Positions 1 through 39,846 of a stretch of 39,846 nucleotides of DNA are shown piece after piece (the stretch's first letter is position 1; each line of letters starts with the position of its first letter). The notes beneath the pieces were generated by a model. The model was given only the letters and a program-made list of their open reading frames with translations, did not search any database and was not told the origin of the DNA. Source of the DNA: Bacteroidia bacterium (GTDB taxonomy: Bacteria > Bacteroidota > Bacteroidia > B-17B0 > Aurantibacillaceae); the NCBI GenBank assembly GCA_026414605.1, contig JAOAIP010000027.1, positions 1-39,846 on the forward strand, written 5' to 3'. The translations under genes were made by a program, and so were the position numbers.

Positions 1-98
1 TAATGAATTTAGGATGGAGATATTTAATTCCTTTGTCATTATTCAATCTTTTATTAACGATAGTTGTAGAATATTTTAGAGGGAATTTAAATTTTTAA
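1..98 (+). CDS. nuoH: NADH-quinone oxidoreductase subunit H, C-terminal end (partial)
   Basis: Only the last 31 complete codons are in the window, read in the frame starting at base 3 and ending in TAA at 96-98. The peptide begins MNLGWRYLIPLSLFN, which fits the conserved last membrane helix of NuoH, the membrane subunit of complex I near the quinone site. The ATG at base 3 is an internal methionine, not a start. nuoI follows after 36 bp, which is the usual nuoH-nuoI order and supports the call. Confidence 0.8.
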   Translation, partial: MNLGWRYLIPLSLFNLLLTIVVEYFRGNLNF

Positions 99-134
99 AC
101 ATAAAAAGAAAAGTAAAACCTAAACACAAATAAT

Positions 135-755
135 ATGTTATCACTCACTAATAGAAAAAAAATAGTTAGCAATAAAGAACAAAATTTATCTGAAAGAATA
201 TACTTACCAGGAGTATTAAAAGGAATGAGCATTACGATTCGTCATTTATTTAAGAAAAAAGCCACGATTCAATATCCCGAAGAAAAAAGACCTTTAAGTC
301 CCGTATTTAGAGGAAGACACGTACTTAAAAGAGATGAAAATGGGGCAGAAAGATGTACGGCTTGTGGGCTGTGTGCATTGGCTTGCCCTGCCGAAGCCAT
401 TACGATGGTAGCCGCAGAACGCAAACCTGGTGAAGAACATTTGTACAGAGAAGAAAAATACGCCAAAGAATATTACATCAATATGCTACGCTGTATCTTT
501 TGTGGCTTATGCGAAGAAGCATGTCCAAAAGAAGCGATATTTTTAACCGATAGAATTGTAGATACAGAATTCTGGAGAGAAGATTTTATTTATGGTAAAG
601 ATAAATTGGTAGAACCTGTTGAAAAAGATAAAAGAATTGATGTTACAAAAAGACAAACACCTGCCGTGCTTGAATTCAAAAAGAGACCGGGCTTAAGACA
701 TAACATTTTATATGACCCAAATAAAAAGAAAGAAACAAAAAGAATTGGACATTAA
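135..755 (+). CDS. nuoI: NADH-quinone oxidoreductase subunit I (8Fe ferredoxin subunit)
   Basis: This is the 206-aa peripheral-arm subunit of complex I that passes electrons through two [4Fe-4S] clusters (N6a/N6b) towards the quinone site. Two ferredoxin motifs are intact: CTACGLC...CP with cysteines 74, 77, 80 and 84, and CIFCGLC...CP with cysteines 120, 123, 126 and 130. The length is in the usual range, with a basic C-terminal tail. It follows the nuoH end by 36 bp, so it is probably the last visible nuo gene of an operon running in from the left. Unusually, nuoJ does not follow; the next gene, 55 bp on, is an M42 peptidase. The start at 135 is the first in-frame ATG after nuoH. Identification is secure from the motifs and context. 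Confidence 0.95.
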   Translation: MLSLTNRKKIVSNKEQNLSERIYLPGVLKGMSITIRHLFKKKATIQYPEEKRPLSPVFRGRHVLKRDENGAERCTACGLCALACPAEAITMVAAERKPGEEHLYREEKYAKEYYINMLRCIFCGLCEEACPKEAIFLTDRIVDTEFWREDFIYGKDKLVEPVEKDKRIDVTKRQTPAVLEFKKRPGLRHNILYDPNKKKETKRIGH

Positions 756-810
756 AATACGTTCAAAGAAATTCAAAATAAACTTAATTTAATTGAAAAA
801 TTAATCATTT

Positions 811-1914
811 ATGAAAAAAACAGAAAAAAAGAAATTTCAAGTTTTTACAAAAGAATCCACCGATTTTTTGTACAAATACATTAATAATTCATCACCTACA
901 GGGTTTGAAGCATCAGGGCAACAAATTTGGCTGGATTATTTAAAACCTTATATTGATGATTATATTGTAGATAATTATGGTTCTGTTGCAGGCATCATTA
1001 ATCCAGGACAAGATTATAAAGTAGTGATTGAGGCACACGCCGATGAAATTAGTTGGTTTGTCAATTACATCACAAATGATGGATTTATTTATGTATGCCG
1101 CAATGGAGGAAGTGATCATCAAATAGCACCTTCAAAAAGAGTGAATATCTATACAGAAAAAGGAATCGTAAAAGGTATCTTTGGATGGCCTGCTATTCAC
1201 GTAAGAGAACCAGGTAAAGAAGAGCCCCCAACATTAAAAAACATTTTTGTAGACGTTGGTTGTTCATCTAAAAAAGAAGTGGAAAAATTAGGCATTCACG
1301 TTGGATGTGTTATGACTTATGAAGATGAACTCATAGAATTAAACGAAAAATTTTTTGTAGGAAGAGCATTAGATAACCGCATTGGGGGATTTATGATTGC
1401 CCAAGTAGCAAGATTATTAATAGAAAATGGCGTTAAACTTCCTTATTCTCTTTATATTGTTAATTCTGTTCAAGAAGAAATAGGATTACGAGGTGCAGAA
1501 ATGATTTCAAGAACTATCAAGCCCAATGTGGCTATTATTACAGACGTTTGCCACGATACTCAAACACCAATGATGGATAAAAAAGTACAAGGAGATATTG
1601 CCTGTGGCAAAGGTCCTGTATTGAGTTATGCCCCTGCTGTTCAAAATAATGTTCTCAAGTTAATCATAAATACAGCCGAAAAAGAAAAAATAGAATTTCA
1701 AAGATTAGCATCTTCCAGAAGCACAGGTACAGATACAGATGCCTTTGCTTATAGTGCAGAGGGTGTACCATCTGCATTGATTTCTCTACCTTTGAGATAT
1801 ATGCACACAACAAATGAAACCGTTCACAAAGATGATATTGAAAATGTTGTAAAACTAATGTATCATACATTGTTAAACATTAAGAAAAATCAAGATTTTA
1901 AATACATTAAATAA
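811..1914 (+). CDS. M42 family metallopeptidase (glutamyl/leucyl aminopeptidase type)
   Basis: This 367-aa cytoplasmic co-catalytic metallo-aminopeptidase belongs to the M42 (FrvX/endoglucanase M/TET-like) family, which trims residues from peptide N-termini. Expected family residues are visible: His76 in the 'EAHADEI' metal motif, Asp188 in 'GRALDNRIGG' (bridging ligand), Glu222-Glu223 in 'VQEEIGLRGAE' (general base and ligand), Asp245 in 'TDVCHDT', and His332 in 'RYMHTTNE'. Length is normal and there is no signal peptide. It lies 55 bp after nuoI and only 12 bp before the GH3-family gene, so it is probably co-transcribed with the genes to its right. Substrate specificity cannot be read from the sequence. 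Confidence 0.93.
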   Translation: MKKTEKKKFQVFTKESTDFLYKYINNSSPTGFEASGQQIWLDYLKPYIDDYIVDNYGSVAGIINPGQDYKVVIEAHADEISWFVNYITNDGFIYVCRNGGSDHQIAPSKRVNIYTEKGIVKGIFGWPAIHVREPGKEEPPTLKNIFVDVGCSSKKEVEKLGIHVGCVMTYEDELIELNEKFFVGRALDNRIGGFMIAQVARLLIENGVKLPYSLYIVNSVQEEIGLRGAEMISRTIKPNVAIITDVCHDTQTPMMDKKVQGDIACGKGPVLSYAPAVQNNVLKLIINTAEKEKIEFQRLASSRSTGTDTDAFAYSAEGVPSALISLPLRYMHTTNETVHKDDIENVVKLMYHTLLNIKKNQDFKYIK

Positions 1915-1926
1915 ACCATTATTACA

Positions 1927-3474
1927 ATGCCAACCATTCTTGGTACATTACTTAAAAACACAATTACTCTTAGTTCTAAATTAAAGAGGGAGAAAAGACC
2001 ATTTAGACAACAACAAGAAACACTTATTAAACTATTGACAAAAGCCAAAGATACTGCTTTTGGGCATCAATATCATTTTGATCAAGTTTTAAAGAGTGCG
2101 AATGTCGTAAGGAGTTTTCAAGAAAATGTACCCACTTATGATTACAATAAAATTTACAAAGAATGGTGGTATAGAACATTAAATGGTGAACCTTATGTGT
2201 GTTGGCCTGGATATACCAAGTATTTTGCTTTGAGTTCTGGCACATCTGAAGCATCGTCTAAATATATTCCTGTTACAAAAGATATGTTGAAAGCCATTCA
2301 AAAGTCGGCGATTAAACAAATTTTGGCTACTGCCAATTTTGATCTTCCACCAGATATTTATCAAAAAGGAATTTTAATGATTGGCGGAAGTACGCATTTG
2401 AATTACAACGGAACTTATTTTGCTGGCGATTTGAGTGGTATTACTACTGGAAATATCCCATTTTGGTTTCAACATCACTATAAGCCCGGAAAGAAAATTT
2501 CTGCTTACAAGGATTGGAATGCTAAATTAAATGAAATGACGGTCAATGCCCACAAATGGGATATTGGCATTATTGCTGGTGTTCCTGCGTGGATTCAAAT
2601 TTTAATGGAAAAAATTTTAGACCATTATAAAGTTAATTCTATTCATGAGATATGGCCTAATTTCAAAGTATACGTACATGGTGGAGTAGCCATTCATCCT
2701 TACAAAGCAAGTTTGAAAAAAATGTTTACTAAAGATGTTATTTTTATAGATACTTACTTGGCGTCTGAAGGATTTATTGCTTTTCAAGATAGACCGAATG
2801 AGTTACAATCTATGAGAATGGTGCTGAACAATGGTATCTTTTTTGAGTTCGTTCCATTTAATGAGAAAAATTTTGATGAAGATGGAAATTTAAGAGAACA
2901 TCCTGAAACCTTATTAATCAACGAAGTAGAAGAAAACAAAGATTACGCTTTATTACTTTCAACCTGTGCAGGTGCTTGGAGATATTTAATTGGTGATACT
3001 ATTAAATTTACAGATGCAAAAAAAGCAGAAATACTTATTACAGGCAGAACAAAGCACTTTTTGAGTTTGTGCGGAGAGCATCTTTCGGTAGATAATATGA
3101 CCCGAGCCATTGATTTGACTGCAAGAGATTTGAATATTGAAATCAATGAATTTACAGTAGCAGGAATAAAGCACGACAATTTATTTGCACATCATTGGTA
3201 TGTAGGTACTAACAAAATGATAGATGAACATATTCTAAAACAAAAAATTGACGATTATTTGAAACAATTAAATGATGATTATAGAGTAGAACGATCGGCA
3301 GCATTAAAAAATATATTCGTAACAGTATTACCAGATGATGTTTTTATCCAATTTTTAGAATACAAAAAAAGAGCAAGTGCCCAAAGTAAATTCCCAAGAG
3401 TCATTAAAGGGGCTTTGTATGATGATTGGAAACAATTTTTGATTCAAAAAGGATACGATATTAATGTAGAATGA
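1927..3474 (+). CDS. GH3-type acyl-acid amido synthetase
   Basis: This 515-aa protein belongs to the GH3 branch of the adenylate-forming (ANL-like) superfamily. Plant members conjugate amino acids to acyl acids such as jasmonate or auxin, using ATP; substrates of bacterial members are largely unknown. The three ATP/AMP-binding motifs are recognisable: 'LSSGTSEASSKY' near residues 102-113, 'DTYLASEGF' near 275-283, and 'WRYLIGDTIKF' near 350. No signal peptide or membrane segment is seen. It starts 12 bp after the M42 peptidase gene and its stop overlaps the LysE-type start by four bases (ATGA), which points to translational coupling with an exporter. Family assignment is firm; the substrate is unknown. 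Confidence 0.9.
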   Translation: MPTILGTLLKNTITLSSKLKREKRPFRQQQETLIKLLTKAKDTAFGHQYHFDQVLKSANVVRSFQENVPTYDYNKIYKEWWYRTLNGEPYVCWPGYTKYFALSSGTSEASSKYIPVTKDMLKAIQKSAIKQILATANFDLPPDIYQKGILMIGGSTHLNYNGTYFAGDLSGITTGNIPFWFQHHYKPGKKISAYKDWNAKLNEMTVNAHKWDIGIIAGVPAWIQILMEKILDHYKVNSIHEIWPNFKVYVHGGVAIHPYKASLKKMFTKDVIFIDTYLASEGFIAFQDRPNELQSMRMVLNNGIFFEFVPFNEKNFDEDGNLREHPETLLINEVEENKDYALLLSTCAGAWRYLIGDTIKFTDAKKAEILITGRTKHFLSLCGEHLSVDNMTRAIDLTARDLNIEINEFTVAGIKHDNLFAHHWYVGTNKMIDEHILKQKIDDYLKQLNDDYRVERSAALKNIFVTVLPDDVFIQFLEYKKRASAQSKFPRVIKGALYDDWKQFLIQKGYDINVE

Positions 3475-4124
3475 TATTTAGTTTAATTTATCAAAGCATT
3501 ATCATTGTAATTTTATTGACCTTTTCTTTTGGTCCTTCGTTTTTTAGTTTAATCAATTATTCCATCAAAAAAGGATTTCGTCAAGCCACAATGCTGGCAA
3601 TAGGCGTTGTAGGAAGCGATTTTGTAGTGTGTCTATTTACGATATTTTTAGTCCATCTTGGATTGACAGAATGGCTCAATGATTCTAAAAATCAAAGGTT
3701 TGCCGGGATATTAGCCGGAATTATTTTAATTTTGTTTGGGGCTTTTTATTTCAAAAAAGACATTCCGCCGTCTGATAGTGAAAACATAGATACTCTTAAT
3801 ATCAAAAACGAAACACATCCTGTTTTACTTATTGTAAAAGGATTTGTGATCAATCTTTTTAATCCTGCAGTTTGGTTTTTATGGTTGGGAAATGTTACAA
3901 TTATAAGTAACTTTTTTAATCATTCTCTCGTAAAAACATTAATCTATTTTTCCATCTTAAATTCAACAGTATTTGCAGTAGAAGTATTTAAGATTTATTT
4001 GGCTAATAAAATTAAAAAGATTTTGAATGCAAAAACCATACACATTGTCAATGTAGTTACAGGTTCAACTCTTATACTCTTTGGCATTTATTTAATCTAC
4101 AATTATTATTTTGAAAAGTTATGA
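3471..4124 (+). CDS. LysE/RhtB-family translocator (amino-acid exporter type)
   Basis: This 217-aa integral membrane protein of the LysE/RhtB family exports amino acids or derivatives by proton antiport. The N-terminal helix carries the family-typical 'FGPSFFSLINYSIKKGFRQ' pattern (residues ~21-39, GP followed by a basic loop). Further hydrophobic helices lie near 45-65, 73-90, 117-140, 150-170 and 190-212, giving the usual six. The internal 'NLFNPAVWFLWLG' (NP-x-x-x-x-F) is also typical. Its ATG overlaps the GH3 stop and its own TGA overlaps the next start (ATGA at both ends), so three genes are translationally linked. A cargo such as an amino acid or an acyl-amino acid made by the GH3 enzyme is inference only. 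Confidence 0.85.
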   Translation: MIFSLIYQSIIIVILLTFSFGPSFFSLINYSIKKGFRQATMLAIGVVGSDFVVCLFTIFLVHLGLTEWLNDSKNQRFAGILAGIILILFGAFYFKKDIPPSDSENIDTLNIKNETHPVLLIVKGFVINLFNPAVWFLWLGNVTIISNFFNHSLVKTLIYFSILNSTVFAVEVFKIYLANKIKKILNAKTIHIVNVVTGSTLILFGIYLIYNYYFEKL

Positions 4125-4396
4125 AAACAGATTGGTCAGAATTAAAAGCAAAATTGACGGAACATCAAAGTTTTCCATCAATGTATATGTTCAAATTTAT
4201 TTTGAGTAGCGATCATCAAAAAATTGCTTTAATAGAAGCATTATTTAATGAATCAGAAGATGCCAATATCTCTATTAGACAAAGTTCCCGAGGAAGGTAT
4301 GTAAGCATTACTGTAAAACAAATTGTTCAAAGTGTGGATCAAATCATTCATATTTACGAACAAGCATCGGACATACCGGGAGTTATGATAATGTAG
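4121..4396 (+). CDS. DUF493 (YbeD-like) small protein
   Basis: This 91-aa protein has the pattern of the DUF493/YbeD family: an N-terminal 'FPSMYMFKFIL' strand, a middle 'SRGRYVSITVKQIVQS' strand, and a C-terminal 'IYEQASDIPGVMIM' ending typical of this ACT-like alpha/beta fold. Family members are small cytosolic proteins, possibly allosteric or regulatory, and their role is not settled. Its start overlaps the LysE-type stop by four bases, so it is the last tightly coupled gene in this run; the epimerase begins 38 bp further on. Function is not proposed beyond the family. Confidence 0.8.
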   Translation: MKTDWSELKAKLTEHQSFPSMYMFKFILSSDHQKIALIEALFNESEDANISIRQSSRGRYVSITVKQIVQSVDQIIHIYEQASDIPGVMIM

Positions 4397-4434
4397 TCAA
4401 GGTTTGGCTTTTCATTTTATAATAATTCATTGAA

Positions 4435-5307
4435 ATGATCTATACATTAAGTAACAAAGCATTAGAAATAAAAGTAAATACAAAGGGTGCAGAACTTATT
4501 TCTTTTTTGTATAAAGGGAAAGAACTTTTGTGGCAAGCCAATGAACCTTGGAAAAGAACAGCACCTATTTTATTTCCCATTGTAGGTAAATTAAAAAACA
4601 ATCAATATAGATATTTAAATACCATTTACACATTAGAACAGCACGGTTTTGCAAGAGATAAAGAATGGTTATGCACATCACTAAATGTAAAGCAAGGGAA
4701 AATTCAATTTGAACTCACCGATGATGAAGAAACTTTTTCAAAATATCCTTTTCGTTTTTCACTCATCTCAGAATATTCATTCATTGATGATAATAGTATT
4801 AAAATTCATTTCAAAGTATTTAACCCACATTATGATGTTTTACCATTTAGCATCGGTTTGCATCCTGGATTTAATACCTTTAATGATTTAGATAATTGTC
4901 AAGTGTTTTTTAAGGGACATTCAATACCATTGCCATTAAAAAGAACATTATTAAAAGACGGATTATTGAGTGATGAAAAAGAAATGATCTCGAATGAACC
5001 TACTATAAAATTACAAACAAGTTTATTTGAAAACGATGCTATTGTTCTTGAAAATACAGGGATTAATGAAATGATATTGTCAAACAAACATTGGAATTAT
5101 CAAATCAGCATTAAAAGTGATTGTAAGCATTGGGGAATTTGGACAAAAGCAAAATGCTTGGACTTTGTGTGTATAGAGCCGTGGATGGGCATTGCAGATA
5201 CCATAAATACCAACGGAGATATTTTAAATAAAAAAGATATTATTTTGTTACAAGCATATCAATCTTTTGAGTGGAGTGTAGAAATACGAGTTTTAAAATC
5301 TATGTAA
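4435..5307 (+). CDS. Aldose 1-epimerase family protein (LacX-like)
   Basis: This 290-aa cytoplasmic protein belongs to the galactose mutarotase-like superfamily, LacX branch, which interconverts sugar anomers. Catalytic candidates are in place: His70 in 'LEQHGFARD' with Arg74, His143 in 'GLHPGFN', and Glu248 in 'CIEPWMGIAD', the general base position of mutarotases. Length fits the family and no signal peptide is present. It lies 38 bp after the DUF493 gene on the same strand and may be the end of that transcript; it converges on the PorE-like gene across 135 bp with no clear terminator hairpin. The natural sugar cannot be inferred. Confidence 0.87.
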   Translation: MIYTLSNKALEIKVNTKGAELISFLYKGKELLWQANEPWKRTAPILFPIVGKLKNNQYRYLNTIYTLEQHGFARDKEWLCTSLNVKQGKIQFELTDDEETFSKYPFRFSLISEYSFIDDNSIKIHFKVFNPHYDVLPFSIGLHPGFNTFNDLDNCQVFFKGHSIPLPLKRTLLKDGLLSDEKEMISNEPTIKLQTSLFENDAIVLENTGINEMILSNKHWNYQISIKSDCKHWGIWTKAKCLDFVCIEPWMGIADTINTNGDILNKKDIILLQAYQSFEWSVEIRVLKSM

Positions 5308-5322
5308 AAACAATGTTTTTCC

Positions 5323-5430
5323 TTACAATTCTTTCACTTTTATAGTCCTTGAACTTTCAACTAATAATTGTCTTTGTGATAATTTTTTTGTAGTTAATTT
5401 TAAAGTGATGAGTGGTTTAAACTTTTTCAT
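5323..5430 (-). CDS. Possible small ORF (35 aa), unrecognised
   Basis: Reading the minus strand from ATG at 5430 gives 35 codons to TAA at 5323. The product begins MKKFKPLITLKLTTKK and is strongly basic, with no membrane segment. It starts 12 bp past the stop of the PorE-like gene on the same strand and fills most of the gap before the convergent epimerase gene. The tight spacing is the only support; an ORF of this size can arise by chance in AT-rich DNA. It could equally be the untranslated tail of the upstream mRNA. Confidence 0.2.
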   Translation of the reverse strand: MKKFKPLITLKLTTKKLSQRQLLVESSRTIKVKEL

Positions 5431-5442
5431 CTCAAGTCCTAA

Positions 5443-8028
5443 TTATTCTACAATGGCTTTTACATATTGGTATTTTTCATAAACTGATGAAGGTGTTTTT
5501 TTGCTGTATTCTGGACCAGAAACAATAGCATTTATCTTGAATTGTATATTTTCTTTTTTTCCTCCGTGAGACACTACATATTTGTAAATTTTATCTCTTA
5601 AAAATTCTCCTCTCATTTTAGATAGTACGATATTAGTCATTGATGCAGGCACTTTTGATGCACTGGCTGTGATAAAAATTTTTACCTTTTCTTCTTGAGA
5701 TCTTTTGATAATATTGGTGATAAAATTTTTCCACTTTACATCATTAGTATCAATGGCATATTCTTTATACTTAAAATAAACTTCAAATCGTGTAATATCT
5801 TCTTTTGATTTTTTGTCTAATTTTATATTTAATGTTTTAATAGTTAAGCCATCAGGAAGTTCTGAAGCATTCAGTATAAGAGATTCACCATAATAACCAC
5901 TTTTATAAGATGTAAGTGTATAATTGAGTCCTGCTGTAAGTTCAAGTTTATTGATATTTCCTTTGTTATCTGTCATTTGTTCTATTGTATTACCATCATC
6001 TGACTTAATTAGCAATGATGCATCGGGTATGGGCTTTTTATTATTAGAATTAATAATACTTATAGAAATATATTTTTTACCTGATTGGCTTCCTTCTTTA
6101 TTTAAAAAGAATATCTCTTGCAATGACTCCCCAAGTTGAGTTTGTGGTGTTTGGATGACTCTTTCTTCAATGACTTTATGGTCGTGCTCTAATATCAAAG
6201 TGTATGTTTTTCCTGCTGATAAAAAGATATTATTGATAGTCCCATTATCATCTGTTTTGTACACGCCATAATTTTTTCTGTTTTTATCTTCTACTACGTA
6301 AAAAACGGCATTTGTGATTGGTTGCTTATTTTTTATATCTTTAAAGCACGTAACATTTAATATGACTGATTTTTCTTTGACAATTATTTTTCCAAGCACT
6401 TTTACAGGTTCTAATTGAAGTTCTTTTTGAATTTCTTGATAGGACTCTGATTTATCTGAATATATTTCATCACTAAAGAATTCTTCTCCATTCGATTGAT
6501 AAGAAATTTTATAGGTAGCACCTGGGCGTAAGGTGAATACAAAACTTCCATTTTTTTGAGGGCGATACATTCCTACAATTTCTCCTGATTCTTTGTCGGT
6601 TAGAATAATAGTAATATCTTCGGGAAGGGACTCTCCAAAAGCCGCTACAATTTTGCCTTTGTAGATAACAACAGGTTTTTCTGCCCCTTCAGGGATAGAA
6701 ATCATATAAATATCTTTATCACCATAGCCCCCTTCTTGCACAGAAGAATAGTATGCTCTTTTGCCATCAGGAGAAGTTACATAAAATAAATCATCGTCAG
6801 TAGTATTGATAGGATAACCAATGTTTATGGGCTCAGTAAATTTACCATTTTCATCCATTACAGAATAAAAAATATCAAAGCCCCCCATACTGCTATGTCC
6901 ATTGGAGGAAAAGAAAAGTGTCTTGCCATCGGGGTGCATAAATACGCCGTCTTCATCATAAGGTGTGTTAATGGGATATCCCAAATTTAATGCTTTACTC
7001 CATTTTCCATTGGGTAATTTTACCACTCTGTAAATATCACGACCTCCAACTCCACCGGGTCTGTCAGAAACAAAGTATAAAGTATTTCCATCAGGCGATA
7101 AACAAGCGTGTGTTTCCCAATATTTAGTATTCACATCTGATCCAAATGTCATTGGAATGCTCCAATTTCTTCCATCCCATTGTGAATAGTAGATATTTCC
7201 GCCTTCTTCATCTTTGTATAGAATAAGTATTTGCCCATCGGGGCTAAGATTAATGGATGCTTCGTGTCCGCAAGTATTTACATTATCGCTCAAAGATTTT
7301 GGTTTTGTCCACGTTTTATCGTCTATTTTATAGGATACTACGATATCTTCATAAAACCCACCATCTGCTGTTCTTTCACCGCATACGCCACCTGGACGAC
7401 GAGTAGTGTATATCAACATTTGTTCATCTGCAGTCAAAACAGCCCCATATTCGGGATACTCACTATTGATGCTATCTCCCATATTAGTAATCTTGATGTT
7501 GATAGGATGTTCTACTAAAGTTTTAGCATAATTTACTTGTGTTTTTTTCTGATTAACTTCTTTCTCCCAAGATTTAGCAGATTTTCCTATTGCTTGTAAA
7601 AAACGATCGTAATACTGTAATGCTTCATCAAATTTGTAATTTATATGCAATGCTTGAGCATAATAATATAATGCTAATACGGGTGCTGATTTTTCTGATG
7701 GATCATCAGGGATGTAATTTCTTTTTACCTTATTGATGGCTTTTTCAAGATATTGTTCTGCTTTGTTTTTTTCAGTAGGTGAATACAAATATGCTTTTCC
7801 TAATAAATAATTGATATTTGCATTGTATGGTTCTAATTCATAAGCGGCCAAGTAATTTTGAATGGCTAAAGCATAATTGTTTTCTAACATTAATTGATTC
7901 CCTTCCATAAAGTATTCTTTGTAGGATTTACCAGAAATCACTTGTGATCGTTTTATCAATGGACAAAATATTCCCACAACTAACAAAAATAAAAATGTGT
8001 TTTTCATATTACTTCTTCTTTGAGCCAT
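5443..8028 (-). CDS. TPR / PD40 beta-propeller / OmpA-like envelope protein (PorE-like)
   Basis: This 861-aa exported protein has the domain order of T9SS PorE-type proteins. A signal peptide (~residues 8-30) is followed by TPR-like helices (~35-165, e.g. 'NYALAIQNYLAAYELEPYN'). A WD40-like PD40 propeller follows (~190-450) with repeated 'SPDG...YFVSDRPGG.GG.DIY' blades, then two or three carboxypeptidase-regulatory-like beta domains (~455-740) and a C-terminal OmpA-like domain (~745-861). The OmpA-like region keeps an 'LS..R' stretch ('LSKMRGEFLRDKI'), but the usual 'GHTD' peptidoglycan-binding loop reads 'ITASASKVP', so the binding aspartate is missing. A second ATG at 8007 (MKNTFLFLL) gives a more typical signal peptide and may be the true start. 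It is the last large gene of the 14905-5443 run. A role anchoring the T9SS to peptidoglycan is inference from architecture. Confidence 0.82.
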   Translation of the reverse strand: MAQRRSNMKNTFLFLLVVGIFCPLIKRSQVISGKSYKEYFMEGNQLMLENNYALAIQNYLAAYELEPYNANINYLLGKAYLYSPTEKNKAEQYLEKAINKVKRNYIPDDPSEKSAPVLALYYYAQALHINYKFDEALQYYDRFLQAIGKSAKSWEKEVNQKKTQVNYAKTLVEHPINIKITNMGDSINSEYPEYGAVLTADEQMLIYTTRRPGGVCGERTADGGFYEDIVVSYKIDDKTWTKPKSLSDNVNTCGHEASINLSPDGQILILYKDEEGGNIYYSQWDGRNWSIPMTFGSDVNTKYWETHACLSPDGNTLYFVSDRPGGVGGRDIYRVVKLPNGKWSKALNLGYPINTPYDEDGVFMHPDGKTLFFSSNGHSSMGGFDIFYSVMDENGKFTEPINIGYPINTTDDDLFYVTSPDGKRAYYSSVQEGGYGDKDIYMISIPEGAEKPVVIYKGKIVAAFGESLPEDITIILTDKESGEIVGMYRPQKNGSFVFTLRPGATYKISYQSNGEEFFSDEIYSDKSESYQEIQKELQLEPVKVLGKIIVKEKSVILNVTCFKDIKNKQPITNAVFYVVEDKNRKNYGVYKTDDNGTINNIFLSAGKTYTLILEHDHKVIEERVIQTPQTQLGESLQEIFFLNKEGSQSGKKYISISIINSNNKKPIPDASLLIKSDDGNTIEQMTDNKGNINKLELTAGLNYTLTSYKSGYYGESLILNASELPDGLTIKTLNIKLDKKSKEDITRFEVYFKYKEYAIDTNDVKWKNFITNIIKRSQEEKVKIFITASASKVPASMTNIVLSKMRGEFLRDKIYKYVVSHGGKKENIQFKINAIVSGPEYSKKTPSSVYEKYQYVKAIVE

Positions 8029-8090
8029 TAAATTACAAAATATCTATCTTAAAATAAAAAATAGATTTAAAGAGAATCTCATCATCCTTG

Positions 8091-8984
8091 TTATATTAAA
8101 ACCATAGAAAGTATTGCTAAAATTATTCCCAGCCAATTTATCCAAGAAAGTTTTTCTTTAAATACAAAAACACCTATTAATGCGGTCGTAATGACATTAC
8201 TTAAATTTAAAATTAAAAAAATTTGACCACTCGGCAAAATCCTTGTATTGAGTGCTTGAATAATAAATACTAAATTAAAAAAATTAGGAATGCCTAATAA
8301 CAATCCTAAACCAATGGTGCTTTTCCATTTAAAATTATCTTGATGAAAAATCTTTTTAGTATCTGTTTTGATATAAATAAATCCTGTTAATAAAGCAAAA
8401 CCATAAACAAAAGTGGAAAAAACATACTGTCTATCTTCTGTATTTACAAAGGTCTTGTTACCATAATTGATGAGAGAATCAATGATTCCACTACCTATAA
8501 ATACTAAAAAGGGGAAAATAATTTTGTTAGCATCACTGCGTATTTTTAAGTTAGGAGAATACGTTACTAAGTATACAGAAAAAATAGCCAATAATAGTGC
8601 TAATGCTTGTAAAGTATTCAACTCATCATTAAATAAAAAATGTGCTGAAAGAACAGGGAAAATAAAACTCATTTTATTTGCTACCGATGCTACTGCAATG
8701 CCATAATATCTGGTAGTTTGTGCAATCCAATAAAAAACAGTAATAAACAAAATGCCTTCAATAATAGTGATTAACCACACTTGATAAGGCAATGAATAAA
8801 TAATTTGAATAAAGTGAATATCTTTTGATTTTAAATAAATACTGGAATATGTAAAACCAATTATTAGTGCAGATAGGTAATTGAAAATCAAAGCATAAAA
8901 TGTATGGGCTTTGTTTTTTTCAAACAAACGAACAATTACCAACATTAAAACACTGGTAATGGTAGCAAAAACAATAAATATCAT
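8091..8984 (-). CDS. EamA/DMT-superfamily permease
   Basis: This 297-aa protein is nearly all hydrophobic, with about ten predicted membrane helices in two five-helix halves, the EamA (drug/metabolite transporter) layout. The second half shows the family pattern 'NLSNVITTALIGVFVFKEKLSW' near residues 255-280, and the first half the matching 'FPVLSAHFLFNDELNTLQ'. Members export metabolites, amino acids or nucleotide sugars; the substrate is not readable here. It begins 21 bp after the alpha/beta hydrolase stop and ends 62 bp before the PorE-like start, so it is probably in the same transcript as the ABC-hydrolase pair. Confidence 0.85.
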   Translation of the reverse strand: MIFIVFATITSVLMLVIVRLFEKNKAHTFYALIFNYLSALIIGFTYSSIYLKSKDIHFIQIIYSLPYQVWLITIIEGILFITVFYWIAQTTRYYGIAVASVANKMSFIFPVLSAHFLFNDELNTLQALALLLAIFSVYLVTYSPNLKIRSDANKIIFPFLVFIGSGIIDSLINYGNKTFVNTEDRQYVFSTFVYGFALLTGFIYIKTDTKKIFHQDNFKWKSTIGLGLLLGIPNFFNLVFIIQALNTRILPSGQIFLILNLSNVITTALIGVFVFKEKLSWINWLGIILAILSMVLI

Positions 8985-9005
8985 AGATGAAAAACTTGTA
9001 ACAAA

Positions 9006-9812
9006 TTATTTATGCAAGAAACAATTTCGAGCAAACTTTCTAATGGATATTCCTGTAAATTTAGGATTTTCTAATTGTCCAAAATGCCCTTCGTATTCTA
9101 AAAAAAGACAGGTTTTATGAGGTATTATCTCACATTGTTCTAATAAGATATTCGCTGGCAAAACATTATCGTATTTTCCAATAATCATCATTACAGGGAA
9201 AGGTGCGTATTTAATAACAGGTAGATATGAGGGACGATCTCTCATTCCTACAAGGGCAGCAATAATTCCTTGAACAGGTGTTTGCATTGCTATTTCGGTA
9301 GCCAGTTTTAATTCATTTAATAAATAAGGTAAAAGTTTTTTAGAAAATAAATTTTTAATCATCGGTTGAATAAATAATTTAGGATTGGTCTTAATTATTT
9401 TGATGGCTCTGTTTCTATCTTTCTTTTTTTCTTCGCTATCGGGATAGGCAGTAGAATGAAATAAACACAAACCTTTTACAAACTCCGAGTATTTTTGAGC
9501 AAAAGCCAATGATACATACCCACCCATACTGTGTCCTACCAATACACATTTTTTTATTTTAAAATACTTTAATACCGCATACACTGCGTCCGCCATTAAT
9601 TCCATACTATGTGCATAACCAATACAATCACTTTTTCCATGTCCTGGTAAATCAATACATATCACTTTAAAAGAAGAGGATAAATACGGAACAATGTATT
9701 TCCATACTTCAGAAGATCCAAGAAAGCCGTGTAACAAAACAATACATCTTCCCTTGCCTTCTGTGTAACAATGGATATTAGCATTACGAAATGAAACAAT
9801 GTGATGAGTCAT
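9006..9812 (-). CDS. Alpha/beta-fold hydrolase
   Basis: This 268-aa soluble serine hydrolase has an oxyanion-region 'LLHGFLGSSEVW' (27-38), nucleophile elbow 'GHSMGG' with Ser95, acid Asp215 in 'IGKYDNVLP', and His243 in 'EGHFGQLENP', a complete catalytic triad. The layout resembles small esterases and MenH/BioH-type hydrolases; the substrate cannot be chosen between these. No signal peptide is seen. Its ATG shares one base with the TAA of the ABC protein gene (TAATG), so translation is likely coupled to that membrane protein. bioB is in this window but 29 kb away, and nothing in the sequence singles this gene out as bioH. Confidence 0.88.
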   Translation of the reverse strand: MTHHIVSFRNANIHCYTEGKGRCIVLLHGFLGSSEVWKYIVPYLSSSFKVICIDLPGHGKSDCIGYAHSMELMADAVYAVLKYFKIKKCVLVGHSMGGYVSLAFAQKYSEFVKGLCLFHSTAYPDSEEKKKDRNRAIKIIKTNPKLFIQPMIKNLFSKKLLPYLLNELKLATEIAMQTPVQGIIAALVGMRDRPSYLPVIKYAPFPVMMIIGKYDNVLPANILLEQCEIIPHKTCLFLEYEGHFGQLENPKFTGISIRKFARNCFLHK

Positions 9813-12800
9813 TATTGTTCAGGTTCTTGTTTTTTCTTGATGAGTTCTGTAATGTTCCCAAAAAAATCAAATAACTTCTTAAACACATCATAATACAAAG
9901 TAAACCACAATATAATTGTCATCAGCCAAATAATAGCCGTATTGAAGTAGAGTGTATCAATATAACTTCCCAAAACTTTTTTAGTAGGAGCGTAAAAATG
10001 AGCACCACCAAAATTAGAATCTTCGGGATCGTAGAATACAAGGTCTATACGGCGAATGAGTTTGCCATCTTTTTCCATACAACGTTCTCCACTTATATCG
10101 TTGCTATTAGTAACTATTTGATTGAGGGCTTCATTTTCATTATCTTCTATGAGACGAACAAATGCTTCTTTTTCAGCAGGTGTTTTTTGCATTGAACGGG
10201 CTTTTTCATCTTTTAATTTCCTTGCTCTATTTTCTATATCAACATAATAATCATTTAGTTTATACAAATAGTTACGAATGTTTTGAATGACTTGTTGATT
10301 GATTGTATTGATTGATAATGCTGATAGTTCATTTTTATCATAAGGATACGCAGGTACTTTTTGTTTTTTATTATTCAATTCTTTTAATACCTCTTGTTTT
10401 ACTAATTGAATATCTTGTATGAGCATTGACTGGTTAGCCGTTTTGTCTTTAAGTTCATCTTCTATTTTAGTTAATTTGTTTTGAAGTTTGGGTATCCAAT
10501 ACACTTTTTTATATTGTGTATTACTAATGATTTTATCAAATACATAAAAATGTTTTTCATAATTATTATTCTTAAATTGATTGACGGCTAATGCTTCATA
10601 CGCCCATCTACTGGTCATTAATTCTCCGCTCCATGGTACAGTACCTGGCTGTGTGAGTAGAGGATTTAATTTATCAAACTTGACAATCACGCCGCTTAAA
10701 ATAAGTTGAGGAATAATTAAAAATGGCACAGAAATATAAATCGTTACGACACTATTAAACGCTGCAGATATGTTTAATCCCAGCATATTTGCAAAACAAG
10801 ATGTGGAAAATAATACCAACCAATAATCACCTAATAATCCATTAACACCTAAGATATTATTACCAACAATGATAAATGTAAACGTCTGAATAGCAGATAA
10901 AATAAACATTATAACTACTTTGCTCATCAAATAAGAACCCTTGCTCAAGTTCAAAAATGCTTCTCTTTTTCTAATTTTTCTATCACGGATGATTTCTTCT
11001 GCACTGACCATCATTCCAATAAACAAAGCCACTACCACTGCCATAAACAAATACGCAGGGATATTGTCATTTTCTCTAAAAATATAACCTCTTCCTGTAT
11101 CTACATCGGTATTGTAATATCTCACTAAAAAGGATAAAATAAACGCTAATGCCGGTGCTTCTAAGAAGTTTATTAATAGATATTGATTGTTGGTTAATTT
11201 ACTTTTTACGTCTCTTGTAAGAAATACTTTGAATTGCTGAAATTTATTTGGTATTTTGAATATGGCTTCTGGTATGGTTTTAAAGTGTTCTTTGAAATTA
11301 ATGTATGATTCTATAAGTTCTTTGTAATATCTATTCCATTCAGAAGGTGAAATTTTTCTTTTCTTAGTAAGATTGCCATACTCATCTACTACTTTTGTTT
11401 CTATGATATTAAATATCTGCTCTGGATTGACATTCCCACAATATGGACATTCTGTTTCATCTGCATTGGCATGATTGATAAGTCGTTTAAAATAAGATAC
11501 TGCATCTACAGGATTGCCATAATAAACAAGATATCCACCTACATCTAAAATGATTAACTTGTCAAACATTTTGAAAATGTCTGATGATGGCTGGTGAATC
11601 ACTACAAAGATTAATTTGCCTTTTAAGGTCAATTCTTTGAGTAAATCCATTATGTTTTCAGAATCACGAGAGGATAATCCTGAAGTAGGTTCATCTAAAA
11701 ACAATACGGACGGTTCTCTAATCAATTCTAAGGCGATATTCAAACGTTTTCTTTGTCCGCCAGAAATGGTTTTTTCAAGTGGCGACCCGACTTTCAAATG
11801 GGCTGTTTCAGACAACCCCAAATCGGCTAATAACTCATCGCATTTTTTGGTAATTTCTTCATCACTTAAATTGCCAAAACATAGTTTAGCATTGTAAAAT
11901 AAATTTTCAAATACTGTCAATTCTTCAATTAGTAAATCGTCTTGTGGAACGTGCCCAATGACACCTTCAATTTTTTCAGGTTCTTTATGGATATCTACAC
12001 CGTTAATAATCACTTGTCCTTTTGAAGGTTTTTCGCTACCATTCAAAACATTCATCAAAGTGGACTTACCAGCACCCGATCCGCCCATTATTCCGACTAA
12101 TGTCCCACTTTCTTCAAATAGATTGATATCTCTTAATCCTATTTTACCATTCTTAAATTTATATTCAACATCACGTACTTCAAAAGTTATTTTGGTTGTA
12201 TGTGTATCTGCTAAGAATCTGCTAATGATATCGCTGTAATAAATGGGCTTAATTTTAGAACTTCTGAGTGAAGCACCGTGCGTTAAAACATATACTCTGT
12301 GTTTATCTATAGTTTGACCATTTAATTGAATATCTAAATCACCAAACACTCTAACCAAATATAAATTGACCGGTTCTATTCTCAATACACGAACTTCTCC
12401 ATTAATAATATATTCATTAAATAAAAATTTGGTCTTTGTATTTTCAGGCAACGCTTGATGCCGAATAATTAAAAAATCATCAGAATCAGGAATATCTTCA
12501 ATGCTATGTTCTACAAAGTATTTGATATTTTCAAATTCTTTTTGTTCAATATTAAATGTTTCTGCTACTGTTTGAACAAACTCTAATTCTTGTTCACTTA
12601 TTTGATTAGAAGAATGAATAAACTCTATCAAACGAACTAACACAATAAACTTTTGTGTTTGTTCTAACTCTTCATTTATTTGAGAACAAATTTTTAATAT
12701 CTTAACAGAATTCAGTGAAAGTTTTTTTGCAACTCCTTCCTTTTTTTGACTTACTTGATGGTATTGTTCAAGGTATTCATCAAAAATTTTTAAGTATTTT

Positions 12801-12931
12801 TCAACTTGCTCTTCATTTAATTGTTGACGCAAATACGATTGCACAATACTTCTACCTGTATTGGTAATGCCATCTACTCTTGCAATAATGGCAAACATCT
12901 GCATCAATGCTCGTAATATCCGCTCACTCAT
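9812..12931 (-). CDS. TerB-like / ABC ATPase / ABC-2 membrane fusion protein (ABCG-like half-transporter)
   Basis: This 1039-aa protein has an N-terminal helical region (~1-145) resembling the TerB/DjlA-N tellurite-resistance fold, including 'MFAIIARVDGITN', and a beta-rich linker (~165-245). The ABC ATPase has Walker A GGSGAGKS (283-290), signature 'TISGGQ' (388-393), Walker B 'VLFLDEP' (409-415) and switch His446. A CPYC pair (495-498) follows it. Five membrane helices lie near 583-605, 625-643, 668-692, 702-722 and 728-750. A ~240-residue soluble, partly coiled-coil loop (751-990) precedes a sixth helix (~995-1013). The order ATPase-then-membrane with a large loop before the last helix is that of ABCG transporters and of Rv1747-like FHA-ABC proteins. 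The linker sits where the FHA domain would be, but I see no FHA GR/S/H signature. The cargo is unknown. It is coupled to the hydrolase at its 3' end. Confidence 0.88.
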   Translation of the reverse strand: MSERILRALMQMFAIIARVDGITNTGRSIVQSYLRQQLNEEQVEKYLKIFDEYLEQYHQVSQKKEGVAKKLSLNSVKILKICSQINEELEQTQKFIVLVRLIEFIHSSNQISEQELEFVQTVAETFNIEQKEFENIKYFVEHSIEDIPDSDDFLIIRHQALPENTKTKFLFNEYIINGEVRVLRIEPVNLYLVRVFGDLDIQLNGQTIDKHRVYVLTHGASLRSSKIKPIYYSDIISRFLADTHTTKITFEVRDVEYKFKNGKIGLRDINLFEESGTLVGIMGGSGAGKSTLMNVLNGSEKPSKGQVIINGVDIHKEPEKIEGVIGHVPQDDLLIEELTVFENLFYNAKLCFGNLSDEEITKKCDELLADLGLSETAHLKVGSPLEKTISGGQRKRLNIALELIREPSVLFLDEPTSGLSSRDSENIMDLLKELTLKGKLIFVVIHQPSSDIFKMFDKLIILDVGGYLVYYGNPVDAVSYFKRLINHANADETECPYCGNVNPEQIFNIIETKVVDEYGNLTKKRKISPSEWNRYYKELIESYINFKEHFKTIPEAIFKIPNKFQQFKVFLTRDVKSKLTNNQYLLINFLEAPALAFILSFLVRYYNTDVDTGRGYIFRENDNIPAYLFMAVVVALFIGMMVSAEEIIRDRKIRKREAFLNLSKGSYLMSKVVIMFILSAIQTFTFIIVGNNILGVNGLLGDYWLVLFSTSCFANMLGLNISAAFNSVVTIYISVPFLIIPQLILSGVIVKFDKLNPLLTQPGTVPWSGELMTSRWAYEALAVNQFKNNNYEKHFYVFDKIISNTQYKKVYWIPKLQNKLTKIEDELKDKTANQSMLIQDIQLVKQEVLKELNNKKQKVPAYPYDKNELSALSINTINQQVIQNIRNYLYKLNDYYVDIENRARKLKDEKARSMQKTPAEKEAFVRLIEDNENEALNQIVTNSNDISGERCMEKDGKLIRRIDLVFYDPEDSNFGGAHFYAPTKKVLGSYIDTLYFNTAIIWLMTIILWFTLYYDVFKKLFDFFGNITELIKKKQEPEQ

Positions 12932-13020
12932 TTAATTATTTTTTTTAATTTTAAATACTATCAATTTTTTTTTGAGATTTTTTTTATTCAATATCAATCT
13001 TAAAAATAAAAATTGCTACT

Positions 13021-13536
13021 TCAATGCGTCGTACTTGATTTTATTAAATAATTGGCTACTTGTTTTATTTTATTAGTTTCGCTTTTAGAAAAATTCGCTA
13101 CGATCTTTTCATTAACTAAAATTTCTGTAATGCCATCTTCACTTAAAGTTTTCAAGTAATTTAATGGTAGCAATAATACAAAAAATAATTGATTGGATTC
13201 TTGATAAATAGCCCAATCTTTTTTGTAGAATGATTTTTTACCTGATTTTATTTCTATAGAACTTTGAAATTTCAATAAAGGAGTGGCTATGCTATCTTTT
13301 TCTTTTGAAAAAATAAACTTTAGATAATTATACGATGGATTGTTTAAAAACTGAATGCAATTGTCTTTTGAATAAATTTTGAATGAATTTACAACTACTT
13401 TACTTTTATTATTCAATAATGGAATAAAAACAGAATCTTTTTGAAATATCGGATCAGATTGAGCAATAGAATATTGATCAGTAGAAACTATCAGCAACCA
13501 AGATATCATTATCACCTTCCATATAAGGCGATACAT
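13021..13536 (-). CDS. Secreted protein of unknown function
   Basis: I do not recognise this 171-aa protein. It begins with a signal peptide: basic 'MYRLIWK', a hydrophobic core, and likely cleavage after 'YSIAQ' near residue 26. The mature part is mixed alpha/beta with no cysteines beyond one and no obvious motif. 'VFIPLLNNKSKVVVNSFKIYSKDN' suggests a beta-sandwich beginning. It starts 5 bp after the stop of the preceding secreted gene (13964-13542), so the two are one transcript. The ABC gene begins 89 bp downstream. Signal peptide and spacing are seen; function is unknown. Confidence 0.7.
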   Translation of the reverse strand: MYRLIWKVIMISWLLIVSTDQYSIAQSDPIFQKDSVFIPLLNNKSKVVVNSFKIYSKDNCIQFLNNPSYNYLKFIFSKEKDSIATPLLKFQSSIEIKSGKKSFYKKDWAIYQESNQLFFVLLLPLNYLKTLSEDGITEILVNEKIVANFSKSETNKIKQVANYLIKSSTTH

Positions 13537-13541
13537 TGATT

Positions 13542-13964
13542 TTATTTTTGTCTAAATCCTATAAGGAGCACAGCACATCCAGATCCAGGATTTCTATCAG
13601 GATCTAATTGGGCTTCTATGATAACATCAATAGTACTTTTAGATTTAAAGTCCCAATAAGGTGCATTTCTATAATTTTGATTTGTAAATAATACATTTCT
13701 ATCTTTATCTAAAACTCTAAAAATTAAATTACCATCTTTCAAACCACTACAAGCCGCAAAACGATAAATAGTTTCAGCAAATAGTGTGGTATGAAATTCT
13801 GCTGTTTCTTCAGGATTTAAGAGCATTGCACGATATTGCTGTCCATCTGAAATATAATTATTAGTAATATGCTTTACGCATAAACTTGCAATGGTATCGC
13901 ATTGAGCATAAGAATAAAAATACATTCCTGCTAATAATGTTGTAGATAAGATTATTTTTTTCAT
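13542..13964 (-). CDS. Small secreted protein of unknown function
   Basis: This 140-aa protein starts with a signal peptide (MKKIILSTTLLAGMYFYSYAQ, cut after the AQ near residue 21). The mature part has four cysteines and a run 'RFAACSGLKDGNLIFRVLDKDRNVLFTNQNY', which looks like a beta-rich domain of the kind that appears as 'hypothetical protein' beside envelope genes in Bacteroidota. I do not know a function. It lies between a lipoprotein gene (41 bp upstream) and another secreted unknown (5 bp downstream), in a run of envelope genes. Confidence 0.72.
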   Translation of the reverse strand: MKKIILSTTLLAGMYFYSYAQCDTIASLCVKHITNNYISDGQQYRAMLLNPEETAEFHTTLFAETIYRFAACSGLKDGNLIFRVLDKDRNVLFTNQNYRNAPYWDFKSKSTIDVIIEAQLDPDRNPGSGCAVLLIGFRQK

Positions 13965-14005
13965 AGGATAGAATTTTATTTGAGTTGATGATTTGATTTT
14001 TTTAT

Positions 14006-14905
14006 CTATGAGGCAGATTGAGTGATTTTATTTCTAAATGCTTGTAATTTTTCAAGGATATTTTTAAATGTAGCATCGTCCATTACTAACTCATTGGTGC
14101 TATTGATGTAAGTTATTTTGCGAGCGGTATCTGTTGTTGGTTCAACATATTTATACTTGAATTCTACTTTTTCATATAATAAAGATAATTCTTTTAAAGA
14201 AGCAATCAAGTCCGTTTGATCAGGAGCATTTATTGTAATGAGTTGTAACAAATTATTAACCGTGAGTTTTTGTTCTGCAATTCTTCTTTTAATTTCCTCA
14301 TTATTTTTGGCTTTGTATGACTCTATAGCAATGTTCATACTTTCCAACCATCCTCCAAGTAAAATTAAAGAACTAATATCTAAACGTTTATTGTTTTTAA
14401 GATAGTTATCACTTGATCTATAAGCCACGCCTACTAATGCTACTAAACTATCTTTATTGGTAAGGTTGTTTTCAAAGCGTTTAAGAGTTGTTTCATCAAA
14501 AGCAGAAGATATTCCCAATTTATCCGCTAATTGTTTAATGGATGCTAAATAAGAAAGGGCTTCTTGTGTTTGACTGTACATACTTACATAACCAAGGTCT
14601 GCTCCATACACACCAAGCATTAATGCCCGAGTTGCATCTGTATTAAATGCATTTGATTTATTCGCAGGAAATAGCAATGATTTATTAAAAGGTAATCCTA
14701 ATTTTTGGATAAGCATTGCTGTTTGAATTGGTGAAGGAACGCTAAATAATTGTCCTCCCACATTTAAAACACCTGCTTTTGCTGTATCTTGTGTTTCTAA
14801 TACTTTGGTTTCATCTGTTTGTTCTTCTTTTTTTCCACCACAAGAGGATATACTCACAGCCGTCACAAAAATCAATGGCAAGTATAAGAATGCAACTTTT
14901 TTCAT
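14006..14905 (-). CDS. Lipoprotein of unknown function
   Basis: This 299-aa protein has a lipoprotein signal peptide with lipobox 'SISSC' and lipidated Cys22, followed by Gly-Gly-Lys, so it is probably carried to the outer membrane. The mature protein is mainly alpha-helical, with helical segments such as 'TREALSYLASIKQLADKLG'-like stretches around 110-140 and a middle region rich in Leu, Asn and Lys. No enzymatic motif is visible. A good promoter match lies upstream (14922-14954), so this appears to be the first gene of the run that continues through the two secreted unknowns towards the ABC transporter. Confidence 0.78.
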   Translation of the reverse strand: MKKVAFLYLPLIFVTAVSISSCGGKKEEQTDETKVLETQDTAKAGVLNVGGQLFSVPSPIQTAMLIQKLGLPFNKSLLFPANKSNAFNTDATRALMLGVYGADLGYVSMYSQTQEALSYLASIKQLADKLGISSAFDETTLKRFENNLTNKDSLVALVGVAYRSSDNYLKNNKRLDISSLILLGGWLESMNIAIESYKAKNNEEIKRRIAEQKLTVNNLLQLITINAPDQTDLIASLKELSLLYEKVEFKYKYVEPTTDTARKITYINSTNELVMDDATFKNILEKLQAFRNKITQSAS

Positions 14906-14921
14906 ACTTTTATTTTTGCCT

Positions 14922-14954
14922 GCAATTTAAGTAAATTTATTCCTAAAAAACAAA
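14922..14954 (-). promoter_or_regulatory. Bacteroidota-type promoter for the 14905 lipoprotein gene
   Basis: On the minus strand a TTTG (-33 element, 14954-14951) is followed 21 bp later by TAAATTGC (14929-14922), close to the TAnnTTTG -7 consensus. The predicted start of transcription is about 12 bases before the ATG at 14905. Position and spacing support the call; the -7 box is not a perfect match. Confidence 0.5.
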
Positions 14955-15033
14955 TTTTTGTTATCGCCCTATAAACAATAGGAAGTTTTGTGGATAATAA
15001 CAACTATTAATTTCCGTTTACATAAACTATTTT

Positions 15034-15267
15034 CTAAAAAATTTTTTTCAAAATCCTAAGAATTAAAGATAGCACCACACTAATAATAATCATAGAAGTC
15101 AGGGGAAAGTAAAATTTGAAATTTTCTTTTTCTATTTTTATGTCTCCGGGCAGATTTCCAAACCAATTTAACCATTTGATATTAAGTGTCCCATTTTCAA
15201 TACTCATTATTACAAGTCCTAATACAATGATCACTAAGCCCATTAAAATCAACGCTTTTCCCATCAT
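15034..15267 (-). CDS. DUF2905 small membrane protein
   Basis: This 77-aa protein has two hydrophobic helices (residues ~4-23 and ~53-74) around a conserved 'NWFGNLPGDIKIEKENFKF' loop, the signature of DUF2905. Members are short inner-membrane proteins with no assigned role. It is the last gene of the 18875-15034 operon, 12 bp after the J-domain gene. The start at 15267 gives MMGKALILMGL; the second Met is an equally good start. Confidence 0.85.
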   Translation of the reverse strand: MMGKALILMGLVIIVLGLVIMSIENGTLNIKWLNWFGNLPGDIKIEKENFKFYFPLTSMIIISVVLSLILRILKKIF

Positions 15268-15279
15268 AAAACAACTCTT

Positions 15280-15735
15280 TTAATTATTATACACAAATAT
15301 CATCAAAAAAAACAACACAATACATATAATTATTGATACAAACCAATATCTCCATTCATTGTAGGATTGTAATTCTTTTTCATACGTTTTTTGGTGCTTT
15401 TCATACTCTTTGTACATTTTGGTAAAATACTCTTTATACTGCTGTCTTCGCCGCTCATCTTCTTCTGTTACATCCCATCTTTGCCGGCTTTTACTTGAAT
15501 ATGAATTAGCCGTTTTAGAAGAGACGGATGGATTAAAAAATGAACGGTCATATCTTTCTCTCAAAACAGGATCAGATAAGACCTCATAAGCATGAAGTAT
15601 TTTTACAAAAAGTTCTTTTGTTTCTGGATTTTTATCAGGATGATACAAAAGTGCTAACTTGCGAAATGCTATTTTAATTTCTTCTGTTGTTGCAGTTTTT
15701 GAAACACCAAGTATTTCATAATAATTTTCTGCCAC
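15280..15735 (-). CDS. Membrane-anchored J-domain (DnaJ-like) protein
   Basis: Residues 4-67 form a J domain ('[17 protein letters not shown]' and the HPD motif at 32-34 in 'YHPDKNP'), which stimulates an Hsp70/DnaK ATPase. A charged, Tyr/Glu-rich linker of about 60 residues follows. A single C-terminal membrane helix (~128-148) would leave the J domain in the cytoplasm. There is no G/F-rich region, zinc domain or substrate-binding domain, so this is a type III J protein recruiting DnaK to the membrane. It is 11 bp after the solute-binding lipoprotein gene and 12 bp before the DUF2905 gene. Confidence 0.9.
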
Positions 15736-15746
15736 ACGAGTGGTAT

Positions 15747-17471
15747 TTAGTTTTTATCAACATAAGCAATGCGTAAATCATAATACCGCATAGGATTCAT
15801 ATACAAATCTCTTACTTTGTTGTTATACAATCTGTAAGCGGCTTCGTACCATAATACAATTAAAGGTGCATCGTCCATTAAAATTTGCTCTGCTTTCATA
15901 AAATATCTATAAGCAGTATCTTTATTAACAGCATCTCTACCTTTTTCAAAATAATCATCAAATACAGGATTTATATACCTTTGTGTGTTTGGAAAGTATA
16001 CTTTATTAGTGTCTAAACTTACGTATCTACCATAGAAAAGATTTAAAAAATTCTCAGGACTTGGAAAGTCGGCTACCCATCCTTGCCTAAAAAAATGCCC
16101 CCTGTTTTTTTGTTCCAAACGAAATTTAATATCCAGTGGCAAATTTTCAAACACCACATTGATATTCAGGTTTTCTTTCAATTGTCTTTGAAGTTCGTTG
16201 ATGGCTAATTGTGTTTTTGAAAATCCTTTGTTTGTAAAAACAGTAACTGGTGGAAATCCTTTTCCATCAGGATACCCTGCTTCTGCTAATAATTTTTTTG
16301 CTTGTGATAAATCAAAATCATATCCTTTTATTTTGGTAATATCATAATCTTTAAATGCAGGTGGAGTAATTCCGTAAATTCCTGGATATGCTTGTCCATT
16401 AAATGCTTTTTCAATAATTTTATTTCTATCAATAGCATAATTAATGGCTTTGCGAACCTTCACATTATCAAATGGTTGTAAGTGCGTATTGATTAAAATA
16501 TATTGCACAAACATCTGTGTACTCACATCAATAATATACTCTGGTGGAACTTTTTGAAAGGAATTAATATGTTGTTCAACCACTCGTTTTGCCATATTAT
16601 TGGGCACATCATTGACCACATCTACCTGATGATTTAAAAAGGCGTTTACTGCATCTTCTGTATTTTCAAAATAGCGAACTATAATTGTATCCATATAAGG
16701 TAAAGCAAATCCGTCTTTATCTACTGCATAATAGTGTGGATTTTTTAATAAAACCAATTGATGATCATTAGAAGATGTTTTATCTATTCTATAAGGACCT
16801 GCCCCAAAATCCAGTTTGTCTCCATATTTCTCATACCCCTCTTTGGGTAAAATGGCAGCAATAGGCGTGGCCAATAATTGCAGAAAACTATGATAGTTGG
16901 GATATTGAAGGTCTATTGAAAAAGTATAGTCATCTATAATTTTCAACCCTTTAATTTCTGGTTTTGAATTTTCTTTTTGAGATGGATCGTTCATTAATTG
17001 ATTAAACTCCTTTGCTCCTACAATTCTATCATTGCATATTGTGTAAAAGTGAAAATTATCAGGACGTTCGTAACAAAGTTTTTCAAAAGTAAATTTGACA
17101 TCGGCAGTAGTTATCTCTCTCCCCTTTCCTCCACTAAAACAAGGATCATCTTGAAACTTCACCCCTTTTCTTAAATAAAACGTAATGTGTTTACCATCTT
17201 TTGAAACTTCCCACTTTTCTGCTAATGCAGGCACAAGATCAAGAGTTTTAGCATTCAAACGTATAAGTGGTTCATACACTTGATTACAAATAAGTGCTTC
17301 TTCTATTCTTGTTAATTTTTGTGGAAATAAAGACAGTGGTTTGGTAATTTCTGCAATTACTAATTTGCCTCCTGACTTTGGCGACAAAGGTCTTGTATCT
17401 TTTTCTTCCTTTGTATGACAAGACACTATAAAAAAAAGAGAGAATAGCAATGACAAATGAAAAAATCTCAT
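15747..17471 (-). CDS. Family 5 solute-binding lipoprotein (peptide/oligosaccharide ABC type)
   Basis: This 574-aa protein has a lipoprotein signal ('FFIVSC' lipobox, Cys18). The SBP_bac_5 pattern follows: '[29 protein letters not shown]' near 52-80, '[12 protein letters not shown]' and '[15 protein letters not shown]' near 330, all typical of DppA/OppA-like binding proteins. Such proteins deliver peptides or other solutes to an ABC importer. No permease or ATPase gene lies beside it, so any importer must be encoded elsewhere. It begins 3 bp after the PHP enzyme gene, so the two are certainly co-transcribed if expressed. Ligand is unknown. Confidence 0.9.
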
Positions 17472-17474
17472 AGA

Positions 17475-18875
17475 TTATTGTTTAATAAATTTTTCACGAT
17501 AAAATATCTGTTGGTCTTTAAATATCTCAATAAAATAAATTCCTGCAGGATATGAACTTGTTTCTATGTTAAATGAATTTGTATTTACTTGTTTTTCAAA
17601 CATCACTCTTCCTGTAACATCTCTTATTTTAATATCATAATTAGAAAGCGGACAAGAAATGCTTAATTGATCATTTACAGGGTTAGGAAATACTAATACA
17701 GAAGCATTAAAATTATTTTCACCAATAGATGCAAAAGGGTCTTTTGTATACCAAATAGGCGATGTAACTATTCTTTGACCGTCTTGCTGAATGATTTCTA
17801 TAAAATAATATCTTTGTGAATTATTAGGTAATGTGCTATCAACATACGATAAAAGATTTGTATTTTTAGTAGAATAAATAACTACTGGATAACTATTAGT
17901 ACCTGAATAGCCAGACCATATCTTTATACTATCTGCGGTTTCTCCATCTCCATCGTTATGTACTACGGTAATCGTTGGATTTACAGAGGCAGTAGAGATA
18001 TTACCCATTATTTCAGTACCATTTATCTTGAAATCAATTTTGGCATTCCAATCATCACTGCCATAAAAGTGCATATTTTTCATTGCCCAAAATAGATTAG
18101 AAGTCGTCAAAGAAGGGGCTACTATCACTAATCTTCCCCCATTACTTCTACCAAAAGTTGTATAATGATTGTCATGATCATATCCTGCACCTACTTTATA
18201 TCCTTTAGATAGTAATCTTTTATAATAATCCATATAATCTCCTGAAGGATAATCAGAATAAGAAGTATTAGTACTCATTGCTACTCCACTTCTAAAAGGT
18301 ACTCCTACAATAGCAGAATCATAAGATGCATTATAAGGATTTGTAGCCAAATATTTAAAATCTGTAGTATAAGGATGTGCCAAATAACAAAAAGCATTAG
18401 GATTGTTATTAACTTTTTTAAAAAGACCGTCATAGTCCGTTTGTGCATTGTAAATATCATAATTTCCCGATTCCCATCCAATCAGTTGATTTCCAAATCC
18501 ATAAACCACAACATGCCCATTTGTTGATGAAGAAACGCCCCATTCCATCCCCCACAAACATAAAAATACATTCTCTTGATTAGCCGCTAATGCTTCATTG
18601 TAACCCTGATGATACTTTGCTATTTGCATTCCAGCAGTAGAGTGATTATGTTCAGAAATACCTAAAAAATCAAAATGTTGAGACGCTTTTGCGTAATTAA
18701 AACTACAGGTTGGATTATTACATCCCGATGTAGCATAATCTTTATTCCCATCTGAATAATAAGTATGGGCATGCAAGTTTCCAAAGTAATAATTAAGTGT
18801 TTGAGAATGATAAGCACTATAATTTATCATTATTTGGAATGAAGTTACAGAAATTAAAACTACTAACTTTTTCAT
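17475..18875 (-). CDS. Secreted PHP-domain metallohydrolase with T9SS type A sorting domain
   Basis: This 466-aa protein has a signal peptide (~1-24) and a PHP (CehA/McbA-like) domain (~27-290) with the full ligand set: His35/His37 in 'NLHAHTYYSDG', Glu75 in 'SEHNH', Glu111 in 'WGMEWG', His167 in 'LAHPY' and Asp233/His237 in 'GYDHDNH'. A beta domain (~290-380) precedes a C-terminal T9SS type A sorting domain (~392-466: 'VFPNPVNDQLSI...PAGIYFIEIF'). PHP enzymes are phosphoesterases; here the enzyme should be exported to the surface or released. It heads an operon with a solute-binding lipoprotein (3 bp downstream). Substrate is unknown. Confidence 0.88.
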   Translation of the reverse strand: MKKLVVLISVTSFQIMINYSAYHSQTLNYYFGNLHAHTYYSDGNKDYATSGCNNPTCSFNYAKASQHFDFLGISEHNHSTAGMQIAKYHQGYNEALAANQENVFLCLWGMEWGVSSSTNGHVVVYGFGNQLIGWESGNYDIYNAQTDYDGLFKKVNNNPNAFCYLAHPYTTDFKYLATNPYNASYDSAIVGVPFRSGVAMSTNTSYSDYPSGDYMDYYKRLLSKGYKVGAGYDHDNHYTTFGRSNGGRLVIVAPSLTTSNLFWAMKNMHFYGSDDWNAKIDFKINGTEIMGNISTASVNPTITVVHNDGDGETADSIKIWSGYSGTNSYPVVIYSTKNTNLLSYVDSTLPNNSQRYYFIEIIQQDGQRIVTSPIWYTKDPFASIGENNFNASVLVFPNPVNDQLSISCPLSNYDIKIRDVTGRVMFEKQVNTNSFNIETSSYPAGIYFIEIFKDQQIFYREKFIKQ

Positions 18876-18892
18876 AAAAAAATATTATGCCC

Positions 18893-18924
18893 CAAATTTA
18901 CATTAAAAAAAGGGGATTTTCAAT
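18893..18924 (-). promoter_or_regulatory. Bacteroidota-type promoter for the PHP operon
   Basis: The minus strand reads ATTG (18924-18921), a 20-bp spacer, then TAAATTTG (18900-18893), a full match to TAnnTTTG. The coding start at 18875 is 17 bases beyond the -7 box. The -33 box is one base off the TTTG consensus. Confidence 0.5.
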
Positions 18925-19074
18925 GATTTAATGATTATACTTTTTTAATAAATGCTAAAAATTGCTATTTAATAGACAAATGCTTTTTATTAAACAATAA
19001 AAAGGCAAAAAATGATCATTAGAAATAACAAAAACTTTAATAACTACTTAATCGTTTAAAAAATCATACAATTG

Positions 19075-19107
19075 TTTGGAAAATTAAAAATATTTATTGT
19101 ATCTTTG
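19075..19107 (+). promoter_or_regulatory. Promoter of rplS
   Basis: TTTG at 19075-19078 and TATCTTTG at 19100-19107 are separated by 21 bp, matching the Bacteroidota sigma-ABfr pattern TTTG / TAnnTTTG. Transcription should begin near 19110-19113, giving a short leader of about 15-18 bases before the ATG at 19128. Confidence 0.7.
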
Positions 19108-19127
19108 CCCCCTCAAAATTTACATTT

Positions 19128-19517
19128 ATGTCAAAGTTATTAGAAGAGATCAAAAAAGAATTGGCTGTAAAAGTATCTCACCCTGAGTTTAAAGCAGGCG
19201 ATACCATCACTGTTCATTATAAAATTAAAGAAGGTGATAAAGAAAGAATTCAGAATTTCACAGGTGTTGTGATTCAAATTAAAAATGAATCTCCTACTCG
19301 TACATTTACAGTAAGAAAAGTGGCTCACGGCGTTGGCGTTGAGAGAATATTTCCTTTTAATTCTCCATACATTGAAAAAATTGATGTTGTAAAAAGAGGT
19401 AAAGTTCGCAGAGCAAGAATTTACTATGTAAGAAATTTAAGTGGTAAGTCCGCAAGAATTAAAGAAAGAATTAATTTCAAAGAACAAGAACAAACTACTC
19501 CTGTAAGTGCTGAATAA
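19128..19517 (+). CDS. rplS: 50S ribosomal protein L19
   Basis: This 129-aa protein is the L19 subunit found at the 30S/50S interface. The central conserved pattern is present: '[29 protein letters not shown]' (~residues 20-48), then '[22 protein letters not shown]' and '[24 protein letters not shown]'. The C-terminal tail is Glu/Gln-rich. It is a single-gene unit: a strong promoter match lies 20 bp upstream and a hairpin-plus-T terminator 18 bp downstream. No trmD or rpsP neighbours are seen. Confidence 0.97.
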
Positions 19518-19535
19518 TTTGATATCCTAAACCAT

Positions 19536-19562
19536 AAGAGGGGGCTCAATGCCCCCTTTTTT
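19536..19562 (+). terminator. Rho-independent terminator after rplS
   Basis: A 7-bp perfect GC-rich stem (AGGGGGC at 19539-19545, GCCCCCT at 19551-19557) with a 5-base loop is followed by a T run to 19562. It lies 18 bp after the rplS stop. Confidence 0.92.
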
Positions 19563-19656
19563 ATTTCTACTATGTTGTAAAAATTTTAAACTAAAAAGAT
19601 ATTACAAAAAAATGGTTTGTAATTTTAATACATTCGCAGCGTTTTAAAATTTGTTT

Positions 19657-20664
19657 ATGAAAATAGGTTTAGTCGGTCTCGGTTATTTAGGAAAAATTCA
19701 TCTCAAACTACTTGTAGAGTTATTAAAAGAAGGGAAAATATCAAGCATTGGCATATTTGATATCAACGAAGCAGAAAAATTGCGATTAGCCAACGAATAT
19801 TCCGTCAAATCTTATAACTCATTACAAGAGTTAATTTTGGACAATGACATTGTAGACATTGTTACACCGGGCGAAACCCATTTTGATATAGCACATATGT
19901 GTTTGAAACACAAAAGACATATTTTTATAGAAAAACCTGCTACCAAAACCGTTGAACAATCTGTTGAATTAAAACGACTAGCAGAAGAACAAAATGTACT
20001 TATTCAAGTAGGACACGTTGAGCGATTTAATCCTGCTTTTGTAGCCACACAAAAATTTTTTCATCAACCTATATTTATAGAAGTCCATCGTTTGGCATTG
20101 TATAATCCGAGAGGAACCGATGTATCGGTTACTCTTGATTTAATGATTCACGATTTAGATTTAATCCTCAATGTTAATCCTCACAAAGTTAAAAACATCT
20201 ATGCTAATGGTATTGAAATAGTAAGCCCAACTACTGACATTGCAAATGTACGATTGGAATTTGAAAATGGCAGTGTAGCAAATATTACAACCAGCCGCTT
20301 ATCGTTGAAAAATATGCGAAAATTTAGAGTATTCCAAAAAACTGCATACATATCTATTGACTTATTAGAAAAAAAATCTGAAATAGTACACATCAAAGAA
20401 GTAGATAATACAACCCCAGAAGATGCACTTATACTTTCTCCAGGAAATGGCATACCTGATAAAGAAATTGTAATAGAAAAGCCCGAAATTTTACCCATAA
20501 ATGCAATAAAAGAAGAACTTCAATCGTTTATTTATTCAATACAATTAGGGAAAAAACCAATTGTTACCATTGATGATGCTATTCAAGTCATTGACTTGGC
20601 TTACAAAATTGAAGACATTATTTATCAAAACAAATTAGCCGTCCTATCAAGCAATACTCATTAA
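19657..20664 (+). CDS. Gfo/Idh/MocA-family oxidoreductase
   Basis: This is an NAD(P)-dependent sugar dehydrogenase-like protein. The Rossmann fingerprint 'GLVGLGYLGKIH' sits at the N-terminus, 'EKPATKTVEQS' (the EKP motif) follows near residue 98, and the C-terminal alpha/beta domain has 'DLMIHDLDLIL' near 168-178. The ATG at 19657 (MKIGLVG) is preferred over an in-frame TTG two codons upstream because it places the fingerprint at the usual distance from the N-terminus. It leads a three-gene + strand run with a lipoprotein and a glycosylphosphotransferase, so oxidation of a nucleotide sugar for surface glycans (WlbA/MviM-like) is plausible but unproven. Confidence 0.88.
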   Translation: MKIGLVGLGYLGKIHLKLLVELLKEGKISSIGIFDINEAEKLRLANEYSVKSYNSLQELILDNDIVDIVTPGETHFDIAHMCLKHKRHIFIEKPATKTVEQSVELKRLAEEQNVLIQVGHVERFNPAFVATQKFFHQPIFIEVHRLALYNPRGTDVSVTLDLMIHDLDLILNVNPHKVKNIYANGIEIVSPTTDIANVRLEFENGSVANITTSRLSLKNMRKFRVFQKTAYISIDLLEKKSEIVHIKEVDNTTPEDALILSPGNGIPDKEIVIEKPEILPINAIKEELQSFIYSIQLGKKPIVTIDDAIQVIDLAYKIEDIIYQNKLAVLSSNTH

Positions 20665-20686
20665 TTATTTTTCTACGATTGAAAAA

Positions 20687-21679
20687 ATGAAAAGTCCATT
20701 TTTGAAATATCTCTTTTTACAAAAAACGAGTTGTTATCAGTATAAAGATATTAAGTCCAAATCGTTTTACGTTTTTTTGAAAAAAGCCCATTCATTACCA
20801 ATATCTACATCTATCTATTACACAATATTGTTCGTGTTGGTTGGCTTGATTTTTACACAATGCAATAAATCCAAACTACAAGCCCCTGCACCATTTTATT
20901 TAAACATTCCTTCTGTAAGTATTTATACTTTAAGTAATCAAGGTACCAGCAATCACAAAATCACAGAAATATGGGTCTATGAAAATGGGCAATACAAAGG
21001 GGCTTATCCAATAGGTCGTAATATCCCCATCACATCTACTTCTGCTAAATTAAAACTTTTTGCAGGTATAAAAAAAGATGGATTATCTGCGGTTAGAATT
21101 ATATATCCCTTTTATGCACCTATTGAAATAGACACGAGTGCAAGTGTGAATGAAATTATTTATCGTCCCTTGTCTTTTCAATATAAAGCAGGCATTCAAT
21201 TTAAGTGGTTGGAAGATTTTGAAAACTTTGGCGGCATAAGCGGTATCACCATTGTCAAAGGAACTGCATCCGATACAAATTTGGTAGTATTGGATAAAAG
21301 CAATAATCCTTCTGCAGATGTTTTTGAAGGCAACAAATGTATGCTGATAGCAGTGGATAACAATAAACCCTATGCTTATTTACAATCGGCTAATACTTAT
21401 ACTTTATCTTATGATGCCACTTATTTAGAACTTAATTACAAATGCAATCAAACTTTTGAAATTGGTTTATTTAGTGGGATATTGACCAAGTCAGTGATTA
21501 ATTTAATTTCCACATCAGGTAAGTGGAACAAAATATACATTGACCTTACTCCTTATCTCGCCTTATTGGGCGGCACACCTACTAACAATTCCATTGGCTT
21601 ATACTTTAAGGTATACAAAGCCAATGATGTTTCAAAAGGTGAAATTTTAATAGACAATATCAAGTTAATTAGTTATTAG
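20687..21679 (+). CDS. Lipoprotein of unknown function in the polysaccharide segment
   Basis: I do not recognise this 330-aa protein. A hydrophobic helix (residues ~43-58, SIYYTILFVLVGLIFTQC) ends in a plausible lipobox with Cys59, preceded by an unusually long, basic 40-residue N-terminus. No in-frame ATG lies between the first Met and the cysteine, so either the signal is long or a non-ATG start is used. The mature part is beta-rich and may hold two sandwich domains (~75-165 and ~170-330), the second resembling carbohydrate-binding jelly rolls ('LISTSGKWNKIYIDLTPYL', 'GEILIDNIKLISY'). It lies 22 bp after the oxidoreductase gene and 8 bp before the glycosylphosphotransferase gene. Confidence 0.75.
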   Translation: MKSPFLKYLFLQKTSCYQYKDIKSKSFYVFLKKAHSLPISTSIYYTILFVLVGLIFTQCNKSKLQAPAPFYLNIPSVSIYTLSNQGTSNHKITEIWVYENGQYKGAYPIGRNIPITSTSAKLKLFAGIKKDGLSAVRIIYPFYAPIEIDTSASVNEIIYRPLSFQYKAGIQFKWLEDFENFGGISGITIVKGTASDTNLVVLDKSNNPSADVFEGNKCMLIAVDNNKPYAYLQSANTYTLSYDATYLELNYKCNQTFEIGLFSGILTKSVINLISTSGKWNKIYIDLTPYLALLGGTPTNNSIGLYFKVYKANDVSKGEILIDNIKLISY

Positions 21680-21687
21680 TTCTTACA

Positions 21688-23109
21688 ATGAATCGCAAAA
21701 AGTATACATATCTTAATGTCTTAATAGATTTTTTATCTGCAGCCATTGCTTGGACATTATTTTATGTTTATCGTAAATACAACATTGATTATTTCAAAAC
21801 TTATGTAGAACCCAAGGTTATATTTGACTCACAGTATTGGTTGTCTATTTTCATTGTTCCTTGTTTTTGGTTATTAATGTATTATCTCTCTGGACATTAC
21901 AATGATGTTTTAAGACGTTCAAGAATAAATGAATTATATCAAATTTTATTTGCATCTATTTTAGGGACTATTTTATTATTTTTTAATTTATTACTTGACG
22001 ATTATGTGGCGAATTACAGATATTATTACAAATCTGTTTCTACTTTGTTTTTATTTCATTTTTCAATCACAGCACTTGGAAGATTTATTTTATCTACACA
22101 CATTAATAACAAAATTCACTCAAGAGAATGGGGCTTTCCAACACTTATTGTAGGAAGCAACCAAAGAGCCGTTGATATACTTAAAGAAATTAATAAATTG
22201 AGAAAAAGCATTGGTTTTGACATAAAAGGATTTGTACATATTGAAGGTAGCAATGGATTTTCAGATGAACTTAAAAAGATGATACCTCACCTTGGAGAAT
22301 TTCATTCTATTCAAAAGATTATCAAAGATTATCAAATTGAAGAAATTATTATTGCTATTGAAACCAATGAACACGACAAACTCAATGAAATAATTAATGA
22401 TTTGTATTACTTAGATGTGCATATTCATTTAGTACCTGATACTTACGATTTGTTGACAGGGCAAGTAAAATTAGATGCTGTAGAATCATTGCCATTAATT
22501 AATTTAGAAATAGTACCAATGAAACCGTGGCAATGGGCAATGAAACGTTTTTTTGATATTGTATTATCATTATTTGTTTTAATCACATTTAGTTGGTTAT
22601 ACATTATTTTGGCAATCCTAGTCAAACTTACATCCAAAGGTCCGATTATATTTCAACAAGAGAGAGTGGGAAAAAATGGCAAACGATTTATGATCTATAA
22701 ATTTCGTACGATGTATACAGATGCAGAAAAAAATGGCCCTGCTTTATCTTCTGATAATGATCCTCGTATCACTCCTTTTGGAAAATTTTTAAGAAAAACA
22801 CGATTGGACGAACTGCCTCAATTTATCAATGTTTTGAAAGGAGATATGAGTGTAGTAGGACCTCGTCCTGAAAGAGAATATTACATACAACAAATTATTC
22901 AAAAAGCACCACATTATAAATTATTACATAAAATAAAACCTGGCATTACATCTTGGGGACAAGTCAAATATGGTTATGCATCAAACATTGATCAAATGAT
23001 AGAAAGGATGAAATACGACATTCTTTACTTAAAGAATATGTCTGTATTACTAGATATTAAAATTTTAATTCACACGATTTTAGTGATTATCCAAGGGAAA
23101 GGGAAATAG
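21688..23109 (+). CDS. Exopolysaccharide polyprenyl glycosylphosphotransferase (WcaJ/WbaP-like)
   Basis: This 473-aa membrane protein starts glycan assembly by moving a sugar-1-phosphate from a nucleotide sugar to undecaprenyl phosphate. Four or five N-terminal helices (~10-140) and a CoA-binding-like Rossmann domain (~150-260) precede the catalytic bacterial sugar transferase domain (~283-473). That domain has a re-entrant helix 'KRFFDIVLSLFVL', then 'GPIIFQQERVGKNGK', 'IYKFRTMYTDAE', 'TRLDELPQFINVLKGDMSVVGPRPE' and 'KPGITSWGQV', all hallmark motifs. It ends the + run and faces the GT2 gene across 21 bp. No downstream glycosyltransferases, Wzx or Wzy lie in the window. Confidence 0.93.
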   Translation: MNRKKYTYLNVLIDFLSAAIAWTLFYVYRKYNIDYFKTYVEPKVIFDSQYWLSIFIVPCFWLLMYYLSGHYNDVLRRSRINELYQILFASILGTILLFFNLLLDDYVANYRYYYKSVSTLFLFHFSITALGRFILSTHINNKIHSREWGFPTLIVGSNQRAVDILKEINKLRKSIGFDIKGFVHIEGSNGFSDELKKMIPHLGEFHSIQKIIKDYQIEEIIIAIETNEHDKLNEIINDLYYLDVHIHLVPDTYDLLTGQVKLDAVESLPLINLEIVPMKPWQWAMKRFFDIVLSLFVLITFSWLYIILAILVKLTSKGPIIFQQERVGKNGKRFMIYKFRTMYTDAEKNGPALSSDNDPRITPFGKFLRKTRLDELPQFINVLKGDMSVVGPRPEREYYIQQIIQKAPHYKLLHKIKPGITSWGQVKYGYASNIDQMIERMKYDILYLKNMSVLLDIKILIHTILVIIQGKGK

Positions 23110-23130
23110 TTTAACCTCCTATACTTGTTA

Positions 23131-23844
23131 CTAATCGTATTTTTTAAACCGCATTTTGAGTACACCCCATAATGCTTCTTTGAAAATTTTAATACTCATT
23201 TTACTTTGTCCTTTTTCTCTATCTTTGAATATAATAGGTACTTCTGTTATCTTAAAGCCACGTTTGTAGGCAGCGTATTTCATTTCTATTTGAAAAGCAT
23301 AACCCGTAAATTGAATACTATTTAAATCAATACTTTGTAATACTTCTCGCCTATAACATTTAAATCCTGCTGTAGTATCTTTTACTGGAAACCACAAAAC
23401 TGCACGCACATACAAGGATGCGAAATAACTCATCAAAACCCGGCTTAATGGCCAATCTTTAACCTTGCCATCCTTACAATAACGAGACCCTATAGCCATG
23501 TCATAACCATTTAAGCAGGCCTCTTTCAAACGTATCAAGTCCTGCGGCGGATGGCTAAAATCACAATCCATTTCAAAAATAAACTGATAATTTCTTTCTA
23601 ATGCCCACTTGAATCCTGCAATATACGCTCTTCCTAATCCATCCTTTGCTTTGCGAGACAATAAAAACAAACGATTAGGGTATTCAGAAATTAATTTATT
23701 CACAATATCGGCAGTTCCGTCTGGCGAATTATCATCTACAATTAAAACATCAAAAGCAGAAGGCAAAGCCATAATAGTGCGAATCATTGGATCCACATTC
23801 TCTCTTTCATTATAGGTAGGTATGATAACTAAACTATCAGACAT
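23131..23844 (-). CDS. Polyprenol-phosphate mannosyltransferase-like GT2 (DPM1-like)
   Basis: This 237-aa family 2 glycosyltransferase matches the DPM1/Ppm1 branch: 'VIIPTYNERENV' at the N-terminus, 'VDDNSPDGT' (Asp37, Asp38) for nucleotide binding, 'EMDCDFSHPP' (Asp93-x-Asp95) for metal, then 'IGSRYCKDGKVKDWPLSR' and 'KCYRREVLQSID'. It lacks the C-terminal membrane helices of fused forms, so it is the single-domain type. Members make polyprenyl-phosphate sugars used as donors for glycan or protein glycosylation. It starts 40 bp after the topoisomerase gene, with no promoter seen between them, so it is likely read from that transcript. Confidence 0.9.
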   Translation of the reverse strand: MSDSLVIIPTYNERENVDPMIRTIMALPSAFDVLIVDDNSPDGTADIVNKLISEYPNRLFLLSRKAKDGLGRAYIAGFKWALERNYQFIFEMDCDFSHPPQDLIRLKEACLNGYDMAIGSRYCKDGKVKDWPLSRVLMSYFASLYVRAVLWFPVKDTTAGFKCYRREVLQSIDLNSIQFTGYAFQIEMKYAAYKRGFKITEVPIIFKDREKGQSKMSIKIFKEALWGVLKMRFKKYD

Positions 23845-23884
23845 TATTATTTTTCACTAAGTTAATCAAGGTATTTTTACAAAA

Positions 23885-26503
23885 TTACAAATCAAAATTG
23901 ATTTGTCCAAGCCCTCCAGGTAGGTTTTTAGAATTCAATTTTTCTAATGCTCTTTTGTGAAGTTCTTCGGGAGAAAGTTCTATTTCATTATCGTTTTGAT
24001 TTTGCAAAAATTCTTTGGCTTCTTTAATTTCTTCGGGTTCTTCTAATAAGATATTTTTGATTTTATGAGTACTTAATTTTTTTCCTTTGGCTTTAATACT
24101 TACTAATGGGGCTTTTTCTTCTATGTTAACATATTCTTCAGGTATTTCTTTTCCCTTTTCTTTTGCAAATTGCAATTTGATTTTAGGCGAATCTATTGAA
24201 GTAATTAATTCAATATACGAATCAGGATGTTCGTTTATAATCATTATTTTTGAAGAAGTGGGTTCTACTTTGAATCGTTTAATAAAATAAGATTTGCTTT
24301 CACCATCAAAATAAATAATAGTATAAACAGCATCTGCATCATACTTATCTACTAAAATAGTATTATCATCAAAAAATGCAAGTACATCAGGAGATATAAG
24401 TTTATAATAACCATTTTTGGTAATAGCAATTACTTTATCATCGGGATAAAAAGCCCCAAGATACTTTCCAATTTCTTGTTGATTGAGTTTATTAGTGGAT
24501 GAGTCGTACCACCAGTTTTCGGCTTGAATTTGACCTGCTGATTTTTCTTTTAATAAAACTTTAGCGATAGGATATTTTGTCAATATATTTCCAATAGCCC
24601 CTCTGCCTTTTACATCAATAGATGCAAAATCAAACTCTATTTCTGTTTTTCGGGCACCGCTATTTGGTTTTAGCAGTATAATTATTTTTTCGGTCTCGCC
24701 ATTTGGATTGACAGATAAGTAAATCACTTTTGAATTGGGTGTTCCTTTGGTCAATAAATACTCTTTATCTCTTGTAACACCACCGATATTAAATCGTTTT
24801 ACAAAGTACACACCCTTTGGTCCATCTCTATAAATCATATTATAGATGGTGCGGTCATCATTTCGCTTAAATATCCCTGCGTATAAGATGTTTTTTCCAA
24901 TGTACACTTTATCTACCACTTTCACTACTTTCATTATACCTTCTTCTGTAATAGCAATGATTTCGTCATTATCACTGCACTCACATAAAAATTCATTTTT
25001 TCGCAAAGAAGTACCAATAAATCCTTCTGATCTATCAATGTATAATCGTTGATTGGCAATGCTAATTTCTGATTTTTGAACTTGATGTAAGGTGCGAATT
25101 TCTGTTCTTCTTTCCTTTCCTTTTCCGTACTTGCGTTTTAATTCTTTGAAATACTCAATTGTATAATCCACAATATTATCTAAGTGATACTGCGTTTGTT
25201 TGATTTTTTCATTGAGTTCATTTATTAATTCATCGGCTTTTGCACTATCAAAGCGAGTAATACGAATCATTGGTATTTGCGTCAATTTCTGTAAATCATT
25301 ATCATTCAAAGGGCGAATTAATTGCTTTTTATATTTGTCAAATCGTTTATACAGATATTCATATAATTGTTCTTTTGAATCAAATTTTTTGAAATCAATG
25401 TACATTTCTTCTTTTATAAAAATCTTTTCAATAGAAGCAAAATGCCATTTTTCTTTGAGTTCATTAAGTTCAATTTCTAATTCTTTTTTGAGTAACTCTA
25501 AGGTTCTATTAGCAGAATATCTAAGCATTTCAGAAACGCCCATAAATCTTGGCTTGTCATCTTGAATAACCACTGCGTTTGGAGATATAGTCATTTCGCA
25601 TTGTGTATAAGCATACAGTGCTTCTATTGTTACATCAGGACTTACATCAGGATGCAGATGTAAAACAATTTCAACATTATCTGAAGTATTATCCTCAATT
25701 TTTTTGATTTTCAATTTTCCTTTTTCATTGGCAGCAACAATACTATCTATCAGAGCGGTAGTTGTTGTTTCATAAGGTATTTCAGTAATAACAATTGTTT
25801 TGCTATTAAGTTCTTTGATTCTTGCACGAATTTTAATTTTTCCACCACGCTTACCATCGTTGTACGCACTTACATCAATAATTCCTCCCGTTGGAAAATC
25901 AGGATAAATCTCCACCTTTTTCCCTTTTAATGCGGCAATAGAAGCATCTATGAGTTCATTAAAATTATGGGGTAAAATTTTGCAAGACAAGCCCACGGCT
26001 ATACCTTCTACGCCCATTGCTAATAATAAAGGAAACTTAACAGGTAAAGTAATAGGTTCTTTGTTTCGTCCATCATAACTCAACTGCCATTGGGTGGTTT
26101 TAGGATTAAATACAACCTCTAATGCAAAAGGCGTCAACCGGGCTTCAATATAACGAGCAGCAGCAGCACTGTCTCCAGTTAAGATATTTCCCCAGTTTCC
26201 TTGTGTATCTACGAGCAATTCCTTTTGACCCATACCTACCAAGGCATCGGTAATACTGGCATCTCCATGAGGGTGATATTTCATTGTATTACCAATAATA
26301 TTTGCCACTTTGTTGTATCGCCCATCTTCCATTTCCCACATACTATGCAGGATACGTCTTTGTACTGGTTTTAACCCATCATCAATATGTGGGACGGCTC
26401 TTTCTAATATAACATAAGAAGCATAATCAATAAACCAATCTTTATAGAGTTCAGAAACGTGCTTAATACTTTCTAATTCATTATGATTATGTGCTTCACT
26501 CAT
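23885..26503 (-). CDS. parC: Topoisomerase IV subunit A-type protein
   Basis: This 872-aa type IIA topoisomerase breakage-reunion subunit decatenates and relaxes DNA. The winged-helix part has 'DGLKPVQRRILHSMWEM' (43-58) and the catalytic tyrosine Tyr118 in 'AAARYIEARLTPF'. A long coiled-coil region lies near 340-480, followed by a degenerate beta-pinwheel C-terminal part (~490-800). No GyrA box (QxRGGxG) is visible, which favours ParC over GyrA. The ATPase partner (parE) is not in the window. Its promoter candidate overlaps the divergent region shared with the E1 dehydrogenase gene. Confidence 0.9.
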   Translation of the reverse strand: MSEAHNHNELESIKHVSELYKDWFIDYASYVILERAVPHIDDGLKPVQRRILHSMWEMEDGRYNKVANIIGNTMKYHPHGDASITDALVGMGQKELLVDTQGNWGNILTGDSAAAARYIEARLTPFALEVVFNPKTTQWQLSYDGRNKEPITLPVKFPLLLAMGVEGIAVGLSCKILPHNFNELIDASIAALKGKKVEIYPDFPTGGIIDVSAYNDGKRGGKIKIRARIKELNSKTIVITEIPYETTTTALIDSIVAANEKGKLKIKKIEDNTSDNVEIVLHLHPDVSPDVTIEALYAYTQCEMTISPNAVVIQDDKPRFMGVSEMLRYSANRTLELLKKELEIELNELKEKWHFASIEKIFIKEEMYIDFKKFDSKEQLYEYLYKRFDKYKKQLIRPLNDNDLQKLTQIPMIRITRFDSAKADELINELNEKIKQTQYHLDNIVDYTIEYFKELKRKYGKGKERRTEIRTLHQVQKSEISIANQRLYIDRSEGFIGTSLRKNEFLCECSDNDEIIAITEEGIMKVVKVVDKVYIGKNILYAGIFKRNDDRTIYNMIYRDGPKGVYFVKRFNIGGVTRDKEYLLTKGTPNSKVIYLSVNPNGETEKIIILLKPNSGARKTEIEFDFASIDVKGRGAIGNILTKYPIAKVLLKEKSAGQIQAENWWYDSSTNKLNQQEIGKYLGAFYPDDKVIAITKNGYYKLISPDVLAFFDDNTILVDKYDADAVYTIIYFDGESKSYFIKRFKVEPTSSKIMIINEHPDSYIELITSIDSPKIKLQFAKEKGKEIPEEYVNIEEKAPLVSIKAKGKKLSTHKIKNILLEEPEEIKEAKEFLQNQNDNEIELSPEELHKRALEKLNSKNLPGGLGQINFDL

Positions 26504-26519
26504 TGCTTACTTTTGGCGG

Positions 26520-26527
26520 CAAAGATA
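26520..26527 (-). promoter_or_regulatory. -7 promoter element for the topoisomerase gene
   Basis: The minus strand reads TATCTTTG at 26527-26520, a perfect TAnnTTTG match ending 17 bases before the ATG at 26503. The -33 region is only a T run (about 26554-26551), so that half is weak. Confidence 0.5.
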
Positions 26528-26687
26528 GTTTTTAATTAAAATACTTTTTGAAAAAAGAAAATCAGAAAATATTCTAAAAATTAGGAATTAGAGATAAATA
26601 CTTATCAATTTTCTTCCCACTCACTTTTTATTTTACATTTAAATATGAAGTCCTTATATTGCCTGCGGATCTAAAAGATTTTTTCCA

Positions 26688-28772
26688 ATGAGTGAAACCA
26701 CTATGTTTGTAAAAACCAAAATATCTGTTGATGTCCTTCAAAAGGCATACCGCTTGATGTATACAGCCAAAACAATGGCGGATGTGTACGAACAAAAAAG
26801 AGAAATTACCTCCAAATATGTGCACGCCACATCGCGCGGACACGAAGCCATCCAATTAGCCACAGGAATGCAACTGTTACCTCACGATTTTGTTTTTCCT
26901 TATTATCGTGATGATGCTATGCTTTTGGGCATAGGACTGACGCCTTATGAGTTGATGTTGCAGTTATTAGCCAAAAAAGACGATCCTTTTTCGGGCGGTA
27001 GAACTTACTATTCACATCCTTCTTTGAGAAGAGAAGATATGCCTAAAATACCTCATCAAAGCAGTGCTACAGGAATGCAAGCCATACCTGCAACAGGAGT
27101 AGCATTGGGCTTTTGGTATCAAGAAAAACAAGGAATACCAAATGAACAAAACGGGCTAAAACCTATAGTCGTTTGCTCATTAGGCGACGGAAGTTGTACC
27201 GAAGGCGAAGTATCCGAAGCATTTCAAATGGCAGTATTAAAAAAATTACCTATACTCTATTTAGTGCAAGACAATAAATGGGATATTTCTGCGTATGCGG
27301 ACGAGGTTAGAGCCCAAGACATTTCTGACTATGCCAAAGGATTCAAAGGATTAGAAACACGAAAAATAGATGGTACGGACTTTATTTTATCCTATAATAC
27401 AATTAAAGAGTGTTTAGAAATTATTCGCAAAGAAAGACGCCCAATGATCATTCACGCTACCGTTCCTTTACTTAATCACCATACATCAGGAGTAAGAAAA
27501 GAATGGTACAGAGATGATTTGGAAGAAGCCGCTAAAAAAGATCCTTTGCCAAAATTAAGAAAACAACTCATTATTCACGGTATTTCTGAAAAAGAAATTG
27601 TTGATTTAGAAAAAGAAGTAGAAAATTATGTTTGGGAAGAATTTAATAAAGCCCTTTCTGCACCTGATCCTGAACCCGAACAAGCCACTCAATACATTTT
27701 TGCTCCTACTCCCATCACAGAAGAAAAAGGCAATCGTTCGCCCGAAGGAAAACAAAAAGTAGTAATGGTAGATTGTGCCTTATTTGCTATTCGGGAACTT
27801 ATGGAAAAACACCCTGAATGTTTGTTATATGGACAAGATGTAGGAAAAAGATTAGGTGGCGTATTTAGAGAAGCCGCTACATTAGCACAAAAATTTGGAG
27901 ATCACAGAGTGTTCAATACGCCTATTCAAGAAGCATTTATTGTTGGATCGACTGTTGGAATGAGTGCAGTGGGCTTAAAACCCATTGTAGAAGTTCAATT
28001 TGCAGATTATATATGGCCAGGATTAAATCAATTGTTTACAGAAGTCAGCCGTTCGTATTATTTAAGTAATGGTAAGTGGCCTGTAAGTATGATACTTCGT
28101 GTTCCAATAGGTGCTTATGGAAGTGGGGGACCTTATCATAGCAGCAGTGTTGAAAGTGTATTAACGAATATAAAAGGAATAAAAATTGCCTACCCAAGCA
28201 ATGCCGCCGATTTGAAAGGATTATTAAAAGCCGCTTATTACGATCCCAATCCTTGCGTCATATTAGAACATAAAGGGCTGTATTGGAGCAAAGTCAAAGG
28301 CACAGAAGATGCTAAAACCATTGAGCCCGACGAAGAATATATACTTCCATTTGGCAAAGCAAGAATGGTACAAACGGCTGATGAAAAATATCAGCAACAA
28401 GGAAAATCTGTTTTAATAATAACGTATGGAATGGGCGTATACTGGGCAAAAAGTGCTTCATCAGACATTAAAAATCAAGTTAGCATTTTAGATTTAAGGA
28501 CATTAGCCCCACTGGATGAAGATGCTATTTTTAATGAAAGTAAAAAACACCATAAAATTATTGTTTTAACCGAAGAATCAAAGTCCAACACTTTTGCACA
28601 AAGCATAGCAGGTCGCATCGTAGAAGAATGCTTTGAATATCTGGATGCACCCGTGAAAGTAATTGGTGCTCTTGATACCCCTGCTATTCCATTAAATGAA
28701 ACATTAGAAAAAACTGTATTGCCTAATTCAGAAAAAGTAAGAAAAGTCATTGATGAGATATTAAGATATTAA
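26688..28772 (+). CDS. 2-oxoacid dehydrogenase E1, fused alpha and beta subunits
   Basis: This 694-aa thiamine-diphosphate enzyme joins E1-alpha (~1-340) and E1-beta (~355-694) in one chain, as is common in Bacteroidota. The alpha half has 'SRGHEAIQLATG' and the ThDP/Mg motif GDGSCTEGE...N (166-196). The beta half has 'GQDVGKRLGGVFREA', 'RVFNTPIQEAFIVGSTVGMSAVG' and 'PYHSSSVE', the usual E1-beta signatures. It decarboxylates a 2-oxoacid, most likely branched-chain or pyruvate-like, and passes the acyl group to an E2. No E2 or E3 gene is adjacent. The gene is divergent from the topoisomerase gene. Confidence 0.92.
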   Translation: MSETTMFVKTKISVDVLQKAYRLMYTAKTMADVYEQKREITSKYVHATSRGHEAIQLATGMQLLPHDFVFPYYRDDAMLLGIGLTPYELMLQLLAKKDDPFSGGRTYYSHPSLRREDMPKIPHQSSATGMQAIPATGVALGFWYQEKQGIPNEQNGLKPIVVCSLGDGSCTEGEVSEAFQMAVLKKLPILYLVQDNKWDISAYADEVRAQDISDYAKGFKGLETRKIDGTDFILSYNTIKECLEIIRKERRPMIIHATVPLLNHHTSGVRKEWYRDDLEEAAKKDPLPKLRKQLIIHGISEKEIVDLEKEVENYVWEEFNKALSAPDPEPEQATQYIFAPTPITEEKGNRSPEGKQKVVMVDCALFAIRELMEKHPECLLYGQDVGKRLGGVFREAATLAQKFGDHRVFNTPIQEAFIVGSTVGMSAVGLKPIVEVQFADYIWPGLNQLFTEVSRSYYLSNGKWPVSMILRVPIGAYGSGGPYHSSSVESVLTNIKGIKIAYPSNAADLKGLLKAAYYDPNPCVILEHKGLYWSKVKGTEDAKTIEPDEEYILPFGKARMVQTADEKYQQQGKSVLIITYGMGVYWAKSASSDIKNQVSILDLRTLAPLDEDAIFNESKKHHKIIVLTEESKSNTFAQSIAGRIVEECFEYLDAPVKVIGALDTPAIPLNETLEKTVLPNSEKVRKVIDEILRY

Positions 28773-28783
28773 AGTAATGTTTA

Positions 28784-29042
28784 CTACTCAGCACTTCAAA
28801 CTTAACCACAAAGAGCACAAAGAAAACTCACACAAAACACACAAAGAAAATAATTAGTTGAAAGTAGAAAGCGAAAAGTAAAAAGTCCCATAGGGACAAG
28901 ACAAAATATAATCTATCAAAGATACTATGTGAACTTTGTGCACATCCTTTGTGTTCTTTGTGGTAAATATAACACACGAGTAACAAAAAAATCAATTTAT
29001 ACTCAAATTGTATTCAATTAAATTCCTATTCAGCACCTCAAA
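28784..29042. repeat. Inverted-repeat element flanked by imperfect direct repeats
   Basis: This is the only stretch of more than 300 bases without a gene (28773-29109). It holds three nested symmetries. First, an inverted pair, ACCACAAAGAGCACAAAG at 28805-28822 and its near-complement at 28947-28964, matches at 17 of 18 bases across 124 bp. Second, the central palindrome GTCCC-ATA-GGGAC lies at 28885-28897. Third, a 17-base direct repeat, CTACTCAGCACTTCAAA at 28784-28800 and a copy at 29026-29042 differing at 2 bases, flanks the whole. Extra CACAAAG-type units lie inside the left arm (28838-28846) and right arm (28934-28940). No ORF or transposase is inside. It resembles a non-autonomous mobile element or a REP-like intergenic repeat; which one is not decidable here. 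Confidence 0.7.
28885..28897. repeat. GTCCC-ATA-GGGAC palindrome inside the repeat element
   Basis: A perfect 5-bp stem with a 3-base loop lies near the middle of the inverted-repeat element. It could form a small hairpin in RNA or bind a dimeric protein, but the stem is short and chance is not excluded. Confidence 0.5.
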
Positions 29043-29070
29043 AAAAGAATTTGCCGAATTAGCCCTATTG

Positions 29071-29102
29071 TTTGTATATTCGCATTTTATTTCTTATATT
29101 TG
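29071..29102 (+). promoter_or_regulatory. Promoter of the 29110 surface-protein gene
   Basis: TTTG at 29071-29074, a 20-bp spacer and TATATTTG at 29095-29102 match the Bacteroidota consensus exactly. The box ends only 7 bases before the ATG at 29110, so the mRNA leader should be a few bases or absent. Confidence 0.72.
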
Positions 29103-29109
29103 TTGCAGT

Positions 29110-31263
29110 ATGAAAAAATCTCTTTTCTATTTTATATCCTTTTTTTTAGTTTTAATTAAAACACATTTTGCTCAATTAAATTTATCCACTACTACTCCCC
29201 CAAAAATAGGCATTAGTGCTGGAAATATGAGTTTTTGGGGAGATGTAGGTGATGTTAACTATCAGCCCCCTCTTACTTCAAGATATGGATTTGAAATAAA
29301 TTTTTCTCATCAACTAACAAATTATCTTCAACTCAATTTTAATTTTCTATATGGAAAATTAAGTGCAGTAGAAAATACTTATTTAAGACACGAAAATTTT
29401 CAATCTGAAATTCGTTACGGTGGATTTTATTTGTTGTATGATTTTGGCAATTTAATTCCTAAAAGATATGCTATTCGTCCTTTTATTTCTGCTGGTGCAG
29501 GTGGTTTTGAATTTTTAAGCAAAAAAGATTTATTTGATAAAAACGGAAATCGTTACTATTACTGGAGTGATGGATCTATTCGCAATTTACCTGAAAATTC
29601 ACCCCAAGCATCACAAGCCGTACATTTAGTAAAAGATTATTATTATGAAACAGATATTCGTGAAAGCAATTTAGATGGTTATGGAAAATATCCCGAAAGG
29701 GCGTGGGCATTTCCAATTGGTGCAGGAGTAGTAATGAAAATCACTAATCATTTTGATTTGAAAATAGGAACAAGTTATTTCTTTACAACTACTGATTACA
29801 TTGATGGCATTGCAAAAGGTGGCCAAGGACTTCGTAAAGGCGATTCTAAAAACGATAAGTGGGTATACTCTTATGTGACCATTCAATATGATTTATTTAT
29901 ACCCAAGAAAAAATCTGAAACACCTGGTGTTGATACATTACCTGATGATTATTTTAAGGATGTTAACTGGATGGCTATTGATAGTGCAGATACCGACGAA
30001 GATGGTGTAAAAGATTGGTTTGATAAATGTCAAGGAACACCTAAAACTGCAAAAGTATACAAAGACGGATGCCCTGAAGACACTGATGGCGATGGCGTTC
30101 CCGATTATTTAGACGAAGAAAATCCTTCGCCAAAAGGATTTGAAGTAAACTTAAAAGGTGTTGCCTTAACCGATGAATACTGGCAAAAATGGTATAATGA
30201 ATATTTTGATTCAACGGGCATCTATCACACCACTGAAGAATACATTGACAATGTAATGGCATTAAAATCAAAAGAAGTAAAAGACGCTAATAAAAAAATT
30301 TATACTGTTGAATTAGCCCGCTATAAAGACGGCGTACCTTCTGATGAAATTGCCTATTTGATGAGTATTGGCGATGTACGTTCAATGACTTTAGAAGATG
30401 GTACTACCGTTGTTTATACTGCAGGTCAATACGAAGATGTAATGTTGGCTATCAAGCGTAGAGATGAATTTAGAGAAGAAGGATTGAAAAAAGCCAATGT
30501 AGGATATTTCAAAAATGATCAATACCACTCACTAACAGATGAAGAATTAAAAGCAGAAATTGAAAATCAAAAAAATAAAAATATCGCAAAATCTGACAAC
30601 AATAATAAAAACCAAACATCTTTACCAAATAACAATACAAACAACACATCTACTACTGAAGAATTTAAAAAAGATGAAATCATTTATCGTGTGCAATTAG
30701 GAGCATTTAAAAGACAAATCTCAAAAGACATATTTAAAAATGTTCCAGGCGGAATTATAGAATTTCAAACAGAAGACGGATTATATAAATATGCAGGCAA
30801 GGCATTTAAAAACTTACAAGATGCAGTTGAATTCCGATCTAAATTAGTTTTAATGGGTTATTCCGACGCATTTGTTACTGCCTACAAAGACAGAAAACGG
30901 ATACCCTTGAGCGAAGCCGGTGCTACAATGATTAGCAAAGAAAAAGAAAACTTAAAAGAAAATGTGGCATTTAGTTCTATTGATAAAAATGCTATTGTAT
31001 TCAAAATACAATTAGGTGCCCTGAAAAAACCTGAAAACATTCAAGAATTTGAAAAGAAAACTTCTCAACTCAAAGACGTCCAAAAACAAAATACAATTTT
31101 AGGATTGTATCGCTTCACATCAGGTCATTTCAATAGTTATGAACAAGCCCAAAAATATCTTCAAGAATTGCATAAAAAAGGATTTGAAGATGCTTTCATT
31201 ATTGCAACGTTTAATAATGAACTCATCCCCGTTCAAGACGCTATAGAACTTTTAAAACTGTAA
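29110..31263 (+). CDS. Outer-membrane barrel / TSP3 / SPOR-like repeat protein
   Basis: This is a 717-aa envelope protein. The start at 29110 is chosen because it gives a clear signal peptide (MKKSLFYFISF..., cut after HFAQ) and sits directly below a consensus promoter; a longer frame opens at 29008 but would begin inside the promoter and repeat element. A beta-barrel-like domain (~30-270) is followed by thrombospondin type 3 calcium repeats (~294-335, 'DTDEDGVKDWFDKC', 'DTDGDGVPDYLDE') and three SPOR-like segments (~396-465, ~525-600, ~631-705). The segments share 'V.LGA(F/L)K...' openings and 'YA...(F/Y)...A..F...L...GY.DAF' endings. SPOR domains usually bind septal peptidoglycan. An asparagine/lysine-rich linker lies near 490-520. 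Confidence 0.85.
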   Translation: MKKSLFYFISFFLVLIKTHFAQLNLSTTTPPKIGISAGNMSFWGDVGDVNYQPPLTSRYGFEINFSHQLTNYLQLNFNFLYGKLSAVENTYLRHENFQSEIRYGGFYLLYDFGNLIPKRYAIRPFISAGAGGFEFLSKKDLFDKNGNRYYYWSDGSIRNLPENSPQASQAVHLVKDYYYETDIRESNLDGYGKYPERAWAFPIGAGVVMKITNHFDLKIGTSYFFTTTDYIDGIAKGGQGLRKGDSKNDKWVYSYVTIQYDLFIPKKKSETPGVDTLPDDYFKDVNWMAIDSADTDEDGVKDWFDKCQGTPKTAKVYKDGCPEDTDGDGVPDYLDEENPSPKGFEVNLKGVALTDEYWQKWYNEYFDSTGIYHTTEEYIDNVMALKSKEVKDANKKIYTVELARYKDGVPSDEIAYLMSIGDVRSMTLEDGTTVVYTAGQYEDVMLAIKRRDEFREEGLKKANVGYFKNDQYHSLTDEELKAEIENQKNKNIAKSDNNNKNQTSLPNNNTNNTSTTEEFKKDEIIYRVQLGAFKRQISKDIFKNVPGGIIEFQTEDGLYKYAGKAFKNLQDAVEFRSKLVLMGYSDAFVTAYKDRKRIPLSEAGATMISKEKENLKENVAFSSIDKNAIVFKIQLGALKKPENIQEFEKKTSQLKDVQKQNTILGLYRFTSGHFNSYEQAQKYLQELHKKGFEDAFIIATFNNELIPVQDAIELLKL

Positions 31264-31352
31264 TCTTTCTTACTCACATTTTGTTAACAAATTATCCTAC
31301 AGCAGATTTTAAGCTTAATCAAAATTTTAATTAATTACTAAAATTTAAAATG

Positions 31353-31360
31353 TAAATTTG
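31353..31360 (+). promoter_or_regulatory. -7 promoter element for trigger factor gene
   Basis: TAAATTTG at 31353-31360 matches TAnnTTTG and lies 23 bases before the ATG at 31384. No clear TTTG is found at the right distance upstream; a TTTT at 31325-31328 is the nearest candidate. Confidence 0.4.
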
Positions 31361-31383
31361 CGGCTTCATTTAAAAAAACATCT

Positions 31384-32841
31384 ATGAGCAGTACGACATT
31401 AAATGCTGAAAAAATCGTCATTCAACCCGAAATTATTAAAACAGAAATTATTCTCTCTTCTTCAGAACTTAATCAAGAAAAAGAGAAACAACTTAAACAT
31501 ATTCAAAAACACATCCAACTTCCAGGATTCCGACCCGGCAAAACCCCAATGAGCATTGTAAAAAAGAAATACGGATCTATGGCTTTTTATGAAGCACTTG
31601 AAGAATTATTAAAAGATAAAACTAAAGAAACTCTTCATGCACAAGTAGATACACCACTTTATTATGTTTATGATTTTGATGCCATTGGCGAAATTAAAGA
31701 TGAAAACAAAGACATCAAGGTTGGTCTTGAAATGCTTATTGAACCAAAAGTCAATATTGATGTACATAATAGAGAATTAGAATTAGTCAAATACACCTTT
31801 ACTGAAAATCAAAGAAAAATTTTTTCTGATTTAATCATCTTGTACAACTTTGTATCAGAAGGTAATTCAGAAATTTTAGATAACTTTAATACTTATTTTA
31901 TCCTTAATTTAGAAGTAGAAAAAACATCATCAGCCAATTCTGAAGATGCATCAAAAAAAGAAAAAGCCACATTCCCTTTGTTTATTCACCGATTTGAATT
32001 TGAACTTTATGGATTGAATGCATTTTTATCCCCTCCATTAGAAAAAGGTAAATCCTATCCCGTTGACCTTCAAAAATGGATAGAAATACTGAAAAGTCAT
32101 CCTCAAAGTAGTGAAGCATTTTTTTTAAATAAATTAAACGAATTTACAAGTGAAGGAGAAACCACAGTCAATATTAAAATCATAGATATTATTAAGTGCG
32201 ACAATTTTTCTGAAAAATTAAACATTGATGACATAAGAAAAGTTTTAAAACTAAATGAAAATGATGAAGTAAATTTAGATATTCTTTACACAAAATTAAA
32301 TGAAATTATTGACATTGTGGGCGACTATTTTAGTGGAATAGAAAACATTAGGAGAATTAATGAATTTATTAATAGTTTATTTGAAGTAAAAATACCTGAT
32401 CATTTCATTGAGAAATTATACAAGTTACATCTGAAAGAAGAAGATAGAGAGTCCACCTCAATAGAATTATTTAAATTAAGTTTAGAAAAGGATATTGAGA
32501 AAAAAATTACAAGAAATCTTTTGCCCAATACCTTCTCTAACCCCATAGAAAATGAAGAATTTATCAATAATATTGCAAAATATTATTTGGTTGACAGTTT
32601 AGTATCAAAATTATATTTTATTGAATTAGAATCCGTCAAGAATTTTATTTTGAAAACAATACAAAACGCTTCTAATGATGAGTATGCAGAACGTATCCTT
32701 AACGATTATATTTCAAAAGATGCTATTTTTACAATTCCTAAAAAAATTGAAAAAGACATTACCGTTCACTACAAATTAGAAAACATCAATAAGGTTCATA
32801 TTGTTGAATACCTCGGTATTAAAGAAGAAACCTTTGCTTAA
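31384..32841 (+). CDS. tig: Trigger factor, divergent Bacteroidota type
   Basis: This 485-aa ribosome-associated chaperone has the ribosome-docking loop intact near residues 47-62 ('LPGFRPGKTPMSIVKKKYG'), which binds L23 at the tunnel exit. The middle part, where the FKBP-type peptidyl-prolyl isomerase domain sits in other phyla, is not recognisable as FKBP. The C-terminal part is helical, consistent with the cradle arms. This loss is a known trend in Bacteroidota trigger factors. It is a single-gene unit with a strong downstream terminator. clpP/clpX do not follow. Confidence 0.85.
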   Translation: MSSTTLNAEKIVIQPEIIKTEIILSSSELNQEKEKQLKHIQKHIQLPGFRPGKTPMSIVKKKYGSMAFYEALEELLKDKTKETLHAQVDTPLYYVYDFDAIGEIKDENKDIKVGLEMLIEPKVNIDVHNRELELVKYTFTENQRKIFSDLIILYNFVSEGNSEILDNFNTYFILNLEVEKTSSANSEDASKKEKATFPLFIHRFEFELYGLNAFLSPPLEKGKSYPVDLQKWIEILKSHPQSSEAFFLNKLNEFTSEGETTVNIKIIDIIKCDNFSEKLNIDDIRKVLKLNENDEVNLDILYTKLNEIIDIVGDYFSGIENIRRINEFINSLFEVKIPDHFIEKLYKLHLKEEDRESTSIELFKLSLEKDIEKKITRNLLPNTFSNPIENEEFINNIAKYYLVDSLVSKLYFIELESVKNFILKTIQNASNDEYAERILNDYISKDAIFTIPKKIEKDITVHYKLENINKVHIVEYLGIKEETFA

Positions 32842-32859
32842 TATAATTCTTCATAAGTA

Positions 32860-32889
32860 AAAAAGATCCCCTAATAAGGGGATCTTTTT
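32860..32889. terminator. Bidirectional terminator between tig and the 1209-aa gene
   Basis: An 8-bp stem (GATCCCCT at 32865-32872 and AGGGGATC at 32877-32884, loop AATA) is extended by an A run on the left and a T run on the right. It can therefore end transcription of tig (+) and of the convergent surface-protein gene (-, stop at 32937). Confidence 0.92.
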
Positions 32890-32936
32890 CGTTTTAAATA
32901 ATGCGCATTTACTTAAAAGTATTTCTTTGCAAACAA

Positions 32937-35900
32937 CTACTCCATCAGCGTCAAATATCCTTTATATTCTTTTACTTCACCATTAAGCAATGTACATTTA
33001 ATTAAGTAAAAGTAAGTTCCCGTTGGGGCTTTGGCATTATTTTTTAAGTATCCATTCCAACCTGTATTCACATCATTCCATTCAAATAATAATACCCCCC
33101 ATCTATCAAATATCTTTCCTTCAAAATCCTTTATACTTTTTGACCGCACTTTAAATACATCATTAGTACCATCTCCATTAGGTGTAAAAACATTGGGTAT
33201 TTCAATATTAAAGTTATCTTGAATAGATATGCATTTTGTAATCGTATCACTACAATAATTAACAGTATCAACGGCTGTGAGTAAAATACAATAAGTTCCT
33301 TCATTACTATAAGAATGATTGATATTGGTAGAATAGGTAGAAAGCGTATTACTATCTCCAAAATTCCAAATATACAATTGAGCCCCTGTAGAAGTATTGA
33401 TAATTGAGATGTTTTCATTAGAATACGCTTGCGATGGAATACTAAAAGATGCTGTCGGAATTGGTATTACATTAATTGTAAATGGCTGAGATACAGATAA
33501 ACACATATTTGTATAAGTGCCTTTTGCTACCACTGTGTATATTCCAATAGTATTGAAACAATATGAATTTGCGTTTACATAACCATTTCCATCACCATAA
33601 TTAAATTGCACATTTGTATAATTACTTGGCAAATAAGTAAAAGAAATACAATTGTTTTGACACACTAAAGAGTTGGTAGATGTTATACTTAAATTAGGTG
33701 CTGTAAGTACAATTACATTGGTTGTTTTAGTATCTAAGCATCCATTAATCTGTCCAACTACTGTATAGATACTTGTAGACGAAGGAGAAACTACGATTGA
33801 ACTTGTCAATGCCCCTGTATTCCATGTATATGAACTTGCCCCCGATGCAACAAGTGTCGCACTCTGACCACTACATATGGTGGAACTATTTACAGTAATC
33901 GTTGGCAATGGAGTTACTATTACTTGTGTCGTTTGTGATGATACACAACCTGAACTTGTTCCATTTACAGTATAATTTGTACTACTCGTTGGAGAAACAA
34001 CTATGCTATTCGTATTCGCCCCTGTATTCCATGTATATGAACTTGCCCCTGATGCAATAAGCGTAGCACTCTGACCACTGCATATGGTAGAACTATTTAC
34101 AGTAATTGTTGGTAATGGAGTTACTATTACTTGTGTCGTTTGCGATGACACACAACCTGAACTTGTTCCATTCACAGTATAATTTGTACTACTCGTTGGA
34201 GAAACAACTATACTATTCGTATTCGCCCCTGTATTCCAAGTATATGAACTTGATCCTGATGCAATAAGTGTCGCACTTTGACCACTGCATATTGTAGAAC
34301 TATTTACGGTTATTGTTGGATTAGGATTAACAATCACTTGTGTTGTTTTCGTATCTGTACAACCTACTACACCGCCACTTACTGTATAAGTAGTATTTGA
34401 TGACGGTGATACAACAATACTACTTGTTGTTGCACCAGTATTCCATGTGTATGAAACTGCCCCCGATGCAACAAGTGTCGCACTCTGACCACTGCATATG
34501 GTAGAACTATTTACAGTAATCGTTGGCAATGGAGTTACTATTACTTGTGTCGTTTGTGATGATACACAACCTGAACTTGTTCCACTCACAGTATAATTTG
34601 TACTACTCGTTGGAGAAACAACTATGCTATTCGTATTCGCCCCAATATTCCATGTATATGAACTTGCCCCTGATGCAATAAGCGTAGCACTCTGACCACT
34701 ACATATTGTAGAACTATTTACAGTTATTGTTGGATTTGGATTAACAGTGATCGTTAAAATACCACGATATAATCCTGGACAAGTACCGGCGTAGTAAGTA
34801 TACGTTCCAGCAACAGAAAATGCAGGTAAAGACAAAACACTTCCTGTTGCAATAGAAGATGTACTTGTATAGGATGAATACCAAAATATAGTATTATTCG
34901 TATTTGTAGAAATAGCAGTAGCCGTTACAGGACTTCCAATACAAACACTAATAGTGGATGGAGATATTGATAGTAATTCTGGTGGTGTTAATGTATTAGT
35001 AACAATACCTGATCCACCTTTTGTAGCACCATTGGGTGGAAAATTATTATCAATTTGACAACCATTAGATCCACTTAAGTACTGTACAATTCCATTATTT
35101 CCACCAGAAACATTTGTATTTGGGATAGTTACATTACTTCCAATATATCCACCACCTCCCCCACCACCAGGTCCATAAGCATCATTTGGAGAACCAAATA
35201 TATAACCCGATTTCATTTGTTGATTACCTCCATTCCCTCCCTTTGCAGTGACGGTTGGAGACCCAACAACGGGATTGGGAGTTTTAATAATAATAGCACC
35301 ACCACCGCCACCACCACCTGCCCCATCTCTCCCTGTTAAATCATTAATATTAGGCGTTGGTGTTGAAGTATTGTAGCCATCTCTACCATTTGCAGTAATA
35401 ATTCCATTAGCAATGATTCTACCATAATTAAGAATGAAAATGATGCCTCCACCACTTCCTCCTCTTCCTCCGTAATTATTATCTGCATCTCCTGCACCAC
35501 CACCTCCCCCCAAAAACACTCTACCCGAAGCATAATCCAATGGTCTTCCACCTAAACCACCATTATTGCTTCTTCCATCACCTCCCCAATTTGAATAATC
35601 ATTTGGACCATATACTAAAGGGTCTTTATTAGAATTAGAATAAGTATATCCCCCTCTACCACCACCAGAAGAAACATTAGAAGCAAAACCTGGTGTTTCT
35701 AAATTCCAAGCCGTCACCCACGATGGATTAGACACATCTGGATTCCCTTTTCCATTCCAATTAGAGGTATCCCCTGCATTAGCCCCACCACCGCCTCCAG
35801 CATTTACTGCATTACCACCGCCGCCTCCATTGGCTACAGCCCCTTTTCCAAATCTTCCGGAAAATTGTGTAGCATAAACCCCTGTATCACCTGCAATACT

Positions 35901-36566
35901 TTCACCCTTGTAAACACCCATATTTTTATCAAGATGTCCCATATCTAATACTCCAAAACTTGGTGAAGTACTTCTTAAATTGGTTCTTCCGCCCCTGAAA
36001 CCAATCGTATCTGCAGATATTTTTCCAGTAGAATTAATTTGCAAAGTGTCTGCTACTTCTATTGCAATAACACCACCTGTTGATCCATTCCAAGGAGAAC
36101 CATAAATGGTATTATTAACCACTAAATCTGCAAAACGAGGAACTTTTATTAACTGCACTTTTCCAGAAGCTGTATAATTTTTTTGCACAGGACAATTTAA
36201 ATATACTGTATTTCCATTCACAGAATTTACTTCGGCAAATTCATAATTACCTGCATTGTTATAATTAGTAATAGCACCATAATTACTTGTATTAGGAAGT
36301 GAAACTAAAGTATTGGAAGGATTGGAATAACAATTTACACTTGCTCCTTGCATTTGAATAATCAACACTAAATCTCCAGTAGATAAAACGGGAGTAGGGG
36401 TTACTAACACATAATTATCTCCCGAATTGATATTTGAGGTTACTGAATAATATTGATTTACAATAGTATTTGTCGTAGTTGTAAAGTTTCCATTTTTTCC
36501 TAATTGGGCATTTAAAAAGTTTACATAAAAGGAAAACAAAATACAACTCATCCAAATTTTTCTCAT
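32937..36566 (-). CDS. Large T9SS cargo: glycine-rich, repeat, PKD and CHU_C domains
   Basis: This is a 1209-aa secreted protein. A signal peptide (~1-20, ending FLNAQ) leads into a beta-helix-like region, then a glycine-rich part (~225-500) with several Gly6-8 runs. Five tandem 69-aa Ig-like repeats follow (612-956; each opens 'PTITVNSSTICSGQSATL' and includes 'SYTWNTGA'). Two PKD-like domains (~957-1115, 'WNFGDSNT') precede a C-terminal CHU_C sorting domain (~1118-1209: 'IPNVFTPNGDGTND', 'FDRWG', 'TGTYFYLI'). The last domain marks it as type B T9SS cargo, so it should be exposed on or released from the cell surface, probably as an adhesin-like protein. It has its own promoter candidate and shares a bidirectional terminator with tig. 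Confidence 0.92.
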   Translation of the reverse strand: MRKIWMSCILFSFYVNFLNAQLGKNGNFTTTTNTIVNQYYSVTSNINSGDNYVLVTPTPVLSTGDLVLIIQMQGASVNCYSNPSNTLVSLPNTSNYGAITNYNNAGNYEFAEVNSVNGNTVYLNCPVQKNYTASGKVQLIKVPRFADLVVNNTIYGSPWNGSTGGVIAIEVADTLQINSTGKISADTIGFRGGRTNLRSTSPSFGVLDMGHLDKNMGVYKGESIAGDTGVYATQFSGRFGKGAVANGGGGGNAVNAGGGGGANAGDTSNWNGKGNPDVSNPSWVTAWNLETPGFASNVSSGGGRGGYTYSNSNKDPLVYGPNDYSNWGGDGRSNNGGLGGRPLDYASGRVFLGGGGGAGDADNNYGGRGGSGGGIIFILNYGRIIANGIITANGRDGYNTSTPTPNINDLTGRDGAGGGGGGGAIIIKTPNPVVGSPTVTAKGGNGGNQQMKSGYIFGSPNDAYGPGGGGGGGYIGSNVTIPNTNVSGGNNGIVQYLSGSNGCQIDNNFPPNGATKGGSGIVTNTLTPPELLSISPSTISVCIGSPVTATAISTNTNNTIFWYSSYTSTSSIATGSVLSLPAFSVAGTYTYYAGTCPGLYRGILTITVNPNPTITVNSSTICSGQSATLIASGASSYTWNIGANTNSIVVSPTSSTNYTVSGTSSGCVSSQTTQVIVTPLPTITVNSSTICSGQSATLVASGAVSYTWNTGATTSSIVVSPSSNTTYTVSGGVVGCTDTKTTQVIVNPNPTITVNSSTICSGQSATLIASGSSSYTWNTGANTNSIVVSPTSSTNYTVNGTSSGCVSSQTTQVIVTPLPTITVNSSTICSGQSATLIASGASSYTWNTGANTNSIVVSPTSSTNYTVNGTSSGCVSSQTTQVIVTPLPTITVNSSTICSGQSATLVASGASSYTWNTGALTSSIVVSPSSTSIYTVVGQINGCLDTKTTNVIVLTAPNLSITSTNSLVCQNNCISFTYLPSNYTNVQFNYGDGNGYVNANSYCFNTIGIYTVVAKGTYTNMCLSVSQPFTINVIPIPTASFSIPSQAYSNENISIINTSTGAQLYIWNFGDSNTLSTYSTNINHSYSNEGTYCILLTAVDTVNYCSDTITKCISIQDNFNIEIPNVFTPNGDGTNDVFKVRSKSIKDFEGKIFDRWGVLLFEWNDVNTGWNGYLKNNAKAPTGTYFYLIKCTLLNGEVKEYKGYLTLME
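33699..34733 (-). repeat. Five tandem 207-bp coding repeats
   Basis: The same landmark (GAACTATTTA on the + strand) occurs at 33883, 34090, 34297, 34504 and 34711, exactly 207 bp apart, which equals 69 codons. Boundaries set by the first Pro of each unit are 34733, 34526, 34319, 34112 and 33905. Units 3 and 4 (coding order) differ by one residue; units 1, 3 and 4 form one type, and units 2 and 5 another (ending with '...DTKTT.VIV'). Confidence 0.95.
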
Positions 36567-36586
36567 ACTACTTTTATTTTTTGAGG

Positions 36587-36594
36587 CAAATGTA
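36587..36594 (-). promoter_or_regulatory. -7 promoter element for the 1209-aa surface-protein gene
   Basis: The minus strand reads TACATTTG at 36594-36587, a full TAnnTTTG match ending 20 bases before the ATG at 36566. Only a T run is found in the -33 region. Confidence 0.5.
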
Positions 36595-36694
36595 TTTATT
36601 AAAATGTATATGAAATAAAATTTAAAAGGGTTGGTAAAAAAACAGGATAAATGGCAAAAACAAAGAGATTATTAGAAACAAAAATTCAAACGAT

Positions 36695-37855
36695 TTAAGA
36701 TGGATTTAATTGATTTAAAATTTCAACTGCTTGTAGTAATGTTTCTTCTTTTTTTGCAAAACAAAAACGAAGCAAATGATAATCCTTTTTTTGATGATAA
36801 AATACAGACATTGGAATACTTGCTAATTTATGCTTTTCTACTAATTCAATAGCAAATTCAGTATCTTTTTTAGTAGATATTGTAGAATAATCAAGTAAGA
36901 CAAAATAAGTTCCTTTTGACGGAAAAATTTTTAGAAAAGGATTTTGAATGCGACTGATGAAAAAATCTCTCTTTTTTTGATAGAATGTTTTTAAAGATAA
37001 ATAATGTTGAGGATTTTTTAAATATTCGGCAATTGTTTTTTGTAATGGATGATTTACTGCAAATATTAAAAACTGATGAACCTTACGCAGCACAGACATT
37101 ATTTTTTCAGGGGCTATAAGGTATCCTATTTTCCAACCTGTTGTATGAATGGTTTTTCCAAAAGAAGAAACCATTATTGAACGTTCAAAGAGTTCATCAA
37201 ATCGTAATACGGACTCGTGTTGCAAATTATCAAATATGATATGTTCATATACTTCATCACTTAAAATTAAAATGTTTGTATTTTTGATGATTTCAATAAG
37301 ATGAAGCATATCTGCGGCAGAAAGCACTGCCCCAGTAGGATTATGGGGAGTATTGATAATAATCATTTTAGTTTTTGGAGAAACTTTACTTCTTACTTCG
37401 TCCCAATTAATTTTAAAGTCGGGGTATTGCAATTCGCAATATACGGGTATTCCACCATTGACGATAATTGCTGGAGCATAGCAGTCGTAAGCAGGTTCAA
37501 AAAGAATGACTTCATCACCAGATTGGACAAATGCAGCAATGGCTGTATAAATGGCTTGCGTCGCCCCTGCTGTTATAGTTATTTCAGTATCAGGATTTAT
37601 TTTTCTATTGTAACAATTTTGAACAATCTCGGTGATAGTTTCCCTTAAATCAGCCGTACCGGGCATTGGAGCATATTGCTGAAATGGAGAATCCATATAT
37701 TTTTGTGCAATTTCTATTAGATGAGGGTCGGGTTGAAAATCAGGAAATCCTTGAGATAAATTAATAGCATTGTGTTTTTGAGCCAAACTGCTCATTACCG
37801 TAAAAATCGTAGTTCCAAAGTTAGAAAGTTTATCTTCTATCCTTATGTTATGCAT
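36695..37855 (-). CDS. Methionine aminotransferase-type PLP enzyme (YbdL/KAT-like)
   Basis: This 386-aa fold-type I class I/II aminotransferase shows '[13 protein letters not shown]' (31-43), typical of the YbdL/kynurenine aminotransferase branch. The PLP residues are in place: Asn172 in 'NTPHNPTGA', Asp200 and Tyr203 in 'LSDEVYEHI', and Schiff-base Lys234 in '[16 protein letters not shown]'. It transfers the amino group of methionine or aromatic amino acids to a 2-oxoacid. The first 8 bases overlap the end of bioB, so the two are translationally coupled. It is not a BioA-type (class III) enzyme, so its pairing with bioB is notable. Confidence 0.88.
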
Positions 37856-38816
37856 TGGCTAAAGTTTTTTGATGAACAGAAGGCATTGGTTGTAAACCTA
37901 ATATCTCAAACATTAATTTATCTTGATGGATGTCATTATTAGGAGTGGTTAATAATTTATCTCCTGCAAAGATAGAATTAGCACCTGCTAAAAAGCATAA
38001 TGCTTGGGCTTCCATTGACAACTCTAATCTTCCTGCAGATAGGCGAACCATTGATTTTGGCAAAACTATTCTTGTTGTAGCAATCATTCTTACTAATTCC
38101 CAAATAGAAACTTTTGGTTGATTTTCTAATGGTGTGCCTTTTACAGGAACTAATGTATTGATTGGAACGGACTCGGGATGTGGATTTAATAAATTAAGCG
38201 TATAAAGCATTGATATTCTATCGTCTATACTTTCGCCCATTCCTATAATACCGCCTGAACATATTGTCAGTCCTGCTTTTCTAACGTTTTGTAAAGTATT
38301 TAAACGGTCTTGATAGTTGCGAGTAGAAATGATTTTATTGTAATATTCTTCTGATGTATCAATGTTGTGATTATAAGCATACAGTCCTGCTTCTGCAAGT
38401 TTTTTGGCTTGTTCTTCATTTATCATTCCAAAGGTGGCACATACTTCTAATCCTTCATTAGTAATCATTTTCACCATTTCTAACACTTTATCAAAGTCCT
38501 TGTTGTTTCTAACTTCACGCCAAGCCGCTCCAAGGCACATTCTACTTACACCATTTTCTTTGGCATAATTAATATTTTCTTGCAATTCGGAAGGTTCCAT
38601 AAGTTTATGAACCTTAATTTCAGTATTATATTTTGCAGATTGAGGACAATAAGCACAATCTTCGGGACATCCACCTGTCTTGATAGACACCAATGAACTT
38701 ATTTGCACTTTTTTGACATCAAAATTTTGTCTATGAACTTCTGCTGCTTTATGAATAAGTTCAATGAGCGGTAATTCATAAATGGCTTTAATCTCTGTTT
38801 TTGACAAAGGTTTCAT
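37848..38816 (-). CDS. bioB: Biotin synthase
   Basis: This 322-aa radical SAM enzyme inserts sulfur into dethiobiotin to make biotin. The CxxxCxxC motif is Cys50, Cys54 and Cys57 in '[14 protein letters not shown]', followed by '[11 protein letters not shown]' and 'GGIIGMGES', typical of BioB. Length is normal for the family. No other bio genes are next to it; bioA, bioD and bioF must be elsewhere. It begins 16 bp after the nuclease-like gene and its stop overlaps the aminotransferase start. No promoter box was found directly upstream. Confidence 0.95.
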
Positions 38817-38832
38817 ATTAGTAATTTTAGTT

Positions 38833-39846
38833 TTATGTTTTATTATTTAATGATATTTTCTCAAAAGCATATTCTTTGATATTTCTCTTCTCCTTTGAAA
38901 ATTCTATCCCTACAAGAATAATCTCTTTATTTTCTTGTTGATATTTTTCAAAATATCTTCTTTCTTTTATCTGTTCCAATGGCTTCTTGCTATCTTCAAT
39001 TTCCTCAATTACCTTAAACTCAAAAATATAAAGATAATTATCTATCTTAATCGTCAAATCAATCCTCCCTCTATTTGTAATATCTTCTGCAATACATTCT
39101 AATCCTAATGAATTAAACACACTATAAAATATAGACGAATAAAATCCTTCATACTCGTTCAATCTATTATTCACATACCATTGATACGGTATCCCTGAAA
39201 ATAATCTTTGAAATTCTTTCACTGCCACCTCTATATTCCCATCTCTCATTGACCGATAAATCCTATTAGATATACTTACTTGTTCGGATGAACCATCATT
39301 CACATAATCCTTCAAAATATAATCGTTTAATGCTACTCTTACTTCCTTATTTGGATACGATAAAATGTAAATTCGTTTTTCGTTTTGATGAATAATTTCT
39401 TTAATTGTCAAATAACCCGTTTGAAATAACAATGTAACAGGTGATATTCTCTCAATCTCAAAAGATGATAAAATAGTATCGTTCGCCTCTATGTGTTCAA
39501 TATCAGGAATAAAAAACTTCTTACTCATCAATAATTTAATCAAAAATGTTGGTGTGCCTGTCTCAAACCAATAGGGACGAAAATCATTACTTTCTGAAAA
39601 AAACAATAATATGTCAAATGGATTGTATACTCTTTCTCTTCCCCAACTATATCCATTATACCATAATCTTAATAATTCCCTATCTACACCATTCAAGTAT
39701 TCTCCAAAATATCTATCCAAGTCCTCTTCTTTGTAGCCACATATTGCCGAATACTTCTCACTAATTGTAAGATCTTTTAAGTTATTTAGTCCCGAAAAAA
39801 TAGATACTTTTGAAAACTTACTCACTCCTGTAAGTAAAACAAACTT
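38833..39846 (-). CDS. AAA-ATPase-like / PD-(D/E)XK nuclease family protein, N-terminus missing
   Basis: The reading frame runs off the right edge with no stop, and the visible 337 residues are the C-terminal part. The residues from the edge read [21 protein letters not shown], the conserved sensor-like region of the 'AAA-ATPase_like' family, so the GTG at 39825 is internal and not a start. The end carries a PD-(D/E)XK core, '[21 protein letters not shown]' split as RID and EFK (about 39008-39075). Families with this pairing occur in many copies in anaerobic and host-associated bacteria and are suspected of mobility or defence roles; function is not established. It lies 16 bp upstream of bioB on the same strand. 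Confidence 0.85.

Follow-up and report, generated by a model that had tools for sequence, protein, structure and literature searches.

The intergenic element at positions 28,780-28,984 of the window, by which we mean the whole stretch of 39,846 nucleotides from a Bacteroidia bacterium that was analysed, is quite probably a degenerate, gene-less copy of a mini-transposon (MITE), an assignment made through its homology to sister elements. The mirrored arrays of CACAAAG-type words that it carries are arms of a kind that also brackets genes for GxxExxY proteins, a PD-(D/E)XK nuclease-like family (PF13366/TIGR04256). As an object the element is an ordinary, worn MITE copy, and the unusual lead is the family that joins arms and nuclease. 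The unit, to which no strand is assigned, was delimited by the match of its end to a matrix and by homologous copies with the same ends in the source genome. It is 205 bp long, begins 7 bases past the stop codon of an E1/transketolase-type dehydrogenase gene (26,688-28,772, + strand), and contains neither an ORF of at least 80 aa nor a GxxExxY gene. No ORF of at least 80 aa is present between the E1 stop at 28,772 and position 29,008, from which only an upstream extension of the next gene, using an alternative TTG start, is seen; ORF analysis places this gene, which encodes a SPOR-domain protein, at 29,110-31,263 (+ strand), with 29,110 as its likely ATG. The original prediction of a segment with no gene inside is correct for the unit.

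The end matrix was derived from 39 distinct elements in three other genomes, all flanked by perfect target duplications of 8 bp and bounded by GTTACTRYTCAG-type ends; sequences from the source genome itself and elements with 7/8 duplications were excluded. Because the best match of the whole window to this matrix, on either strand, falls at 28,780 (15.1 bits, the next being 9.4), we take this position as the start of the unit. Shell end A (28,780-28,793, + strand) reads TTTACTACTCAGCA, the consensus being GTTACTRYTCAGCA. Shell end B (28,971-28,984, - strand) is degenerate, GTTACTCGTGTGTT standing for the consensus GTTACTGTTCAGGT: the first six bases are exact, so that GTTACT alone is kept, and the score at 28,984 is 0.2 bits. 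The same end-B variant is found in other copies of the source genome, L022 and L031 among them. No clear target duplication surrounds the window copy, which gives 4/8 or 6/8 identities by hand alignment depending on the register, and it is because the sister elements are homologous, while a duplication of its own is not seen, that we describe the element as a degenerate copy of a MITE family.

Copies abound in the source genome. Two DNA queries returned 83 and 80 blast pieces, which correspond to at least 59 loci once the coordinates of both searches are clustered with weak rows omitted, so that the family membership anticipated in the original prediction is borne out and the absence of any other copy, named there as evidence against mobility, is not what the genome search gave. 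These copies share the ends GTTACTACTCAGCAC... and ...CCTGAACAGTAAC, and the longer ones (L031-L037) are layered, passing from the outer end through ACCACAAAG words and inner arms of the AAAGTTGAAAGT type to up to four GC-rich hairpins; of this plan the window copy shows the outer layers and a single hairpin. In L031-L060, the CACAAAG arms enclose inner arms built of AAAGTTGAAAGT units, together with a GC-rich hairpin cassette (GTCCCGTAGGGAC, GCCCCGAAGGGGC, CACAGGGCAAAGCCCTGTG, GCCCTGAAAGGGC); the AAAGTTGAAAGT arms might conceivably belong to four-helix-bundle genes (PF05635). One copy in this genome has a clean duplication (GAATTTTT, flanking the 369 bp at C5:13639-14007); it is the sole clean case there, and a second case with a 7/8 duplication extends over 1074 bp into a gene and seems spurious. 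A further repeat, of a type running from AACTCACCCCCATCCCCTCTC to GGGGTGAGTT, adjoins copies in the flanks of L039, L045 and L051, and an IS66-like relic (DUF6444, E 2.9e-6, with a stop entered as X) lies beside L015.

The original prediction had drawn the element as a 260-bp unit at 28,784-29,042 bounded by a 17-base direct repeat. The repeat is real as sequence, 28,784-28,800 (CTACTCAGCACTTCAAA) and 29,026-29,042 (CTATTCAGCACCTCAAA) agreeing at 15/17 positions when aligned by hand. Its reading as a decayed duplication has to be given up, since target duplications in this family measure 8 bp and are found beyond the GTTACT ends. Nor is the direct repeat the scar of a duplication, because its right half forms part of the end of a second dispersed family of repeats; the motif shared by the two halves is that of an end, present once in the window element and once in the neighbouring second-family end. 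An element is thus present where one was predicted, with 28,780-28,984 as its natural unit, and 28,985-29,055 is a separate segment (no strand assigned) whose outer end reads GGCAAATTCTTTTTTTGAGGTGCTGAATAGG inwards. This segment occurs alone at 7 other loci of the source genome, and the third-best matrix match of the window (29,022) is inside the right half of the direct repeat. An outer end GGCAAATTCTTTTTTTGA is more or less common to L011, L016, L017, L018, L024 and L029, and among these six inspected copies L017 only has a second matching end. The inner hairpins of the second family are AGTTCCGTAGGAAC and GGACTTTAGTCC / GGACTGAAGTCC; the window carries one end only.

That the shell moves is shown, by ends together with a duplication, for the sister elements of three other genomes and for the one clean copy in the source genome; for the window copy we infer it. 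Among fetched loci with a match to the terminal inverted repeat (TIR), an 8/8 duplication behind the inverted end is seen in 29/61 cases in G377, 15/53 in G050, 17/25 in G031 and 1/6 in the source genome (total known matches being 73, 61, 55 and 6, respectively), compared with 0 to 1.6% at 8/8 in a control with swapped duplications. The 39 distinct duplication-flanked elements in G377, G050 and G031 are 88-588 bp long; 34/39 contain an internal inverted repeat that exceeds all 40 shuffles, and 37/39 are word-enriched. In G031, a genome of the same class but of a different family, these ends enclose interiors of several kinds and are flanked by 8-bp duplications such as AAATTATT, CAATTCTC and CTTACCAC. 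The TIR 13-mer GTTACTGTTCAGG was rejected as a marker, as it matches 62/295 genomes but the cases inspected outside G031 are mostly coding (VTVQ), and end plus duplication was used in its place. A search for a clean empty site found none. At L076 (G031:C45), CACAAAG arms sit within a different outer inverted repeat, TTGCGAAAGTCCTA.

Inside the window element, the predicted inverted arms and central palindrome are both confirmed. Inverted-repeat analysis gives a left arm of near-tandem ACCACAAAG / CACAAAG words (28,805-28,850, + strand) and a right arm with the same words inverted (28,925-28,964, - strand), a second CACAAAG pair lying inside. Positions 28,805-28,822 (ACCACAAAGAGCACAAAG) and 28,947-28,964 pair at 17/18 bases; the best ungapped inverted repeat scores 15, a value reached by 0/200 dinucleotide shuffles of the region (mean 8.1, max 12), and a 40-nt version of the arms (28,802-28,841 / 28,928-28,967) is 73% complementary. 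The palindrome AGTCCCATAGGGAC at 28,884-28,897 (no strand assigned) is exact, and longer copies then add the three hairpins GCCCCGAAGGGGC, CACAGGGCAAAGCCCTGTG and GCCCTGAAAGGGC. Folding of the RNA of 28,780-29,045, proposed earlier as a check, gives z -4.3 on the + strand and z -3.3 on the - strand, both strands being more stable than all 200 shuffles. This stability, and a start only 7 bases past a stop codon, would suit a structured RNA or terminator retained by the host at the 3' end of the E1 transcript. That explanation is very unlikely, given that Rfam yields no gathering-level match over the whole window, that at least 59 loci are found in differing contexts, and that none of the seven relatives inspected downstream of E1, where gene order also differs, has the element. 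The E1 gene was found in 37/41 genomes; at the orthologous locus of G002, the closest relative with this gene, the element is absent, but the downstream gene is also different.

The original prediction left open whether the element is MITE-like or REP-like, and only the first description stands. Hairpins, intergenic position, high copy number and word-like tags do recall REP-like sequences mobilised by a Y1 (RAYT) transposase. The source genome, which is 96% complete, has no match to PF01797, and Y1 transposition would not be expected to leave 8-bp duplications or to use inverted ends, so we regard a REP-like origin as extremely improbable.

The arms themselves lead beyond the source genome. 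The same arms lie next to a GxxExxY gene in both G031 and G006, the gene of the latter having an in-frame stop, and three duplication-flanked shell elements (537 and 497 bp in G031, 588 bp in G050) encode a GxxExxY protein; each of these proteins scores far above the cut-offs of TIGR04256 and PF13366, and no other protein is recognised among the ORFs annotated in these elements. We sampled GxxExxY genes regardless of arms and compared the matching of the two flanks of each gene with controls. A first look at 30 loci of the class gave a within-locus arm median of 13 versus 9 for cross-locus pairs (p=4e-8; p=5e-4 versus E1-gene loci). A second set of 80 loci was taken from a broad collection whose titles include Bacteroidetes, Planctomycetota, Acidobacteria, Ignavibacteria, Anaerolineae, Verrucomicrobia and Alphaproteobacteria. 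The 76 of these with sufficient flank length have a within-locus median of 15.5, versus 8.75 for distal windows (p=1e-16) and 9.0 for cross-locus pairs (p=7e-28), and 34/76 are above every distal control. For a third set of 80 further loci of the class, 76 of which were used (the gene was not located in L437, L448, L472 and L485), the median is 16.0, compared with 9.0 for both distal and cross-locus controls (p=9e-23 and 6e-16), with 55/76 above the distal 95% point. The words vary between loci (CACAAAG, CACAGAG, CACGGAG, CGCAAAG, CACAGAT, ACAGGAT), and the two arms of one locus match each other. Mirrored CACAAAG-type word arrays thus bracket GxxExxY genes, both in a sample from several phyla and in a sample of the same class. 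In-frame stops are present in 6/80 GxxExxY matches of the broad set, as in the G006 copy, and are expected of a decaying mobile gene.

Arms and gene also go together across genomes. The arm pattern AACCRCNRAGNNCRCNRAG occurs in 122/295 genomes of the class (850 sites), versus 25/295 for the reversed control (27 places among the matches listed), in line with the statement in the original prediction that similar arrays are common in some environmental genomes. GxxExxY genes are found in 176/295, and presence tables transcribed by hand give 99 genomes with both, 23 with arms only, 77 with the gene only and 96 with neither (p=1e-10). Some arm-rich genomes have no PF13366 match at E<=1e-10, namely G248 (57 sites), G220 (15) and G219 (13). 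The source genome contains 5 exact arm sites and no GxxExxY/PF13366 match.

These observations bear on what moves the element, and one candidate is the GxxExxY protein itself, which would cut hairpins or cruciforms formed by the arms, gene-less copies being its non-autonomous substrates. Such a role would account for arms that match far better within than between loci, and for GxxExxY being the sole recognised protein in the three duplication-flanked elements. The active-site D and E-x-K are invariant across 22 aligned GxxExxY proteins, and weak matches to a structure model (pLDDT 78) are led by the Holliday-junction resolvase Hjc and by EcoRV (Z 5.7 each), although values of Z <8 may reflect a common fold only. 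The best Foldseek match of the model has E 0.059, and a PDB sequence search with GxxExxY gave no match. At L147, moreover, the word arms are themselves the terminal repeats and adjoin an 8-bp duplication. This locus is one of the 3/101 (101 of 110 loci used) in which a shell-free scan around GxxExxY genes detects 8-bp duplications, none being detected at 6, 7 or 9-12 bp; the corresponding count in a second sample is 1/76, and most GxxExxY loci are therefore without sign of recent transposition, which argues against the protein as mover. L154 and L159 are GxxExxY loci of ~698 bp with ends GCTACTCTTT and 8-bp duplications CCCGGGGA and TGCCCCCG. The source genome, furthermore, has amplified the element yet lacks a GxxExxY match, and we know of no PD-(D/E)XK enzyme that acts as sole transposase. 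On balance we think it rather unlikely that GxxExxY moves the element. A GTTACT shell with duplication is found at 0/104 other GxxExxY loci (104 of 110 used), and arms and shell are therefore separable.

We favour, instead, movement of the shell by an IS66-type transposase supplied in trans, which we consider the most likely explanation. Insertion sequences of the IS66 family make 8-bp target duplications. An element starting GTTACTACTCAGGGGTTAA is cut off by the ends of two contigs in G377, and an ORF opens ~100 bases inside the GTTACTACTCAG end. The ORF is a 58-aa fragment cut by the contig end, and its N-terminus (KNSNSSHTPPSQDLGRSNQK) has 50% identity over 42 aa in pairwise alignment to an IS66 transposase; the protein compared is a plasmid homologue (tblastn E 0.1) that matches Pfam PF03050 with E 1.5e-33. 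Pfam and NCBIfam searches with the 58-aa fragment gave no match, and, beyond the plasmid protein, sequence searches with this ORF start returned a chance-level phage match (E 4) and no relative on viral contigs. DNA and pattern searches for the transposase found nothing, nor was a full-length IS66 copy bounded by these ends obtained. ORFs adjoining unpaired ends were also considered as transposase candidates and were rejected as host genes on inspection of 16 translations by eye.

Taken together, the data are consistent with an element of two layers. The outer layer, with its GTTACTRYTCAG ends and 8-bp target duplication, is the mobile part in the sister elements and in one copy of the source genome, and presumably so in the window copy; it is most likely bound at its GTTACT ends by the IS66-family transposase and inserted with an 8-bp stagger. 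The inner layer is a pair of mirrored arrays of words (ACCACAAAGnnCACAAAG) like those on either side of GxxExxY genes; some sister elements have kept the gene, and the source genome has lost it or never had it. The mirrored arms are predicted to fold into hairpins or cruciforms, probably as putative binding or cutting sites of the GxxExxY protein, and arms that can form cruciforms beside a nuclease modelled as resolvase-like are a suggestive combination. For the window copy mere persistence would suffice, and the most that its hairpins, just behind the stop codon, might influence is the 3' end of the transcript from the upstream gene. We tentatively raise the possibility that GxxExxY and the mirrored arms form a widespread two-part selfish system, in which a small PD-(D/E)XK nuclease, perhaps a cruciform resolvase, would recognise arms whose words drift with the gene, and would ride in or feed IS66-type mini-transposons. 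Gene-less copies, such as that in the window, might then be parasites of this system, and the common intergenic ACCACRRAG arrays its footprint. Literature searches on the family (PF13366/TIGR04256/PDDEXK_3) found almost nothing, those on the arm words ACCACAAAG and CACAGAG and on a link between IS66 and MITEs found nothing relevant, and a description of the link between arms and nuclease was not found in them; the arms belong to a nuclease-associated repeat system that these searches did not find described. The link provides an origin for intergenic repeats of a very common type, and the arms are a directly testable candidate substrate for an uncharacterised nuclease family.

Among known systems, the closest in form are bacterial MITEs, such as BrickBuilt of Porphyromonas gingivalis (PMC4596501) and the Cardinium MITE derived from IS982 (PMC9769881). 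Such elements, like the window family, are short, gene-less and multi-copy with inverted ends, and BrickBuilt is also intergenic. The neighbouring genes of the window element, and related named loci, point to the same phylum, Bacteroidota. The window family differs from them in having GTTACTRYTCAG ends and mirrored word arms rather than a 23-bp minisatellite or an IS982 remnant, and in that some of its members carry a GxxExxY gene. With REP/BIME sequences and their RAYT (PMC3733652) it has dispersed intergenic palindromes in common, and it is unlike them in lacking a Y1 transposase and in having inverted ends with target duplications. The gene-less window element differs from GxxExxY/PDDEXK_3 loci, where none of the 104 others has a duplication-flanked GTTACT shell, and resembles them in its mirrored word arms, three shell elements carrying the gene. 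The likeness of the window family to the IS66 family (PF03050) is in the 8-bp duplication and in the candidate IS66-like ORF start inside the same end in G377.
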